The notes under the pieces: generated by a model
The model's database searches: none
What the model saw: only the letters and a program-made list of their open reading frames with translations
What the model was told of the DNA's origin: nothing
NCBI RefSeq assembly: GCF_019391655.1
Contig: NZ_JAHXPQ010000002.1
Coordinates: forward strand, 1-64,000
Origin: Mucilaginibacter rivuli
Lineage (GTDB): Bacteria; Bacteroidota; Bacteroidia; Sphingobacteriales; Sphingobacteriaceae
Reading direction: 5' to 3'
Length of the DNA stretch: 64,000 nt
Shown here: positions 1-64,000 of the stretch, piece by piece
How the letters are laid out: each line of letters opens with the position of its first letter
Numbering within the stretch: the first letter of the stretch is position 1
Made by a program: the position numbers and the translations under genes

Positions 1-41
1 CGTGGCATCAATCATTCAATAAATCAATCATTCAAAAATGA

Positions 42-689
42 TTAACCAACCCTACCATCATTCATTTTTTGCCTTAGTTCCTTACTTATCTCTTCGGTTA
101 TGGCAACAATATCATCGGCAACGTGGCTGTTGTTTAAAATGATCTTATCGCATTTGGCTTTAAATGGTAGTAAAAAATCTTTGTATGCAGGCACAACGTG
201 GTGTATCCACTTATACATCACATCATCGTGCGAGTAGCCGCGCTCCACAAGGTCGCGGTGCAGGCGGCGCTGCAGGGCTACGTTCTCGTCGGCATCAATA
301 AATATCTTCAGGTCAATTGCTTCGGCAATTTCTTTAAAGTGCATAATAAACAAGCCTTCCACAATAATAATAGGGGCGGGCTGTATGGTAAGCATTTTAG
401 GCACCGCGTTAGGGTTGCCAAATGTATATTCCTTTTTTACAAAGCTTTCGCCGGCCATCAGTTTGTGCAGATCGCTGATGAAATGTTCGCTGTCTATGGT
501 ATGTGGCAGGTCAAAGTTGTAGAGTTTGTTCTCCTCGGGCGTCATGTTATCCGCTACCGGGATGTAATAATCATCCTGCGATACCAGGCATACCTCTCCG
601 TTGGTAAAATGTTTTAAAAAACAATTCAGAAAAAAGGTTTTGCCCGACCCACTGCCGCCGGCAATTCCAATAATATAAGGTTTACTCAT
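42..689 (-). CDS. udk: Uridine kinase
   Basis: Phosphorylates uridine (and probably cytidine) to the monophosphate in cytosolic pyrimidine salvage. The 215-aa protein opens with a P-loop, GIAGGSGSGKT at about residues 8-18, followed by SQDDYY (about 38-43), the DD pair that contacts the nucleoside in the uridine kinase/phosphoribulokinase family. FDLPHTID and VEGLF further on are also typical of the family, and the length matches normal Udk. The start codon lies inside the end of the upstream LysM gene (8-bp overlap on the same strand), so the two are probably co-transcribed and translationally coupled. The family call is secure; substrate preference is from family knowledge. Confidence 0.93.
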   Translation of the reverse strand: MSKPYIIGIAGGSGSGKTFFLNCFLKHFTNGEVCLVSQDDYYIPVADNMTPEENKLYNFDLPHTIDSEHFISDLHKLMAGESFVKKEYTFGNPNAVPKMLTIQPAPIIIVEGLFIMHFKEIAEAIDLKIFIDADENVALQRRLHRDLVERGYSHDDVMYKWIHHVVPAYKDFLLPFKAKCDKIILNNSHVADDIVAITEEISKELRQKMNDGRVG

Positions 690-1719
690 TCGGCGATCCG
701 TAGCTTATGTTAACATGGAAACGTTTATCTAAAGCACCAAGCGCATCGGCAACACCTTTGGTCATTACAACTATGGCGTCTTTGGTGTTCTCATTATCAT
801 TAATACGACCAACAACCCGGGCAAAAGTGGTGCGGTTGGTCATAGGGTTGGTTATCTTTATTACGGTACCTATAGGCGCGGTGCGGTGGAGTATGATCTG
901 TTTGTTGGCATTCAGATCCGGATCTTCTATCCAGATACCTACACCTTTTTCATTCTTTTCATACATGCCAAAGCTGCCGCTGCGTAAAATACGATGGCCC
1001 ATGCTGTCCACACTGTCAGATGCTGTAACTATGGTCGAGTCGCGTTTGGCAACAACGGGTGGTTGCTGATATACCGGGGTTGTTGTAATATGTCTTTCAA
1101 CCGGCTTTTCTATGGGCTTATCAACCGGTTTCTCCGCGGGTTTTTCTGCTGACGGCACGGCGGCCCTAACCAAAATAATTTGCCCCGGCGAAAGCGTGGT
1201 AGATTTTAAGTTATTTAATGTGGTAATATCATCAACAGTAGTATTAAAGCGCCTTGATATGGCGTATAAAGTTTCGCCTGCCGATACCTTATATTGTGTA
1301 GTTGCGGGGTTGTTTTGTGCCGCGGCATTTGTAACGGGTTTTTGCAATGGCGGATTATATACCGGTGTTGTTTGCGTTACAGGCTTTTGCACCGGCGGTG
1401 TGTAAGCAGGCTGTGTTTGTGGTTTATTTTGAGCAACAGCAGTTGTGGCGTTACCGGTAAAAGGGATGTTTGTAGGCACCTTTATAATTTCGCCGATACC
1501 CATTTTAGCGTCCTTGTTAAAATCGATGATGAGTTTAGGGCTAATGTTATACCTGCGGCCTATCGAGTAAAAATTATCTTTAGGATCAAGTTTATGGAGT
1601 ATTACTTTTTTGCCGCCCTGGTTTTCAACACCAACAGAATCAAATAAAATGTGGCGGGCAAAAAGCGAAGGCGATAAGGCTAACAGGAGGGCTATGAGTG
1701 GGAAAAATCTAAAATTCAT
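682..1719 (-). CDS. Secreted LysM / RlpA-like double-psi beta-barrel protein
   Basis: A predicted periplasmic or envelope protein of 345 aa. It has an N-terminal signal peptide (hydrophobic IALLLALSPSLFA, about residues 9-21). There are two LysM peptidoglycan-binding repeats, at about 42-83 (FYSIGRRYNISPKLIIDFN) and about 143-185 (LYAISRRFNTTVDDITTLN). These are separated by a Pro/Thr/Gln-rich linker; a second linker rich in EKPV-type repeats follows. The C-terminal 100 residues resemble the RlpA-like barrel (GTVIKITNPMTNRTTFARVVGR). Such proteins bind cell-wall glycan, but a catalytic role is not shown by the sequence. It overlaps udk by 8 bp, which looks like a two-gene transcript even though the functions are unrelated. 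Confidence 0.82.
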   Translation of the reverse strand: MNFRFFPLIALLLALSPSLFARHILFDSVGVENQGGKKVILHKLDPKDNFYSIGRRYNISPKLIIDFNKDAKMGIGEIIKVPTNIPFTGNATTAVAQNKPQTQPAYTPPVQKPVTQTTPVYNPPLQKPVTNAAAQNNPATTQYKVSAGETLYAISRRFNTTVDDITTLNNLKSTTLSPGQIILVRAAVPSAEKPAEKPVDKPIEKPVERHITTTPVYQQPPVVAKRDSTIVTASDSVDSMGHRILRSGSFGMYEKNEKGVGIWIEDPDLNANKQIILHRTAPIGTVIKITNPMTNRTTFARVVGRINDNENTKDAIVVMTKGVADALGALDKRFHVNISYGSPNE

Positions 1720-1738
1720 GTTCTTCTTTAACAGGATG

Positions 1739-2497
1739 TTATAAATTTAAAACCTTCAATCCGGTTTTGTTTTTAATATAGATCAGTTTGTTCAGGTACA
1801 CTATAAACGATTCGGGTTGCAGTTTTTGTATAAACTCATTTAATAAATCGTTATAAACAATCACACCGTCTTTACTGATCAGTAAAATTTGCTTCAGTAT
1901 TCCGTTATTAAGCAGGTGCAAAGATACAATTCTAAAACTATTGTGCTCCATGTAATGAACATTGCCTGCCGGTTCGCCAGTTAAGCTATCTTCAAACCCT
2001 GTAGGAATATGGTTCAATATATCCGGAACAAGGATATTTTGCTGCTGTGCGATATCAGCACTTTTATCAAATTGCCTTACCGTTTTACCAGTAGCCGCGT
2101 CGGTTAAAAATAATTTAGGTGGTTGTACCTGCGTATTATAAGTAACCGGCCCATTTATACTGATGTGTTCGATCGCGTCGATATAATTGACCCAAAGTTC
2201 GTTCCCGTTACTCCCGTCAATAGCCGTTATTCCTTTTTGATTGGGGCTTTGCGCCGATTGGTAACCATGCAAAAATAGTGTGCCGTTAAAGCTGCCCGCT
2301 AAACCTGACAACCATTTTTCAGCTAATACAAGGTCTTTAAATTGGGTGTTCCCGGTAGCCAGGTTCAGGCCTGCAAAGCTTAACTGCCTGTTTTCGCTGT
2401 CGCGGATCTCGGCAAATACCAGACCGGCCGCTTCATCTATCACCAGCTTCCATATCTGCCCGGCAAAGTTTTCGTTAATGTAAGCTTGTAACATCAT
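1739..2497 (-). CDS. DUF4905-like conserved protein
   Basis: A 252-aa protein without a signal peptide or membrane segment. It contains beta-propeller-like phrases such as GLVFAEIRDSENRQLSFAGL, GITAIDGSNGNELW and LFLTDAATGKTV, which resemble PQQ-type repeat strands. I recall this layout as the Sphingobacteria-restricted family DUF4905, but that is from memory and unconfirmed. Function is unknown. It lies on the same strand just upstream of the LysM-udk pair, with a 19-bp gap, so it may lead that operon. The first two codons are both Met; either could be used. Confidence 0.6.
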   Translation of the reverse strand: MMLQAYINENFAGQIWKLVIDEAAGLVFAEIRDSENRQLSFAGLNLATGNTQFKDLVLAEKWLSGLAGSFNGTLFLHGYQSAQSPNQKGITAIDGSNGNELWVNYIDAIEHISINGPVTYNTQVQPPKLFLTDAATGKTVRQFDKSADIAQQQNILVPDILNHIPTGFEDSLTGEPAGNVHYMEHNSFRIVSLHLLNNGILKQILLISKDGVIVYNDLLNEFIQKLQPESFIVYLNKLIYIKNKTGLKVLNL

Positions 2498-2521
2498 ATC
2501 CTGTCAATCAACAAAAGTCAG

Positions 2522-2547
2522 AAAAAAACCCGGCTCCAACCGGAACC
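2522..2547 (-). terminator. Rho-independent terminator of the FadL-like gene
   Basis: Read on the minus strand, a 6-bp stem (GGTTCC / GGAGCC, one G-U pair) with a GGTT loop is followed by GGG and a run of seven T. It sits about 30 bp past the stop of the outer-membrane protein gene and before the next gene on the same strand. Confidence 0.6.
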
Positions 2548-2575
2548 AGGTCAATTTGTTTATTTAATAAGGTTA

Positions 2576-4102
2576 TTAAAACCTCATCCCGAAAGTCAGG
2601 AATACATTATTTGATGTTTTATTTAAACTTGCGGTTGGCTCGGTACCGGTACTTAAATTATACGGGGCAGTTAACTGTGTGCCGGTGCTATTGGTGTAGG
2701 TAGCATCAATATAATAATTCATAATGTGGTAGCCTAAGCCACCGCTAACCGTATTAATGGTATTGGTTGAACCTTTAGGCGGGCTGCCCTGTATGCCATA
2801 GCCGGCACGTAAATAAAGCATATCTAACTTTAACTCACCACCCACATGCGCGTTAACGGTTGATTTGTATGCGGTTTTGATGCTGTGATTGTCATCCGAA
2901 GAATTTGAATAACCATCGCCTGATGAAAGGCTAACGGATGAATAATCAAGATACTCAAAATCACCTGTGATGAAACCCGATTTGCCAATAAAAGCGGCAA
3001 TACCGGCACTTAATCTCCATGGCGAGCTAAAGCTATAGGTGGTTTGATAATCAACCGGGCCATAGCCATAGCTTTGATTGTAAGGGCTACCATAAACGGT
3101 TTGCAGGTTTTCAGAAAAATCATCCTGCATGGTGTACCAGGTAGGCGTGGTAACGGTGCCGCCAATGCGTATGGCATCAATCAACTTATAAATAAAACCA
3201 ATACGTGCGTTAAAGCCTGTACCGGTAGTTGCCTGCACTTGCGAGTATGTATTGGTGTACGGATTATTAAAAGCCGTTGTAGTTGGCTGAATGTTAGCTA
3301 TCCCGCTTTCAGTAAAGGTCCTTGTCATATTATACCTGATGCTTGTTATACCAATTCCTCCGCCAATATAAAATTGGTTACTGTAATTGGCCCCAACCGA
3401 AAAATCAAACTCTGTGCGCCCGCCATCCCTTATAATATTGTCTGCCTGGTTAACCGGCTGGTTTGGCACCCCGGGCGATGTGCCAAATACATTACTTTGA
3501 AACCTGAAGCCTTTGCTTGGGTCCAACGGGTCGTTTAAATGCTTGTCAATTATAATATGGTTGGCTGCATCATCCTGCAAGGCGCTGCCGTTATAATCAA
3601 CACCTTGTGAGTTGGCAAGGTCGGCATAGTAATTTGTGATCGAGTTTTTGGTATTAGTACCACGGTAGCTAATGTTTTCATAATAATCTGCCGTACGGTT
3701 AAATGATGCCCCAAAGTTTACACTTAACCAGCCTTCACCTTTATTGGCACCTGCCGGGCTATTTAACTTATTATAAAATACTACTGCGGCATTGTTAAAA
3801 TTAACATTATTGCTGTTGGCGTTATTGGTTTGCCCTAAATAGGTAGCCTTAACACCGGTTAAATTAAATTCGGGGGTAAAGCTCGCGTCCGAACTGGTAT
3901 AAAAGCCTAAGCCCGCGGCATTGCTGCTTATTGAACTCAGATCGCCACCTATGGCTGTTGTAGCATTACCTATAGCCTTTAGCCTTGCTGTAGACCCGGT
4001 TTGCGAGGTTGAAAACCTTATCGCATCCTGCGAGAATTGGGCAAAACTATCTTTGGTAGTGGCTACTATAACCACTACAGCCAGTAAATATTTTTTTTTC
4101 AT
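2576..4102 (-). CDS. Outer-membrane beta-barrel protein, OmpP1/FadL-like
   Basis: A predicted outer-membrane protein of 508 aa with a short signal sequence (MKKKYLLAVVVIVATTKDSFA). The mature start, FSQDAIRFSTSQTGSTARLK, is followed by AIGGDLSSISSNAAGLG; this arrangement, with an asparagine-centred motif near the plug, is typical of Bacteroidetes OmpP1/FadL/TodX barrels. The rest alternates short hydrophobic and aromatic strands rich in Asn, Ser, Thr and Tyr and ends in a terminal Phe (FLTFGMRF), the usual barrel closing strand. FadL proteins import hydrophobic compounds, but the cargo cannot be read here. A terminator follows it; its own promoter should lie in the 86 bp towards the lipoprotein gene. 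Confidence 0.78.
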   Translation of the reverse strand: MKKKYLLAVVVIVATTKDSFAQFSQDAIRFSTSQTGSTARLKAIGNATTAIGGDLSSISSNAAGLGFYTSSDASFTPEFNLTGVKATYLGQTNNANSNNVNFNNAAVVFYNKLNSPAGANKGEGWLSVNFGASFNRTADYYENISYRGTNTKNSITNYYADLANSQGVDYNGSALQDDAANHIIIDKHLNDPLDPSKGFRFQSNVFGTSPGVPNQPVNQADNIIRDGGRTEFDFSVGANYSNQFYIGGGIGITSIRYNMTRTFTESGIANIQPTTTAFNNPYTNTYSQVQATTGTGFNARIGFIYKLIDAIRIGGTVTTPTWYTMQDDFSENLQTVYGSPYNQSYGYGPVDYQTTYSFSSPWRLSAGIAAFIGKSGFITGDFEYLDYSSVSLSSGDGYSNSSDDNHSIKTAYKSTVNAHVGGELKLDMLYLRAGYGIQGSPPKGSTNTINTVSGGLGYHIMNYYIDATYTNSTGTQLTAPYNLSTGTEPTASLNKTSNNVFLTFGMRF

Positions 4103-4127
4103 TTGGTTATTTATATTAGAGATGTAT

Positions 4128-4178
4128 AAAAAACCGTGCAGGTTGCACGTGGTGTAAAATAAACCCGCACGGTTTTTT
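4128..4178 (-). terminator. Strong terminator, usable from both directions
   Basis: A perfect 12-bp inverted repeat (AAAAAACCGTGC at 4128-4139 and its complement at 4167-4178) puts a T-run after the stem on either strand. It lies directly after the lipoprotein gene stop at 4189, so it most likely ends that transcript. Confidence 0.75.
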
Positions 4179-4188
4179 AAATATGGTA

Positions 4189-5043
4189 TTAAGGTCTTAC
4201 CGGCCTGCCGCCACCCGAAGATGATGAACCAGAGGATGAAGAGCTTGAAGAAGATGATGATGACGACCCTGAGTTATTATTGCTAGCCGGTGGGGTATAT
4301 TGTTGTACCTGTGGCTGATATTGTGGTTGAACGGTAGTAGTACGTGTTGGACGCTGGCTAACAGTTTGGCCACCATTATTAGGGCTGCTTACTGATGCCC
4401 TTGTAGGCCTGTTGCTTGGCGGATAGCTTGATGCGTTGCCATAACCTGTATAAGTGCCGCCAACACCTGCTCCCGGTAAGCCAGAACCGCGATATGGCCT
4501 TCCGCTTACTACGGTATTACCCCCGCTGTAACCATAACCCGGTATTGTATTGTAATAAGAATATGGCCCCCAGTATGAGCCACCACCGTAACCGTAGCCA
4601 TATGCGTTATAACCATAAGGACTGTATGAATAGAATGGATTATAGCTATAGCCATAAGGCGAATAGCCGTAATAGTTATACGCGCCATAACCCAGGCCTA
4701 AACCTATGCTAATGCCCGTACTGTATGGGTTAAAAGGGCTGTAACCATAATATGCGTTGCTATAATATGATGATCCGTATGGTGAGTAACCATAAAAACG
4801 GTTCAGGCGCGATTCATAACTATCATAATAATAGTAATCGGCACTTCTTTCATTGTTAGAGTAATTATCATGGCGATAGGTATCCGTATTTACTGCTGCA
4901 TAAACGGGTTCATCGCCGGCTTTGGCTTTGGTGAAATATACATCATCGGAATTGACTGCCGAAACTAATTTATTTTGTGTAGAACAGGAACTCAGCGCAA
5001 CCACGCTGATAAATAGTATTCCTAATGTAAGGTTCCGTTTCAT
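4189..5043 (-). CDS. Tyr/Gly/Ser-rich lipoprotein of unknown function
   Basis: A 284-aa protein with a lipoprotein signal: a hydrophobic stretch and the lipobox LSSC (Cys at residue 20), so it should be lipid-anchored in the envelope. After a short ordered-looking part (residues 20-75) the sequence becomes low complexity. First comes a block dominated by repeated Y-G-Y-S-P/Y-N-Y steps (about 80-180), then a Thr/Gln/Pro stretch, then a run of more than 15 Ser with Gly near the C terminus ending GGGRPVRP. No catalytic motif is visible. Similar proteins in Sphingobacteriaceae are usually annotated only as hypothetical. It points away from proS; the 99-bp divergent gap holds the promoters of both. 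Confidence 0.7.
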   Translation of the reverse strand: MKRNLTLGILFISVVALSSCSTQNKLVSAVNSDDVYFTKAKAGDEPVYAAVNTDTYRHDNYSNNERSADYYYYDSYESRLNRFYGYSPYGSSYYSNAYYGYSPFNPYSTGISIGLGLGYGAYNYYGYSPYGYSYNPFYSYSPYGYNAYGYGYGGGSYWGPYSYYNTIPGYGYSGGNTVVSGRPYRGSGLPGAGVGGTYTGYGNASSYPPSNRPTRASVSSPNNGGQTVSQRPTRTTTVQPQYQPQVQQYTPPASNNNSGSSSSSSSSSSSSGSSSSGGGRPVRP

Positions 5044-5090
5044 AATTTATATTGGTTGTAAAGTAAAAGGTTAAATAAAGTATAAATTTA

Positions 5091-5098
5091 TAAATTTG
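5091..5098 (+). promoter_or_regulatory. Candidate -7 box (TAAATTTG) for proS
   Basis: An exact match to the Bacteroidetes sigma-ABfr -7 consensus TAnnTTTG, 45 bp before the proS start. I see no clear -33 TTG at the right spacing, so this rests on one element. Confidence 0.4.
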
Positions 5099-5142
5099 GC
5101 GTCAATAATAAAATAACGTTTAAGTCATATTTCATTCTAATC

Positions 5143-6615
5143 ATGAGCAAAGGGGTCATCAGTAAAGACGAAGATTATTCACAATGGTTTAACGGCTTGG
5201 TTGTTAAAGCCGACCTGGCAGAACATTCCGCAGTTAAGGGCTGCATGGTAATAAAACCATACGGATACTCCATCTGGGAAAAAATGCAGGCCGCACTCGA
5301 TCAAATGTTTAAAGATACAGGGCATAGTAACGCGTATTTCCCGCTGTTCATCCCAAAATCTTTCTTTTCAAAAGAGGCCAGCCACGTGGATGGCTTTGCT
5401 AAAGAATGTGCGGTAGTTACACACTACAGGCTAAAGAACGATGGTAACGGTAATATTATTGTGGATGAAGATGCGAAACTGGAAGAAGAATTAATAGTTC
5501 GCCCAACATCCGAAACCATCATTTGGAATACCTACCGGGGATGGATCCAATCTTACCGCGATCTGCCCCTTTTAATAAACCAATGGGCCAACGTTGTACG
5601 CTGGGAAATGCGCACCCGTTTGTTCCTCCGTACCACCGAATTTTTATGGCAGGAGGGCCACACCGCTCACGCTACCGCCGAAGAAGCCATAGCCGAAACC
5701 GAGCAAATGCTGAACGTGTATGCCGATTTTGCCGAAAACTGGTTAGCGCTGCCTGTTGTAAAAGGCCGCAAAACAGCTAACGAGCGTTTCGCCGGTGCCC
5801 TGGATACCTATTGTATCGAAGCTTTAATGCAGGATGGTAAAGCCCTTCAGGCAGGTACCTCGCACTTTTTAGGTCAAAATTTCGCCAAGGCTTTTGATGT
5901 GAAATTTGCCAATAAAGAGGGAAAGCTCGATTACGTTTGGGCAACCTCATGGGGGGTGTCTACCCGTTTAATGGGTGCGCTGGTAATGGCACACTCTGAT
6001 GATGCAGGCCTGGTACTGCCACCAAAACTGGCGCCTACGCAGGTAGTTATCGTTCCCATCTTCCGCAGCGAAGAAGAGCTGGCGCAGATCTCTGAATTTG
6101 TAGCTACCCTGACCAAAGAACTGAAAGCGAAAAATATCCGTGTAAAATATGATAACCGCGATACCCAGCGCCCCGGCTTTAAATTTGCCGAGTACGAATT
6201 GAAAGGTATCCCGTTGCGTGTTGCCATTGGCGGCCGCGACCTGGCAAATGGCACCGTAGAATTGGCTCGTCGCGATACAAAAACTAAAGAGACCGTTCAA
6301 CAAGCAGGTTTGGCTGAAATGATAGATGGATTATTGGTAGAGATACAAGCCAATATTTACCAAAAAGCGCTCAACTTCCGCACCGAGAACACCCGCGAGG
6401 CAAATACTTACGACGAGTTCAAAAAAATGCTCGATGAAACCCCCGGCTTTATCTCCGCCCATTGGGACGGCACACCCGAAACCGAGGAACGCATCAAACA
6501 AGAAACAAAAGCAACCATACGCTGTATCCCTTTAGATAACAAACTGGAAGACGGCACATGTATACTATCCGGCAAACCATCAACACAAAGGGTGCTGTTT
6601 GCAAGGGCGTATTGA
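5143..6615 (+). CDS. proS: Prolyl-tRNA synthetase
   Basis: Charges tRNA-Pro with proline in the cytosol. The 490-aa length and the motifs fit the shorter archaeal/eukaryotic-type ProRS used by Bacteroidetes. Class II motif 2 is seen in [21 protein letters not shown] followed by QEGHTAH. The substrate-binding loop is [16 protein letters not shown]. The anticodon-binding domain begins at [10 protein letters not shown] (about residue 303). The C-terminal zinc-type domain is present but shows few cysteines. The start ATG is preceded by a promoter-like box and follows a divergent gap. Monocistronic: the next gene is 130 bp away behind a long inverted repeat. Confidence 0.96.
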
Positions 6616-6626
6616 TTTGTTGTAAA

Positions 6627-6738
6627 GTTGTAAGGTTTTAATGTTGCAATGTTAATTGCAGGGCTAAATGCTATACTTTTGATGTTCAACATTTGAACTT
6701 GACAACTTTCAAACATTGTAACATTTCAACCTTACAAC
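6627..6738. repeat. Long imperfect inverted repeat between proS and the transsulfuration gene
   Basis: Two 27-nt arms (6627-6653 and 6712-6738) match as inverted repeats at 24 of 27 positions and are separated by 58 bp. The right arm ends 7 bp before the next start codon, so a transcript would fold the leader and the start region. Neither arm is followed by a strong T-run on the + strand. It may be a dispersed intergenic repeat or a leader structure; the sequence alone does not decide. Confidence 0.6.
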
Positions 6739-6745
6739 AAAAAAA

Positions 6746-7885
6746 ATGAAATTCGCAACCAAAGCCATACATGCAGGGCAAGAGCCCGATCCAACCACAG
6801 GCGCGGTGATGACGCCCATATACCAAACCTCAACCTACGCGCAAAAAACGCCCGGCGATCATAAAGGTTACGAGTATTCGCGCGGTACCAATCCAACCCG
6901 CAATGCGTTGGAGCAATGCCTGGCAGCTTTGGAGGACGCCAAATACGGCCTTGCTTTTTCGAGCGGCCTGGGTGCAACCGATGCTGTGATGAAGCTGCTG
7001 ATGCCAGGGGATGAGGTGATCACCGGCGACGACCTCTACGGCGGATCATACCGCATGTTTACCAAGATTTTCGCCAACTTTGGTATCAAATTCCATTTTA
7101 TCGATATGTCAGATGCGGCGAACATCCTGCCGTACATTACCGATAAAACCAAGCTGGTTTGGATAGAAACGCCTACCAATCCCACCATGAAAATTGTGGA
7201 TATCGAGGCTATCGCCAACATCACCAAGCCAAAAAATATTTTACTTTGCGTAGATAACACCTTCGCGTCGCCATACCTGCAAAACCCTATCGACCTTGGT
7301 GCCGATATCGCCATGCACTCCGCCACCAAATACCTCGGCGGCCACTCGGATGTGGTAATGGGCGCATTGATGATGAACGACGATGAGCTGTACAAAAAGC
7401 TTTGGTTTATTTACAACGCTACCGGCGCGACCCCCGGCCCTATGGATAGCTTCCTGGTTTTGCGCGGTATCAAAACCCTGCACCTGCGCATGAAAGCCCA
7501 TTGCGAGAACGGCCGCAAAGTTGCCGAGTACCTCAAAAAACACCCAAAGATCGACAAGCTTTACTGGCCAGGTTTCGAAGATCACCCTAACCACGCCATA
7601 GCCAAAAAGCAAATGCGCGATTTTGGTGGGATGATATCCTTCACCGTAAAAGGAGCAACATTAGAGAGCACTTACGCCCTCGCATCCAAATTCAAAGTAT
7701 TCACCCTTGCCGAATCGCTCGGCGGTGTAGAATCGCTGTTGAACCACCCCGTAAGCATGACCCACGGCTCCATCCCCAAAGCCGACCGCGACAGGGTAGG
7801 CGTAGTTGACAGCCTGCTGCGCCTGAGCGTAGGGGTAGAGGATATTGATGATTTGCTGGAAGATTTGGAACAAGCGTTAGCTTAA
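6746..7885 (+). CDS. Cystathionine gamma-synthase / gamma-lyase family PLP enzyme
   Basis: A 379-aa cytosolic enzyme of the Cys/Met-metabolism PLP family. Landmarks include [11 protein letters not shown] (cofactor phosphate contacts from the neighbouring subunit), [31 protein letters not shown], and the PLP-binding lysine K195 in [13 protein letters not shown]. The C-terminal [17 protein letters not shown] and [10 protein letters not shown] fit this class. It either condenses an activated homoserine with cysteine (MetB) or cleaves cystathionine (gamma-lyase); motif reading cannot separate these. An SMI1-like gene begins 1 nt after its stop. Confidence 0.9.
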
Positions 7886-7886
7886 G

Positions 7887-8312
7887 ATGGAAAGCTGGGT
7901 CCAAAAAGCTATTTCTCAGTGGACAATAGAAGGGCTTAAGTTGAATCCGGCAGTAACTGTCGCTGATATTGCTAATGCGGAGGAGCAAATTGGATTTTCA
8001 TTTCCGGACGATTTCAAACAATTATACTTAACAGTAAACGGTTTTGTTGATTTCGAATTTCGTGGTTTTTTTATGCTTTCTCTATGGTCTTTGGAACGAA
8101 TTTTAGCTGACTACGACAAAACGAAAGAACTCATCATGTTTAGCGACCATTCTATTTCACTATGTCAATATGGCTTCAATAAGAACAAAACGGGACTATT
8201 CAGAGCCTGGACGCATCATCAACAAGGTCCTGTGGATTTCATCGCAGAATCATTCCGACAAATAATAGAATTAATCAACAGTGATTCACAACTCCTTTTA
8301 GATGATGTTTGA
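7887..8312 (+). CDS. SMI1/KNR4 family protein
   Basis: A 141-aa protein whose core EEQIGFSFPDDFKQLYLTVNG (residues about 32-52) is the SMI1/KNR4 (SUKH) signature, normally an alpha/beta fold that binds partner proteins. In bacteria many SUKH proteins are immunity proteins to polymorphic toxins, though stand-alone housekeeping copies exist. No toxin gene is adjacent. It begins 1 nt after the transsulfuration gene and its end overlaps the next gene by 11 bp, so it is in a tight operon. Its base use is more AT-rich than the genes on either side, which hints at separate acquisition. Confidence 0.75.
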   Translation: MESWVQKAISQWTIEGLKLNPAVTVADIANAEEQIGFSFPDDFKQLYLTVNGFVDFEFRGFFMLSLWSLERILADYDKTKELIMFSDHSISLCQYGFNKNKTGLFRAWTHHQQGPVDFIAESFRQIIELINSDSQLLLDDV

Positions 8313-9156
8313 AAACCTGGAAAATCTTAAAGCTTTTCTTGATTCTAAAGTCATTCAATATAATCGCCCTGATTTTATTAAGAACGACCCCATTTGCATC
8401 CCACACCTGTTCACCAAAAAGCAGGATATCGAGATCATGGGTTTCTGGGCGGCTACACTGGCCTGGGGGCAGCGGGTTACCATCATCAATAAATGTAAAG
8501 AACTCATTGCCCTGATGGACGGCGCACCTTACGATTTCATTATTAACCACCAGGAGCCCGACCTCAAAAAACTCCTCCACTTCAAACATCGCACCTTTAA
8601 CGATATCGATACCCTGTACTTCATCAGCTTTTTCAGGTATCATTACGAAAGCCATGAGTCGCTGGAAGCAGCGTTTTTATCGTCAAATAATAATGAAGCA
8701 CCATTTAATAATAGTGCGTCATTGCGAGGAACGAAGCAACCTCTGCACATGCTAATCAAAAACCAAGAAGTAACTACTACCGAAAGTTCCCTCAACCATT
8801 TTAGAGAATACTTTTTCTCACTACCCGATTACCCGCACCGCACCCGCAAGCACGTATCATCACCGTCACAAAAATCAACCTGCAAAAGGCTCAACATGTT
8901 CCTCCGCTGGATGGTACGAAAAGATGATAATGGCGTCGATTTCGGCATCTGGAACCACATCAAACCCGCCGACCTCATCATGCCCTGCGACCTGCACGTC
9001 GACCGTGTGGCCCGCAAGCTCAACCTCATCACCCGCAAACAAACCGACTGGCAAACCGCCGTCGAGCTCACCGAAAGGCTAAAAGAATTTGACCCGGTAG
9101 ATCCTGTGAAGTACGATTTTGCTTTATTTGGGTTGGGGATAGAGGAGAAATTTTGA
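8302..9156 (+). CDS. TIGR02757 (DUF2400) family protein with in-frame repeat insertion
   Basis: A 284-aa member of the TIGR02757/DUF2400 family, a conserved Bacteroidetes group of unknown biochemical role. Recognisable parts are NRPDFIKNDPICIPHLFTKK, DIEIMGFWAATLAWGQR, PADLIMPCDLHVDRVAR and ERLKEFDPVDPVKYDFALFG. Residues about 128-165 do not look like the rest. They include SASLRGTKQPLHMLIKN, the translation of a dispersed repeat of the CATTGCGAGGAACGAAGC type inserted without breaking the frame. The start ATG lies inside the SMI1 gene. The family call is fairly sure; the effect of the insertion on function is unknown. Confidence 0.82.
   Translation: MMFENLENLKAFLDSKVIQYNRPDFIKNDPICIPHLFTKKQDIEIMGFWAATLAWGQRVTIINKCKELIALMDGAPYDFIINHQEPDLKKLLHFKHRTFNDIDTLYFISFFRYHYESHESLEAAFLSSNNNEAPFNNSASLRGTKQPLHMLIKNQEVTTTESSLNHFREYFFSLPDYPHRTRKHVSSPSQKSTCKRLNMFLRWMVRKDDNGVDFGIWNHIKPADLIMPCDLHVDRVARKLNLITRKQTDWQTAVELTERLKEFDPVDPVKYDFALFGLGIEEKF
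8716..8748 (+). repeat. Dispersed repeat unit (CATTGCGAGGAACGAAGC type) inside a coding region
   Basis: The core around 8720-8740 has the GTCATTGCGAGG-AACGAAGC pattern known to me as a recurrent, normally intergenic repeat in many Bacteroidetes genomes, often in inverted pairs. Here a single unit sits in frame within the TIGR02757 gene. Copy number in this genome cannot be seen from the window. Confidence 0.6.
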
Positions 9157-9210
9157 CCGCTGATTTTCATTGATTTTTATGATTTTGCTGATTAAGGAAA
9201 TCGCTTTTTT

Positions 9211-9262
9211 AAAACTCAGTGCACTCTGTGTTTCTTCTCTTTGCGAACTCTGTGGTTAAAAC
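9211..9262 (+). repeat. Intergenic repeat-like segment (actctgtg ... aactctgtggtta)
   Basis: The 146-bp gap after the TIGR02757 gene carries a low-complexity string (tgattttcattgattttt) and then a segment built on near-repeats of CTCTGTG. I recall similar text as common intergenic filler in Bacteroidetes genomes. No gene is visible here. Confidence 0.35.
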
Positions 9263-9302
9263 TGAATTATCTATTTAATTCAATATTCCCTACCTTGCAT
9301 TA

Positions 9303-9680
9303 ATGAATCCCGACCTCCTCACCGATGGCTCAGCCGAAGACCTGCAGGCTTTCCTTGCCGGGAAGTCAGAACATACATTGATGCTCTTCCATCACTTCGT
9401 TAACGAGTATAAAAAACTGGGCCACGTAACCGTGCAGCCCGCCAAAACCATGATCGGTATTGCCAATCCCAATAAACGTATTGCGTACGTTACGCAACTG
9501 GGCAAAAACTTTGTGCACGTTATATTTCCTTTCAAACAACGGTATGATGATAACCTCTGTTTCCAAAAAATAGCCCAGGTACCCGGCGATGTGCAATGCA
9601 ACCACCACTTACGCATCTTCCTGCCCGAAGATGTGAATGACGAGGTTTTGCATTACATGAAATTGGCTTATAATTCCTGA
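9303..9680 (+). CDS. DUF5655-like small protein
   Basis: A 125-aa soluble protein. The segment GHVTVQPAKTMIGIANPNKRIAYVTQLGKNFVHVIFPF matches my memory of the DUF5655 family (small proteins of unknown function, sometimes fused to other domains). There is no signal peptide or membrane segment. It stands alone with 146 bp before and 252 bp after it; the following gap (9681-9932) shows no gene or strong structure. The function is not known. Confidence 0.6.
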   Translation: MNPDLLTDGSAEDLQAFLAGKSEHTLMLFHHFVNEYKKLGHVTVQPAKTMIGIANPNKRIAYVTQLGKNFVHVIFPFKQRYDDNLCFQKIAQVPGDVQCNHHLRIFLPEDVNDEVLHYMKLAYNS

Positions 9681-9932
9681 ATCATTCCCCTTCCGTCGCG
9701 AGTTTCCCGCATAGTAACCCTTTGTTTGCAAGTATGTTAAAACATACACTCATGGTCCGTTTAAGTACGCTTATATAACTAAAAGGGCTTAGGTATTATT
9801 CAATTATGCCTTTTATCGGCAAAATGTATCTTGGCATATACATTGTATTGCTATTTAAGCAACCATAACCATAGCAAGCTAACTATGTGAGGTTTACAGA
9901 ACATTGCTTATGATAAATAAATACTAAACGCC

Positions 9933-10313
9933 ATGGATAATTACAGAGAAATAAAAAACAACCTCGTGTGGCATAACGAGGGCAAATTTGAGGTTGAACT
10001 GATTAACGGGGTAATCACTAAACTCAACTTTTGCGAACCCGGCAAGGGCAATCACGATACCGGCTCATGCCTTACATCAACAAATTATAAATTTTTGCAG
10101 AATGTATACACCAGCCTAGGCGACCTTTTTGCCTTTATCGAAGAAGAGAACAAGCGCTTAGGCTACAGCTATGCCAAACCCGGCGAGGTATCGCAATACC
10201 GCGTAGAAGAAAATACGGCTGCAGCTACAGAAACAAAACTGCGCCCGCTCATCAACTACGATGAACTGGCCGCACATCCTGCCGAAGAAAATAAATTAAG
10301 GGACATCGGGTAA
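9933..10313 (+). CDS. Hypothetical protein, 126 aa
   Basis: A small soluble protein that I do not recognise. It starts MDNYREIKNNLVWHNEGKFE, contains a single Cys-containing block (LNFCEPGKGNHDTGSC) and ends in an acidic tail. Codon use is like its neighbours and the frame is clean, so it is probably a real gene. No partner is evident; mnmE lies 220 bp downstream behind a tandem repeat. Confidence 0.6.
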   Translation: MDNYREIKNNLVWHNEGKFEVELINGVITKLNFCEPGKGNHDTGSCLTSTNYKFLQNVYTSLGDLFAFIEEENKRLGYSYAKPGEVSQYRVEENTAAATETKLRPLINYDELAAHPAEENKLRDIG

Positions 10314-10418
10314 ACGGCTATATCACAAAGCCGTGCCCGATAAACAAAAGCGATAGTTTATTTTAAATAAAATAAATTATCAAACAAACACAATACAATA
10401 TTTCGTACAGAAGTTCCC

Positions 10419-10501
<83 letters not shown>

Positions 10502-10533
10502 AAAACTCCCCCCAATTCCCGACCTTTGCCTAA

Positions 10534-11940
10534 ATGGCCCATAACGCACAACCCGTAACCCGTAATCCGTCAAAAGAAGAAACTATTGTAGCCCTAGCTA
10601 CCGCCAACGGGGTAGGGGCCATCGCTGTGATCCGCCTTTCGGGGCCCGATGCTATTATGATTGCCAACAGTGTTTTTCGCGGGAAAGATCTCACCAAACA
10701 AAAGTCGCACACCATTCATTTTGGAAATATTGTTGATGGCGATATAGTGCTTGATGAAGTACTGGCATCCATATTCATCGCGCCAAGCTCCTACACACGC
10801 GAAAACGTAGTAGAAGTTTCATGCCACGGCTCTGCATACATCATCGAATCGATAATAAAACTGTTCATCAAACAAGGCGCCCGTGGCGCGAAGCCAGGCG
10901 AGTTCACCTTGCGCGCCTTCATCAACGGCCAGCTCGACCTAAGCCAGGCCGAAGCCGTGGCCGACCTGATAGCCGCTAATTCCAAAGCATCACAACAGGT
11001 AGCCATGCAGCAACTGCGCGGCGGTTACAGCAGCGAACTCAAACAACTGCGCGAACAACTGGTCACCTTTGCATCACTGATAGAACTGGAACTCGATTTC
11101 TCGGAAGAAGACGTAGAGTTTGCCAACCGCGATCAGTTAAAGCAACTCGTAGTTGATATCAGTAAGATGATCAGCAAACTCATTCAATCGTTCGAATTGG
11201 GCAACGCCATAAAAATGGGCGTAAACACCGTCATCGCCGGAAGGCCAAATGCCGGTAAATCTACCCTGTTGAATGCCCTGTTAAACGAAGAACGCGCCAT
11301 AGTTAGCCATATTGCCGGCACCACCCGCGATACCATCGAAGAAGTGCTCAATATCAACGGTATCAACTTCCGCCTGATAGATACCGCCGGCCTGCGCGAA
11401 GCCACCGACACCATCGAAGCCATCGGCGTACAAAAAACCCTCGAAAAAATAAGCCAGAGCGCCCTGCTGTTATACGTTTTCGATGCCGAAAATATGACCG
11501 GCGACGAAGTACAAAAAGATATTGAAGAACTACTGCACCCCGGCCTGCCCGTACTGGCCATAGCCAACAAGATCGATCTCCTCAACAACAGCGCCTTGGC
11601 CGAAGGATTTAAATTACCTGATGAGGTAAAGCTGATTACCATATCCGCAAAACAAAAACAGCACATAACCGAACTTAAACAAGCCATATACAACAGCGCC
11701 ATTCACGGCCAACTCAGCGGCGACGAAACCCTGGTCACCAACATCCGCCACCTCGAAGCCCTCCAAAAAACAGAAGACGCCCTTATCCGTGTCCTTGGCG
11801 GGATAGACAACCCCATCGCCTCCGATTTTTTGGCCCTCGACATCAAACAAGCCCTGCATTACCTCGGCGAGATTACAGGTGTGGTTACAACTGATGATCT
11901 TTTGGATAATATATTTTCGAAGTTTTGTATCGGCAAATAG
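10534..11940 (+). CDS. mnmE: tRNA modification GTPase MnmE (TrmE)
   Basis: With MnmG it makes the 5-carboxymethylaminomethyl group on U34 of certain tRNAs. The 468-aa protein has the N-terminal formyl-THF-binding domain (TIVALATANGVGAIAVIRLSG). Next come the helical domain and the inserted G domain with G1 GRPNAGKST (about residues 231-239), G2 AGTTRDT, G3 DTAG and G4 NKID. It ends in the conserved FCIGK tail whose Cys is essential. Length is normal. The gene is complete, although a recombinase module begins just behind it. The 3' end of mnmE is a known integration hotspot (for example SGI1), which makes its position next to this island notable. Confidence 0.96.
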   Translation: MAHNAQPVTRNPSKEETIVALATANGVGAIAVIRLSGPDAIMIANSVFRGKDLTKQKSHTIHFGNIVDGDIVLDEVLASIFIAPSSYTRENVVEVSCHGSAYIIESIIKLFIKQGARGAKPGEFTLRAFINGQLDLSQAEAVADLIAANSKASQQVAMQQLRGGYSSELKQLREQLVTFASLIELELDFSEEDVEFANRDQLKQLVVDISKMISKLIQSFELGNAIKMGVNTVIAGRPNAGKSTLLNALLNEERAIVSHIAGTTRDTIEEVLNINGINFRLIDTAGLREATDTIEAIGVQKTLEKISQSALLLYVFDAENMTGDEVQKDIEELLHPGLPVLAIANKIDLLNNSALAEGFKLPDEVKLITISAKQKQHITELKQAIYNSAIHGQLSGDETLVTNIRHLEALQKTEDALIRVLGGIDNPIASDFLALDIKQALHYLGEITGVVTTDDLLDNIFSKFCIGK

Positions 11941-11974
11941 TGCCGCAAATCATCACAAAATATATCGATATAAG

Positions 11975-11996
11975 TCACTGTTAATCAGTGATTTTT
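11975..11996 (+). terminator. mnmE terminator hairpin, also a candidate recombination core
   Basis: TCACTG-TTAAT-CAGTGA (11975-11991) followed by TTTTT reads as a simple rho-independent terminator 35 bp after mnmE. Its inner 12 nt, ACTGTTAATCAG (11977-11988), are identical to the anticodon stem-loop part of the tRNA-Asn fragment at 14610-14621, with the recombinase gene between them. It may therefore also be the left core of an integration site. The terminator reading is safer than the att reading. Confidence 0.5.
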
Positions 11997-12050
11997 GTAA
12001 AAATATTCCTTCTCGCTTTGTTGTCTGTTTTGCTTTCTTTTGTGTAGATT

Positions 12051-12068
12051 TGTACCTTATTTGTACCT
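12051..12068 (+). other. Candidate recombinase arm-type sites (two TGTACCT direct repeats)
   Basis: TGTACCT occurs at 12051-12057 and again at 12062-12068, an 11-bp step, between the candidate core and the recombinase module. Paired direct repeats at about one helical turn are the usual layout of integrase arm sites. A similar pair with the same 11-bp step (TGTACAC/TGTGCAC) follows the tRNA fragment at 14701. This is inference from pattern. Confidence 0.3.
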
Positions 12069-12147
12069 CGGATTTGATTTTTTACCTGATCAAATTTTGA
12101 ACGTGAAATAACCTTACTTATTTAAACTTATTTATATCTAATTACGT

Positions 12148-12155
12148 TAAATTTG
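12148..12155 (+). promoter_or_regulatory. Candidate -7 box (TAAATTTG) for the excisionase-integrase operon
   Basis: Exact TAnnTTTG match 17 bp before the HTH gene start, giving a short leader. No convincing -33 element is seen. The preceding 11,997-12,147 stretch is AT-rich and has no other gene. Confidence 0.4.
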
Positions 12156-12172
12156 TTTTATATCAACTTGTT

Positions 12173-12733
12173 ATGAGCTCAAATATTCACATCAAAAGGA
12201 TTTGCCAGCATTGCTCGAAGGAGTTTATCGCAAGGACTACCGTGACCAAATATTGCGGTGACGATTGTTCGAAGCGGGCATATAAAGCCAGACTTAAACA
12301 CGATAAAATAAAAGCCAGTAATGAAGAAACGATCGCCGTTAAGTCTTTACCGCTGGTTGCTGTTAGGGAGAAAGAATATCTGACGGTGGCAGATGTTGCG
12401 TTACTGTTGACCAGCTCAAAAGTTGCTGTTTATGATATGATCAATAGCGGAAGGCTAAAGGCCAAGAATTTATCTAAAAGAAAAACCAGGATTTTGAAAG
12501 CTGATGTCGATAAACTGTTTGATGTGGTGGCTCCGGCTAATCCTGCCAAAGTTGAAAAAAAGGAAATTAAAGTAAATATTGCTGATTGCTATACCATAGG
12601 CCAGGCGGAGAAAATAAGCGGGATGTCTAATAAAGCCTTGTTTGATTTCTTGAAACGAAACCAGGTCAAAAAAATATCACAAGGAAAGTTTGTATATGTA
12701 CCAAAGGCTATCATCGATCAATTGATCGCTTAA
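12173..12733 (+). CDS. Zinc-finger/HTH excisionase-like protein
   Basis: A 186-aa DNA-binding protein. Residues 5-30 hold a Cys4-type finger (CQHCSKEF ... YCGDDCSKRA). Residues about 64-115 are a MerR/excisionase-type helix-turn-helix (YLTVADVALLLTSSKVAVYD ... RKTRILKADVDKLF). A second, similar HTH follows at about 138-184 (YTIGQAEKISGMSNKALFDF). Such two-HTH proteins commonly precede tyrosine recombinases in Sphingobacteriaceae, where they are presumed recombination directionality factors or regulators. The integrase starts 10 bp after its stop, so they form one transcript. Confidence 0.75.
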   Translation: MSSNIHIKRICQHCSKEFIARTTVTKYCGDDCSKRAYKARLKHDKIKASNEETIAVKSLPLVAVREKEYLTVADVALLLTSSKVAVYDMINSGRLKAKNLSKRKTRILKADVDKLFDVVAPANPAKVEKKEIKVNIADCYTIGQAEKISGMSNKALFDFLKRNQVKKISQGKFVYVPKAIIDQLIA

Positions 12734-12743
12734 AATAAATATT

Positions 12744-13889
12744 ATGAAAGTTACATTGAGAAAGAAAGGGATATCGAAGGGGATGGTGTCATTGTATCTG
12801 GATTTTTATCCGCCCATATTGCATCCGGATACCGGTGCTTTTACCAGGAGGGAGTTTCTTGGGCTTTATATCCATAAGAAAAGCAGAAACGAAATAGAAA
12901 CCAATCATAATAAGGAAACGCTAATACTGGCACAGGCAGTTTGTGCCCGGAGGCAGCTGGATATTCAAAATGAAAACTTTGGCTTTATTTCGTCAGCCAA
13001 ACGCCAGGGTAGTGTGTTTGATTATTTTCAGATCGAAGTAGATAAGCGTAAGGGTTCGAATTATTTCAATTGGGATATGGGATTGCGATATTTCAAACAT
13101 TTTGCAGGCCCGGACCTACGTTTTGTAGACCTGAATCTGACTTTGTGCGAAGAGTACAAAAAGTATTTGTTAAGTGCCCATGGTATAGGCAAGAAGGAAG
13201 GTCCATTGTCTCGCAATACAGCTGTAAGCTATTTTGCGAAATTGAAAGCTATTCTTAAAAAGTGTTATAAGGATAAGCTTTTGACCGAAGATTTGAATGC
13301 TATAGTTGAGCCGATCAAGGAAAAGGAAGTTCATATCGAGTTTTTGGAAATAGATGAGCTTCAAAAACTCATTAATACCCCTGTCGATGATCAATTTCAT
13401 AAGAATGTATGTTTGACGTCAGCGTTGACAGGTTTGAGGTTTTGTGATGTTGAGGTGCTGACCTGGGGAGAGGTCAGAGGAGTGGAGGGTAATCATTTTC
13501 TACAATTTACTCAAGTAAAGACGGATGGGGTAGAGGTGATGCCAATTTCAGATCAGGTGTTTGCCTTGTTCGGCGACAGGCGTGAGAATGATGATTTTGT
13601 TTTTCCAGGATTAAGCTATTACAAAGTCAGTCTGTTTTTATCAAAGTGGATCAATTCGGCGGGTATCAATAAAAAGTTTAGTTATAATTGTTTGCGTCAT
13701 ACTTGCGCAACGTTACAGATAGATTCAGGAGTAGACATTTATACTGTGTCAAAGATGCTGGGGCATCGTCACGTCAAGACCACCCAGCGTTATGCAAAGG
13801 TCGTAGACAGGAAGAAAAAGGAAGCTGCTAAAAGTATAAAGGTTGAAATACCTACGGTAGTTAATCGAACACTTCGGTTGGTGCAATAA
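12744..13889 (+). CDS. Tyrosine-type site-specific recombinase (integrase)
   Basis: A 381-aa integrase with an N-terminal arm-binding part, a SAM-like core-binding domain (about residues 90-180) and a catalytic domain. Catalytic positions are R in TALTGLRFCDVE-type context (about residue 231), R in NCLRHTCATL (about 327), H in LGHRHVKTTQRY (about 346) and the nucleophile Y in the same segment (about 355). The first His of the usual HxxR box is Asn here (NCLR), a change from the consensus, though several active relatives vary at this position. Orientation is away from mnmE. It presumably integrates the island; the attB is discussed at the tRNA fragment. Confidence 0.9.
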   Translation: MKVTLRKKGISKGMVSLYLDFYPPILHPDTGAFTRREFLGLYIHKKSRNEIETNHNKETLILAQAVCARRQLDIQNENFGFISSAKRQGSVFDYFQIEVDKRKGSNYFNWDMGLRYFKHFAGPDLRFVDLNLTLCEEYKKYLLSAHGIGKKEGPLSRNTAVSYFAKLKAILKKCYKDKLLTEDLNAIVEPIKEKEVHIEFLEIDELQKLINTPVDDQFHKNVCLTSALTGLRFCDVEVLTWGEVRGVEGNHFLQFTQVKTDGVEVMPISDQVFALFGDRRENDDFVFPGLSYYKVSLFLSKWINSAGINKKFSYNCLRHTCATLQIDSGVDIYTVSKMLGHRHVKTTQRYAKVVDRKKKEAAKSIKVEIPTVVNRTLRLVQ

Positions 13890-13979
13890 TACAGGATACG
13901 AGGAGAGATTGAGGCTAACTAACTATAATAGATTCTAGGTAATTAAACATATTTACCATAGAGGTTAATTAGCGGCCGA

Positions 13980-14030
13980 TTGGGCCATGTAGCCTATTGA
14001 TTTTTGAAATCAATAGGCTACATGGCCCAA
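13980..14030. repeat. Perfect 51-nt hairpin (24-bp arms, 3-nt loop)
   Basis: The arms 13980-14003 and 14007-14030 are exact reverse complements with a TTG loop. The structure lies 90 bp after the integrase stop and 32 bp before the next small gene. There is no T-run after it on the + strand, so it is not a standard terminator. It could form a cruciform in DNA or a very stable RNA hairpin. The rest of the 13,890-14,062 gap shows no gene. Confidence 0.95.
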
Positions 14031-14047
14031 ATTAAATCGCATATACT

Positions 14048-14055
14048 TATCTTTG
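14048..14055 (+). promoter_or_regulatory. Candidate -7 box (TATCTTTG) for the 76-aa gene
   Basis: Exact TAnnTTTG, ending 7 bp before the ATG at 14063, which would make the transcript leaderless or nearly so. It sits just after the 51-nt palindrome. Confidence 0.4.
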
Positions 14056-14062
14056 AAATGCA

Positions 14063-14293
14063 ATGAGTTTACCGATAAGAATCCATTATAATGGTCAGGA
14101 CTATACCTATAAGATACTGACCAGAAACATTAGTAAGGATACCCAAGAAATTAAAATTAGCTTCAATAATGAGGAATATACGTTAGTGGCAAACATTCGT
14201 AAAGAATGGACAATTGCTGAGACTTGCGTCAGGGATCAGCATGAACTGTTGCGGGCTATTGCTAAGAATATTGTTTTGAGATATCATCTTTAA
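14063..14293 (+). CDS. Hypothetical protein, 76 aa, next to the integrase
   Basis: A small protein (MSLPIRIHYNGQDYTYKI...) with alternating beta-like strands and a short C-terminal helix; I do not recognise a family. A promoter-like box directly before the ATG and a clean frame support it as real. It is the last gene before the tRNA fragment. The 315 bp after it (14,294-14,608) hold no gene that I can see, only AT-rich sequence with a nine-A run near 14,477. Confidence 0.5.
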   Translation: MSLPIRIHYNGQDYTYKILTRNISKDTQEIKISFNNEEYTLVANIRKEWTIAETCVRDQHELLRAIAKNIVLRYHL

Positions 14294-14608
14294 CGGAGAG
14301 AAATTTAAAATTTCTATTTGATCCCGATGGGATCATGTTTATATGTCAAAAAGTGATAGAAACGCTTTATTCAATCTTTCTAATCAAAATGGGCACCAGT
14401 CATTTTGAAACGCTTTTGAACTGATTTTAAGCACAAATTCGTGTTATTCAAATTTCTGATTTCAGAATTAAATATTGAAAAAAAAACCTGAATTTTTCGG
14501 GATGCCTGTGATTTATAATGAACCTAACATACCAAGATCCCGACATTAACAAAGGTATTATAGTGATTAAAAGGGGAATATTTTATTGCGGGATATAGTT
14601 AGTTTCAT

Positions 14609-14654
14609 GACTGTTAATCAGAGGGTCGCTGGTTCGAGCCCAGCCTCAGGAGCC
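14609..14654 (+). pseudogene. tRNA-Asn (GTT) 3' fragment, probable attachment-site remnant
   Basis: These 46 nt contain the anticodon arm with GTT at 14613-14615, a variable loop, a T arm (GCTGG-TTCGAGC-CCAGC) and the 3' acceptor strand CTCAGGA followed by GCC. The D arm and 5' acceptor strand (expected TCCTGAG) are absent upstream, so no functional tRNA can be made from here. Elements that integrate into a tRNA gene leave or carry exactly such 3' halves. Its first 12 nt after the G, ACTGTTAATCAG, also occur behind mnmE. Confidence 0.85.
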
Positions 14655-14670
14655 TGAAAATCAATGATTT

Positions 14671-14699
14671 AACCCAACTCGGACGAGTTGGGTTTTTTT
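14671..14699 (+). terminator. Terminator behind the tRNA-Asn fragment
   Basis: An 11-bp inverted repeat (AACCCAACTCG at 14671-14681, complement at 14684-14694) runs into seven T. Its position 17 bp after the tRNA 3' end is that of an ordinary tRNA terminator, so the 3' half was moved or retained together with its terminator. Confidence 0.85.
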
Positions 14700-14700
14700 A

Positions 14701-14719
14701 TGTACACAAAATGTGCACA
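14701..14719 (+). other. Candidate arm-type sites (TGTACAC / TGTGCAC, 11-bp step)
   Basis: Two related heptamers begin at 14701 and 14712. The string AAATGTGCACA (14709-14719) recurs exactly at 45256-45266 in the gene-free stretch taken as the right end of the island. Both facts fit recombinase arm sites at the two ends of one element; this is inference. Nothing else is seen in the gap up to 14,825. Confidence 0.3.
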
Positions 14720-14825
14720 CAAATTTCAGAAAACAATTACCCCTCTCATAATCTGTAGCTCGATTCGAGAATACTTTTACATTGAAAAGAACTTATATTC
14801 TAATTACCAAAATGCAACACTATGC

Positions 14826-17800
14826 CTAATTTTTGGGCTTTTGGGCAACAGAAAAAACTTTACCCCTTTCTAAATCAGAAAATGAAAATGCAGGGATCTT
14901 CAAGTCTTTAACATATTTAGTAGGCATGATATGATTGGTCAAAACGAATGACCTGATCTGATAGGGATCTCCGATATTAAGCTTCTGCCGAACCTGTTCG
15001 ATATTGCTTTTTAGCCATTGGTCCCGCTTAATATGTTTGATGATCATCCCTTCTTTGCCATCCTTACCGATATAATTATTCATCTCACTATAAATATCGT
15101 ATGCGATCTTTGCCTGTGTGGTGTTTTTACATTCTATAGCGTAAATGATCTTTTTATCATGATCGATACAAAGAACATCTATATCACCTTTGTCTGAATC
15201 TGCCACAAAAAAACCCTTCGGTTTGATCTTTACTTCATGGGATATGACCTGCAAACCGGTATTTGCTTTTAGCCAGCTACAAACGGAATTCCTGAAATTA
15301 GTCCCTTTGATATGATTCCGTCCGGCGAGTAAATTGTTTATACCAAAGTTTTTTTCATCCACTTTCAGCGTTCCATCTAAAAATCTGGACACCATATTAT
15401 GGCCGGCCATATAAATATGGCGGGCACTAAGCAGATAGAAATTTTGCCCGTTGATGACCAATTTTATCAATGGTCTCGATAAATAAGAATTTCGCCGGTT
15501 ATACCTCCACGGGTAAATCTCGTGGCGCTGCTTTTGGGGAACATTCATTACCCCATTTCTTTGAACAAATGTCAGTAAAGAAAGCAGGCTGCTGATTTCA
15601 CCGTCGCTCAGCCCCGATCCGAGCATTTTATAAATGTCGCTCTCGGGAACTAATTCGACTGAGCTCCCGGCTACAAGTAACTGCGTACAGATATGTTTGC
15701 AGGCACCGGCGATATTCCAAACAGTAATGCCCCATTCTTTAGTAAAGATATCGTCAACGCGGTCAAAATAAGGTTCCGCCACTTTTACCGCAATAGCTTT
15801 TCTCTTTGCTCGGGTGAAGTTATGTTGGAACTCAGCGATAAAATGATCAAAGTCCTCCTGGTAAATATCACGTGCAAAATCACTATTGATATAAGCACCT
15901 ATTTTGATGCGGCCGGATTTCAGGATACCGATCTCGGGATCAGCAATATCATAGTTTACACTGTCTGAAATGGACCCGCAATTAAGTAATTCGGACATGT
16001 GAGCCAGCATCCTGTCCGTATCGGAGTGGTTGACCATGGCGGTACCGCTGGGCATCTCGCAAGCGACGAATTCAATGAGGCTTCTTAGCGCCAGGCCAAC
16101 GGTAACCAAGGCTGATTCTGTTTCGTTGAATTTCTCAAAAACGTTATAAAACTTTGAATAGCAAGCCTCCTGAACCGGATAAGAAATCTTTCTATGCTCC
16201 CGATTCTGTACGATGCTTTCGTGTTGTTTCATCAAAAAATGAAGTAGTGGTATTGCCGGATAAGCGGCGATCATTTCGATCAGTTTTTGAAAATGCACCG
16301 CTACCAGGTCATTCAGCAATTTTACTTTTGCCGGTTTTTCAGTGATGTTATTCGATATCGGGGTTTTATAGGCCAACCATTTAACCTGGCTTTGCAATAG
16401 GTAGGAAACATCGAAATCCGGCACTTTCCGCGCTCGGGGTAGATCGACATCCGATAAAATCGGCGTATTATCCGAGTCGGTAATGATGATCATTTTTTTC
16501 ATGGACCGCGCCATGTGCCGTTCCAAGGCAGTTCCTTTCGCATCTTCAGTCATTCGGGATCCGGTGCCAAGTTTTTCTATGAGCGCTCCCAATATATCGA
16601 TCACCTCTGTAACGAAATACCTTTCGCCCTGGTTTCCTGAACCCACAAATCTGCTTACGACCTCAATTGGAATGTTGATCTCGGCAGCCCGCATAACGTC
16701 TTTGATCTCATATTTCAGCGAAAACGGTTCGGCACTTTCCCCAATGTCCCATTTCTCCGGTTCACGGAACTCTTTGTGGAAAAGAAGGGTGATCATGATC
16801 GGGACCTCGCCGAACTGACCGATAAAGGAGGCAAGATCATCGTAGCACTCGTGTAGCCAAAATAATAATGCGGACATATACATTTCAGCATTGTAGTCAC
16901 TAAGCGTATTGCTCTGTACCCATATCGGGCACGAATATTTGAGCAGGCAACTTCTAAAAAAGCCGAATTTGGTCTCGTTAGAAATATATACCGGATAATA
17001 TTTTTCCTTTCGATGACATTGCACATAACCTGTCTGCCCATCATTGAAAAATGGTATTCCAATACGGTCACTTTTGGATTTGGCATCCCTTTTAACGCCG
17101 CCTTCTATTTCGAAATCGAAAAACACCATCTCCATGGGCCGCTCATCGTTTTGAAAAAAGCTGTCGTTGTTATCTTTGAACCATTTGAATTTTGAAAGAT
17201 GGGTATTATGGTGCATGAAGGTAATTATATCCGCCGTCTCTTTTAAATGAGTAGCATACTGCCAGATCGTAAGGGGATCAAAATCCCATTTACTGGTCAG
17301 GAGCTCGAGCGCCGTTAAAGAAAAAGCGATCTCAAGATCGATGTCTTTTTGAGGGGGGAGCGCCATGTAAAAGTTGTCCAGAATATTGCTTTTGTTGATG
17401 ATCTCGACGAGCAGCAACTTTCGGGCGGGGTCTTTCTCTTTGATCCTCGCTACAACCCTTTCAATTCTTTCAGTATATATTTTCGTCATGGCCTCAAAAT
17501 CCTGCACCTGCTTACCTTTGAGCGTCGGCACCTCGTTGATCATGATGACCAAAGCAAGCTTATCAGTATCGAACTGGAACATCGATTCTTTTACGATCAC
17601 ATATGGCGACCTCTGCTCTGATTCCGGACTTTCAAACTGCAATGATGTCCAGCCCATCCGTTTAAATATTTCATCGACATCTTCCTGACAATCTTCTGCG
17701 AAATAGCTGATGTATTGGTTCAGAACCCCATGTCTCTCTGCCTGTTCTAAAACGAATTCGTTGATGCAGGCCAGTTCCGCAGTCGGTAACGGCACAATAA

Positions 17801-18629
17801 AACGATCACCAATTTTAATAAAAGGTTTTCGGAATAGCGGATTTTCATCGGGATTACTAAGGTCGATCTTTTGCCCCTGAACACTGAAAATAAATTGGTC
17901 GATAACCCCGGGATCCAGCATATTCGATCCGCACATCGCAACCAATTCACTATCGCTGAACTCAAAATACTCTTTTTGTTCTACGGCCAGTACCGCCGAT
18001 GGCACATACAATTCATCCTCTTTGATATCTTCGAAGATCCGATAGGATTGACCGAGTTGGCGGGCGATATGGTCGTGGATATGCAAAAGGAATATTACCG
18101 CTTCCGACGTTTCCTTTATGAATCTGATCGGCAGTCTCCTTCGCAGCGTTAAGGTATAGAGATTACGTTGGGCAATTGCGGCGGCATCTGAGAATATACC
18201 GGGGTAAACGATGTTATTCCCGTTCAAAAACACGATGTTGTCCGTAAGAAATTCTTCTGCGGGATCCTCAAACGGGTGTTTGGTACATTTCGCCCTCAGC
18301 GCTTTCAATAAACTTCTATAATCGGTCGATCGATCATAGTTAACTTTTGTAGCACCTATGTCATTGATAACGCGGCTGATCAATCTTTCCAGCCGGATAT
18401 TCTTGCCATGATTTTGTGGAAGTACCTGTAATAGTCCGAGCAGTTTCAAGACTTCAAGCGGATCAAATGCCTTTAAAAAAGTAAGATCAACCTCCGGGAT
18501 CTCAGGCATTGACGCTTTGAAGTCACCGAAAGAAAATGGCTCTTCGGCGGCGGCCTCGTTGATACAGCATTTCTTGAATTTTTTCCCGCTTCCGCAAGGA
18601 CATGGATCGTTCCGGTGGACTTTCTGCAT
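14826..18629 (-). CDS. Large SEC-C / PD-(D/E)XK nuclease protein
   Basis: A 1,267-aa protein. The N terminus is a SEC-C zinc motif (RNDPCPCGSGKKFKKCC, residues 5-21), a module that binds zinc and often nucleic acid or ribosomes. The C terminus carries a restriction-endonuclease-type core: GDIDVLCID with D1151, then AIECKNT with E1166-C-K1168. The 1,100 residues between show no P-loop and no family I recognise; they are mostly helical with islands such as PTLKGKQVQDFEAMTKIY. It points away from the STAND gene across a 66-bp gap from its own start (192 bp to the start chosen for the STAND gene), so the two probably share a control region. The likely role is DNA or RNA cleavage in phage defence, inferred from domain and context. 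Confidence 0.75.
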   Translation of the reverse strand: MQKVHRNDPCPCGSGKKFKKCCINEAAAEEPFSFGDFKASMPEIPEVDLTFLKAFDPLEVLKLLGLLQVLPQNHGKNIRLERLISRVINDIGATKVNYDRSTDYRSLLKALRAKCTKHPFEDPAEEFLTDNIVFLNGNNIVYPGIFSDAAAIAQRNLYTLTLRRRLPIRFIKETSEAVIFLLHIHDHIARQLGQSYRIFEDIKEDELYVPSAVLAVEQKEYFEFSDSELVAMCGSNMLDPGVIDQFIFSVQGQKIDLSNPDENPLFRKPFIKIGDRFIVPLPTAELACINEFVLEQAERHGVLNQYISYFAEDCQEDVDEIFKRMGWTSLQFESPESEQRSPYVIVKESMFQFDTDKLALVIMINEVPTLKGKQVQDFEAMTKIYTERIERVVARIKEKDPARKLLLVEIINKSNILDNFYMALPPQKDIDLEIAFSLTALELLTSKWDFDPLTIWQYATHLKETADIITFMHHNTHLSKFKWFKDNNDSFFQNDERPMEMVFFDFEIEGGVKRDAKSKSDRIGIPFFNDGQTGYVQCHRKEKYYPVYISNETKFGFFRSCLLKYSCPIWVQSNTLSDYNAEMYMSALLFWLHECYDDLASFIGQFGEVPIMITLLFHKEFREPEKWDIGESAEPFSLKYEIKDVMRAAEINIPIEVVSRFVGSGNQGERYFVTEVIDILGALIEKLGTGSRMTEDAKGTALERHMARSMKKMIIITDSDNTPILSDVDLPRARKVPDFDVSYLLQSQVKWLAYKTPISNNITEKPAKVKLLNDLVAVHFQKLIEMIAAYPAIPLLHFLMKQHESIVQNREHRKISYPVQEACYSKFYNVFEKFNETESALVTVGLALRSLIEFVACEMPSGTAMVNHSDTDRMLAHMSELLNCGSISDSVNYDIADPEIGILKSGRIKIGAYINSDFARDIYQEDFDHFIAEFQHNFTRAKRKAIAVKVAEPYFDRVDDIFTKEWGITVWNIAGACKHICTQLLVAGSSVELVPESDIYKMLGSGLSDGEISSLLSLLTFVQRNGVMNVPQKQRHEIYPWRYNRRNSYLSRPLIKLVINGQNFYLLSARHIYMAGHNMVSRFLDGTLKVDEKNFGINNLLAGRNHIKGTNFRNSVCSWLKANTGLQVISHEVKIKPKGFFVADSDKGDIDVLCIDHDKKIIYAIECKNTTQAKIAYDIYSEMNNYIGKDGKEGMIIKHIKRDQWLKSNIEQVRQKLNIGDPYQIRSFVLTNHIMPTKYVKDLKIPAFSFSDLERGKVFSVAQKPKN

Positions 18630-18821
18630 TGCCTGGATATTATTTCATGAAAGTAATATATTCTACACAACTCAAAGGGGACTTTAATATTTGTTTTGAT
18701 GTTGTATGGAAATTATCCTTTGAAAAATGCTGTAAATAACCAGGAATGCAAATTGCCATATTATCCACATTTGGTAAATTATAATATCAAAGGTCGATAT
18801 TTGAATGATCATAAAGCACAA

Positions 18822-21707
18822 ATGACCATACCTCAAACCGCCATCCGATTACTGGAAAACAATAGAGACGCAGCTGCAGTAAACCGCGGGTTTTATTATC
18901 AATATTTAAATGTTTTAAAAAAATGGGTAGATAATTTTATCAGCGACAATACCAGTAACATTTCAACAGAGGTTGGCGATGATATTAAAGAAGTTAATGG
19001 ACGGATCGTGTTTACCCAGGTAAAATGTTATTCATCGACCTTCAATTTGAAATCTAAGGAAGTGCATAAAGCACTTTTAAATTTCTTTTCACTTTATTTG
19101 GCGGAGCACTGTGATCAACCGGAGTTACAGTTTGTGTTCCTGACTAACACGGCTATAGCGCACAATGAGCATTTGTTGAAAAATTGGATCGCTGCTTGGC
19201 CTCTCGAAGACAAGAATCTGACCAAACAGTGTACCGCCAAAATAATTGAAATACTTCGTGGCGAGGTCAACAAACTCAAAGCTCAGCGACTGGCTGCAAA
19301 AAAAATAACGCAGCTACAGAAAGAAGAAATCAAGTCGGGAGCCGACGGTGTTCGAAAGTTACTTACCTATGAATTTATCGGGGAGTTTGTAAAATGTATC
19401 AGGTGGGATTTTGGAAACAAGTCGCCTGAACAAAGTATTGCAAAATTGACGAAAAATATCAGTGGATTACTCGATCATGCTAAATTCCGCGGCAGGCCAG
19501 TATCTATCCTCATGAATGTTTTGCTTTCTGAGATCTATCGTTGCTCGCAAATGGCAGATCCTGGCAACCGGGTGGTCAATAGCGGTCTACTGGATCGGAT
19601 CTTAGACTATACCGATGAGGACCTTAAAAAATACGTCAACCGCCACCTGCTTGACCTCTTTGATGATCGTTTTAAGGAGATCACGGCAGCAGTTCATGAG
19701 TTACAGGAAATTGCACGGACCCAGGCCGAAGTGCAGGCAACACAGGGTGCTGTTATCGCAAACCTGGTTAAAGTTTTTAAGCCGCAGTCGCTTCCAAAAT
19801 TACTCACACCCATGCCATTTCTTAACCGGAGCAACCTCATTGCGCGCGATTCACAATTAAACGAAATCGAGTCATTACTGAACGAAGATCGGCAGGTTGC
19901 CATCATCGGGGAAGGTGGCATGGGAAAAACTACTTTGGCTGCGATGTTTGTCCATAGGCAAAAGGAGAACTACGACCATATCATTTGGCTAAATGCAGAA
20001 AGCGGTTTGGTCCACAGCATGACACTCAATGAGCATTTGACGAGCTTACTGCAGCTTGAACTGAGAAACGCGGAAGAAGACATCTGGAAATTACAGCAGA
20101 TCGTACAGCGGCTGATCAGTATTGAAGGTAGGAATTTATTGATATTAAATGGTATTGGGACTGAAGATCAACATTTGATCGCCTTACTCGAAATCGATAA
20201 CTGGGAAATACTGGTAACCACAAGGTCAAGGCCAAAAAATTTAAAACCATACCCACTGCAATCATTGTCGTTCGAGCAGGCAAGTTCATTATTTGCGAAA
20301 TATGAATCAAGCGAACAAGCGACAGAAACTTTACAACGTGCGTTTTTTGAATTGGTAGACTATAATACGCTTATGATCGAACTGGTCGCCAAGACGATTC
20401 GTTACAGCTTTGACCTGACGCTCAAAAAGTTTCTGCAATATTTTGAGCACCAGCAACTGAACCATGCCGACATGCAGGTTGAATTACCGGTAAACGGCAA
20501 GACTGACACTGACCGGCTGTTTCCGATCCTTCTCAGAACCTTTGATCTAAGTAAACTGGAAAATGATGAAAGTCAATATTTTATTGAGCTGTTCGCACTC
20601 TTGCCCGGCGATGAGATCAAATTATCCGATCTGGTCGACTGGTACGGCCCGCAGTATGTCGAAAAAAACAAGGTCGACCTGACGAACGCGATCAATAAAA
20701 TGCATGAACGGGGTTTGATCAACCGGGACGGCGATACTATTCGTATGCACAAGATCTTCCAGCAAGCCATCCTCTACCAGTCGAGGCAGGCAAAAAATCC
20801 GTTTGCGGGTCAACTTTTCCATCTTGTTTATCTAACGGCCAGGATCCGTGAAGGTGCCCGGAACAATCCAAAAGAAGCCATCAGGTTTTTGTTGTACGGC
20901 GAATCGATCCTGAATAATATCAAGGAACCTTTCCGCAGATCGATCTATCAGCCCCTGCTGGCGTTGGAAAACGAAACCCTCAACGTGTTCAACTGGTTGA
21001 TCACACCAGACCATATGGTCAACCGCTGGAAGAACCTCGCTCAAAGAGCTGAGGCATACTTTAATGCTGATGAACCTTTGCTTGGGGTTATCTTCAATAA
21101 TTACGCATTGGCCCTCGCCGGTCAGGAAAACACGGATGAGGCGATATTCTTTTTTGAAAAGGCGATAGCAGTGATGAAGCATCATGAAGCCAAACTCAAT
21201 ACCCAACTGATCACCGCACTATGCAACCTGGCGCAGCTTTTTGTGGTCAAGAATGACCTCGCCAAATTCAAAGTTCATTTTGACGAGGCGCAGGCGATCA
21301 GGAAGCGGCAGGATGCTTCGGATGACGTTTCCCTACCTATGCAAAGTAATGTGATGGGTAATGCAAATCTCAGCATAAAAAACTTCCGCGCGGCCATAGA
21401 AATGTATGAAATGGCGGTCGCTTTGCATCTGGAACTACCCCCGGCTAAAAGAAATGATATTAACCTGGTCATGTATTACACCAACCTGGCGAATGCACAT
21501 TTGCTTAATAACGACAATGATATGGCACATAAAGCGGTCATGCGTGCAATTAACGTGATGGATAAGTTAGAGAGTCAAAACACGAAAATCACGATCGGGT
21601 TGATCGATATCATGATCTTGTTAGCTAAAGCCGATGGGAACGAGGAGAACGCAGCAGCATTAATACAGTCCCGTGAACGTCTTTTAGAGAAGGTTGGTTT
21701 AAAGTGA
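18822..21707 (+). CDS. DUF4297-like nuclease - STAND NTPase - TPR protein (Avs/NLR-like)
   Basis: A predicted phage sensor with its own effector. From the Met chosen here (961 aa) the N terminus (AAVNRGFYYQYL ... TEVGDD ... FTQVKCY) is a DUF4297/Cap4-type nuclease with E50, D53/D54 and Q66-V-K68. A P-loop GEGGMGKTT at 363-371 and ILVTTR at about 463 mark an NB-ARC/STAND ATPase. Helical TPR-like repeats fill about 730-955. The Walker B position reads LLILNG with Asn443 where Asp is usual. An in-frame ATG at 18696 adds 42 residues, but a promoter-like TTG/GATATTTG pair sits inside that stretch, so 18822 is preferred. The AlbA_2 gene follows 30 bp later. Confidence 0.78.
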   Translation: MTIPQTAIRLLENNRDAAAVNRGFYYQYLNVLKKWVDNFISDNTSNISTEVGDDIKEVNGRIVFTQVKCYSSTFNLKSKEVHKALLNFFSLYLAEHCDQPELQFVFLTNTAIAHNEHLLKNWIAAWPLEDKNLTKQCTAKIIEILRGEVNKLKAQRLAAKKITQLQKEEIKSGADGVRKLLTYEFIGEFVKCIRWDFGNKSPEQSIAKLTKNISGLLDHAKFRGRPVSILMNVLLSEIYRCSQMADPGNRVVNSGLLDRILDYTDEDLKKYVNRHLLDLFDDRFKEITAAVHELQEIARTQAEVQATQGAVIANLVKVFKPQSLPKLLTPMPFLNRSNLIARDSQLNEIESLLNEDRQVAIIGEGGMGKTTLAAMFVHRQKENYDHIIWLNAESGLVHSMTLNEHLTSLLQLELRNAEEDIWKLQQIVQRLISIEGRNLLILNGIGTEDQHLIALLEIDNWEILVTTRSRPKNLKPYPLQSLSFEQASSLFAKYESSEQATETLQRAFFELVDYNTLMIELVAKTIRYSFDLTLKKFLQYFEHQQLNHADMQVELPVNGKTDTDRLFPILLRTFDLSKLENDESQYFIELFALLPGDEIKLSDLVDWYGPQYVEKNKVDLTNAINKMHERGLINRDGDTIRMHKIFQQAILYQSRQAKNPFAGQLFHLVYLTARIREGARNNPKEAIRFLLYGESILNNIKEPFRRSIYQPLLALENETLNVFNWLITPDHMVNRWKNLAQRAEAYFNADEPLLGVIFNNYALALAGQENTDEAIFFFEKAIAVMKHHEAKLNTQLITALCNLAQLFVVKNDLAKFKVHFDEAQAIRKRQDASDDVSLPMQSNVMGNANLSIKNFRAAIEMYEMAVALHLELPPAKRNDINLVMYYTNLANAHLLNNDNDMAHKAVMRAINVMDKLESQNTKITIGLIDIMILLAKADGNEENAAALIQSRERLLEKVGLK

Positions 21708-21737
21708 AAATGAACCGTCCAAATCCTATCTTTAACC

Positions 21738-22892
21738 ATGGATAAAGCTTTACAACAAAAAATAGCCGACCTGATACGTTATCATCCCGAAAATGAAGGC
21801 CTTGATTTCAAAAAGGAATGTCACCGTAAGGAAAAAAATGCCGAGTTGCTGAAAGATATCATGTCATTTGCCAATGCAGAAATGCCCGGTGAAAAATACA
21901 TCATCTTCGGAGTGAAGAAACATACGAACTCATTCGAAATATTTCCAATTGACACTGAAACTGATGAGGCTGCGCTCCAACAATTGATCATGGCTAACCT
22001 AACCCCCGATATTCCGGTAGCTTATGAAACCATGTTATTCGATGACAAATTGATCGCTGTACTTCGCATCAAGAATACGGTGGATAAACCTTACATGGCG
22101 AGCAAAAATACGTCGGATGGGAAATCAGGATCATTACGCACCGGCGAAATGTGGATCCGAAAAGGGAGCCATAAAATGATCTTGACCCGGTATGACCTCG
22201 ATAAGATCTACGCAGAGAAATATGGAAAATCGCGATTGGAAGGAAAGATAAGCGTACAATTTGAAAACGGTTCCCAATACTGCGAATTCCCTTGCGTCAG
22301 GGAAGTAATGTTTCCGTCTGATGTTGAGAGAATAAAGATAGCTGAACAAATCCGTTTCAAGGAATCCTTGAGCGGACCAAGGTTTCTCGAATATATCGAC
22401 AAGGCGGAACCAAACAGTTATGGAAGCATGGCGATACCGAAGTTGAGGCAACTTTTTGCAGATGCGGAAATGCACTTCCGGGAGGAAGACAGGCATTACC
22501 TATATGAAACACGCGCAGTCATGCTTAACCTCCAGGTCATCAATAGGGGCGATCAATACCTGGAAGATGCATTGATAGAAATTCGGATCCCGGTAACTGA
22601 GAGTCTTTTCATTTCCGACCACATCTGGTCGCGAGGCATGCAATACAGTGGACTCGATGCCCACTTGCCGAAAGCTAAATATCCTTCCGTTAAGGAGGAG
22701 AACAACTATTTCGTTATCACAGAAAGCATTGGAAACGTACGTCATAACGTACCTTCGCCGGCATTTTTCACGGCAATCCGGATGACTCCCGGCGAAAGCC
22801 TTTCCGGAATTTCGGTTATGGTAACAGCAACGGTGCACGGTAGTAATCTTAGCCAGGCGCAGTCCAATACACTAGAAATTAAATTTGTTTAA
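21738..22892 (+). CDS. Schlafen/AlbA_2 domain protein
   Basis: A 384-aa protein with an AlbA_2 (Schlafen-like) domain at residues about 10-150: EGLDFKKECHRKEKN, DIMSFANAE, KYIIFGVKK and GEMWIRKGSHK are the usual landmarks. Bacterial AlbA_2 proteins are linked to nucleic-acid binding; eukaryotic Schlafens cleave tRNA. The C-terminal 230 residues are mixed alpha/beta and not recognised. The 30-bp spacing to the STAND gene suggests one transcript, so it may be a partner or a regulator of that system. The gene ends in a convergent gap that contains a two-stem RNA-like structure. Confidence 0.72.
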   Translation: MDKALQQKIADLIRYHPENEGLDFKKECHRKEKNAELLKDIMSFANAEMPGEKYIIFGVKKHTNSFEIFPIDTETDEAALQQLIMANLTPDIPVAYETMLFDDKLIAVLRIKNTVDKPYMASKNTSDGKSGSLRTGEMWIRKGSHKMILTRYDLDKIYAEKYGKSRLEGKISVQFENGSQYCEFPCVREVMFPSDVERIKIAEQIRFKESLSGPRFLEYIDKAEPNSYGSMAIPKLRQLFADAEMHFREEDRHYLYETRAVMLNLQVINRGDQYLEDALIEIRIPVTESLFISDHIWSRGMQYSGLDAHLPKAKYPSVKEENNYFVITESIGNVRHNVPSPAFFTAIRMTPGESLSGISVMVTATVHGSNLSQAQSNTLEIKFV

Positions 22893-22959
22893 TTGGCTTG
22901 AACAGTCGACAATCGAAATTCGTAGTAGTCAGCAAAGGTTCGTAAAATCAGGTTATTTA

Positions 22960-23029
22960 CCATCCGAATAGCAGAATCGCGTTAAATAGCATTGTGCCAG
23001 GTAATGCTGTTTCATTGATTTTCGGATGG
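22960..23029. other. Two-stem folded element between convergent genes
   Basis: A 9-bp outer stem (CCATCCGAA 22960-22968 with TTCGGATGG 23021-23029) encloses an inner 6-bp stem (AGCATT 22988-22993 with AATGCT 23003-23008). No T-run follows, so it is a weak terminator candidate at best; it could be a small RNA or a protein-binding palindrome. The rest of the 207-bp gap is featureless. Confidence 0.4.
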
Positions 23030-23099
23030 GATTGAATTTGCCGCTGTATCGCTTGCTCATAATTCCCCAAACTTAAAGTTAGCTAACTTATCGTATTAT

Positions 23100-24830
23100 T
23101 TAATTGACGGCGGCAGGCAATCCCTCCGTGATATTCAAAGCATCCAGGCTCGCCCTCACATAGTCCCGTACAGCGAACGGTTCCCGCATAATTTTACTGG
23201 CTACCTGTTCGAAAGGTGCGCTTAGTGAAAAGTGATCGACCATTTGATGCGTGCGGTTGAATTTCTTTTTGCTGCGTATCAGATACAACTGATATGCAGC
23301 AATCAGCGCACTAAGTTCGGTAGCTGGCGTTTGCATCAGGTCGAAATATTGCAGAAAGAAGCTGATATTGATAAAGGTGAGCGGGTGAACTTTTTTGAAC
23401 TTTTTATCAAGGCCCTTTTCGTTAACTTGTTTTCTAAACGATCGTTCCAGGTACAGGTTCATACCCGGCATATTGAAAAATATATCTCCATATACGATAA
23501 TGGGGAATACCTCCAGGTTACGTGCATACTTATAACCCTGTGGATCTTCGAAAGAACTTTCAGACAAATGTTGAATTTGTTTAAGAAGTTGCCCAGTTCC
23601 TTTACCCGAATTATTCATTTTTAGATCAATCACTTCCATGATCTTTTCGTACGAAAATGAGTTAACCGCCCCGGCCGGGAAGTAAGCATCTTTGATCTCA
23701 AAGAGGGTAACTTTGTTACCTGTTCGATAATAAGCATCCGGGAAACCTGGTTTACTTTGATCATCGAATAATAACACCCGTCGTTTTGCCTTATAAGTCG
23801 CTTCGAGTAATTTCCGGGCCAGATAACCTTCTGTAATTTTATGACCGGTGAAATTTTTAAAATCTATAAATTTTTTGAAATGAGGATGGTTCTTAATACC
23901 TGAATTCTCATAAAAATCAAAAATCAAACCCTCGTACATTTTATTTCCCAGAAAACTCCAATTCAACACGATCCAGGTATCCTCGTTTAAGCGAAATAAC
24001 GGTTTGGCTTTTATCCCTGAGTAATTGCTTTTGCCGTTGCTGAATTTTAACCGATAATCGTTGACGTTGATCGTAAACTGTTCAAACAGTGTTTCGAAAC
24101 CTTCGGCCCGCCGAATAAAAAAAGAAGAAGTACCGGTACCTCCCGGCCCGATAGACTTGAAATTTGTCATCAGGAGCTGGCAAATATCTAGCACATAGTT
24201 CATTGCGGTTGCTTTACCATGCAATTTTAAGTAGTTTTTAACATACTCCCCGTATTCGGAATGCACTTGCAAATAATTTAGGAATACGATCCCCCTCAAC
24301 ATCACCAAATAAGGGTTGACTGGCTGGCTCACCTCGAATTGGTCAATTAGTGATGGCCACATCATTTTTTCAAAATATTGCGGATCATCCACGTTGTGTT
24401 CGGCTTGTTCCTTTTTGTTTTGATTGGCTGCTTGTTCCGCGATCAGAAAGTAAGCTTTGAATACATTTAATTCCTGCTCGGCGGTCGAGTCACTATCCGG
24501 AAGCTCACGGTAATTTGTGAGTTCGTAGTGCATAAAGTTCATATTGTAGGAGGGGGAGAAAAAATACGTTGATTCTCCTTTTTGCCTGCTCATTTTTTCA
24601 AGGGCACGCCCGATGATTTGCTGCTTGGTTTTTAACGTCTGCCGCGCCATCAACAACTTCATAATCTTAACTTGTGTTTCCTGACCCGCATCATTGGAAT
24701 ACAGTTCTGCGTTGATCAAGGCTAGCAACTGGATGATCAATTTTGATGGTACACCAGTCAACAGTTCCTCAACTGAAGCCACCTCACCCGGAAAAAGGTC
24801 CTTAAATTCGGGCGTTATAATGACTTCCAT
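23100..24830 (-). CDS. PD-(D/E)XK nuclease-like protein, 576 aa
   Basis: Unrecognised protein with a textbook nuclease core near two-thirds of its length: GFPDAYY then TLFEIKDA, that is PD, an 11-13 residue spacer, and E-I-K (D378, E391, K393 counted from the longer ATG at 24869). The part before it is helical and Gln/Leu-rich and the part after ends in a Lys/Arg-rich helix. The Met at residue 14 of the long form (24830) is preferred because the upstream 40 bp contain a promoter-like TTG ... TTTATTTG. It runs away from the 751-aa nuclease gene across a shared 77-bp region. A role in nucleic-acid cleavage for defence is inferred from motif and location. Confidence 0.65.
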   Translation of the reverse strand: MEVIITPEFKDLFPGEVASVEELLTGVPSKLIIQLLALINAELYSNDAGQETQVKIMKLLMARQTLKTKQQIIGRALEKMSRQKGESTYFFSPSYNMNFMHYELTNYRELPDSDSTAEQELNVFKAYFLIAEQAANQNKKEQAEHNVDDPQYFEKMMWPSLIDQFEVSQPVNPYLVMLRGIVFLNYLQVHSEYGEYVKNYLKLHGKATAMNYVLDICQLLMTNFKSIGPGGTGTSSFFIRRAEGFETLFEQFTINVNDYRLKFSNGKSNYSGIKAKPLFRLNEDTWIVLNWSFLGNKMYEGLIFDFYENSGIKNHPHFKKFIDFKNFTGHKITEGYLARKLLEATYKAKRRVLLFDDQSKPGFPDAYYRTGNKVTLFEIKDAYFPAGAVNSFSYEKIMEVIDLKMNNSGKGTGQLLKQIQHLSESSFEDPQGYKYARNLEVFPIIVYGDIFFNMPGMNLYLERSFRKQVNEKGLDKKFKKVHPLTFINISFFLQYFDLMQTPATELSALIAAYQLYLIRSKKKFNRTHQMVDHFSLSAPFEQVASKIMREPFAVRDYVRASLDALNITEGLPAAVN

Positions 24831-24907
24831 ATTTATTAGGGTTATATCCACAAATAAAACTAATTTCACGCTAAGTATTTCAAACCAACCTTAATTGTTG
24901 AAAATCA

Positions 24908-27163
24908 GTGGCTGCCGATCATCCTTTTACCATCACTACAAAACCGAGAAATCTTAAGCTCTTGTTTTTTGTAAGGCATGATTTTTCAAAGGATAGTTTG
25001 GTCAAATTATTGCTCAATAATCTTCGCATCTGGGGAGGTCGGTACAATCCTATAGTGCCGGTTTATAATGGCGAAGTTAACGATGGCTGGAAATCGTTTT
25101 TAACTTACCAAGACCCGGATTATATTTATTACACAAAAGGCATCGACCGTGGCTCTATGGTCGGATTGTGCGATGAAATCGGCCTTTATCCAACTGAACT
25201 GATCGAGTTGGATGAAAGGCAGGAGATTAAAGGCGTACACATCGCTAACCTGATGCCCTACCTTTCTCAGACAGGTATCCTTGAACCCAAAAATCTATGG
25301 GAGGTCGAAAACCCGTTGAAAGATTATTTTAAGCTTAATTTTTTGGTGGAGGATAGTTTTCCGGCGAATCATAATCGCTTGCAAAACCATATGGTCATCC
25401 CTGTCGGTAAAGATAATTTCGCTTCAATACACCATCACGTTGGTGAGCACCGTTTTTTTAGAAACACGCTAATTTCCGGGTACAACACCCAAAATTGGCA
25501 ATTGCGGTTGGCGCAACCGGATCATCATGCCTTTGAACTGGTTATCGGCCGAGATGATAATCCTTTCGAAGAACTTATCTATCACTGGAACAAGGAGTCC
25601 TATGCAACCCATCACCGGGAACTGCAAACCGTATTTTTGACGTATAGAGAGCTCGACTTATTATTACAGGATGATTATTTCAAAAAAGCTCTAAAGACAC
25701 TTTCGGGCGATCAGATCAAAATAAATATCGTCAGCTTTTCACTGACCGGCGAAGAACTTGAACAGGCGGCAAAGTCACTTCAAGGATTTGCCGTTTACAA
25801 TCAATTCGAGGTGAAAGACAGGTCAAATTTCCCATTTGCGATTATGGACCGGGAAGGCCTTCATCAAAAAACGAGCAACGAAAAAAGCGAGGTACAAGTT
25901 ATCCAACATAGTCACCCGTTTATTTTCCTTCCGCAATTGAGCTTTCGGTTAGAATTTACACCTTTTACACAGGCTTATGCTGTCGATCTCAGGATCGCCG
26001 AAGTGTTAAGCCCCTTTAATCAAATTCTCCGTTTCCCAAGAAATCTGAATACGCAGTTTTATGTGGAGAAATCCAGTCGCGTCCGGCGCAATAGAGAGAT
26101 TGCCATAACAATCAATCAGTCAGACCACCTGGAGGGTAAACTTCAACTCACTATACCCAAGTTTTTCGATGTCGTACGTTCCGTTGTTATCAACCCCAGA
26201 ATTACCGGAAGTGATGACTTCAAGAATATTTACTACGATGTGCGTTATTCAGACGGCAGTAACAGGATGGCGCAGTTTCTCAAATTATTCAATAATAATT
26301 TCAGTTTTGTCGAAGAATTTATCGGGGATAAATTCTGGAACGATATCTTTTTAAAACTAACGGACAATAGCAGAACTGAAGGCGATACCATCTTATTCGA
26401 AAATATATTTGAGGAATGCCAAAAGATCATGATCGAAACGGGTAAAGAAATAAAGGCCAAAGGAGAGAGTCGCTTCAATCTTGAAAATCTGCGGAAAGGG
26501 TTGACCGACACGATACAGGAGCTTACCGATCATAAAATATTTCTGCCAGGTTTTATTATCAAATGCCGCCATTGTGCTTCTAAGATTTGGTATTCTCTAT
26601 CCGAGATCCAGCATGCAATAACCTGTAAGGGGTGTTCTAATATCAACCATTTCGCTGCAGAAAATCCGATTGCTTATAAACTCAATCACCTCGTTAAGAA
26701 TAATATTGGCATGAAAAACGATGAGGGTAAATTTATGCCCGACGGAAACATGACCGCTATTCGTACTCTGGTGCATTTGAGAAATAGTTCACCGGGTAGC
26801 TTTCAATACCTTCCTCAAATTGACATCTATGGCTGTGATGACCAGAGCAAGCCGAAAACAGACCTTGATATCATAGCAATGGTCGGCGGTAAACTCTTCA
26901 TAGGCGAGTGCAAACACACGAGTAGTAAATTTCATGTAGAACGAAAAAAAAGCCTGGATAATCTGCTCGAACTTGCTTTGACAATACAGCCAGATAAGAT
27001 TATCCTATCCTGTTCGAAAGATAATGGTACTGATTTAAATAAAGCCGTAAATTATCTTCGTTCAAAAATTAGCGATTGGAAATGTAAGCCGGAGATCGTA
27101 CCCTATCGCGCTTGGACGCCTGATTATTTCGGCACCAACGAATACCGTTACTTCCGTTTTTAA
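24908..27163 (+). CDS. Zinc-ribbon / PD-(D/E)XK protein, 751 aa, upstream of the Hachiman-like pair
   Basis: A protein of no recognised family outside two C-terminal modules. C553-x2-C556 ... C573-x2-C576 form a zinc ribbon. KTDLDIIAMVGGKLFIGECKH carries D654 (or D652), E667 and K669 of a PD-(D/E)XK nuclease. The first 550 residues are mixed alpha/beta and could be a sensor or a target-binding part. The start is GTG (24908), since no ATG is near; TTG at 24962 is an alternative. It is followed in the same direction by the HamA-like gene after 75 bp, and its start faces the 576-aa nuclease gene. It may be an extra component of the Hachiman-like system. Confidence 0.65.
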   Translation: MAADHPFTITTKPRNLKLLFFVRHDFSKDSLVKLLLNNLRIWGGRYNPIVPVYNGEVNDGWKSFLTYQDPDYIYYTKGIDRGSMVGLCDEIGLYPTELIELDERQEIKGVHIANLMPYLSQTGILEPKNLWEVENPLKDYFKLNFLVEDSFPANHNRLQNHMVIPVGKDNFASIHHHVGEHRFFRNTLISGYNTQNWQLRLAQPDHHAFELVIGRDDNPFEELIYHWNKESYATHHRELQTVFLTYRELDLLLQDDYFKKALKTLSGDQIKINIVSFSLTGEELEQAAKSLQGFAVYNQFEVKDRSNFPFAIMDREGLHQKTSNEKSEVQVIQHSHPFIFLPQLSFRLEFTPFTQAYAVDLRIAEVLSPFNQILRFPRNLNTQFYVEKSSRVRRNREIAITINQSDHLEGKLQLTIPKFFDVVRSVVINPRITGSDDFKNIYYDVRYSDGSNRMAQFLKLFNNNFSFVEEFIGDKFWNDIFLKLTDNSRTEGDTILFENIFEECQKIMIETGKEIKAKGESRFNLENLRKGLTDTIQELTDHKIFLPGFIIKCRHCASKIWYSLSEIQHAITCKGCSNINHFAAENPIAYKLNHLVKNNIGMKNDEGKFMPDGNMTAIRTLVHLRNSSPGSFQYLPQIDIYGCDDQSKPKTDLDIIAMVGGKLFIGECKHTSSKFHVERKKSLDNLLELALTIQPDKIILSCSKDNGTDLNKAVNYLRSKISDWKCKPEIVPYRAWTPDYFGTNEYRYFRF

Positions 27164-27238
27164 CTAAGCGTATTATATATTTATTATTTGATCATATTAT
27201 GATAACTTAGAAGCTGATAAATCTTCACCGTTATATTC

Positions 27239-28066
27239 ATGCTCGATCAATGGTTACTGCCTCAGCCAAATTCTCCGCTCCATCGCCTTTTTGGTTCGGT
27301 TGACATCATTGAGATCACATCTCCTTCAGACGCGATTAAAAGCTATATCGGCACTGAGATTATGGAATCTTATCGCGATTGGGACTACCTCAAATTCAAT
27401 TTTGAGCAACAACCAGAAGCTGAACTAAGGAAGTATATTAATGATTATGTGTTGCCGTCAGATAAAAACCAGATCAATAAGAACGTAAGACAAGGCGATT
27501 TTGCCGAAGTGCTCTCCAGTATGATCGTCAGTTTCTTTCAAAAACGTGTCGTACCGCTTAAAAAGATGCGTTGGAAGTTTAACAAAGATCGTTCGGTATT
27601 TTGTACCGATATGATGGCTCACAACGAAGGCGATACGATTTCTGATATTTTTTATTATGAGATCAAATCCCGGTTGGGCATTAAGAAAGAAACGGTTAAA
27701 GACGTTTCTGATTACGTTACGGTTCATGCACACAATAGCTTGTTAAAAGATGAACAAAGCCCTAACGAAGGTATTGCGGATTTTCTAAGTCGTTTTCATT
27801 TTGCGGCTGGCGATCTTGCAGAATCAACAAAATTTCGGGATATAGTACTTAATCCAACTAATTACAATAAAACCTTCGAGCTTTTTTTTATTATCGAGAC
27901 ATCCGAGTTTGATACAGCCATATTGGACGCGCTTGAAAATCTGCCTCCATCGTTAAAACCCTTGTTCGTCACGATAGTTCTGATCAAAAATTTAGGCGAT
28001 TTGGTTATTGAAGTGCAAAAGAAAGCGATCCAGCGAGCCGTTGATTTTGTCTATCCGCAGCCATGA
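27239..28066 (+). CDS. hamA: HamA-like nuclease (DUF1837), Hachiman-type
   Basis: A 275-aa protein with the HamA/DUF1837 pattern: RQGDFAEVL (E90), then CTDMM (D124), then YYEIKSR (E141-I-K143), which together make a PD-(D/E)XK-type active site. In Hachiman, HamA is the DNA-degrading effector held in check by the HamB helicase. Its stop overlaps the start of the helicase gene by 4 bp (ATGA), the tight coupling expected of a HamAB complex. Similarity to classical HamA is clear in the core but weak elsewhere, so this may be a divergent branch. Confidence 0.65.
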   Translation: MLDQWLLPQPNSPLHRLFGSVDIIEITSPSDAIKSYIGTEIMESYRDWDYLKFNFEQQPEAELRKYINDYVLPSDKNQINKNVRQGDFAEVLSSMIVSFFQKRVVPLKKMRWKFNKDRSVFCTDMMAHNEGDTISDIFYYEIKSRLGIKKETVKDVSDYVTVHAHNSLLKDEQSPNEGIADFLSRFHFAAGDLAESTKFRDIVLNPTNYNKTFELFFIIETSEFDTAILDALENLPPSLKPLFVTIVLIKNLGDLVIEVQKKAIQRAVDFVYPQP

Positions 28067-31000
28067 CCACAGCAGAATATATCCAGAGCCTGGAAGGCGG
28101 CTTAGAGCAAATACTTCAGGACCCCAAATTCAATAACCATCGTAACCAGCTTTCTGCCTGGAAGCTTAGCGCAGCATTCAGCCGAAGCTATGATGAGCGC
28201 TATTTGTGGAACCGAGCTTTGTTTCTTTCTACCAATGGCTGCCAGCTAATGCTACACGGAGATAACGTACGCTTAGCCACAAGAAGCCTCCGGGAAAGCG
28301 CGCTGATCTATGAGAATTTATTTCACATTAGTGAAGTATATGATAAGGAGTTTGCGCTGATGTTATCGGCTTTGTGTTACGACCTTGCTGGTTATCAAGC
28401 AAATGCCGTGTGCTTGATCAAAAAGGTAGAAACGTATCAATTTATAACCGATGATCAACAGGTCGAAACAAGCTCGGATAACTACATCTTGCAACATTTC
28501 CGTCAGATATTACTGAAAAATATTCCGCTTGCCAATAACCTGATCAACCGCAATTTAGACAATGATCCGGGCATCCGGTTATTTAACGATGCCGCGTTAC
28601 AATGGTACCAACAAGTGCTCACCGGCATCGACACCGACTTTCTCGGCCAGATGGATAAAGTTTATCATTATTACCTGAACGCATTTAATATCCCGATTTC
28701 CCAATTGATCTTTTTGCTCAAAACCCGGCTCAAATTGTATGTTGAACGATCGATATGGTATAATCTGAATAATATAGCGCATATCAACCAGCATCCTACC
28801 TGGACCAAATATATCAAGCTGTTAACCAATAATATTTACGATGGCAGACGTATCAAAAATCTGGAACGCCGCCTATCCAAGTTTGAGTTCTGGACCTCCC
28901 AATTACGGGCCGTTCAAAAAGGTGTGCTGGATTCTGACGAATCGTTTGTGATCCAAATGCCGACCAGCGCTGGTAAGACGTTTATAGCCGAGCTTACTAT
29001 TTTAAACGCCCTGATCAAACACCCCGGCGCGAAATGCTTGTATATTAGCCCTTTTCGTGCCCTGACTAATGAAAAAGAAGGTGAATTATCCGATAATCTC
29101 TCCAAATTGGGATTTTCAGTTTCAGCACTCTCAGGCAACTATGAGATCGACGAATTTCAGGATATTATACTATCCGATACCGATGTGTTGATCGCCACAC
29201 CCGAAAAGATCGACCTCTTGCTTCGATTAAATCCAAGCTATTTTCAACAAATAGCACTCGCTGTAGTAGATGAGGGTCATATTTTAGGCGATATCAGCTC
29301 TCGGTCGAGTCTGTTGGAATTTTTGATCATCCGGCTCAAAATGACCAGGCCAGGTCTTAAAATACTGTTTATTTCGGCGGTGATGCCGCCCGCCAATGCG
29401 GATGAATATTCGGTATGGTTAAGTAATTCAGCCGGAAACGTGATCCGTTCATCCTTACATCCGGACAGCCCGCCGGCCGAAGAATGGGAACCGACCCGTA
29501 AGTTAATCGGTAGATTTGACTGGAATGGCAACAATGGCCGGATATCCTATAAAGATATGAGTACGCAAGACGAAGCCACCAATGCGGTTACACCATCTTT
29601 TATCTCTGCAATTATAAGGAAAAGGCAGTACGGCGGAACATTGCCAGATGGCATTGCCAAAGCCCAAACCTCGGCCGCACTGGCGTTCCGGCTTTCGCAG
29701 GATGGTAATACTTTAGTGTTTTGCGCGCAGGTGAAAAATACAGACCAGGTTGGAACAGCATTATTAAACTTATTGGCAAAGATGCGTGAAACGGCTGAAG
29801 CTATTCCGACTTGGTTTACTTTAAATACAGATCGTGAATCTTATTTCTATGCACGAAAATGGTATGGGCCAGATTCTTATATATCGCAATGTCTTTCTCA
29901 CGGCATTGGTGTTCATTTCGGCGATCTACCCGAAGCAGTAAGGAGGTCCGTTGAAGAAGATTTTGTAAAAGGCTACCTTAAAGTACTAATTTCAACAAAT
30001 ACCATAGGACAGGGGTTAAATTTTCCTATTAAAAATTTAGTTATACATTCTACATTAATTACCGTAAAAAATAAAATACAGATCAAAGTCGAAGTAAGGG
30101 ACTTTTGGAACATTATCGGAAGAGCTGGCCGGGCCGGCATGGAAACGGAAGGCCAGATAATCTTTAATGTAAAATCATGGACAGATGAGCAAGAATTTGC
30201 CAGATACACCAACAAAGCCAATATTGATGCTGCATACAGTCTTTTCTTTAACGTTTTGAATGCCTTAGTAGACGGAAGGATTACCCAGCGCACCTTTGAG
30301 AACAACATCAAAATATTAGCAGAGCCGTATATTCTGAACCTGATCACAGAAGAAAGTATCGGTACTGATGATGAAGATACTATCAATTCAATTCTCCAAA
30401 ACAGCCTTTTTATGGTACAATGCCAAGCTAACCAGATCGAGGTTGAACCAATTAAAAACACCTTTCGCAATATTTTCGCAAGTATCAAAGAAGATAATAC
30501 TATTGAGGAAATCAGAACATATGCCGAAACGGGCCTCTGCCTTAAAAGTAACAAGGCGATTGACAAGTTCATTACGGAAAATTCAGAATTGCTTAAGGCC
30601 GTAATTGAGGGCGACAATTATCTCGCCTTTATTGAATTATGCTATCAGTTATTTGATGAAGCATCGCTTGATGAGTTGGACTCCGAAAAATTCGATAAAC
30701 TCAAGTTGGACTTTGTGGCGTTTATACCCGTTACGAGGCTATGGGTCGAGGGAGCCGATATTGATATATTACAAAATGAGTGGGCCAATATCAGCGACAA
30801 CAGTGACCATCTTAATATTTTAATTGCACAGGGTTTTTATTACCTTTTCCCATGGATAATCAGCGCATTTTTAACGTTAGTGCGTTTTAAGTTAAATTTG
30901 GAGCAGGATGATCTCCCCGAAGACATTGCCAACGTAATCAGCTATATTAAATACGGACTTGAAGATATCGATGCCTGCCTGTTAAAGTCGATGGGTATAA

Positions 31001-31482
31001 AGAACCGAGACGTTGCGATGTTGCTGTCCGATCATTCGTTGGGCCTTAGTGGCAGAGCGCTTATCCGCTGGGTTGCTAACCTGAACGAAAACGATATTGA
31101 TCAATTGGATATTTCTGTTTACGATAAACAAAATATCCTAAGCGTAGCCCTCAAACTAACCCCGCAGAAATTTGAGAATATTCCCGATGAACTGGAGTTT
31201 GACGTTAAAGGCATCAATTTTGATGAAGACTCAAAATTCATTTCTTCCGTGCTCGTGATAGGCGATAAACTTAATATTGCAAGGGAGTTAACCAACCAGT
31301 TCGATCCATATGCCATTGAGATTTCTTTAGATAACAGCAAACTCGGCTACGTTCCCAGGGAATATGCCAAAGTATTATCGGTCGAGATTGACCTCAATGC
31401 TTCCACCTACGAACTTACCGTTATTGGCATATCACCCATTGCCGACTATTACGACATCAAAGTCAAGATGCTCAAAATATAA
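28063..31482 (+). CDS. hamB: HamB-like Ski2-type helicase with C-terminal HIRAN-like domain
   Basis: A 1,139-aa superfamily 2 helicase. Motif I is MPTSAGKTF (residues 299-307), motif II VVDEGH (401-406), motif III ISAVMPP and motif VI IGRAGRAGM. These are followed by a helical C-terminal region. A 300-residue helical N-terminal domain precedes the motor. The last 90 residues (LTNQFDPYAIEISL ... KLGYVPREYAKVL) look like a HIRAN domain, which in other proteins binds free DNA 3' ends; I do not know it as a standard part of HamB. It is translationally coupled to the HamA-like gene and is inferred to sense phage DNA and license the nuclease. Confidence 0.72.
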   Translation: MTTAEYIQSLEGGLEQILQDPKFNNHRNQLSAWKLSAAFSRSYDERYLWNRALFLSTNGCQLMLHGDNVRLATRSLRESALIYENLFHISEVYDKEFALMLSALCYDLAGYQANAVCLIKKVETYQFITDDQQVETSSDNYILQHFRQILLKNIPLANNLINRNLDNDPGIRLFNDAALQWYQQVLTGIDTDFLGQMDKVYHYYLNAFNIPISQLIFLLKTRLKLYVERSIWYNLNNIAHINQHPTWTKYIKLLTNNIYDGRRIKNLERRLSKFEFWTSQLRAVQKGVLDSDESFVIQMPTSAGKTFIAELTILNALIKHPGAKCLYISPFRALTNEKEGELSDNLSKLGFSVSALSGNYEIDEFQDIILSDTDVLIATPEKIDLLLRLNPSYFQQIALAVVDEGHILGDISSRSSLLEFLIIRLKMTRPGLKILFISAVMPPANADEYSVWLSNSAGNVIRSSLHPDSPPAEEWEPTRKLIGRFDWNGNNGRISYKDMSTQDEATNAVTPSFISAIIRKRQYGGTLPDGIAKAQTSAALAFRLSQDGNTLVFCAQVKNTDQVGTALLNLLAKMRETAEAIPTWFTLNTDRESYFYARKWYGPDSYISQCLSHGIGVHFGDLPEAVRRSVEEDFVKGYLKVLISTNTIGQGLNFPIKNLVIHSTLITVKNKIQIKVEVRDFWNIIGRAGRAGMETEGQIIFNVKSWTDEQEFARYTNKANIDAAYSLFFNVLNALVDGRITQRTFENNIKILAEPYILNLITEESIGTDDEDTINSILQNSLFMVQCQANQIEVEPIKNTFRNIFASIKEDNTIEEIRTYAETGLCLKSNKAIDKFITENSELLKAVIEGDNYLAFIELCYQLFDEASLDELDSEKFDKLKLDFVAFIPVTRLWVEGADIDILQNEWANISDNSDHLNILIAQGFYYLFPWIISAFLTLVRFKLNLEQDDLPEDIANVISYIKYGLEDIDACLLKSMGIKNRDVAMLLSDHSLGLSGRALIRWVANLNENDIDQLDISVYDKQNILSVALKLTPQKFENIPDELEFDVKGINFDEDSKFISSVLVIGDKLNIARELTNQFDPYAIEISLDNSKLGYVPREYAKVLSVEIDLNASTYELTVIGISPIADYYDIKVKMLKI

Positions 31483-31507
31483 ATTCAAATAAAAGGCGCA
31501 TCATATT

Positions 31508-33493
31508 TTAACCTGTTTTCTTTATAACGAGGTGAGACAACCCCGGATCGCTTAATAACCGCTCCATTTCCAATTGAATAATATCCTGAACATCCTGCTT
31601 CACATCCAAATAATTCCGCTGCACGATCCCGCTATTGATCTCACGTACCTTAGGCAGTTCTACATAGCCAGCGATCTCTTTCTTCAGCGCCTCATGATCG
31701 TTAATGATCTCGCAATGAAAAGCTTTTAATTCGATTTTCTCTTCGGGATTATCAGCTACCAAACCAACAAATTCACCAGAACTTAAAGCTGCGATTTTTG
31801 AGGGCGGCACTGCGGCTTCCAGTTGTTTCGAGCGGCTGATCGATGTATCCTGCCTGTTAATGGATAGACTTTCCCGATCCTGCATAATACGTCCGATCTT
31901 CTCCGACACATTTTTAGCCGTGTCTCCTGAAACCTGGCCCACCACCACATTTCCGATGATATTCATGATCACATCCGCCTGCTCCCGCCCGTGATCTTTT
32001 CGCAGTTGGCTGGCGTCCTGAATCCCCAAACAAGTGCTTACCTTGTTGCCCCTCGCGGTGGCAATGGTCGGAATGATATCGGTCATCAGTGTAGGGAACT
32101 CGTCCAGGATCAGGCTACATTTTAGCCTGTCCTTTTGATTGATGATCTTAAAAAGACGATTGGTGAACAACGATAGCACAGCACCGTATATCTGTATCTT
32201 CTGCGGGTTGTTGCCCACGCACACGATCTTTGGATTTGCGGGGTCATTGATATCCAGCGTAAAGTCGTTACCCGAAAGCACATAGTACAATTGCGGTGAG
32301 GCGATCCGCGCCATTGTTATCTTCGCCGATGCGATCTGTCCTTCCAGTTGCTCCACGGCGTCGCGTAGGTAGGCGCTCACAAAAGGGTTGATGAGCACAT
32401 CAATTTCCGGCTCGGTACGCAGCACGGTAAACAGCTTATCGTAATCGACTTGCATCAATTCGATCACATGCGGCAAGGTGCAGAACTCCCCGCCTTTGTA
32501 CTTCCGCAGGTACCAGATGATGGCCGTCAAAAAGTTGATCGGGCTCTCCACAAAGAAGTCACCTTGTTTTTTCACCCACTCCCGGTTCAGGCCAAGCAAG
32601 ATCGTACGTGCCGATTCCACCGCGTCGGTGATATCCGACATGCCCGAAGGGTCGAGTGGATTACAGCGGTTACTCCGGGACAGGTCATCAAAATTGATGC
32701 TGTAGAATTTGGGTTTGACCGTATAGTTCTCCTGGTATTTTAGGAAGGTATTGTAAGCGATGACCGCCAGATCCGGCATCTTAAAATCGTAAACGAACAT
32801 GGCAAAACCCTTGCGGATATGCTGGGTAATCACATGCCTTATAACGAAGTAAGATTTTCCAGCACCGGGAGAACCTAAAACCAGCACCCCTCTAAATGGA
32901 TTGATGATATTGATCCAACTATCCCGGACTTTTGATTTAAGCTTGTAGCGAGCCGGCAGGTTTACCGAAAATTCGTTTTCGATCAGGCGTTCCTCCTGCG
33001 GGAACGTTTCATTCTCGCTATTGAATATATCATCAGCCAGCCTGTCCCGGATAATCTTGGAGATCATGGTGCCACCACTCAGAATCAGCAGGAAGCCTAA
33101 ACCGGTTACGCCCATGTAGAGTGAGGCAATGATGGTCAATTTGCCCGGAATCAATAATAAAAAGTAGCTGGTGAGGAAAAAAAATAAACCCACCACCATA
33201 TACAGCAAGGCCGTTTTGAAATTCTGCTTCTCATCCTTACGGCCTTTAACACCGATCAATGCAATCACCAGGAAGCCCAAAGCGATCAGCTTTGACTTAT
33301 AAAAGTTGCTGAACATGCCCGTTCGCACGATATTGCCGAGCAGCCTGTCCGATAAAGGCGCTACCAAATGCCAATCGGCAAAAGCACCATAACATTCTTT
33401 GTAAAAATGTATAGCCAGCACAGCTATACTGATCAGCCTGGTCATGTCCAGGATCTTGCGCATTGCCTGATCGTTCTCTCCAGTTGTTGACAT
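31508..33493 (-). CDS. mobC: VirD4/TraG-type coupling protein (Bacteroidetes MobC)
   Basis: A 661-aa inner-membrane ATPase that delivers relaxase-bound DNA to a type IV secretion channel. The N terminus carries several membrane segments between residues about 16 and 140 and the HFYKECYGAF stretch typical of the YWFCY-type N-terminal domain of Bacteroidetes MobC proteins. Walker A is GSPGAGKS (207-214) and Walker B LKCSLILDEFPTL. It is the last gene of the leftward mobilization run and converges on the helicase gene with only 25 bp between. No channel genes are present, so it would use another element's machinery. Confidence 0.87.
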   Translation of the reverse strand: MSTTGENDQAMRKILDMTRLISIAVLAIHFYKECYGAFADWHLVAPLSDRLLGNIVRTGMFSNFYKSKLIALGFLVIALIGVKGRKDEKQNFKTALLYMVVGLFFFLTSYFLLLIPGKLTIIASLYMGVTGLGFLLILSGGTMISKIIRDRLADDIFNSENETFPQEERLIENEFSVNLPARYKLKSKVRDSWINIINPFRGVLVLGSPGAGKSYFVIRHVITQHIRKGFAMFVYDFKMPDLAVIAYNTFLKYQENYTVKPKFYSINFDDLSRSNRCNPLDPSGMSDITDAVESARTILLGLNREWVKKQGDFFVESPINFLTAIIWYLRKYKGGEFCTLPHVIELMQVDYDKLFTVLRTEPEIDVLINPFVSAYLRDAVEQLEGQIASAKITMARIASPQLYYVLSGNDFTLDINDPANPKIVCVGNNPQKIQIYGAVLSLFTNRLFKIINQKDRLKCSLILDEFPTLMTDIIPTIATARGNKVSTCLGIQDASQLRKDHGREQADVIMNIIGNVVVGQVSGDTAKNVSEKIGRIMQDRESLSINRQDTSISRSKQLEAAVPPSKIAALSSGEFVGLVADNPEEKIELKAFHCEIINDHEALKKEIAGYVELPKVREINSGIVQRNYLDVKQDVQDIIQLEMERLLSDPGLSHLVIKKTG

Positions 33494-33614
33494 ATCAGCC
33501 CCCTCTAAATCTCCCCGCTTCGGCTGCGCTCAGCACAGGCTCAGGGGAGTATTTTAATCATCCTCTCAAAATCAACTCACACTCTCTCAAATCCAGCCAG
33601 GCAGAACCGCCGGC

Positions 33615-34913
33615 TTATTCCGGCGATATCCGCTGCCGTTTCTTTTTCTTCTTTTTCCGTTTGAAATTCCAGTCCATCGTTTCGGCCTGGTACTCCGGTT
33701 CGAGCAAGGTTTCGATCAACCCTGGCCCCGTTATATTTTTCCCCTCACCAGGAATTATTTGGCCTTGGTTTACGCGTTGCCACCCCTCTTTTTCCGCCTT
33801 GCTTTGCGTCGTTTTTTTCGCCTCGCCAATGTTATTTTTCCCCTCACCGGCTTCGACGTAAGCGCAGCGTTCCAGGATGGCTTTCCCACTATAGGTTTTA
33901 CCTAACTCGCTTCCGTTAAAAACTGCTTTCTGATTATGCCGGTGATCTACATAAGTAATCCCGTAGATGACCCCATCTTTATTCTGCCGGATCACCATAT
34001 CAATACCTTCTTTCTTCAGATCAGCGGCAAGGGATGCCAGATCCATCTTATCCCTCAAAAGCGCCATGTCGATCGCATTCTTTAAGCGTGGTTTCAAAAA
34101 CTCTTTCTTAACCTTTTTCTCAGCAAACTTTACTTTCAGATTTTTTAGCGTCGGCTTGCTGTGAAACAAACAGGCCTTTACCGGCTTACCGATCTTTTCG
34201 CCATGCTCATCCAAAACCCTAAATACCAAACCCTCGTGCGCGGCTATACGGCTACCGTCACCACCTGTATCGGCAACAATATTGTATAGGCCAAGCACCG
34301 CATTCAATTCCGGCAAGGATGAAAACTGGTACTCCGCTATTGCTTTATTCAGCACATTGCCAATCGCCCGTTTCGTTTCGGTCTTGCCATAGTCCACCTT
34401 TGCCGCATTGACCGGCTTCAGCCGGAAAGCTTCGTTCTGTTTGCTGCCCTCGGCCACTACCAGCCCGAACATTTTTTCAATCTCTAAACGCGCCTGTTTC
34501 GATCTAACTTTAGCCAAATTATGCAGTGTAATGGCCTTACCATCCGGCTTGATATTGGTCGTGATCAGATGCACATGCGGGTGCCCTGCATCCGAATGTT
34601 TATATAATAACCAGGGCTGCTCACCGAATCCGATCTTATCCATATAGGCGGCTGCGATCTCCCGCAAACGTTTGTCACTTAGTGTTTCGGAAGGATCAAA
34701 ATTTAAAGAGATATGCAAGCTGTTAATTTTGGTCCGCTGGTTCAATTCCGTCAGCTTTTCAAAGCGCCGCAGTTTCTCAAAAAAGTTCAGATCGCCAGGC
34801 TCTTTAATAAAGCCTGAAGCCTCCAGACAAACCGCTTTTCCTTCCTTTAACTTATGCTCATTATAGTTCAGGATGTTGCGGATGGAACTGCTCTGGTGAA
34901 CTACTGCAACCAC
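33615..34913 (-). CDS. mobB: Relaxase / mobilization nuclease (MobB-type)
   Basis: A 432-aa relaxase of the Bacteroidetes MOB_P-like group. The N terminus VRNILNYNEHK-type segment contains the presumed nicking tyrosine Y17. The metal-binding histidines lie in HPHVHLITTN (H111, H113, H115). A basic C-terminal tail ending in a Lys/Arg run (KRKKKKKKRQR) fits DNA binding. It nicks oriT and pilots the strand. The start overlaps the upstream accessory gene by 13 bp. A 121-bp gap separates it from the coupling-protein gene and shows nothing distinctive. Confidence 0.87.
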   Translation of the reverse strand: MVAVVHQSSSIRNILNYNEHKLKEGKAVCLEASGFIKEPGDLNFFEKLRRFEKLTELNQRTKINSLHISLNFDPSETLSDKRLREIAAAYMDKIGFGEQPWLLYKHSDAGHPHVHLITTNIKPDGKAITLHNLAKVRSKQARLEIEKMFGLVVAEGSKQNEAFRLKPVNAAKVDYGKTETKRAIGNVLNKAIAEYQFSSLPELNAVLGLYNIVADTGGDGSRIAAHEGLVFRVLDEHGEKIGKPVKACLFHSKPTLKNLKVKFAEKKVKKEFLKPRLKNAIDMALLRDKMDLASLAADLKKEGIDMVIRQNKDGVIYGITYVDHRHNQKAVFNGSELGKTYSGKAILERCAYVEAGEGKNNIGEAKKTTQSKAEKEGWQRVNQGQIIPGEGKNITGPGLIETLLEPEYQAETMDWNFKRKKKKKKRQRISPE

Positions 34914-35290
34914 TCTTCTTCCACCTTTCCAAGCTGCATTTTGATCGCTTCGATTTGTCCGAATAAACGCTCCTTATCCCGCTCCCAGCCGATAAGCCAA
35001 TGCTGCATTTGCGGCAGATGATCCAGGGTGTGCAGGCGGTGCGTGGCCTGGTTGAAATTCACGCCGATGGCATTCAATTCCTTTTTTAATAAAAGCAATT
35101 CAGCCATAAATTCATCCAGCGAAGAATTGCGTGTTTTGACGGTCAGTTCCTTTCCGAACAAAACCCTGCGCACATATTCACTCAGCTTTTTAATGGTGGT
35201 TTTCTTCCACCGGGTGACCAATGTGCCGTATTCATCATTGGTGAATCTTAAAGTAATCCGGCATATCCTGCCTGTTTCTTTCGCTTCCAT
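34901..35290 (-). CDS. Mobilization accessory protein (MobA/MobC relaxosome type)
   Basis: A 129-aa protein with a ribbon-helix-helix-like N terminus (RICRITLRFTNDEYGTL, then KKLSEYVRRVLFGK) and a helical C terminus containing GVNFNQATHRLHTL, typical of the small relaxosome proteins encoded before Bacteroidetes relaxases. It should bind oriT and recruit the relaxase. The 13-bp overlap with the relaxase start supports an operon. Confidence 0.83.
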   Translation of the reverse strand: MEAKETGRICRITLRFTNDEYGTLVTRWKKTTIKKLSEYVRRVLFGKELTVKTRNSSLDEFMAELLLLKKELNAIGVNFNQATHRLHTLDHLPQMQHWLIGWERDKERLFGQIEAIKMQLGKVEEEWLQ

Positions 35291-35349
35291 CGCTTATCCC
35301 ATCTCAATCTGAAAACAGCCCAATCACACCTAAACCAGCTCATTCTTCC

Positions 35350-35400
35350 CTTTCCCCGACTTCGGAGGGGAAAGCAAGATTTTAGTTGTTGTCAGACAAC
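35350..35400. other. Candidate oriT region
   Basis: The 184-bp gap (35,291-35,474) before the mobilization genes contains an 8-bp hairpin (CTTTCCCC 35350-35357 with GGGGAAAG 35367-35374) and, 13 bp on, the palindrome GTTGTC-A-GACAAC (35388-35400). Inverted repeats just upstream of mob genes are where oriT normally lies. No nick-site consensus could be recognised. Confidence 0.35.
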
Positions 35401-35474
35401 TATACATCTTGCCGATCGCGACCCGGCGATCTCAACCACAGGCAGGTGAGGGGAAAAAACATAAAATCAATATT

Positions 35475-36452
35475 TCATGAATTGTCCGCTCTCAGCCGGT
35501 TACCCGGTTTTAAGTTAACTTTTGGAACCTCCCCCTTGTGCATGAGCCAATCGTTCAGATCTTTGAACTGGTGATATCTTCCGCTTTCGTCTGAGTAACG
35601 CGAACCCATCGCCAAGGCGTACTGTGTATAAGCCTGCCCGGTAATATCCCGGTCAAGCCAAAGGCCGACTTGCTCATGTTGCTCCAAAAATGGTAGGGCC
35701 CGGTCAAAAAGTCCCGCACCGTTCAAGACGACGAAATCCGTTGCGCCCCAATGGGCATTAGCGTTGATTGCCCGGTAAGAAAGAAAGTCAATAAAGCCCT
35801 CGAATACCTGTACCGTTGGCACACCGAACCTCATGGTTGTGATATCCTTCGGTGAGCTGCTTTGCTTGTAGTTTTTGTTCCGGATCTCATAACCGCCCGC
35901 ATCATTCTTAAACCCGATCCCGTAATAAGTCCCGTCACCGATCTGATAGGTTATTTCCGAACAATAAGCATCGGCCATGGACAAAGGGATGGAGCGATCG
36001 TGCAGATAATTTTTGAGCGGATAGGAGTAAAGTTTCCGAACATCGGTGACCAGTAGCTTTGCCGCTTTACCAACGCGCCCTTCGTGTAATGACGGATCGT
36101 AGACAGGCAAGCTTAAAGTTGGCCTGTCCGCATTGAATTTCTCCAGTAGATCCCGGATACCACACTGATAATAGCGCAGGCAAAAGTCAACGAGGTTCCC
36201 CCCGGTAGCCAGCGGGAAATCGTACCACTCGTTGGTCAGTTGGTTGATATGAAAACTGGCTTCACCTTCCGTTCGTAACGGGGATAAATACCAATAGCCG
36301 GTACCATCTTTTTTCACCTCAGCGGGCTCAAATCCCAGCGTGGCCAGGTAAGCTACCATATCGATTTCCCTGATCCTTGCCAGAGAAAATGCACTATTTT
36401 CCGATCCTGTCACCATTATCCCCATAGCATTCAAAACCCGAAAGTAAAGCAC
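35475..36452 (-). CDS. TOPRIM primase-like protein of the mobile element
   Basis: A 325-aa protein resembling the CHC2/TOPRIM primases of Bacteroidetes mobile elements. The N-terminal part (YWYLSPLRTEGEASFHIN ... WYDFPLATGGNLVDF) has the CHC2 fold pattern but none of its zinc ligands. The TOPRIM part shows VFEGFIDFLSY (E218) and GLWLDRD (D267, D269). It would prime the complementary strand after transfer. MVTGSEN at residue 13 is an alternative start. It heads in the same direction as the mobilization genes, across the oriT-candidate gap. Confidence 0.78.
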   Translation of the reverse strand: MLYFRVLNAMGIMVTGSENSAFSLARIREIDMVAYLATLGFEPAEVKKDGTGYWYLSPLRTEGEASFHINQLTNEWYDFPLATGGNLVDFCLRYYQCGIRDLLEKFNADRPTLSLPVYDPSLHEGRVGKAAKLLVTDVRKLYSYPLKNYLHDRSIPLSMADAYCSEITYQIGDGTYYGIGFKNDAGGYEIRNKNYKQSSSPKDITTMRFGVPTVQVFEGFIDFLSYRAINANAHWGATDFVVLNGAGLFDRALPFLEQHEQVGLWLDRDITGQAYTQYALAMGSRYSDESGRYHQFKDLNDWLMHKGEVPKVNLKPGNRLRADNS

Positions 36453-36544
36453 TCAACTCACATTCACCTATCCTGGATAAACTTCGAACAGGATCGTTTC
36501 AATTGTACCAGGTACCTTTACGGCATTATTAATCTTTTAAAGAA

Positions 36545-36832
36545 ATGGATATGGCGACGAACGTATTGAGTAAGGTCTATGAAACTTTGTTATGTAGCCC
36601 GGGAATGAATGAAGCGGTGAAGATCGATGTCAAGGTTAACCGAAAAGTAATCTTGCTTTTAAGCAGCGTGATCGAAAACGGCTTAAACAAAAATGCAGGG
36701 CAATTTTCCGAGCTAATGGAAATGATACCCCAGGATGACTTAAACGAACTAAAACTGTTCGGTGAAGAGTGTTTAAAGAAAGCAGGATTAACAGAGCTAA
36801 GTGAAAAAATGAGGACCCTTGCCACTAAGTAG
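36545..36832 (+). CDS. Hypothetical protein, 95 aa
   Basis: A small, mostly helical protein (NVLSKVYETLL ... LKKAGLTELSEKMRTLATK) of no known family. It starts 92 bp from the divergent primase gene and ends at a hairpin shared with the next convergent gene. Small genes in this position are frequent in Bacteroidetes mobilizable elements. An ATG three codons in (MATN) is an alternative start. Confidence 0.6.
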   Translation: MDMATNVLSKVYETLLCSPGMNEAVKIDVKVNRKVILLLSSVIENGLNKNAGQFSELMEMIPQDDLNELKLFGEECLKKAGLTELSEKMRTLATK

Positions 36833-36838
36833 AAGAAT

Positions 36839-36867
36839 CAAGCTGGCCGGTATTTTCGGCCAGCTTG
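36839..36867. terminator. Hairpin between convergent genes
   Basis: A perfect 10-bp stem (CAAGCTGGCC 36839-36848 with GGCCAGCTTG 36858-36867) fills the 36-bp space between two convergent stops. There is no long T-run on either side, so it would be a weak but bidirectional terminator. Confidence 0.6.
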
Positions 36868-36868
36868 G

Positions 36869-37573
36869 CTATGAAACGATATCTTTCGACGAGCTTAATA
36901 TCTCTTCAAAAAAACGTGCCGATATATAATCTGCATTGTGATAACGCTTAAAAATCGCTGACGCTTCCTCACGATTCGACACGGTAGTAAAACGCTTTTT
37001 AAAATCCGAAATACCGCCCAAACTAGCGCTTACTGTCCGGATATCATAAATTGCTGGTTCCTGGTTTAATCTCCAGGAAAACACTTCTTGCTGTTCGGTA
37101 ATGAACCCGATCTTGTAAACTTCCTCACCCGACTGAGAAAAACATATTTGCTGGCAGCGCCTCATATTTTCAATTGCTGCTAAAGCGTCACGATATCGTA
37201 CATCGAAATTATATTCACGACAACGGTTACGGCTTTGATACCCAAGCTTAAACAACATATCCTTACCTGTATCTATTTGCTCAATCAAAGATCTTTGTTC
37301 AGCATTAATGTGTAAAAGGTCATAGGCGCTGGTCACCTTTTTCTCTTTGTAAACAGCTGTCATCAATTCGTTAATGCAACCAATACACAGAGCCGTTTCG
37401 GATGGAGTTAGTGAAAATGATACAGCCCCCCTTACTTTGACCAAGATATTATTAATTTTGCCGGTTGCCCATTTGGGAACTCCTTCAAAAAGGTCATATT
37501 GGTTTTGCCGATTAACCAGCAAAGCTATCATCCTTTGCTGCTCTTCTTCTGTAAACTTTACCAATCTTGCCAT
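36869..37573 (-). CDS. Hypothetical protein, 234 aa
   Basis: A soluble protein that I do not recognise. It begins MARLVKFTEEEQQRMIALLV and is helical for about 120 residues, then mixed alpha/beta (EEVYKIGFITEQQEVFSWRL). No catalytic motif or membrane segment is visible. It is divergent from the DUF2971 gene (138-bp gap), so the two might be co-controlled. Confidence 0.6.
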   Translation of the reverse strand: MARLVKFTEEEQQRMIALLVNRQNQYDLFEGVPKWATGKINNILVKVRGAVSFSLTPSETALCIGCINELMTAVYKEKKVTSAYDLLHINAEQRSLIEQIDTGKDMLFKLGYQSRNRCREYNFDVRYRDALAAIENMRRCQQICFSQSGEEVYKIGFITEQQEVFSWRLNQEPAIYDIRTVSASLGGISDFKKRFTTVSNREEASAIFKRYHNADYISARFFEEILSSSKDIVS

Positions 37574-37711
37574 AATTTAAAGGTAACAAACCAATATCAT
37601 AGTTTAATTTATGTTGATAAATATTCTTGTCCAACTAATTCGGATGAGTTGTTAATTCCGCAATCATTTGAATGATTATGGTATATTGTCAAATCGTTAA
37701 AAATCAAACTG

Positions 37712-39139
37712 ATGTATAGATTTAGGCCTGTTTTCGCGTTATTAGATGGTTACCATGAGTTGGAGAATCAGGAAATTTATTTTGCATCGCCGAAAGAACT
37801 CAATGATCCCATGGAAGGATTTCGGGATATATATTGGAAGGGCGATGCGATCGTATGGGAAAATTTGCTGGTTAATTATGTTCGATGCGTGGAACAGATT
37901 TACACGATGACCCTGATTGCCGGTGACCATTTTAAATTAGGCATTCAGGATATTCCACTTTACAATTACCCTCAAAAAGATATTCCGGAAGCAGCGATCG
38001 CGCTGCGAAAAAAGGTGAAAGCAAAATTCTTCGACAACGAGTTCATTAATTCTCTATCGGCGTCACTTGCCAACAGGAATCAACAAACGAGGCGTGAAGA
38101 ATTGCTATCATATTTATCATACGTACACGCGTACGCTATCAATGCCGTTAGCCAAGTTTATCACGAAGAAGGGATCATACCTGAGCCTGTATTTTATCAA
38201 GATATCTCGGAGATGGACATGATTTTGAAAAAAAACGGTGATATGGCAGAGCTGGTAAACAATATGGAAGAAACGAATCCTGAAATCGATCGTTTTGCAG
38301 AATTTTTCTTTTCCGCTATGCATGGCACGCGCAAGGGATTAGCGCTGTTGACGGCTCTGGGGTTGACGGAAAAACAATCGGCTTCCAATGCAATTTTTCT
38401 AGTCAGAGATTTTCCGGAAAAATTTATCGATAAGTTAGAAAGCTTATGTTACCCCGATTGGTATTCGGCTTCATTTTTAAGCGAATGCACTAATTCGGCG
38501 GTTTGGGGACATTATGGAAACAACCATAGCGGCGTTTGTCTGATATTCAGAGCTCAAGAAAGCGATGGAAAGTTACAATTAGCGCTTAATCTTGGGCATA
38601 GTTTCGGAGCGGGTGACCACACTTCAAATTACAAATCTCAGCAATTCCGCGAGATTAAATATAATAACTGTCACGTGGCAATTGACTTTTTCCGTTCAAT
38701 AGGGAGATCGCCCGCCGCTTTTCTTGAACACAACTGGTATCGGGACGAATCGGGCGACTTGAGTATTTGCGCCGATTACCTTTCAGTAAATACCGATCAA
38801 TGGCGTTTAAATTACTGGCGGAGCTTTTATGAGGGATTAACTGTAAAACTAAAAGAATGGGATTACGAAAAAGAATATCGTATCGTTTTGGAGGGCGGCT
38901 TCATTGATTACTCTGCCCCTGAAAAAAGGAAGGTAAAGTATAATTTCGAAGATTTGACAGGGCTCATATTTGGAATTAAAACTACTAATGAAGATAAACT
39001 AAAGATTATTCATATCATACAGGAAAAATGCAAACTGTCCGGGAGAACAGATTTTGAATTTAGGCAGGCATTTTATTCCAATAAAAGTGGCTTGATCGAA
39101 AATTACAAACTCAGTTTATTCAACTGGCTCGATACTTAA
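37712..39139 (+). CDS. DUF2971 family protein
   Basis: A 475-aa protein with the DUF2971 signature at both ends: MYRFRP ... NQEIYFASPKELNDPMEGF at the N terminus and WGHYGNNHSGVCLIF ... YEKEYRIVLEG later. DUF2971 proteins are widespread in accessory regions and defence islands, but their biochemistry is not established. This copy is longer than common ones (about 250-300 aa) because of a helical insert around residues 75-230. Its stop overlaps the stop of the convergent nuclease-like gene by 4 bp. Confidence 0.72.
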   Translation: MYRFRPVFALLDGYHELENQEIYFASPKELNDPMEGFRDIYWKGDAIVWENLLVNYVRCVEQIYTMTLIAGDHFKLGIQDIPLYNYPQKDIPEAAIALRKKVKAKFFDNEFINSLSASLANRNQQTRREELLSYLSYVHAYAINAVSQVYHEEGIIPEPVFYQDISEMDMILKKNGDMAELVNNMEETNPEIDRFAEFFFSAMHGTRKGLALLTALGLTEKQSASNAIFLVRDFPEKFIDKLESLCYPDWYSASFLSECTNSAVWGHYGNNHSGVCLIFRAQESDGKLQLALNLGHSFGAGDHTSNYKSQQFREIKYNNCHVAIDFFRSIGRSPAAFLEHNWYRDESGDLSICADYLSVNTDQWRLNYWRSFYEGLTVKLKEWDYEKEYRIVLEGGFIDYSAPEKRKVKYNFEDLTGLIFGIKTTNEDKLKIIHIIQEKCKLSGRTDFEFRQAFYSNKSGLIENYKLSLFNWLDT

Positions 39140-40311
39140 ACTTTTTTTCGCATGTCTTTGCTGTGCGTGATGACAGGATTTTTGAAGTAACCTAATTGTT
39201 TCTGCGCGGCCTTAATCTGCTCAATTATTTCATCACTTAATATGGGGATATCGAAATAGACTAGATCAAAAATTGGTGGCTCATTTAGCTCTCTGCCAAT
39301 AGCGATCCCAATAACTTTAGACGCACCTGGATTTTCGTATCTTGCTATCATACACCGCAATTGGAGTTCCTTTTCTTTCTGAAACCAATTCTTTGCACTT
39401 AAGGGCATAAAGACATAAGAATGGTCAGCTCCGTTAAAGGCCTTAAGCATTCTCGCTTTAACTCCAGTTTTAATCGCATCTTCCAATACCATACCCAATT
39501 CGATCCGGTTCATTCGCGGCTCCAATGCAATCGCCCGGGTAGCCTTTTCCAGTTCAGACCTCAAATGGAGTTTCTGATCACGCTCGACATGCATAGTAAA
39601 TAATTGAGCAACGAACTCGTCCCAAACGTAACTCATTTTGATTTCCTTCCGCCATTGTGCATATTCCGCAGAACCTTTGTAAGTCTCCCATAAATTATTT
39701 TCCAAAACGATGGCATCTGGATCTACCTCAAAATTGAAAATCAGTTCCGTATTAATGTATAATGCTAAAAAATCGACCTCTTTCGGGATTAACAAATGTT
39801 TGCCCCAAAGGAACTTTTCTTTAGCCTTAAGATACCGGATAAAGTCTGTGATCGTATCAAGTTCCTCGAAAACTGTTAACGTGGACTCTTCGTCAAAAAC
39901 ATGGACGAACCCTTCGCCAAAATCGCCGTTCTCAAGTGGATAGCGATTCTCGCCGCCGAAAGCGATAGCGATTCGAAAGATTATACGGTTTTCTGTTAAG
40001 GGCAATTCGATCTTTGTTTGCCGATCGTTTAGTGTAAGTTCGTCAACGCTGTTGAGATATCGCTCCGCGCCATAGATTTGGTCGACAGACTGCGATATCG
40101 CTTTTTTTTGCCAGCGTTCACGGCGAACCACTTCGTCGCTATGTTCGGATATTCTGATATCCTTGATAGAAATAATGATAATATTGTTTTCGCAAACAAT
40201 TAAAACATCGCACAGTTCCTTATTCTTTTTGCGCAGCGGACTCGGAAAACTCCAAAAAGGCAGAAATGATTTTCGTGAAAGCTGGCTTACAAAAACTTCA
40301 GAAGCTGTCAT
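39136..40311 (-). CDS. Nuclease-like protein coupled to AbiV
   Basis: A 391-aa protein. The N terminus KNKELCDVLIVCENNIIIISIKD resembles the core of a PD-(D/E)XK/NERD-like fold with D35 and K50, but the usual Glu/Gln two residues before the Lys is Ser48, so activity is doubtful. The remaining 330 residues are helical with no known motif. Its start codon lies 14 bp inside the end of the AbiV gene, so the two are translationally coupled and probably act together. Confidence 0.6.
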   Translation of the reverse strand: MTASEVFVSQLSRKSFLPFWSFPSPLRKKNKELCDVLIVCENNIIIISIKDIRISEHSDEVVRRERWQKKAISQSVDQIYGAERYLNSVDELTLNDRQTKIELPLTENRIIFRIAIAFGGENRYPLENGDFGEGFVHVFDEESTLTVFEELDTITDFIRYLKAKEKFLWGKHLLIPKEVDFLALYINTELIFNFEVDPDAIVLENNLWETYKGSAEYAQWRKEIKMSYVWDEFVAQLFTMHVERDQKLHLRSELEKATRAIALEPRMNRIELGMVLEDAIKTGVKARMLKAFNGADHSYVFMPLSAKNWFQKEKELQLRCMIARYENPGASKVIGIAIGRELNEPPIFDLVYFDIPILSDEIIEQIKAAQKQLGYFKNPVITHSKDMRKKV

Positions 40312-41017
40312 TTTTTACTCTGTTAAATTCGTCTAACTGTTTCTCGAGGTCGTATGCCCGTTTCCGCAACTCGCCCATCTTCTTCAGATCAAGATCCTTC
40401 TCCAATTGCTTTAATTTGTTAGGCGAAGCCGACTCAATTTCACGCATTAGTTTTGTTACATCCTGTTCAAATACGCGTACATAAGTGGATGCCCTTTCAT
40501 AGTCGGCAAATTTAATATCGGCGGGATCAACAATACCATCGCAGTAATCAACATAAAAAGCACGTTGCTTGAGATCGTCCGCTTTTTTCCACCATAGATA
40601 ATTCCCTGTGGCCATTCCTACATTTAAAACCGCATTACCGATGATTGCCCAAAAACCGGATCGTTCCTTGGCTTTGCGCGAAGAAAAATTAAACAGTAGA
40701 TAAATCGAAAAAAAATCCTTGATGAGATCGTGGCGTATTTTATGGCTTGAAAAAAGCTTCCCGAACCAAGGTTGATTTTTTATACCGAAGTTCTTGGTGT
40801 TGAGTAAGCAGCCAAAAGCCTTAATCAATTCCTCAGTTCCAAGTATCAGATGCGCGATGCCATTTTGGTACTCACCCGCTTCGGCAAGAATGTTCGCGCA
40901 ATTGAAATGTCGTTTCGCATTCAGTTCAATTACAGGGTAGATCGGTTCAAACTCCACAAACGTGAGATCTGACCACCTTCTATTTTTGATATTCGATGAA
41001 GATTGTGTAGGTACCAT
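40298..41017 (-). CDS. AbiV family abortive-infection protein
   Basis: A 239-aa helical protein matching the AbiV pattern: repeated A-x(n)-A helices with NGIAHLILGTEELIKAFG (EE-x2-K), then SSHKIRHDLI, then QRAFYVDYCDGIVDP, which parallels the (K)xxGLYVDY segment of the family. AbiV was first described in Lactococcus as a protein that stops phage late in infection by blocking translation. The gene lies directly before and overlapping the nuclease-like gene, which points to a two-gene module. No membrane segment is clear. Confidence 0.75.
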   Translation of the reverse strand: MVPTQSSSNIKNRRWSDLTFVEFEPIYPVIELNAKRHFNCANILAEAGEYQNGIAHLILGTEELIKAFGCLLNTKNFGIKNQPWFGKLFSSHKIRHDLIKDFFSIYLLFNFSSRKAKERSGFWAIIGNAVLNVGMATGNYLWWKKADDLKQRAFYVDYCDGIVDPADIKFADYERASTYVRVFEQDVTKLMREIESASPNKLKQLEKDLDLKKMGELRKRAYDLEKQLDEFNRVKNDSF

Positions 41018-41076
41018 TAGGATAAAATTCAGGTGCCATCGTTGAACGATAGGTAACTAAAGATATTAATAATAAT

Positions 41077-41655
41077 TTAAAATAAAGACAGCTGCACTAA
41101 CCCGATTTCCAATTTAGTAATCACTTTCAACGTTTTAGATATCACATCCTGGTGATAATTAGTGCGGTCGGTATCGCCAACTTTAGATAACATGTCTTTT
41201 TTCAATTCATCAAGCGCCGCAGTTAAAGTAGCATCTCGATTACTGAATTTTTTACAGAATACGCTCAAAGGGCTACTATGCCCTGCACATCCATAACTGC
41301 AACTGAGAGCGTAAGCCCAAAGCCCATTAGGCCCGTGCCCGATACGGATACTGCTGGCTTCCAGTTTAATTTCTTCAAACTCCAAAAACTTCGGTGAGAT
41401 AAACCAACCGGAAGGGTTAAAGGCAATTTCAGTAAAACCGAATGTTAGGCCTTCCCGGTATTCATGCACATTCATCAGGATGTGCCGCATATCTTCACCA
41501 AAACCTGCGAACCAGGCCAGTTGTTGAGCATCACCATTTTTGATCAGGGCAAGCATTTCTGCAACCAGTTCTTTTTCGTATTTCATCAGCCAGTTTTTGG
41601 CGCCATAATCCTGAACGGCTTGTGCTGATTGAAGGGTTAATGCAAACTTTTCCAT
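41077..41655 (-). CDS. Hypothetical protein, 192 aa
   Basis: A soluble alpha/beta protein that I do not recognise. A notable segment is ALSCSYGCAGHSSPLSVF, with two Cys and a His that could bind metal. It sits between the AbiV gene (59-bp gap) and a 449-bp stretch of strong hairpins, and starts close to the hairpins, which could therefore act in its leader. Confidence 0.6.
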   Translation of the reverse strand: MEKFALTLQSAQAVQDYGAKNWLMKYEKELVAEMLALIKNGDAQQLAWFAGFGEDMRHILMNVHEYREGLTFGFTEIAFNPSGWFISPKFLEFEEIKLEASSIRIGHGPNGLWAYALSCSYGCAGHSSPLSVFCKKFSNRDATLTAALDELKKDMLSKVGDTDRTNYHQDVISKTLKVITKLEIGLVQLSLF

Positions 41656-41661
41656 AAGCTA

Positions 41662-41790
41662 AAAAATTAAGTTTTTATTGCTCTTCCGTGCGCAGCAGGC
41701 GCTTGTCAAGGGCCCCGCGTATGCGGGGTTTATATACCCTTGACAAGCGCCTGTGAAGCGCACGACCTTTGTGATCAAAACTTAATTTTT
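41662..41790. repeat. Nested inverted-repeat structure (129 nt)
   Basis: Four pairs of arms nest here: 41662-41675 with 41777-41790 (14 bp, perfect), 41687-41693 with 41758-41764 (7 bp), 41696-41712 with 41737-41753 (17 bp, perfect), and an inner hairpin CCCCGC-GTAT-GCGGGG at 41713-41728. Such a pile of arms could be a replication or transfer origin or a structured RNA. There is no coding evidence across it. Confidence 0.9.
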
Positions 41791-41967
41791 AGGGGAAAAA
41801 GATGAAACGGAAGTAAGTACAAGCTATCGTTTTTGCTATGAAATGGAGATACAGGTTCGATGACCTGGATAACATAGAATTTGTCCCCGGTTCAACGAGA
41901 TACGCTGTTAAATAAAAGAAGGTAAGGATAATCATGATGACGGAACCAGCAAATAAACAGGCAACGT

Positions 41968-42062
41968 CCCGCCCAAGGGGCGGGTTGTTGCTGCTGCAGG
42001 TTAAGCTGGTGAGCCGGCCCGTGCGCTTTGCGCACAGCGGACGGTAAACCTGCTTAACCTGC
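41968..42062. repeat. Second hairpin cluster before the Septu-like operon end
   Basis: CCCGCCC-AAG-GGGCGGG (41968-41984) is followed by an 11-bp arm pair (GCAGGTTAAGC 41996-42006 with its complement 42052-42062) that encloses GTGCGC-TTT-GCGCAC (42021-42035). Together with the structure at 41662 it fills most of a 449-bp stretch that holds no gene I can support. Confidence 0.85.
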
Positions 42063-42104
42063 AAAAAAGCGTAATTACCCTTAAATCATAAAAGCAAAAA
42101 CAGA

Positions 42105-43124
42105 TCAATTTTTTGCGGGAGCTACGGATATACCAAATTCATCACACACATCGCGGGTCAATTTAGAAAATATACGTTCGTGCAAGCGGTCAACGGTCAT
42201 TTTGTTACCCATCAACAGTTCTATGATCTCAGCTTCAGAATTAAAAAGGCGATGCCCTCCGGGCTGATAACCTTCCAGCAATTCTTTAATAGTCGTATTG
42301 TTGTAGAAATATGCTTTTTTGATGATCTCTCCTGCGATATCCTTATGTTTTTCATACCTGGCCACCAAAGCAAAATCTTTGATATTGTTTTTTGCCTTAG
42401 GTTCCAAAACGGTATCTGCTGACTTACATGGGTTCAACGATAAGGTGAAATCCTGCTTATTCACCACGAAATCGGTATCCTTAATGCCTGTACGGAACTG
42501 GTATATATTTTCGAAGCCGCCCAAAAAAGGGTGGAGGTGCGTCGAATCTTTAAAGATAATTGATCCTTTCAGCGTGGAATTACATACATAACAGGCCGGA
42601 ATAAGATTGTAAAATGATAAAGCAAAATACGGGTGATCCGATTTAGCATAAAAGTGGTCAAAATGAGGCCGTGTTTTTGCCGGCTTTCTAATCGTATAAG
42701 TGAATTGGGCATTGCAGTAAGCGCAGCAATTCAAATTCAGGAGTTCAGCATGGTCGTAAGCCATCCGGCCATCATAACGGGAAGTAAACGAATTATGGTC
42801 ATGATCGTAATTAAAGATCTTTAATATTTCATTATTATAATTCTTTTTGATCGTTCTCGCGCTCAAATCGCCATTTAAACGGGTAAAGTTTTGTATTGAG
42901 GTCGTAACATAAGGCGCGAGCTGATTGCCATGAAATTCCAGCCGGTCAGGGCGGCCTTTCATGATCTCCGGTAGGTTTGCACCAATATAGTCGAATACAT
43001 CACTAAAAATATCTTTGGGCCTGTTTTGAATAGTTGCTGCGATTGCAAACTGTGCATTATTCTTTTTAAAAAAGGCATCTGCCATTAGATCGAGTTCGGC
43101 TAAACTGAAAGGAACCTTGATCAT
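42105..43124 (-). CDS. ptuB: HNH endonuclease, Septu PtuB-like
   Basis: A 339-aa nuclease from the Met chosen here (MIKVPFSLAEL). The HNH core reads NCCAYC (C134, C137), RPHFDHFYAK (H154, D156, H157), FYNLIPACYVCN (N173, C178, C181), a zinc-stapled beta-beta-alpha-metal site typical of PtuB and retron-type HNH effectors. An upstream in-frame Met at 43232 would add 36 residues but lies inside the ATPase gene; the 43124 start is only 2 nt after the ATPase stop, the spacing expected for coupling. It is presumed to cut nucleic acid when released or triggered by the ATPase. Confidence 0.75.
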   Translation of the reverse strand: MIKVPFSLAELDLMADAFFKKNNAQFAIAATIQNRPKDIFSDVFDYIGANLPEIMKGRPDRLEFHGNQLAPYVTTSIQNFTRLNGDLSARTIKKNYNNEILKIFNYDHDHNSFTSRYDGRMAYDHAELLNLNCCAYCNAQFTYTIRKPAKTRPHFDHFYAKSDHPYFALSFYNLIPACYVCNSTLKGSIIFKDSTHLHPFLGGFENIYQFRTGIKDTDFVVNKQDFTLSLNPCKSADTVLEPKAKNNIKDFALVARYEKHKDIAGEIIKKAYFYNNTTIKELLEGYQPGGHRLFNSEAEIIELLMGNKMTVDRLHERIFSKLTRDVCDEFGISVAPAKN

Positions 43125-43126
43125 AA

Positions 43127-45034
43127 TTATTTCTTTTTGGATTTTCTGTGAGTCTTCTGCGCCGCTTTCAACTCGGCCACACGCGCAAGCAACACAGCGA
43201 TCTCTTCTGTTTCCTGGAATTTCTCTTTCCACATCACCTGTAGTTTGATACGGATAATAGGCTCGCCGATTTGTGCGATGGTCTTTCTTATTTTCTCATC
43301 AGGTATTTTGATCCGTTTGTCATTGAGGTAACGAATGATCGAATCGATCTTAAGTTTGGCAAAATCGCCGATGATCGCACCTTCGACATAAAATGAATCC
43401 AAAAATAATTGATGAATATTGGCGCCAAAGGTCGGCAGCCGGTTATTTTCTTTTTCAAGAATGTTAGTTTCCGTTCGGCTGGTCTTATTTAAAAATATAA
43501 CATGTGGTTTTGTGAGGTCGGACGTTAAGAATGGTGCATTAGCGGTATAGATCAAGTGAATTTGGTGATCTTTAAATAAAGAAGATAGAAAATCCAGACT
43601 GTGTTTAAAAAATTGCTTTTGCCACTCAGGATGAAAACCCGCATCCCCTTCGTCAATCAGAATAACCAGGCTTTTCCGGAGCTGGTCGCTTCCGATCTGA
43701 TGTCGTTTCAAGTGAACGAACCTCGACATAAACGACAAAAACGATTGCTCTCCTGTACTCAATCCCCGCCACCGAAACTGGAGAAAAGGGCTAAATCCCT
43801 TAACTTTTAAATACAGATTAAAAAACCGGTCAACGATCTCATCGGCATCAACAGTAAGCGCAAAATCATACCGCATACCTAAAGGATTCTGCCCACTGTG
43901 AACAGTTATAAAATGCTGATCGACCAGCCCCTCAAATAAATTGATTATCCGGGGCGCCAAGTCCGACAATTCCATATACCGCTTATACGTGTAGGATTCA
44001 GGTTCGTTGAAAGCCCGAACTTCTTCGGTCCTTAATCGATTGAAAAAACGCAATACAAAGTCCCTAACGGTTTCATCATCCCCAATATTAAGCAGATGTG
44101 TGCTTTGAATATTGCTGCTATATTTTCGCTCGGTCAGGAAAAAATTAAGTAGCACCGCTTGGCAAAATAGATCAACACCCCTCCGCTCATCGTTTTCTTC
44201 CATTTTATCAACCAGCATTTTACTGTCGAATTTTTTAAGGAGTTCCTTGATATCCTGGTACTTTGGGTCCGTTGAGTAACTAAAATACTCCAGGTCCGTG
44301 GGGTCAATGAACATCGATAACGAATCGGGCCGGTTAAAGGGAAGCAGGTGCCTGTATTCTGAGATCAGGAATTGCACCGCCTTGCTAAGTTCATTACCGA
44401 TTAAGTACTCCAGATCTGTTGCCGACTGATTGGTCTTTTCGTTTTCATTGATCTCCGCCAGCGCAGCTCTTCTCGTTTCCTCGATCAGCGCGGTAGTAGA
44501 TAAATTATATAGTCCTTTCCAGTCAGTCGCTTCTTGCTTGAGGTCCAGGATGTAAGAGTAATAGATATAGTCCGCATCACCGAGCTTTGTTTCACTTCTC
44601 ATCGAACGGCTTTCCAAAACCGAATCCGAATAAGGTTGAACGATGAAATGATCCTTTAAGCCAGTGATCTCCAACTGCCAGTTCTCAGGGTAGGTGATGT
44701 AATTTTTGAGGTGACCGGGTTGCTCTTCGATCGAATAGATCACCAGATCACCGGCGAAACCGGCTTCCAGTCCTTCAGGAAGTTTCGCTTTGATGTATTC
44801 CAATATTGTAGATTTGCCTGCCCCATTTTTACCAATAATGCCTGTGACATTCGTTACATTAGGCTTTTCAAAGAAATCAGCTATAAAATCTTCATTCTTT
44901 TCAATATGCAAGTTCGCTTCTATCCCGAAAATGGTGTGGTTAATTTCAATGTGGAATTTATATTCGGCAGACAGATTAATACTTTTATCTTCAAAATATT
45001 TGAAGTTACTAATCCAAATGAAGTGTATTTGCAT
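43127..45034 (-). CDS. ptuA: AAA/ABC-type ATPase, Septu PtuA-like
   Basis: A 635-aa SMC/ABC-like ATPase. Walker A is GKNGAGKST (68-76), the signature LSTGEQS (425-431) and Walker B LVILIDEGDAGFHPEW (456-471), with a helical insert between. Septu pairs such an ATPase with an HNH nuclease; the order ATPase then nuclease in one operon fits. The insert contains no nuclease or TOPRIM motif, so it is not an OLD-type protein. It is the rightmost defence gene of the island. Confidence 0.75.
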   Translation of the reverse strand: MQIHFIWISNFKYFEDKSINLSAEYKFHIEINHTIFGIEANLHIEKNEDFIADFFEKPNVTNVTGIIGKNGAGKSTILEYIKAKLPEGLEAGFAGDLVIYSIEEQPGHLKNYITYPENWQLEITGLKDHFIVQPYSDSVLESRSMRSETKLGDADYIYYSYILDLKQEATDWKGLYNLSTTALIEETRRAALAEINENEKTNQSATDLEYLIGNELSKAVQFLISEYRHLLPFNRPDSLSMFIDPTDLEYFSYSTDPKYQDIKELLKKFDSKMLVDKMEENDERRGVDLFCQAVLLNFFLTERKYSSNIQSTHLLNIGDDETVRDFVLRFFNRLRTEEVRAFNEPESYTYKRYMELSDLAPRIINLFEGLVDQHFITVHSGQNPLGMRYDFALTVDADEIVDRFFNLYLKVKGFSPFLQFRWRGLSTGEQSFLSFMSRFVHLKRHQIGSDQLRKSLVILIDEGDAGFHPEWQKQFFKHSLDFLSSLFKDHQIHLIYTANAPFLTSDLTKPHVIFLNKTSRTETNILEKENNRLPTFGANIHQLFLDSFYVEGAIIGDFAKLKIDSIIRYLNDKRIKIPDEKIRKTIAQIGEPIIRIKLQVMWKEKFQETEEIAVLLARVAELKAAQKTHRKSKKK

Positions 45035-45255
45035 GAAAGGTGTGGGTGTAAGGTTTAACCAAATTTAACGTAATAGATCGTAGTAACCTAATGACCGTAT
45101 TGATTAACAACCTTACACATGATAATTTTAAGCGTTTCTAAATAAACATATATTGCAATGAAACTCAATGAAAATTTCGCCCCTTATGAAAGGCAGCCGA
45201 GGCCTTAGATCGTCCATCATAACTAATCAGCTTAGTGGTTTCATCAGAGCGCGCT

Positions 45256-45269
45256 AAATGTGCACATTT
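45256..45269. repeat. 14-bp palindrome in a gene-free stretch; possible right island end
   Basis: AAATGTGCACATTT is a perfect palindrome. Its first 11 nt match 14709-14719 exactly. The surrounding 45,035-45,401 gap contains no gene, no tRNA half and no clear copy of ACTGTTAATCAG, so the right boundary is only suggested. Confidence 0.35.
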
Positions 45270-45401
45270 TACCCGATGTTCAACACAACGTCGAGCCTTT
45301 GAATTACCATTTGTTCAGAGCATTCGAATCAGAGTCGGAGTGTTTACCGGCTTCATACTACTTTATTTATGTTTAATAATGCCTTAGATAATAAGTCTTA
45401 T

Positions 45402-46242
45402 TCAAAAGAAATTCATAAAATTTGGTTTAATTACAACACCTATTCTCATTTTGCTGACTTGCTTGTTATACTCCAAAAGATTTTCGCCATATCCATGAAA
45501 ACCCTGCAGCATCAGATATAGGTTGGATGTTTCTGAGGGTCGAAAAAATAATTGTGTTTCCACCGAGCCTTTCCAATCCCGGGAAGCGCCCTTTTTCAAG
45601 ATGATCTTGGCGTAAAGCCTCCTTGGTTTGAATATATACGTAAACCCTAAATCACCATAACCGATGTATTTGAAAAGATCCGGATTGTCTAATGTTGAAC
45701 CGAAAGGTATTACAGATTTTGCTTCTATGAGCAGCTTACGATTGAGCTCTGCAGACCAATTAAAAGACACAAAATTCCAGCTCCTGGAAGCAAGACTGTC
45801 TTTCCCGTTTGATTCGTGTTCTATTATTAAGGAATAATAACCCAGTCTTCCTTTTTTATTCATGTAAGGTTTTATCAACCCAAGCCCCGGATTAAAGTTG
45901 ATGTCGTCAAATGGGCTCGAATCCCGATATATATCCCAAAAGGACTTTTGAGTATAAGTGATAAAACAATATATATTGTCAAATACTGGTTTATTTGACA
46001 ACCGATATTTCATGCTTATTTGAAATTTAGCATCTGAATTATTCTTAGATGGCGACTCTCCAAGCGTTGTTCCGGTTATCAAGTAAATTGTCCTTATACG
46101 TGCTGAAATTAGGCTGGCTTAAAAATATCTTGGTAGCGGTAGACTTATTTATTGAATCATTAGTCTGTGCATTCAAGGCGAATGTAAAACAATTGAGCAG
46201 GAGAATTACAAAAAACACCGACTTGTAAAAAGTTCCGCCCAT
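45402..46242 (-). pseudogene. pldA: Outer-membrane phospholipase A, frameshifted
   Basis: The gene starts with a signal peptide (MGGTFYKSVFFVILLLNCF, from 46242) and SQPNFSTYKDN. It continues in another frame as LITGTTLGESPSKNN and a barrel containing IEHESNG-KDS, the OMPLA active-site motif with His and Ser. The frames meet at a TTT run (46085-46087 on the + strand); removing one base restores YKDNYLITG. OMPLA hydrolyses phospholipids in the outer membrane. The two parts together match the normal length, so this is a single-base lesion, either a recent mutation or a sequencing error. Confidence 0.78.
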
Positions 46243-46386
46243 TTTATCATTTAACTTAGCGAAAAAAAATTCTGGACTATCATTGTGATTTACGAAATCA
46301 ATAAGCGTATCCCACAATATGCTGATTTGACTACTCTTTCTTTAGCGTTTTCAAACCTTTAATCCAAACAATGCTTCCTTTGTTGA

Positions 46387-47184
46387 TTATTTAATAACGA
46401 TGTTTCTTATAACGGATGTATGCGCAGAAAAATAGCCTAAGGCACCATTGCTGATATTGCTCGGCGGGTTTGCCGGGGTGACGCTGCCGCCGGGTCCGCT
46501 ACTGCCTGAAATCTGGATCAAACCGGTGTAATAACTATAGATATCCTGGTCTATACATTGCATTTCAATATGAACCATATCATTAATGTTCACTTTCTTA
46601 TCATCGTCCGAAGGGGTCATTAACTCCCTTTGATTGACTACTCCATTGTTTATATTATCCGAAAACGCTTGGAGGGTTTTGTCTTTGCGTGCATTTACAG
46701 ACAGAATGAATAGATAGCGGTTGCCCAGCGGTGCCGGATCAGTAAATATGGGTAGGATATTATAGTTAACCTTGCCTCCGATTGAAAATGAGCGCTGTAC
46801 CAAGCTATCCAATGCAACCGTTTGTGGCATGGTGCTTTTGGCGGTGTAAATCAGGCCTTGAGCCAGTATGCGTAAATTGTAAGTTCTACCAGGCATGGAA
46901 ACGAGACGGGTTGTTTTATAATTTCCATCCGCTACATATCGCAAGGTGTCAATCTGCCCTGTGTTGTCACTAATTATTACGATTGCGTTAGTAATTGGTG
47001 GGTACTGGTTTGTCTCCGTAAAGGCCACCGATTTCGTAATCCGTACATAGTACGGACCTGGCTGGTTTGTAACATTTCCTTCGATGACAATGTTACCGCT
47101 CTTGTTATCCAGATCTAGGTGTATCTCTTTTGTGCAGCTGGCAAAAAGAAGAAGTGAGGCGATTATAAAAAGGAATTGTTTCAT
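46387..47184 (-). CDS. DUF4249 lipoprotein, partner of TonB-dependent receptor
   Basis: A 265-aa lipoprotein (lipobox FASC, Cys at residue 17) of the DUF4249 family. The N-terminal IVIEGNVTNQPGPYYVRIT and the following NAIVIISDNTG are the family hallmarks. It begins 2 nt after the receptor gene stop. DUF4249 genes almost always follow a TonB-dependent receptor in Bacteroidetes and are thought to be surface lipoproteins aiding uptake. The substrate is unknown. Confidence 0.87.
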   Translation of the reverse strand: MKQFLFIIASLLLFASCTKEIHLDLDNKSGNIVIEGNVTNQPGPYYVRITKSVAFTETNQYPPITNAIVIISDNTGQIDTLRYVADGNYKTTRLVSMPGRTYNLRILAQGLIYTAKSTMPQTVALDSLVQRSFSIGGKVNYNILPIFTDPAPLGNRYLFILSVNARKDKTLQAFSDNINNGVVNQRELMTPSDDDKKVNINDMVHIEMQCIDQDIYSYYTGLIQISGSSGPGGSVTPANPPSNISNGALGYFSAHTSVIRNIVIK

Positions 47185-47186
47185 TA

Positions 47187-49508
47187 TTAAAATTTGAAAT
47201 TGTAAGTTATGTTAGGTACCCAACGGAAAAGCGATGTTTGTATGGCACGGGTGGTACCCGGCTTGTCTGTATTGTCTTCAAACGTAATCGTATAAGCATT
47301 TTGACGCCCATAAACATTGTAGACACCAAATGTCCAGGATCCATGGAGGCGTTTTAACTTATTTGGTTCATACGTGGCACTCAAATCCATGCGATGGTAT
47401 GCAGGCATACGGTCAGCATTGCGGTTACTGTATTGGAATATGGTTTGCCCGTTTAGTTCATACTTGCCTGTAGGGAACGTGACCGCATTACCGGTGCTAT
47501 AGAGGAATAGCCCGGATAAAGACCATTTGGGATTAAACTGATAGGTAGCAACAACACTAATATCATGCGTTTTGTCAAGCCTGGCATTATACCATTGATT
47601 GTTATTGATGCCATCAATCTTTCGTTCTGTTTTTGACAAGGTGTAAGAAATCCAGCCCGTTAGTCTACCGCTTTTTTTCTTCGCTATCAATTCCAGGCCG
47701 TAAGCTCTTCCTTTACCAAAAAGCAATTCACTTTCGATATCTTTCCCAGCGTCAAATGTGATTTCTGCGCCGTTTTTATAATCGATTTGATTGAGCATAT
47801 TCTTGTAATAGCCTTCTACATTTACCTCATAATTATTGTCGGCGAAGTTCCTGCTGTAACCAATGCTTATTTGATCAGCTATTTCCGGCTTTACGGTATA
47901 GCTGCTGCCTATCCATTGGTCTGTTGGACTACCGCTACTACTGTTACTTAATAAATGGAGGTTTTGCGTGTTGCGGGAATAACCTGCTTTTAGGCTGCTG
48001 TATTCGTTAATGCGATAATTAGCCGTTATTCGCGGTTCAAGGTTTAAATATGTTTTACCAAAAGCACCTTTGCCAAGAGCTACGCTATCTGTAAGCACAC
48101 CATTGTTATAAATATTATAGGTATTGCCTCCCAATATGGTAAAGCCGGAAAGCCTTAGCCCGTAATTGACAGTCAATCTATCTGTAGCTTTGTAATCATC
48201 ATTGATATAAACCGCATTTTCCCAGGAGTACTTTGAGTCTTTCGGGAAGCTGCTCGTGGCGGTACCGGAGGCCCTGCTTGGTGTAATGGTGTGATAGATA
48301 GATTGTAAACCAAACCGAACAGCGTGTTTATTGCCTGCAAACCAGGAAAAATCCTGTTTTAGATTCCAGTCCTGAATTTTGGAGTTGAGGCCGAAATCAC
48401 TGCCACCACTTTTGAAATTCAGTTTATAATCATAATTGCTGTATATAAACGAAGTATTGGAAAATAATTGACTATTGATAATGCTGTTCCACCTTAACGT
48501 GGCCGTTGTATTTCCCCAATCTGTGCCGAAAGTATTGCCGAATCCCAATACATCACGTCCGAAGTAACCCGACAGATAAATTCGATTGTTTTCATTGATC
48601 TGGTAATTTGCTTTTGCGTTGAGGTCGTAAAAGTATAGCTTACTATCCTTGAAAGAGTCACTCGCCTTTAAGAATAAATCGGCATAGGTTCTTCTTCCCG
48701 ATATAATGAATGATGACTTGTCTTTCTGAATCGGACCTTCAACACTCAACCTGCTGCTGATAAGCCCGATGCCCCCTGTGACATTGTAGTCCTGATTGTT
48801 TCCATCCTTCATCTTAATATCCATAACAGACGAAAGGCGCCCACCATACTGAGAAGGGCTGTTGCCTTTGATGAGACTGGCATCTTTTAAGGCATCGCTA
48901 TTGAACGTGCTGAAAAAGCCAAGCAGATGCGAAGCGTTGTATACAGGCGCTTCATCCAATAAAATCAAATTCTGATCCGTTGCCCCGCCGCGCACACTGA
49001 ATCCACTGCTTCCTTCACCACTACTTTTTACCCCTGGCAACAGTTGAATCGTTTTCAATACATCCTTTTCACCAAATAATACCGGCAACTTTTCTATACT
49101 CTTGATGTTTAGGGTTTCAGTACCCATTTGAGCGGTAGAAAGATTTTTGTCCTTTTTACCAGAAGAAACCACCACTTCCTTTAAGTTAGTGCCTTTGTCC
49201 GAAGTCTGCTCGAGTGACAAATCAAGTTTCACGTTTTTGTCCAGCTGAACAGCTTGTCGCTGTTCCTCATATCCGACATAGCTTACTATTATCGTATAGT
49301 TGCCTTTGGGTAATGCTATGGAATAGAAACCGTATTCATTCGCTGAAGTCCCAATGCCTGGTTTTTCAGCTATTTTGACGGTAACCCCTATAAGCAATTC
49401 ACCGTTTTTCTTGTCTTTGATTGTTCCACTTACGGTGTACTTGACCTGTGCGAATACGAGGCTGGGAAACATTAATAGTATCACCAGGCTTTTTATAACT
49501 TTATTCAT
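47187..49508 (-). CDS. TonB-dependent receptor with carboxypeptidase-regulatory-like domain
   Basis: A 773-aa outer-membrane receptor. Parts in order: a signal peptide; a CarboxypepD_reg-like domain (VSGTIKDKKNGELLIGVTV ... NEYGFYSIALPKGNYTIIV, about 28-105); a plug (LLPGVKSSGEGSSGFSVRGG ... NLILLDEAPVYNASHLLG, about 150-250); then a 22-strand-type barrel to a C-terminal Phe (ITYNFKF). It imports a substrate using TonB energy. It is the first gene of a pair with the DUF4249 lipoprotein. The 235-bp region upstream is AT-rich and holds its promoter. Confidence 0.9.
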   Translation of the reverse strand: MNKVIKSLVILLMFPSLVFAQVKYTVSGTIKDKKNGELLIGVTVKIAEKPGIGTSANEYGFYSIALPKGNYTIIVSYVGYEEQRQAVQLDKNVKLDLSLEQTSDKGTNLKEVVVSSGKKDKNLSTAQMGTETLNIKSIEKLPVLFGEKDVLKTIQLLPGVKSSGEGSSGFSVRGGATDQNLILLDEAPVYNASHLLGFFSTFNSDALKDASLIKGNSPSQYGGRLSSVMDIKMKDGNNQDYNVTGGIGLISSRLSVEGPIQKDKSSFIISGRRTYADLFLKASDSFKDSKLYFYDLNAKANYQINENNRIYLSGYFGRDVLGFGNTFGTDWGNTTATLRWNSIINSQLFSNTSFIYSNYDYKLNFKSGGSDFGLNSKIQDWNLKQDFSWFAGNKHAVRFGLQSIYHTITPSRASGTATSSFPKDSKYSWENAVYINDDYKATDRLTVNYGLRLSGFTILGGNTYNIYNNGVLTDSVALGKGAFGKTYLNLEPRITANYRINEYSSLKAGYSRNTQNLHLLSNSSSGSPTDQWIGSSYTVKPEIADQISIGYSRNFADNNYEVNVEGYYKNMLNQIDYKNGAEITFDAGKDIESELLFGKGRAYGLELIAKKKSGRLTGWISYTLSKTERKIDGINNNQWYNARLDKTHDISVVATYQFNPKWSLSGLFLYSTGNAVTFPTGKYELNGQTIFQYSNRNADRMPAYHRMDLSATYEPNKLKRLHGSWTFGVYNVYGRQNAYTITFEDNTDKPGTTRAIQTSLFRWVPNITYNFKF

Positions 49509-49743
49509 AATTGCTTATCGTGTTGAGTTTGACAAATATGATGTGTTAGCGGGCAAGTCAAAACTTATTGAGAAGAAGGGGTATTATTCAGCGAAGAATG
49601 ACCCCATACCTATTGGAAAATGTTTATGCCTGGTATAATTGATACACTATTTGACTGTAACTTAAAATATGCAGTTATTAGTTTAACAGTCATTTTAACA
49701 CATTTGGTGTGATTTTTTTGTCTTTCAATAACTGCAGATGCGG

Positions 49744-50454
49744 TTAGATCTTTTTTAGCTTTATAGACTTAACTACGTATTCCTGTAGTATGTACTCAAC
49801 TTCATCGGGGGAGTCCGTAAAAAAAAGATGGGACGGTTCACTTATTTCCAGTGTGCCGGCAGTATGCATAGCCTCAATTTGCTTTCTAATGGGTGTATAA
49901 AACTCTTTGCCAAATACAATAACCGGAAAGGGCTGTAATTTTGCGGCTTTGATAAGGCTGAGCACTTCAAAAAGTTCATCCAATGTATCTAAACTACCCG
50001 GCATAACAATACAAGCGTATGAGTACTTTATCAACAGGGTTTTGCGTACAAAAAAATAAGGAATATTCACTTCCAAGTGCAGGTACGGATTGTGGGGCTG
50101 TTGATGAGTGTCCTGTATGTTACAACTTATACTATAGCCGCCGGCATTGTATGCGCCTTTGTTAACTGCGGCCATTAATCCTGAACCGTTGCTCGTGATT
50201 GTCGTCAACCCCATATTGGCAATAATTGCTCCGATTCCCTCTGCGTATTTATCATTGTGATTTGCATCTTGCTGATAACCTGCGGAACCAACCACACACA
50301 CACAGGGCCCACAAAAATGTAATGCCCTGAGCGCTTTCAAAAAATTGAGCATTGCTTTAAAGCAGAATGCAAGATTATCCCATATTTTGCCAGGCCCCAT
50401 CAAAAAATGGGATAAACTATCAGGTGTTGTGTGCTTATTTTTTCTCGTCATCAT
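49744..50454 (-). CDS. LOG-family Rossmann protein with altered motif
   Basis: A 236-aa member of the LOG/TIGR00730 group, whose active members hydrolyse nucleoside 5'-monophosphates at the base. VGSAG, TSNGSGLMAAVNKGAYNAGG and VRKTLLIKYS are recognisable. The catalytic PGGxGTxxE motif reads PGSLDTLDE here, losing two of the three glycines while keeping the Glu, so the activity is uncertain. It lies behind the RND pump gene in the same direction (72-bp gap). Confidence 0.78.
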   Translation of the reverse strand: MMTRKNKHTTPDSLSHFLMGPGKIWDNLAFCFKAMLNFLKALRALHFCGPCVCVVGSAGYQQDANHNDKYAEGIGAIIANMGLTTITSNGSGLMAAVNKGAYNAGGYSISCNIQDTHQQPHNPYLHLEVNIPYFFVRKTLLIKYSYACIVMPGSLDTLDELFEVLSLIKAAKLQPFPVIVFGKEFYTPIRKQIEAMHTAGTLEISEPSHLFFTDSPDEVEYILQEYVVKSIKLKKI

Positions 50455-50526
50455 TGGCCTGTTAACTTCAAAACATTACACAACATCGAGTGTGAGTTCC
50501 AACGGAGTGTGGCGCACCATTCCGAT

Positions 50527-53500
50527 CTATAATGCCGATTGTCGTGGTGTTATAGATTTACCGGAGTTGGGGAACACTTTGGCTGTGATTTCGTTTGAAG
50601 GTTTTTTTGCCCTCCATTTGTCACGTATCCTATCCACGCAGTAGTAAACGATCGGCACGATAAAAACCGTGAGACATAAGCTCGTCGTCAGGCCGCCAAT
50701 CAATACCCATGCAAGTCCATTTTTCCATTCACTGCCAGCGGCAGTGCTGGTAGCGATAGGAATCATACCTATAATCATGGTGAGTGTAGTCATCAATATA
50801 GGACGTAGCCTTGTTGTTCCTGCGCTGATCAATGCTGTCCAGGTACTATCGCCTTGTTCTTTACGGTGATTGGCAAAATCAACAATCAGGATAGCATTTT
50901 TAGATACCAGTCCCAAAAGCATAATCATACCCAGTATCGCAAAAATGCTCAGCGATGATTTTGTGAGTGCCAGTGCGAGGAATACCCCAACAAAAGCCAC
51001 CGGAATAGCAAATAAAACCACAAAAGGATAAATAAAGTTATTGTACAGCGCAACCATGACCAGGTACATTAATATTAATGCTGCCACAATAGCACCTGCT
51101 AATGAACCGAAAGAGTCTGACTGGCGTTCAGCATCTCCGGTCCACCGCAGGTCAATGCCAGCAGGCAATGGTTTCTGTTTAAGTGATTGATTGACCCTAT
51201 CGACAAATTCTCCTGATGTTATGCCTAGAATATTACTTTTTACGGTTACCGAAGCACGCCTGTCCTTACGTTCCAGTACGCTCGGACCGCTGCTTTGATC
51301 GACTGCAGCAAATTGGGATAGCTTAATAGGCTGCCCTGAGTTATTCATGAACGAAATATTTTTCACATCCTCTACATCGTGTTTGTCGAAATCATCAAAT
51401 TTCACCCTGATATCATATTCATTGTTCCCAACACGGTATTTAGCATCATTGTTCCCGGCGTATGCATTCTGCAGCGTAACACCGACGCTATATATATTTA
51501 GGCCCAACTGACCCATTTTTTCACGATCGATATTGACTTCGACTTCCGGGTTTCCGATTTCTACGCTCAAACTGGTATTTATCGCGCCCGGCATCGCAGC
51601 AATGCGCTCCTTAAGCTCAGTGGCCGCTGCCATCAATTGTTCATTATTTTCTCCGTTCAAAACAATTTGGATCGGTTCACCGCCATTGACCATGCTCACC
51701 ATACTTGGTTTTACTTTTACACCGGGAAACTGGCGGGATATTTCCTTACTTTTCACTAACATCAGTTGCTCCGTAGACGGAGATCTTTGTTTTTTGTCAA
51801 TTAAGGTAATTGTTAGTTCTGTTTTATAGTCAGAACCTACGCCAGCTACCAGGGATGAAGTGCTACTTCCCGCAACGTTGCTGAAGACCGTCACGACGTC
51901 CAGTTGCTTCCGTAAATAGTTTTCAATTTCTATGCTACGCAGGTTGTTTTGTTTTACGGTCAGGCTCTTATCATATTCCAATGCAAGCCGGAATTGTCCC
52001 TTGTCGGTCTCGGCAACAAATTCGCTTCCAATTACCCCCATGCTCATCACCACGGCTACCACACCAAAAAGTGCGACGATGATACCCGCCATTATCAGTT
52101 TATGTTTCAAAGACCATTTAAGTGCGCCCTCATACCATTTTGTCAATGCACCCAGCATTTGCTCGAACCATACCAGCGGTTTGTGAAAAAGATTCTGGTT
52201 ATTCAGTACTGTAATTTTTCCAAAACGGGAGGCTAACCAGGGGGTAAGGGTATAGCATACAAACAAACTCATCAACGTTGCTACCACAATCGTTAGTGAA
52301 TACTGGCGGAGCAAATCCCCAATTGTATTTTGTATGAGACACAGCGGGCCAAATACGACCACATCTACCGTAGTTATCGCCAAGGCAGAAAAACCAATCT
52401 CGTTTCGTCCGTCAAGTGCTGCTGTCCGCTTGTCTTTGCCCATGAGCAAATGCCGGTGAATGTTCTCCAGGATTACAATACTGTCATCCACTAAAATTCC
52501 GATTACCAGTGACAGTGCAAGCAAGCTCATCAGGTTTAGGGAAAAACCAAATAAATACATTGCGATAAAAGTAGAGATCAATGAAGTGGGAATCGCGATC
52601 AATACGATCAGCGAGTCCCGCAAACTATGCAGGAACAACAGCATAATAACGGCAACCAGGATAATGGCTATTATCAGGTCGTGCATTACTCCGTTCGCTG
52701 AGTCAAGTGTGTAATCGGCAGAATCGTCTGCAATAATAAACTTGATATCGCTGTTCGTGAATTTTTTCTCTATGTCGCTGATCTTTGCTTTGACCTGTTT
52801 ACTGATCTCCACAGCATTGGCGTCGCCCTGCTTTTTAATCATCAGGCCGATTGCCGTTTGTCCATTGTATCTGAAAACCGAGGACGGCTCTTTTGTTACA
52901 TCGGCAACTGTGGCGACATCGCTTAATTTTACGGGGCTTCCGGATGCGGGCAAAGCAACGGTAAGATCATTCAATTGCGAAATTGAGGTAAATTTGCCGG
53001 CAAGGCGTACTGTCATTTGTCCGGTGCTTTCTGATTTTACTTTACCTGCAGGAAATTCTACGTTCGCGTTATTGATAGCCTGTGTAACATTGAGAATAGA
53101 AATTCCGTAATAATCCAATTTATCCTTAACGACATTTACCTGTATTTCTCTTTCCTGTCCCCCCACCAGATTAATTTCGCCGACACCGGCAATTTGCTGC
53201 AACTGCGGGTTGATCTCGTTTTTGATGACATCATAAAAGTCACTGTTGCTGAGTTTTGAAGTTGCGGCCAATTGCATAATTGGCGCATCACTCGGCGTAA
53301 CTTTCGAAATACCGGGCGATTTTACATCGGTTGGAAGACCACTTAAAATGTTGTTGATTTTCCTTTGTACCTCCTGCTCTTTGCTATTAATATCGGTTCC
53401 GACACTAAACTCAGCAGTGATAATGGAATTACCTTCCATAGACTGTGATGATATTGATTTAATACCATCCACACCGCTGAGGACATCTTCCATTTTCTTT

Positions 53501-53691
53501 GAAACGCTTTGCTCTACGTTGACCGGCGCCGCTCCAGGGTATTGCGTCGTTACAACGAGCGTAGGTTGGCTCATATCAGGGAGCAATTCATAGCTAAGCT
53601 TAGTGTAACAGAATATGCCACCTAAAATAAGTACCATAAAAATCACAATGATCAGTGATGGTCTTTTTATTGAAATCTCGGTTAATGTCAT
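50527..53691 (-). CDS. RND efflux pump, inner-membrane component (HAE1 type)
   Basis: A 1,054-aa AcrB/MexB-like proton-driven exporter. TM1 (PSLIIVIFMVLILGG), the periplasmic porter domains, TM2-TM6 with the proton-relay Asp pair in GILVDDSIVILENIHRH, and the mirrored second half with GMIMLLGLVSKNAILIVDF are all present, with normal length. It forms a three-part pump with the adaptor and TolC genes upstream in the same direction (55- and 48-bp gaps). The substrate cannot be deduced. Confidence 0.94.
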   Translation of the reverse strand: MTLTEISIKRPSLIIVIFMVLILGGIFCYTKLSYELLPDMSQPTLVVTTQYPGAAPVNVEQSVSKKMEDVLSGVDGIKSISSQSMEGNSIITAEFSVGTDINSKEQEVQRKINNILSGLPTDVKSPGISKVTPSDAPIMQLAATSKLSNSDFYDVIKNEINPQLQQIAGVGEINLVGGQEREIQVNVVKDKLDYYGISILNVTQAINNANVEFPAGKVKSESTGQMTVRLAGKFTSISQLNDLTVALPASGSPVKLSDVATVADVTKEPSSVFRYNGQTAIGLMIKKQGDANAVEISKQVKAKISDIEKKFTNSDIKFIIADDSADYTLDSANGVMHDLIIAIILVAVIMLLFLHSLRDSLIVLIAIPTSLISTFIAMYLFGFSLNLMSLLALSLVIGILVDDSIVILENIHRHLLMGKDKRTAALDGRNEIGFSALAITTVDVVVFGPLCLIQNTIGDLLRQYSLTIVVATLMSLFVCYTLTPWLASRFGKITVLNNQNLFHKPLVWFEQMLGALTKWYEGALKWSLKHKLIMAGIIVALFGVVAVVMSMGVIGSEFVAETDKGQFRLALEYDKSLTVKQNNLRSIEIENYLRKQLDVVTVFSNVAGSSTSSLVAGVGSDYKTELTITLIDKKQRSPSTEQLMLVKSKEISRQFPGVKVKPSMVSMVNGGEPIQIVLNGENNEQLMAAATELKERIAAMPGAINTSLSVEIGNPEVEVNIDREKMGQLGLNIYSVGVTLQNAYAGNNDAKYRVGNNEYDIRVKFDDFDKHDVEDVKNISFMNNSGQPIKLSQFAAVDQSSGPSVLERKDRRASVTVKSNILGITSGEFVDRVNQSLKQKPLPAGIDLRWTGDAERQSDSFGSLAGAIVAALILMYLVMVALYNNFIYPFVVLFAIPVAFVGVFLALALTKSSLSIFAILGMIMLLGLVSKNAILIVDFANHRKEQGDSTWTALISAGTTRLRPILMTTLTMIIGMIPIATSTAAGSEWKNGLAWVLIGGLTTSLCLTVFIVPIVYYCVDRIRDKWRAKKPSNEITAKVFPNSGKSITPRQSAL

Positions 53692-53746
53692 CTTTTTTTC
53701 ATTTTAGCTATTGTGTACAGTTGCGGATGCAAGTCAGCTTGCGGGT

Positions 53747-54802
53747 TTATTTTACAATGGACACTTTTGTTCCATTCGTTAGGTTAACAAGGCCGCCTGC
53801 CGCAACCAATTCACCCGATTTTAGGCCGCTAACGACTTTGATCCGCGTTTCGTTGCCATCGCCCGTTTGTATATTACGAAGTTTCGCCATTCCGTTTTCC
53901 AATACGTAAACCTGTGGTTTTAATGAAGAGCCTATTAATGCTGAGCGAGGGATCGTGAGCGCCTGAGATATAACATTATTGTGAATAACGACCGTTCCAT
54001 ACATTCCGGATTTTAAAGACAAATCGCTATTGGGAACGAGCATCTTTATCGCGAAGTTGTGCGATGCATCAGCTTTAGATCCAATTACCTCCACCTTTCC
54101 TTTTAAGTAAGATCCTGGCCGGATATCAGTATTTATATCTGCAGTCTGTCCCAACTTGAATTGTGAGATGTTTTTTTCAGGGACATTAATTTCCAGTTTT
54201 AGAGAACTGATATCCGTCAGTGTCACCATTTTCATACCGGGCGAAACGATCGTTCCCAAATCAAAATCCTTACTGGTGACTATGCCATTAAAGGGTGCAA
54301 CAATTGTAAATTGGCGGATTTGTTTCTTCAGTTGATCAATCTGTGCTTTAGATGTCAGGACATCTGTTTTTGCGTTATCAAGCTGTAATTGAGTAACACC
54401 GGAAAGGGCTTGCTGATAACGATTCAATGTATTTACTGCCCTGTCATAACTGGCTTGTGCAGATTGTAGCTGTGCCGAAATAAGACCCGCGTCAAGTTGC
54501 GCTATCAACTGGCCTGACTTTAACGATGCTCCCTCTTTGATATCCGCGGCTATTACCTTTCCGGATGTTTCAGATCCAATGATCACCTCCCGGTTTGGAC
54601 TAAAAGATCCGGTATAAGAGATATTCGAATCAAATTCACCGGACTTTACCGTATCAACCTGGACGGCGACAGCCGTGCTCACGTCGGGCTGGTAAACTTT
54701 TGCCTTTATTTCCTTTTTATTATTGATGAGCCTAAAAGCTATTGCCGCGACAAGTACTGCTACGATCACAACTGCAACAATGATTTTGTTTGATTTCTTC
54801 AT
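53747..54802 (-). CDS. RND efflux periplasmic adaptor (membrane fusion protein)
   Basis: A 351-aa AcrA-like adaptor with an N-terminal membrane anchor (IIVAVVIVAVLVAAIAF). The lipoyl halves are VIIGSETSGKVIAADIKEGASL and FTIVAPFNGIVTSKDFDLG; they flank a short helical hairpin (about 105-150) and lead into the beta-barrel and membrane-proximal domains. It links the pump to TolC. Gene order TolC-adaptor-pump is normal for Bacteroidetes. Confidence 0.92.
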   Translation of the reverse strand: MKKSNKIIVAVVIVAVLVAAIAFRLINNKKEIKAKVYQPDVSTAVAVQVDTVKSGEFDSNISYTGSFSPNREVIIGSETSGKVIAADIKEGASLKSGQLIAQLDAGLISAQLQSAQASYDRAVNTLNRYQQALSGVTQLQLDNAKTDVLTSKAQIDQLKKQIRQFTIVAPFNGIVTSKDFDLGTIVSPGMKMVTLTDISSLKLEINVPEKNISQFKLGQTADINTDIRPGSYLKGKVEVIGSKADASHNFAIKMLVPNSDLSLKSGMYGTVVIHNNVISQALTIPRSALIGSSLKPQVYVLENGMAKLRNIQTGDGNETRIKVVSGLKSGELVAAGGLVNLTNGTKVSIVK

Positions 54803-54850
54803 TTTTTCTTATTTTAAACACCTTAGTTTTTGCCTCTAATCACAAGCCAG

Positions 54851-56188
54851 TCAAGGTAATAATGTGCCCTGCGCCTTTTTGAGATTAATCTCAGCTTGTT
54901 TGAGATTGATAAAGGCGGTTACATAGTTATTTTGCGCGGTTTGAAGATCACTTGTAGCATTGATTACATCGCTCATTTTAACCAGCCCGCTTTGATATTG
55001 CTGATTGATGTCAGTCAGGACTTTTTGGGCCAAAGCGAGGCTCCTTCTTTGATTGTCGTAAGTAATCCGGTTGCTCCTTATATCAGCTGAGGCGTCGGCT
55101 GCATCCCTTTCATTTTGTTGCAGGGTTTGCCTGGCTTGTATATCCAGTTTGCTGATATCTATCTTTTTTTGTATCGCCTTATATTTGATGTTGAAGCCAT
55201 CGAAAATCGGTATTTTGAACCTGATCCCTAAAGTGGATGTTGGATAGAATTGACCGTTGATATTCTTGAAGGGATTAGCATCGCTGTTGTAGCCGTACTC
55301 AGAATAATTGGCGAATAGCGATATCGTAGGCAGATAACCCGATTTTATGTTTTTGTACTCAAGCTCGGCAATTTTTTTATTCTGCATTACCTGTAAGTAG
55401 TTTATCTTCAACCTTGGATCATAATCGGTCACAGGGATGGTAACCGTTTCTTTGTCATTCAACGTGTCGATGGATATAGCTGGCTCCAAGGGCATGTTCA
55501 TGAGAACTTTAAGGAGGTTGTAATACTTTTCCTTATTGTTTTGAACTCCCTGAAGGTTTGCTTTGGTATTGTCACGATTTACGGTAAGGCGTTCAACGTC
55601 TGTCTGCGTAACTAAACCCGCCTTAAATTGCTCTGTGGTATTTTGAAGCAATGTTTCTGTGTTCTGCAAGCTTGATTTTGTCAGTTTTTCTTTCTCCAGT
55701 AAGGACTGAATATTGTAGTAGGTAGCAGCCACATTGTAAATAAGGTCTTCCTTGCTGCTTTGAATTTGCAATTGATTACCTATAACAAGAATTTTCGCGG
55801 CTTTTAAGGCAATAACTGCGGACGGATTAAATAATGATTGAGTTAGTTCAGCTGTTGCATACTTTGTCTGAGCTACACCCAAACGCGCCGCAGTATAGGT
55901 GCCCGCTGCACCGCCAAAAGTTTCTGCGGGGATAATATTAGCCTGTACCTGTGGAGAATACTGGTACGCACCGTTAATATTGACATTGGGGAGCAAAGAA
56001 CTATATGCCTGCCTGATTGAGGCATTCGTTTTTTCAAGGTCTAAGGTATCGGCCTTCAATTGAAGATTTTGTTTGAGCGCTATTTCCTTGCATTCGGTCA
56101 GTGTATACAGTTTTTGAGCTTGTACCCTTGCCTGGGACATCGTTAGCAGGCAGATTACACAGAAGAAGATATATTTTTTAAGTATCAT
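54851..56188 (-). CDS. TolC-family outer-membrane channel
   Basis: A 445-aa outer-membrane efflux protein with a signal peptide (IFFCVICLLTMSQARVQA) and two repeated coiled-coil/barrel halves, seen as LYTLTECKEIALKQNLQLKA near the N terminus and the Gln/Ala-rich helices DAADASADIRSNRITYD and NYVTAFINLKQAEINLKKAQ near the end. It is the first gene of the efflux set; the 208-bp gap towards the response-regulator gene should contain its promoter. Confidence 0.92.
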   Translation of the reverse strand: MILKKYIFFCVICLLTMSQARVQAQKLYTLTECKEIALKQNLQLKADTLDLEKTNASIRQAYSSLLPNVNINGAYQYSPQVQANIIPAETFGGAAGTYTAARLGVAQTKYATAELTQSLFNPSAVIALKAAKILVIGNQLQIQSSKEDLIYNVAATYYNIQSLLEKEKLTKSSLQNTETLLQNTTEQFKAGLVTQTDVERLTVNRDNTKANLQGVQNNKEKYYNLLKVLMNMPLEPAISIDTLNDKETVTIPVTDYDPRLKINYLQVMQNKKIAELEYKNIKSGYLPTISLFANYSEYGYNSDANPFKNINGQFYPTSTLGIRFKIPIFDGFNIKYKAIQKKIDISKLDIQARQTLQQNERDAADASADIRSNRITYDNQRRSLALAQKVLTDINQQYQSGLVKMSDVINATSDLQTAQNNYVTAFINLKQAEINLKKAQGTLLP

Positions 56189-56396
56189 ACTATAAACTGT
56201 TTTTGTTGGTTTTCGCCGGACAAAAATCAGATTACATTGCTGAACATAGAAAATAATGAGATGAATGACATCAGAACGTCGAAGTACGTCTTATGGCTCG
56301 ATTCTGCAAGCGCATATTCACTGTAAATCACCCCATTTGACTGAATGGAAAATTATCAAAGCAAGAAAAATAGGGGCAAAAAGCGTGCTTTGCTGA

Positions 56397-57089
56397 TCAA
56401 GGTTTATAATGCAGGTTGAAGTCCTCTGTGTAGGTTTTCCCTATCGGCACTTCTCTTTCGGGCAGATAAACCGTATTGTTCCGAACGGATAAGATACGAT
56501 GTAATGGGATGATGAAACTCCGGTGCACTCTTTTAAAACCTTTTTCCGGTAATTTCTCACACATATCTTTCATGGTCATGCGCGCTACAATCGTCTTCCT
56601 GTTTGTAATAAATATTTTGATATAATCAGCAAGGCCTTCTATATAAAGAATATCCGTAAGGTAAATTTTGATGAGGCTATAGTCGGCCCTGATAAAAATA
56701 TAGTTGTCCTCGGCATGATTCGACTTAAGCATGTACTGATAAAACTCTTTTGCTTTGAGAACCGCTTTTTCAAATCGGGAAAAACTAATAGGTTTCAGCA
56801 GGTAATCGACTGCGTTCAACTCGTAGCTTTCTATCGCGTAATTGGTAAATGCCGTTGTAAATATGACCATTATTTGCTTCGGTAAGGCTTTTACCAGGTT
56901 AATTCCGGTCATGGCAGGCATTTGTATATCTACAAACACGAGATCTATTTTACGATCACGCAAATACTGAAGTGCCTCCGTGGGACGGGTAAATGTTTTC
57001 TCCAGGTGGATAAAATCCGACTTGCCGCAATAGGTACTGATAAGCTTCAGCGCTAATGGTTCGTCATCTATTGCAATTGCTTTTATCAT
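56397..57089 (-). CDS. LytTR-family response regulator
   Basis: A 230-aa regulator from the Met in MIKAIAIDDEP (an in-frame Met nine codons earlier is less likely). The receiver domain has acidic DDE at 8-10, phospho-acceptor D54 in LVFVDIQMP, T in TTAF and K in YLLKPISF. The C-terminal LytTR DNA-binding domain covers about residues 135-230 (YIFIRADYSLIKIYLTDILY). The ATG overlaps the kinase stop as ATGA. Its position next to the efflux genes suggests that it controls them. Confidence 0.92.
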   Translation of the reverse strand: MIKAIAIDDEPLALKLISTYCGKSDFIHLEKTFTRPTEALQYLRDRKIDLVFVDIQMPAMTGINLVKALPKQIMVIFTTAFTNYAIESYELNAVDYLLKPISFSRFEKAVLKAKEFYQYMLKSNHAEDNYIFIRADYSLIKIYLTDILYIEGLADYIKIFITNRKTIVARMTMKDMCEKLPEKGFKRVHRSFIIPLHRILSVRNNTVYLPEREVPIGKTYTEDFNLHYKP

Positions 57090-58111
57090 GTTAACTGTAT
57101 ATGAAGTGAGACGCAAAATTCATTTAAATGATCAGTGATTTTGAGCTCATGCCGTTGAGGATACATTAATTGCAATCTGTGCCTTGTATTTTCTATGCCA
57201 AGGCCATTACTTTCCATAGTTTCAGATTGGACTTTTACTTTGTTATTCTTCACGGACAGGTTGATATTTTCGTCTTTGATCTCAATGCTGATCCTGATAT
57301 TACTGTCTTCTTCCGCATTCACGCCATGTTTGAACGCGTTCTCGATAAAGGAAATTAGGAGCATTGGTGCTATTTGATACTCAGTAACGGCACCTGTAAT
57401 GGAAAAATCTAATTTTATGGAGCTGTCAAGCCGTACTTTTTGAAGGTCAATATAGTTATTGATATAGCGCAGTTCTTCTTCCAGCGGAACAAAATCGTTT
57501 TGGGTATCCTTCATGGTATAACGCATCATTTCAGATAACTTTTGGACCATTTCCGCCGTTGCCGGTGATTCGTCTATGGCAGTCACGCAAATGCTATTTA
57601 ACGTATTGAATAGGAAGTGAGGATTGATCTGAGATTTTAAAGACGAAAGTTGCGCAGAAAGTTTCTCGCTTTCTGTTTTTTTTAATCTTTCGCTGAGGGC
57701 CATAGAAATTGAGACAACAAACAAAACCAGCAAAGTCAGTAGGCCATTTGCTTTTGCTATGGGGCTTATCTTTTGCAAGACAGGGTTCATACTTTCAATT
57801 TGTTCGGGACTTCCTCCGAATGCATGAAATATTGTCCATGAAATCCCCAGGACTATAAGCAAGGTTCCCAGGAAAGTTATGATGTAAAGACCATACATTT
57901 TCACCATCAAAAACTTAGGGATCAAAACAAAATAATTAAAATAGAACGTACTGATCAGGAACATGCCAAAAACAATGACCGGCACAAATGACATCTCTTC
58001 AATATTAGGAACCAGCGACTTCACCACCTGATGCATCGAAATAAAAGGTACCATTAGCAGCAACGTCCAGCCAATTATATGTGTTGAAATAAATCTTAAC
58101 GTGTTTTTCAT
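57086..58111 (-). CDS. LytS/YehU-type sensor histidine kinase
   Basis: A 341-aa membrane kinase: four hydrophobic segments (about 12-30, 42-63, 72-95, 122-138), then the His_kinase domain with phospho-acceptor H165 in QINPHFLFNTLNS. An ATPase domain follows, with ENAFKHGVN (N box) and GLGIENTRHRL. There is no large sensor domain, so the signal is probably sensed in the membrane. It is translationally coupled to the LytTR regulator. Confidence 0.92.
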   Translation of the reverse strand: MKNTLRFISTHIIGWTLLLMVPFISMHQVVKSLVPNIEEMSFVPVIVFGMFLISTFYFNYFVLIPKFLMVKMYGLYIITFLGTLLIVLGISWTIFHAFGGSPEQIESMNPVLQKISPIAKANGLLTLLVLFVVSISMALSERLKKTESEKLSAQLSSLKSQINPHFLFNTLNSICVTAIDESPATAEMVQKLSEMMRYTMKDTQNDFVPLEEELRYINNYIDLQKVRLDSSIKLDFSITGAVTEYQIAPMLLISFIENAFKHGVNAEEDSNIRISIEIKDENINLSVKNNKVKVQSETMESNGLGIENTRHRLQLMYPQRHELKITDHLNEFCVSLHIQLT

Positions 58112-58233
58112 AAAATTACCTTCCGATATCTAATGTACTATATTTTATCGCCATGTAGTACAAGTAGAGATGCGCTTTGGTTCCGCGAAATGCTTCTGTT
58201 TCTATGGCCTTTTGGTTAACCAGACTGAGAAAA

Positions 58234-59055
58234 TCAAACTGATATTTTAGCAGGATTATCATGATCGAAAGATTTCATTGTGAAATGAAAGGTAGATCCC
58301 TCGCTTTTTTTACTTTCGACCCATATTCTGCCCCCATTTTCAATTACATATTCCTTGCATAACATTAACCCTATACTATTGCCTGTTTCATTTGCAGTCC
58401 CGGCAATACTGTTGTTAAACGGTTCAAAGATCTGACTCTCTTTTTCCTTTTCGATGCCAATCCCATTGTCTTTTACGGAAAACAATACAAAGCCGGGTTG
58501 CGTATTTTCATCTGCATTTATTTCAATAGTGCCCCCGATTTTTGAAAACTTAATTGCATTTGAGATCAGGTTCCGTATTATAAACCTGAAATGATCAATA
58601 TCCGCTAAAATTTGCACTTCCTTTGGAACCCAGTTAATTGCTGTTATATTTTTCTGCTGAGCTGGAATTTCAACCAATTTGAGCTCATTACTAATTGTAT
58701 TAACGGCATTGAAACAGAGCTGACGGGTAAAAAGGCCCTTTAATTGAGATTTGCCCCAATTTAAAAGGCCATCCAGGGTTTCAGCGGAAGCCAACGCATT
58801 TCCTTCAATACTGTTAAGCATGAACTCTTTTTCTTCAATGGTTGATGTTTCATCCCTAAAAACATCAATAGCCGCGGGAATATTATTGATCATCCCCCTT
58901 AAATCATGCCCGATAATTGAGAACAACCTATCCTTTGCGGAATTAGACCGCTTTAATTCATAAATTCGCTTTCGCAGCTGCATGTTCCGATACCAGAATT
59001 TTCCAAGAAGGATAATTAGGATTAAACATAACATAGGCAGTGTAATTGTGTTCAT
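58234..59055 (-). CDS. Small sensor histidine kinase
   Basis: A 273-aa kinase with one N-terminal membrane helix (LPMLCLILIILLGKFWY). HisKA with H50 in FSIIGHDLRG follows, then HATPase_c with NLISNAIKFS (N box), VKDNGIGIE (G1) and GNSIGLMLCKEYV (G2). It lacks the usual periplasmic TPR sensor region of related kinases, so it may be a shortened form. No response regulator is coded beside it other than the LytTR one. Its transcript heads towards the LytS gene. Confidence 0.87.
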   Translation of the reverse strand: MNTITLPMLCLILIILLGKFWYRNMQLRKRIYELKRSNSAKDRLFSIIGHDLRGMINNIPAAIDVFRDETSTIEEKEFMLNSIEGNALASAETLDGLLNWGKSQLKGLFTRQLCFNAVNTISNELKLVEIPAQQKNITAINWVPKEVQILADIDHFRFIIRNLISNAIKFSKIGGTIEINADENTQPGFVLFSVKDNGIGIEKEKESQIFEPFNNSIAGTANETGNSIGLMLCKEYVIENGGRIWVESKKSEGSTFHFTMKSFDHDNPAKISV

Positions 59056-59363
59056 AGCCCATTTTTTAATGAATTTTTAATCATTGCGTTAACACAAAGT
59101 AAGCAAGGAATGAGTACCAGAGTAGGAAAATGAGACTAACCGGTACAAATTTGCGATGAAAGGACAATTTTCAGCAAAATACAGTTACTTTTCCTTGGAT
59201 ATCAATTTATAGAAAGTGACCGCTTTTAATTTGATTTTGGAATAACTCCAAATCTCCGAACGGAAAACAACATCATCGTTACTTCGCGAAATTTCACTGA
59301 TTCATCTGAATAGATAAGGCATTGGTCGCTTATTTAAAATCGCCTTTTAAATAAGCCATATTA
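59056..59363. other. Divergent intergenic region (308 bp)
   Basis: This holds the start regions of the small kinase (leftward) and the secreted-protein gene (rightward). One near -7 box (CAAATTTG, one mismatch to TAnnTTTG) lies at 59146-59153 on the + strand. No repeat, RNA gene or extra coding region is visible. Confidence 0.4.
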
Positions 59364-60197
59364 TTGAATAAATATAAATCAATGAGAGGATATCTAATAG
59401 CCTGTTTTATAGCAAGTAGCGCTATGTCCATAATCCCTATTGTCACCAGGGGGCAGGAAAAACTAACACAAAACATAATTGCGCCAGCAGTTGTAAAGAT
59501 CGATGGTAAATTTACAGAATGGCCCGAGAAACAATTGAGTGCCGATCGCACTGGCAAGATTAATTATATTATAGCGAACGATGACAAAAATTTGTATGTC
59601 GTTATTAAAACTGCTGATCAATCTACCACAATGCGAATTATGAGCGCAGGCATTACGCTTGCCGTTAATCCAAAAGGGAAAAAGAAAGAAACCTATGCTG
59701 TGACCTTTCCCATCATCAGCCAAAAGGACATGGCGGGCCAGGAACGAGTTTCGCCAGGAGTTGAGGGTCCTGATATTAACGCCATGCAGCGGTCTATGCG
59801 TTCAAAAATGGTAATTATTGGAGTAAAAGGGTTCCCGTTGATCAATTTCGATCAAATATCTATTTATAACAGTTACGGAATAAAAACCGCCATTGATTTT
59901 GACGAGCAAAACAATCTTTGTTATGAGGCGGCTATCCCACTTGGTTTATTATCATTAAATGTAGATCAAACGGATCCTCTGGCCTGTAATATAAAAGTCA
60001 ATGGCTTTAAAATGCCGGATATGCCGGGCGATGCCGGAGCGGGTATGGGCGGCGGCCCCCCCGGCGGCATGGGTGGAGGCCCTCCCGGTGGTGGCATGGG
60101 CAGCGGGCCACCACCCGGAGGTATGCGGAATATGGATATCGGGGATTTGTTAAAATCGACAGATTTTTGGGTGAAGCAAACATTGGTTAAGCCATAG
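59364..60197 (+). CDS. Secreted protein with Gly/Pro/Met-rich tail
   Basis: A 277-aa protein with a signal peptide (GYLIACFIASSAMSIIPIV). Residues 35-210 look like an all-beta binding domain of the DOMON/CBM9-like sort (VKIDGKFTEWPEKQLSAD ... NLYVVIKTADQST). A low-complexity block of GMGGGPPGG repeats follows at about 226-258. The beta-barrel receptor gene starts 1 nt after its stop, so the two act together, perhaps as surface binder and channel. The function of the tail is unknown. M7 is an alternative start. Confidence 0.68.
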   Translation: MNKYKSMRGYLIACFIASSAMSIIPIVTRGQEKLTQNIIAPAVVKIDGKFTEWPEKQLSADRTGKINYIIANDDKNLYVVIKTADQSTTMRIMSAGITLAVNPKGKKKETYAVTFPIISQKDMAGQERVSPGVEGPDINAMQRSMRSKMVIIGVKGFPLINFDQISIYNSYGIKTAIDFDEQNNLCYEAAIPLGLLSLNVDQTDPLACNIKVNGFKMPDMPGDAGAGMGGGPPGGMGGGPPGGGMGSGPPPGGMRNMDIGDLLKSTDFWVKQTLVKP

Positions 60198-60198
60198 C

Positions 60199-62898
60199 AT
60201 GTTTAAGTTGGCGATAATGGCTGGATTGCTTTTGAGTGGGATCGTAAGTATCGCTCAAACGAGGCAATTGAGTGGTGTTGTACGAGACAGCACCGGCAAT
60301 GCGCTACCTGGTGCTACAGTAAAATTAATTATTGCACAAGATTCGACTTCTGCGATAACAAACCCTGATGGTGTTTTTGAGTTTGAAAAAATAATTGGTT
60401 CAGAATTTAGGCTGAAGGTGTTGTTAATGGGCTATCAGCCTGTCGTAAGGAAGTATTTTTTCGATTCGAATAAAGGAATGATTGTGCTTGAGCCGATCGT
60501 GCTCAAGGTTCGGGTTAATCATCTAAAAGACGTAAATATTATAGCTGTAAATCCCATCACAATAAAGGAAGATACCATTGAATATAGTGCCGGCGCTTAC
60601 CATGTAAGGCAAGGAGCCATGGTAGAAGAAATGCTAAAGAAAATGCCGGGCATATCAGTCGATAAGAATGGTAATGTTACTGCGCAAGGAAAAACGGTGT
60701 CGAAAGTACAGGTTAACGGAAAAGACTTTTTTGGGGGAGATGTTAAAACAGCTACCCAAAACCTCCCGGCAGATATTGTTGAGAAAATACAGATCATAGA
60801 TGACTATGGAGACCAGGCACGATTTTCCGGTGTGAAAACCGGCGATGCGGACAAAGTACTCAATATTCAAGTAAAGAAAGACAAGAATAACGGTATTTTT
60901 GGACGTGTTTTAGCTGGTGCCGGGAATGATGACCGGTATCAATCCCTGGTATCGGCTAATTACTTTAAAAACGATAAACAGGTATCCGTTTTAGGGAATT
61001 TCAATAATGTAAACTCAGATTTATTTAGCTTTTCGGCACCCGGCGGTGGAGCAGGCATCCCATCAGCTATTCGCAATTTGGGTTCCGGAGGGGGAGGGCC
61101 TGGGGGTGGAAACGCTGCTGGTAGTACCGGAACTGATGGCATTAGTGATGTGAAATCAATCGGTGCAAATTTTCGTGATCAATGGGGGAAACTGTCAGTA
61201 TACGGAAGTTATAGTCTCGCTGACCAACATAATTATACAATCAGCCAAACCCTCCAACAAATTACGAGTACCGGCAGCACAATTCTTAATAAGCAGAACA
61301 CGACACTGAATACCGGAAAGAAGGATCACCGGTTTACCTGGAATATGGAGTATAGCCCGGATACCTTAAACTATTTTAAGATCACGCCCGGCTTTTCTTA
61401 TAACAAGACGTCATCCGATCAAAACCAGGCTTTTAATTTCAATACCACCAACGGGAGATATATTACCTATACCACTTCCGCATCGCCAACTGTTAATGGA
61501 ACCATCCTGTATAACCACCGTTTTCGACGCCGGGGCCGGAACGTGAGTTTATTGGGCAGCATCAACGATTATCAAACCAACCAGGATCAACAGACCAATA
61601 ATATCTCCGTTACTCAAAACGGGCAGTCAAATATTCGGCAATTGATAGCCAATAACAATCGTACGGACCGTTATGTAATACAGTTTTCTTATCTGGAACC
61701 CCTTACTAAAACCACATTTATAGAGATCAACTATAATTTTAACCGCACCGTCAATAACAATGATAAAGTAACAGGTAATATAGATCCTGTAACTGAGGCC
61801 AATACGCGGGTTGATACATTGACAAATCAATATCATTATGTTTTTACTACACAGCAAGCCGGAATAAATTTAAGGGCACAACAAGCTAAATACAATTATA
61901 CATTAGGGATAGGCTTTCAGCCTTCAGCTTTAGATGGCACCAATTTAAATACGCGAATAGCTTATCATAACAATACATTTAATTGGGTGCCTACTGCACG
62001 ATTTAACTATAACTTTTCGCGTACCGAGCGGTTTACGGCTATTTATTCCGGTATGGCTAACCAGCCCTCTTATAGTCAGCTTCAACCGGTTTACGATTAT
62101 TCAAATGTACAATACCCGGTTGTCGGAAACCCAAATCTCATGTCGGAATTTACCAATTCTGTCTCCATGCGTTTCAATAGGTTTGATATTTCTTCGGGTA
62201 ATATCATACTGACAAACTTCACTGTCAATCAAACAGAAAATAAAATTGTGAGCAGCAATACCCGTTCGAGCCGGCCTGGTGTAATACAGGAAACAAGTTA
62301 TTTAAATGCCGATGGCTATTATTCCTTCAACGGCTTTTACGTTTTTTCAAAACCTTTCAATGAGCGCATGTATACCCTCACGTTAACCGGTAACGCTACG
62401 TATGCTTCTAATATTTCTTATATCAATCACGAAAAGAACGACGGGCAGAACCTCGTATTGAGACAGCAGGCAGGCTTCCGTACAGACTTAGATGCTGTGA
62501 TGGATGTTGAAGCGACGGCGGCATACAGTTTGAATAAAAATCAAAACTCCCTATCATCGCAGATCAGCAGTAGGGTGAGCAACTGGATACTTGGGATTAA
62601 TGGTAAAAACTATTTTGGTAAAAACTTGATATTGGGCTATGACCTCACTAAAACTTTAACCAGCGGTTATGCTAATAGCGTGAATGGTAATCCATTGCTG
62701 CTAAATACCTATGTGGAAGTTGAGTTTTTGAAAAATAAAATGGCATCCGTCAAGTTATCGGGATTTGACCTGTTTAACGAAAACACCAACCTGTCACGAA
62801 GCGTAGACGGCAATACTGTATCCGATACGCAGGTTAACCGATTAGGCAGGTATTACATGTTTAGCCTGTGTTTTAAGTTCCAAAAGTTCGGCCTGTGA
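60199..62898 (+). CDS. TonB-receptor-like outer-membrane beta-barrel protein
   Basis: An 899-aa outer-membrane protein: signal peptide, CarboxypepD_reg-like domain (LSGVVRDSTGNALPGATVKL, about 23-105), a plug-like part (MVEEMLKKMPGISVDKNGNV ... VQVNGKDFFGGD, about 140-185) and a long barrel of the OMP_b-brl_3 type ending in FKFQKFGL. A Gly-rich loop (SGGGGPGGGNAAG, about 295-310) echoes the tail of the upstream secreted protein. It is the second gene of that pair. Confidence 0.87.
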   Translation: MFKLAIMAGLLLSGIVSIAQTRQLSGVVRDSTGNALPGATVKLIIAQDSTSAITNPDGVFEFEKIIGSEFRLKVLLMGYQPVVRKYFFDSNKGMIVLEPIVLKVRVNHLKDVNIIAVNPITIKEDTIEYSAGAYHVRQGAMVEEMLKKMPGISVDKNGNVTAQGKTVSKVQVNGKDFFGGDVKTATQNLPADIVEKIQIIDDYGDQARFSGVKTGDADKVLNIQVKKDKNNGIFGRVLAGAGNDDRYQSLVSANYFKNDKQVSVLGNFNNVNSDLFSFSAPGGGAGIPSAIRNLGSGGGGPGGGNAAGSTGTDGISDVKSIGANFRDQWGKLSVYGSYSLADQHNYTISQTLQQITSTGSTILNKQNTTLNTGKKDHRFTWNMEYSPDTLNYFKITPGFSYNKTSSDQNQAFNFNTTNGRYITYTTSASPTVNGTILYNHRFRRRGRNVSLLGSINDYQTNQDQQTNNISVTQNGQSNIRQLIANNNRTDRYVIQFSYLEPLTKTTFIEINYNFNRTVNNNDKVTGNIDPVTEANTRVDTLTNQYHYVFTTQQAGINLRAQQAKYNYTLGIGFQPSALDGTNLNTRIAYHNNTFNWVPTARFNYNFSRTERFTAIYSGMANQPSYSQLQPVYDYSNVQYPVVGNPNLMSEFTNSVSMRFNRFDISSGNIILTNFTVNQTENKIVSSNTRSSRPGVIQETSYLNADGYYSFNGFYVFSKPFNERMYTLTLTGNATYASNISYINHEKNDGQNLVLRQQAGFRTDLDAVMDVEATAAYSLNKNQNSLSSQISSRVSNWILGINGKNYFGKNLILGYDLTKTLTSGYANSVNGNPLLLNTYVEVEFLKNKMASVKLSGFDLFNENTNLSRSVDGNTVSDTQVNRLGRYYMFSLCFKFQKFGL

Positions 62899-63056
62899 TA
62901 GTCACTGTTAACCTATTGATCAATATTTACTTGGATTCAATCCCGCTGTAAATTTTCCAGTTAATTCGCAACAATTCCCGCCTTTATAGACTAACACGCC
63001 CTGTTCGTCGCATTTAACTTTTGTTAACATTTGAATTTACAAAATTCGTTCTGAAT

Positions 63057-64000
63057 ATGAAGCGAATTTTATTTTTTATGGCCTTTACCGGCCTTTTTAG
63101 CTTAAACGTGGTTGCACAACAGCAATTGGAATCTAAAAGTATAATTGATGGCTTTTACCTGCTTTCGATGGATAAAATGCTTGACACAATTGCAGAGCAG
63201 ACCCAATTGCATATCGTATATGACAAGGATATGGTTAAGGGGTATTCTATTGTCGATCATTTTTTCAGGGAGAAAGTCCGGGACGTCTTAGGTAAAATAT
63301 GCAGCGATAATGGCTTGCATTACTGGGTAGAATCAGACAAAACCATTTACATTATTCGTAATCCGGAAGATGTCAGTTTGCTCAAGAAAAAGAGCAGTAA
63401 CGAAATTAAGCCTGTTTTTACCATTACACGTGAAACGCAGGAGAATTTCCCACCAGTCGTTGCCACGCGCCGGGAACCGACGCATACAGCAGAAAAGCAG
63501 CAACCTTTTGCTGTCAGCGGACGGGTGATAGACCAGGCAAGCGGTGAATCCCTTCCATCTGCGATTGTCAGGCTGCGTAATAGTTCTATTGTTGCGGCTA
63601 CGAATACGGATGGATATTTTACACTCTTAAAGGTACCCGCAGATACCTGCATTTTAGAGATATCGTACATAGGTTATCAACCGGCTGTCTATAGTTTACA
63701 GCCCGAGAACCGTACCGGGCAACTTACCATCGGTCTTTTTTCATCCGTACGGACGCTCACGGAAGTAAACATAAAAGACAAAAAGAGCGATGGCGTAATG
63801 AGTATTGACAAGAGGCGCGTCAGTGTCCTGCAAATAACGCCTTCCAAGCTTGATGAGCTGCCAAATATTGGAGAAAAAGATATTCTGCGCTCATTCCAAT
63901 TAATGCCGGGTATTAGCGGGAGTAACGAATCGTCATCCGGTGCATATGTCCGTGGGGGTACCCCAGATCAGAATTTGGTATTATTTGACGGATTTACAGT
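63057..64000 (+). CDS. TonB-dependent receptor with STN domain, N-terminal part only
   Basis: The reading frame from ATG 63057 stays open to the window end (314 codons). A signal peptide (ILFFMAFTGLFSLNVVAQ) is followed by a secretin/TonB N-terminal short domain (MLDTIAEQTQLHIVYDKDM, about 36-90). Next come a CarboxypepD_reg-like domain (VSGRVIDQASGESLPSAIV, about 157-235) and the start of the plug (SFQLMPGISGSNESSSGAYV then RGGTPDQNLVLFDGFT). An STN domain usually means signal transfer to an anti-sigma factor, though none is in view. The barrel lies beyond the window. Confidence 0.9.
   Translation, partial: MKRILFFMAFTGLFSLNVVAQQQLESKSIIDGFYLLSMDKMLDTIAEQTQLHIVYDKDMVKGYSIVDHFFREKVRDVLGKICSDNGLHYWVESDKTIYIIRNPEDVSLLKKKSSNEIKPVFTITRETQENFPPVVATRREPTHTAEKQQPFAVSGRVIDQASGESLPSAIVRLRNSSIVAATNTDGYFTLLKVPADTCILEISYIGYQPAVYSLQPENRTGQLTIGLFSSVRTLTEVNIKDKKSDGVMSIDKRRVSVLQITPSKLDELPNIGEKDILRSFQLMPGISGSNESSSGAYVRGGTPDQNLVLFDGFT

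Follow-up and report, generated by a model that had tools for sequence, protein, structure and literature searches.

A conserved hairpin in an integrated element of Mucilaginibacter rivuli that looks like a single-stranded DNA promoter

Single-stranded promoters are known from plasmids of E. coli, and they explain how incoming plasmids express protective genes before reaching the double-stranded state. Masai and Arai (1997) and Nasim (2004) are reportedly the works cited on the Frpo/ssi single-stranded promoters of F and ColIb-P9. As described in PMC9849209, transferred DNA folds at Frpo and rebuilds the promoter boxes, which gives early, transient expression of leading genes. PMC11541004, in whose main text the word 'bacteroid' is absent, describes a large search for Frpo by five known sequences together with TTGACA and TATAAT. 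Such a search would miss Bacteroidota, because it relied on Frpo/ssi sequences and E. coli boxes, while the main Bacteroidota sigma factor reads TAnnTTTG at −7 and TTTG near −33, as given in PMC7366714 and PMC2483708. No such hairpin was described for Bacteroidota in the open-access, non-preprint literature searched.

The locus considered here lies in a 64,000-nucleotide stretch (the window) of contig NZ_JAHXPQ010000002.1 of M. rivuli. Judged from its sequence, the first of two hairpin clusters in this stretch, cluster 1, looks like a Frpo-like single-stranded promoter or single-strand origin. The bacteria whose mobile element carries it live in soil and water.

Hairpin clusters and genes of the element

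The first-pass annotation had reported two clusters of hairpins and no gene at 41656–42104. The clusters are confirmed by their arm pairs (Table 1) and by folding: the + strand reaches −179.8 kcal/mol compared with −123.5 (sd 6.4) for 100 shuffles (z −8.8), the − strand has a z of −9.7 against shuffles, and no shuffle folded as well. The sole ORF of at least 60 aa is a 91-aa TTG ORF, and no gene is supported. Searches of the window gave no Rfam match at the gathering score and no tRNA. The two clusters are unrelated things. Cluster 2 begins about 40 nt past the end of the HNH gene and, with a TTTATTTG tail on that gene's strand, resembles its terminator.

Table 1. Coordinates of the hairpin features and of neighbouring genes in the window
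Feature	Position	Strand	Basis or remark
Tyrosine recombinase	12744–13889		
TraG-like coupling protein	31508–33493		named by eye
MobB-type relaxase	33615–34913	−	NCBIfam Bacteroid_MobB, E 1e-89, 301 bits, below the curated cut-off of 400
MobC/NikA-like accessory protein	34901–35290	−	protein scan
Toprim/CHC2 primase-like protein	35475–36452	−	protein scan
DUF2971 (PDC-S31) gene and AbiV-like gene, between relaxase operon and hairpin	37712–41017		
MEKFAL gene, 192 aa, presumed target	41077–41655	−	ATG 49 nt from left-arm GTCAAGG
Cluster 1, whole single-stranded-DNA hairpin	41659–41792	+ (folding strand)	arms, folds, wobble bias
Lower stem, left half; would be template for transcript start when folded	41659–41678	+	arms (17-nt pair 41662–41678/41774–41790, one mismatch, 14 bp perfect)
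Middle stem, left half CGTGCGC, pairs with 41758–41764	41687–41693	+	fold
Upper stem (17 bp), left half	41696–41712	+	arms, perfect pair with 41737–41753
Apical GC hairpin CCCCGC-GTAT-GCGGGG	41713–41728	+	fold
One-sided bulge TTTATATA	41729–41736	+	family alignment/search pattern
Upper stem, right half, with −33-like box TTGAC at 41740–41744	41737–41753	+	
Middle stem, right half GCGCACG	41758–41764	+	fold
−7-like box GACCTTTG, 5/6 to TAnnTTTG, mostly unpaired in fold	41764–41771	+	
Lower stem, right half	41774–41792	+	arms
Cluster 2, two hairpins, terminator-like, tail TTTATTTG	41958–42063	−	arms TGCAGGTTAAGC/GCTTAACCTGCA (41995–42006/42052–42063) flanking a GC hairpin; sequence
AAA ATPase and HNH protein	42105–45034		PADLOC candidate system PDC-M62A/B, E 4.5e-138 and 1.3e-80

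The element has inserted at the 3′ end of mnmE (11940), and in 11 other genomes similarity ends at the last or next-to-last base of this gene (12 of 21 match, own included). Its right end is not marked by any repeat of at least 17 nt in the window, and the right flank has no match in any other genome of the 21. At 42503, within the HNH gene, 14 nt of the mnmE end are repeated, which is unconvincing as an attachment site. The element is cautiously termed mobilizable, and its cargo appears defence-like. The AAA/HNH pair is weakly PtuAB-like, and no reverse transcriptase is present among the neighbours scanned.

Mob operons are usually transcribed away from oriT, and an oriT is expected just upstream (to the right) of the MobC/NikA-like gene. 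The + strand is plausibly the transferred strand, running rightwards from near 35.3 kb, and cluster 1 would lie about 6 kb into the presumed leading region.

The MEKFAL protein belongs to no Pfam family (26 members searched; best chance match E 0.065), and the window's copy to no NCBIfam or PHROG family. Its structure is confidently predicted, with a pLDDT of 92.7 and a pTM of 0.79. At E 0.001 the fold has no match in the PDB and one in BFVD, an uncharacterised phage protein (A0A6J5KXA6, E 7.9e-10, TM 0.77). Distant homologues (28–29%) occur on one Sphingobacterium plasmid and one Flavobacterium plasmid, where no comparably strong hairpin was found in the 12.5 kb examined; a generic box-plus-hairpin scan of the window and these two plasmids yielded many weak folds and was uninformative. 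From position, an anti-defence role for MEKFAL may be guessed at.

A hairpin family with covarying arms and host-type boxes

Similarity to cluster 1 was detected in 31 of 199 genomes, own included. An exact pattern occurs 37 times across 399 genomes of the bacterial family (own included), spread over 35 of them, the reversed-pattern control giving none, and a covariance model detected the hairpin in 92 of 300 genomes of the order. With strict filters, the model found it in 5 of 395 genomes of a phylum sample, all from the window's genus. The own genome holds no further copy (one covariance-model match): similarity there is confined to the element, to matches between its own palindromic arms and to short chance matches. 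All matches outside the own genome lie within positions 1–161 of the query (window 41640–41800), except one of 28 nt in genome G021, the sole outside match to cluster 2, which is inside an unrelated coding gene. The first-pass annotation had named a lack of stem conservation in related elements as its refutation. Cluster 1 escapes this, its stems being strongly conserved; cluster 2 does not, having no relatives in the 199 genomes, own included, and was rejected as a second element.

Fifty-five stretches were fetched and 46 hairpins oriented, the window's included. The strict pattern found no hairpin in 10 of the 56 sequences (the window and 55 loci); nine of these ten have a MEKFAL match, and some carry variant or decayed hairpins. 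The 46 hairpins split into 32 that mostly precede a gene (the window's set, sets 1 and 2, of which group A1 makes up 22) and 14 without a nearby gene start (set 3), 11 of which adjoin a mob operon at about 220–280 nt from its end. In the window's set, 27 of 32 lie beside a MEKFAL homologue (24 open frames, one of them truncated, and three broken), a count to be read knowing that part of the loci were recruited by similarity to a query containing the gene start; four precede other ORFs (one of just 50 aa) and one precedes none. The distance from left arm to ORF start is 41–59 nt in 28 of the 32. The pattern itself contains no gene sequence; of the 37 places it found, 23 adjoin a MEKFAL homologue (three broken), four adjoin other ORFs, and ten belong to set 3.

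MEKFAL-family loci come mainly from Mucilaginibacter (26 of 34), the rest being from Daejeonella, Hufsiella, Pedobacter and five Bacteroidetes bins. On a Rep3 plasmid-like contig (L087), the same hairpin precedes a DUF6876 gene instead of MEKFAL, and a further locus (L100) resembles it by eye. At five loci (L069, L072, L094, L102 and L104) the hairpin and the end of a DUF5712-like gene in a mob operon are about 220–250 nt apart (assigned by Pfam in L094); DUF5712 may be a relaxase.

Covariation was measured in 45 sequences, L118 being excluded from alignment and model for its odd spacing. Standard pairs fill 94.3% of pair cells, against 75.1% after shuffling, and the covariation score is 0.509 against 0.139 (none of 500 shuffles as high), slid partners reaching at most 0.122. 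Twelve of the 20 pairs have changed on both sides, a count reached by 14 of 500 shuffles. Constancy of the CCCTTGAC and GTCAAGG core is no evidence, because it was set by the search pattern, and that of the TTTATATA bulge comes partly from selection, since one form of it was demanded by the pattern; the covariation evidence is carried by the outer pairs. Wobbles were counted outside the core, in gap-free registers that favour neither G.T nor A.C. On the + strand the 46 hairpins have 101 G.T against 22 A.C (80 against 22 without the first position), and 25 representatives, less than 70% alike in their variable arms, have 52 against 13. This excess marks the + strand as the folding strand, and in 41 of 46 hairpins it also gives a more stable fold than the complementary strand. 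If deamination acted preferentially on an exposed strand it could enlarge the G.T excess, and would likewise make + the exposed one. Together, covariation and the G.T/A.C bias point to selection on the structure of one strand, the presumed transferred one.

A perfect TAnnTTTG lies in the right arm of 35 of the 46 hairpins; nine more, the window's included, match it at 5/6 and two at 4/6, while the mirror of the left arm has it in none of the 46. This box is outside the search pattern (TTGAC is inside it) and is expected by chance in about 0.6% per hairpin over 13 offsets. Spacing from TTG to the box is 18–24 nt in 43 of the 44 hairpins with a box of at least 5/6; at ordinary genes in these loci TTG is most frequent at 19–20 nt (9 and 8 of 123 boxes), the other distances counted having 0 to 4. 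In DNA-parameter folds, 40 of the 46 hairpins leave some or all of the −7 box unpaired and six pair the whole octamer, so pre-melting is not universal.

The direction of the boxes differs between the two states of the DNA: in the duplex the promoter is directed away from MEKFAL, and in the folded + strand into it. In the 220 nt before each of 28 adjacent ORFs, the box stands in sense in one case and reversed in 19. By sequence and predicted fold, a folded single strand rebuilds the host boxes with the gene on the template side. RNA made from the folded strand would be MEKFAL sense, because the left-arm template continues into the + strand of the gene.

Orientation relative to mob genes is uniform among those of the 46 hairpins for which such a gene was found. 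A relaxase (16) or DUF5712 mob protein (5) is encoded opposite the hairpin strand in 21 of the 21 cases where one was found (25 of the 46 had none); several relaxase types are represented, and the 21 cases are not independent because many of the elements are mutually related. A relaxase was found for 10 of the 32 members of the window's set, in all ten on the opposite strand, on the 5′ side and 1.9–9.4 kb off. In set 3 the relaxase or mob gene is on the 3′ side in 11 of 11, an arrangement more in keeping with priming than with expression.

A further 21 covariance-model matches (a palindromic reverse match in L210, one of 22, was left out) gave a raw tally of 11 opposite, four same strand and six uncalled. 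Strands were assigned from the box, because near-palindromic hairpins draw some wrong-strand model matches. All ten matches with a perfect box and a mob gene are opposite, and L201, with a weak box, agrees. L198 (box 5/6) contradicts the orientation, its nearest relaxase being on the same strand. The other 'same' calls (L195, L202 and one L203 match) have boxes of at most 4/6 and run against the strand given by the model. Five of the six uncalled matches have no mob gene, and L207 gave no orientation.

A probable promoter of the folded strand and competing readings

Cluster 1 is probably a promoter that exists only in single-stranded DNA, Frpo-like and suited to the Bacteroidota sigma factor. 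During conjugation, the recipient would take in the + strand of the window as the transferred strand, and this strand would fold. The hairpin's right arm, with TTGAC and the TAnnTTTG-like box, would then serve as non-template strand, with the left arm as template. RNA polymerase of the host, carrying the primary Bacteroidota sigma factor, would initiate at the base of the upper hairpin and read into MEKFAL, so that this leading-region gene would be expressed immediately, before second-strand synthesis; the same RNA may also prime the second strand. In the double-stranded state that follows, the boxes would face the other way and MEKFAL would be off. The earlier suggestion of an origin of replication or transfer came near, in that a transfer-linked structure acting in single-stranded DNA is supported, with 'origin' itself only approximate.

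Close to this reading is one in which the folded strand is read only for a primer, as a single-strand origin, and MEKFAL expression is incidental. PMC4595007 describes, for F and rolling-circle plasmids, primers that RNA polymerase makes on a folded single strand. Similar hairpins occur in ssDNA phages, and the 14 hairpins of set 3 stand without a nearby gene start, 11 of them at the mob-operon end noted above; the 3′ end of the transferred strand probably lies close to such a site, and a primer made there would allow most of the element to be copied. The window's set speaks against this account, with its narrow spacing to an ORF (28 of 32) and its MEKFAL neighbour (27 of 32), as does the place of the window's hairpin in the presumed leading region, and primer synthesis as the sole function is rather unlikely. 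Dyads near mob genes are typical of oriT, and cluster 1 could on that ground be a protein or primosome site (oriT, DnaG assembly or integration host factor) with no promoter function. This is improbable, given that the promoter box is conserved although it is outside both stem and search pattern, and that, in the ten members of the window's set with an identified relaxase, this gene is kilobases (1.9–9.4) from the hairpin.

The first-pass annotation had also offered a structured RNA. The hairpin does directly precede a gene and covaries, as a structured 5′ leader of the MEKFAL mRNA (an attenuator or riboregulator) would. The wobble bias, however, selects the other strand: with G.T at 101 and A.C at 22 on +, the mismatches would fall in the mRNA-sense strand, and + is the better folder in 41 of 46. 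Moreover, 27 of 28 ORFs lack a sense promoter box within 220 nt and Rfam gives no match, so that a leader RNA of this gene is very improbable. The right arm in duplex form is a good consensus promoter, which might simply drive a rightward antisense or small RNA and overlap a dyad. Such an ordinary double-stranded promoter would leave the covarying arms, the lower stem and the narrow distance to the left gene unexplained, and would have a right-hand ORF to serve (at least 80 aa, within 200 nt, in the duplex-promoter direction) in 1 of 46 cases; this reading is quite improbable. A template for a DNA-based, retron-like defence element, the remaining early proposal, is not supported: there is no reverse transcriptase among the ten neighbouring proteins scanned, a lack that the first-pass annotation had itself remarked on.

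Related hairpins and known systems

The same core is found in ssDNA phages, with the hairpin on the coding strand in six and on the opposite strand in three. The six comprise Microviridae L221 (147–183, box TATCTTTG), OM869608 and PQ006936 (both box TACCTTTG), PQ006534 (box TACGTTTG) and MZ089790 (box TATTTTTG), and L467, an inovirus-like contig with Zot and Phage_CRI domains in which no TAnnTTTG was noted. The hairpin is on the opposite strand in L227 (box TAACTTTG), in MG945634 (box TACCTTTG) and, without a box, in the pair MG945373/MT135351. Phage records matching the OM869608 hairpin are Microviridae in 7 of 7 cases. Occurrence in ssDNA phages therefore fits a single-strand role, although at six to three the orientation is not uniform.

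These phage sequences were drawn in part from IMG/VR pattern scans, in which the matches listed were mostly chance and at least 14 passed the filter; L221, L222, L227, L264, L330 and L444 were examined closely, and contigs L466, L468 and L469, of a set of seven, were left unplaced. L221, L227, L460–L463 and L471 have a Microviridae hairpin with TAnnTTTG, in mixed orientation to the coding strand. Two Microviridae contigs (L238 and L279) carry a GTCAAGGG/CCCTTGAC palindrome without bulge or box. In a Klebsiella phage record the core matched, but there is no such box.

Blastn with cluster 1 gave no match at E 0.01 in 72,556 plasmid records, a search with a short query that also missed the related Enterococcus hairpins and a set in which F is possibly not included. 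A related hairpin occurs at 1043 places in 676 of these records, 638 of them from Enterococcus. On contig L470 (8825–8856), which has SSB and PcfJ genes, the same core hairpin is present; no annotation lies under the plasmid matches to it in the 30 rows inspected. The hairpins of Enterococcus and Lactococcus plasmids, many of which are conjugative or mobilizable, have the same CAAGGGC...TTTATATACCCTTG core and share the upper stem, GC apical hairpin and bulge with cluster 1. They differ from it in that, by eye in L464 and L470, a Firmicutes-like TACTGT replaces TAnnTTTG. It is conceivable, if somewhat doubtful, that a single structure (a CAAGGG/CCCTTG stem, a GC apical hairpin and the TTTATATA bulge) serves as a single-stranded promoter in Bacteroidota mobile elements and plasmids, Microviridae, an inovirus and Enterococcus/Lactococcus plasmids alike, with the downstream box alone adapted to the sigma factor of each host and with RNA polymerase or a partner in direct contact with the bulge.

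A model of the hairpin could mark leading regions, the direction of transfer and candidate anti-defence genes, MEKFAL first, across the phylum, and would be of use foremost in the bacterial family where the hairpin is now seen. Retron msr/msd regions likewise have nested hairpins near PtuAB-like genes, and differ from cluster 1 in the matter of the reverse transcriptase. The RNA-polymerase-dependent sso of rolling-circle plasmids and sso1 of ICEBs1, as described in PMC4595007, are active only as single strands, folded and read as promoters, as is proposed for cluster 1. Compared by description, sso1 consists of three stem-loops, whereas cluster 1 is one long bulged hairpin with a lower stem. 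Frpo/ssi of F and ColIb-P9 have −35/−10 boxes, whereas cluster 1 has TTGAC and a Bacteroidota −7 box, resides on an integrated element and faces a presumed target gene without a named family. As PMC9849209 and PMC11541004 describe them, Frpo/ssi are, like cluster 1, non-coding hairpins with a gene directly after, and they lie in a leading region, as cluster 1 presumably does; folding of the transferred strand restores the promoter boxes of the host in Frpo/ssi and would do so in cluster 1.
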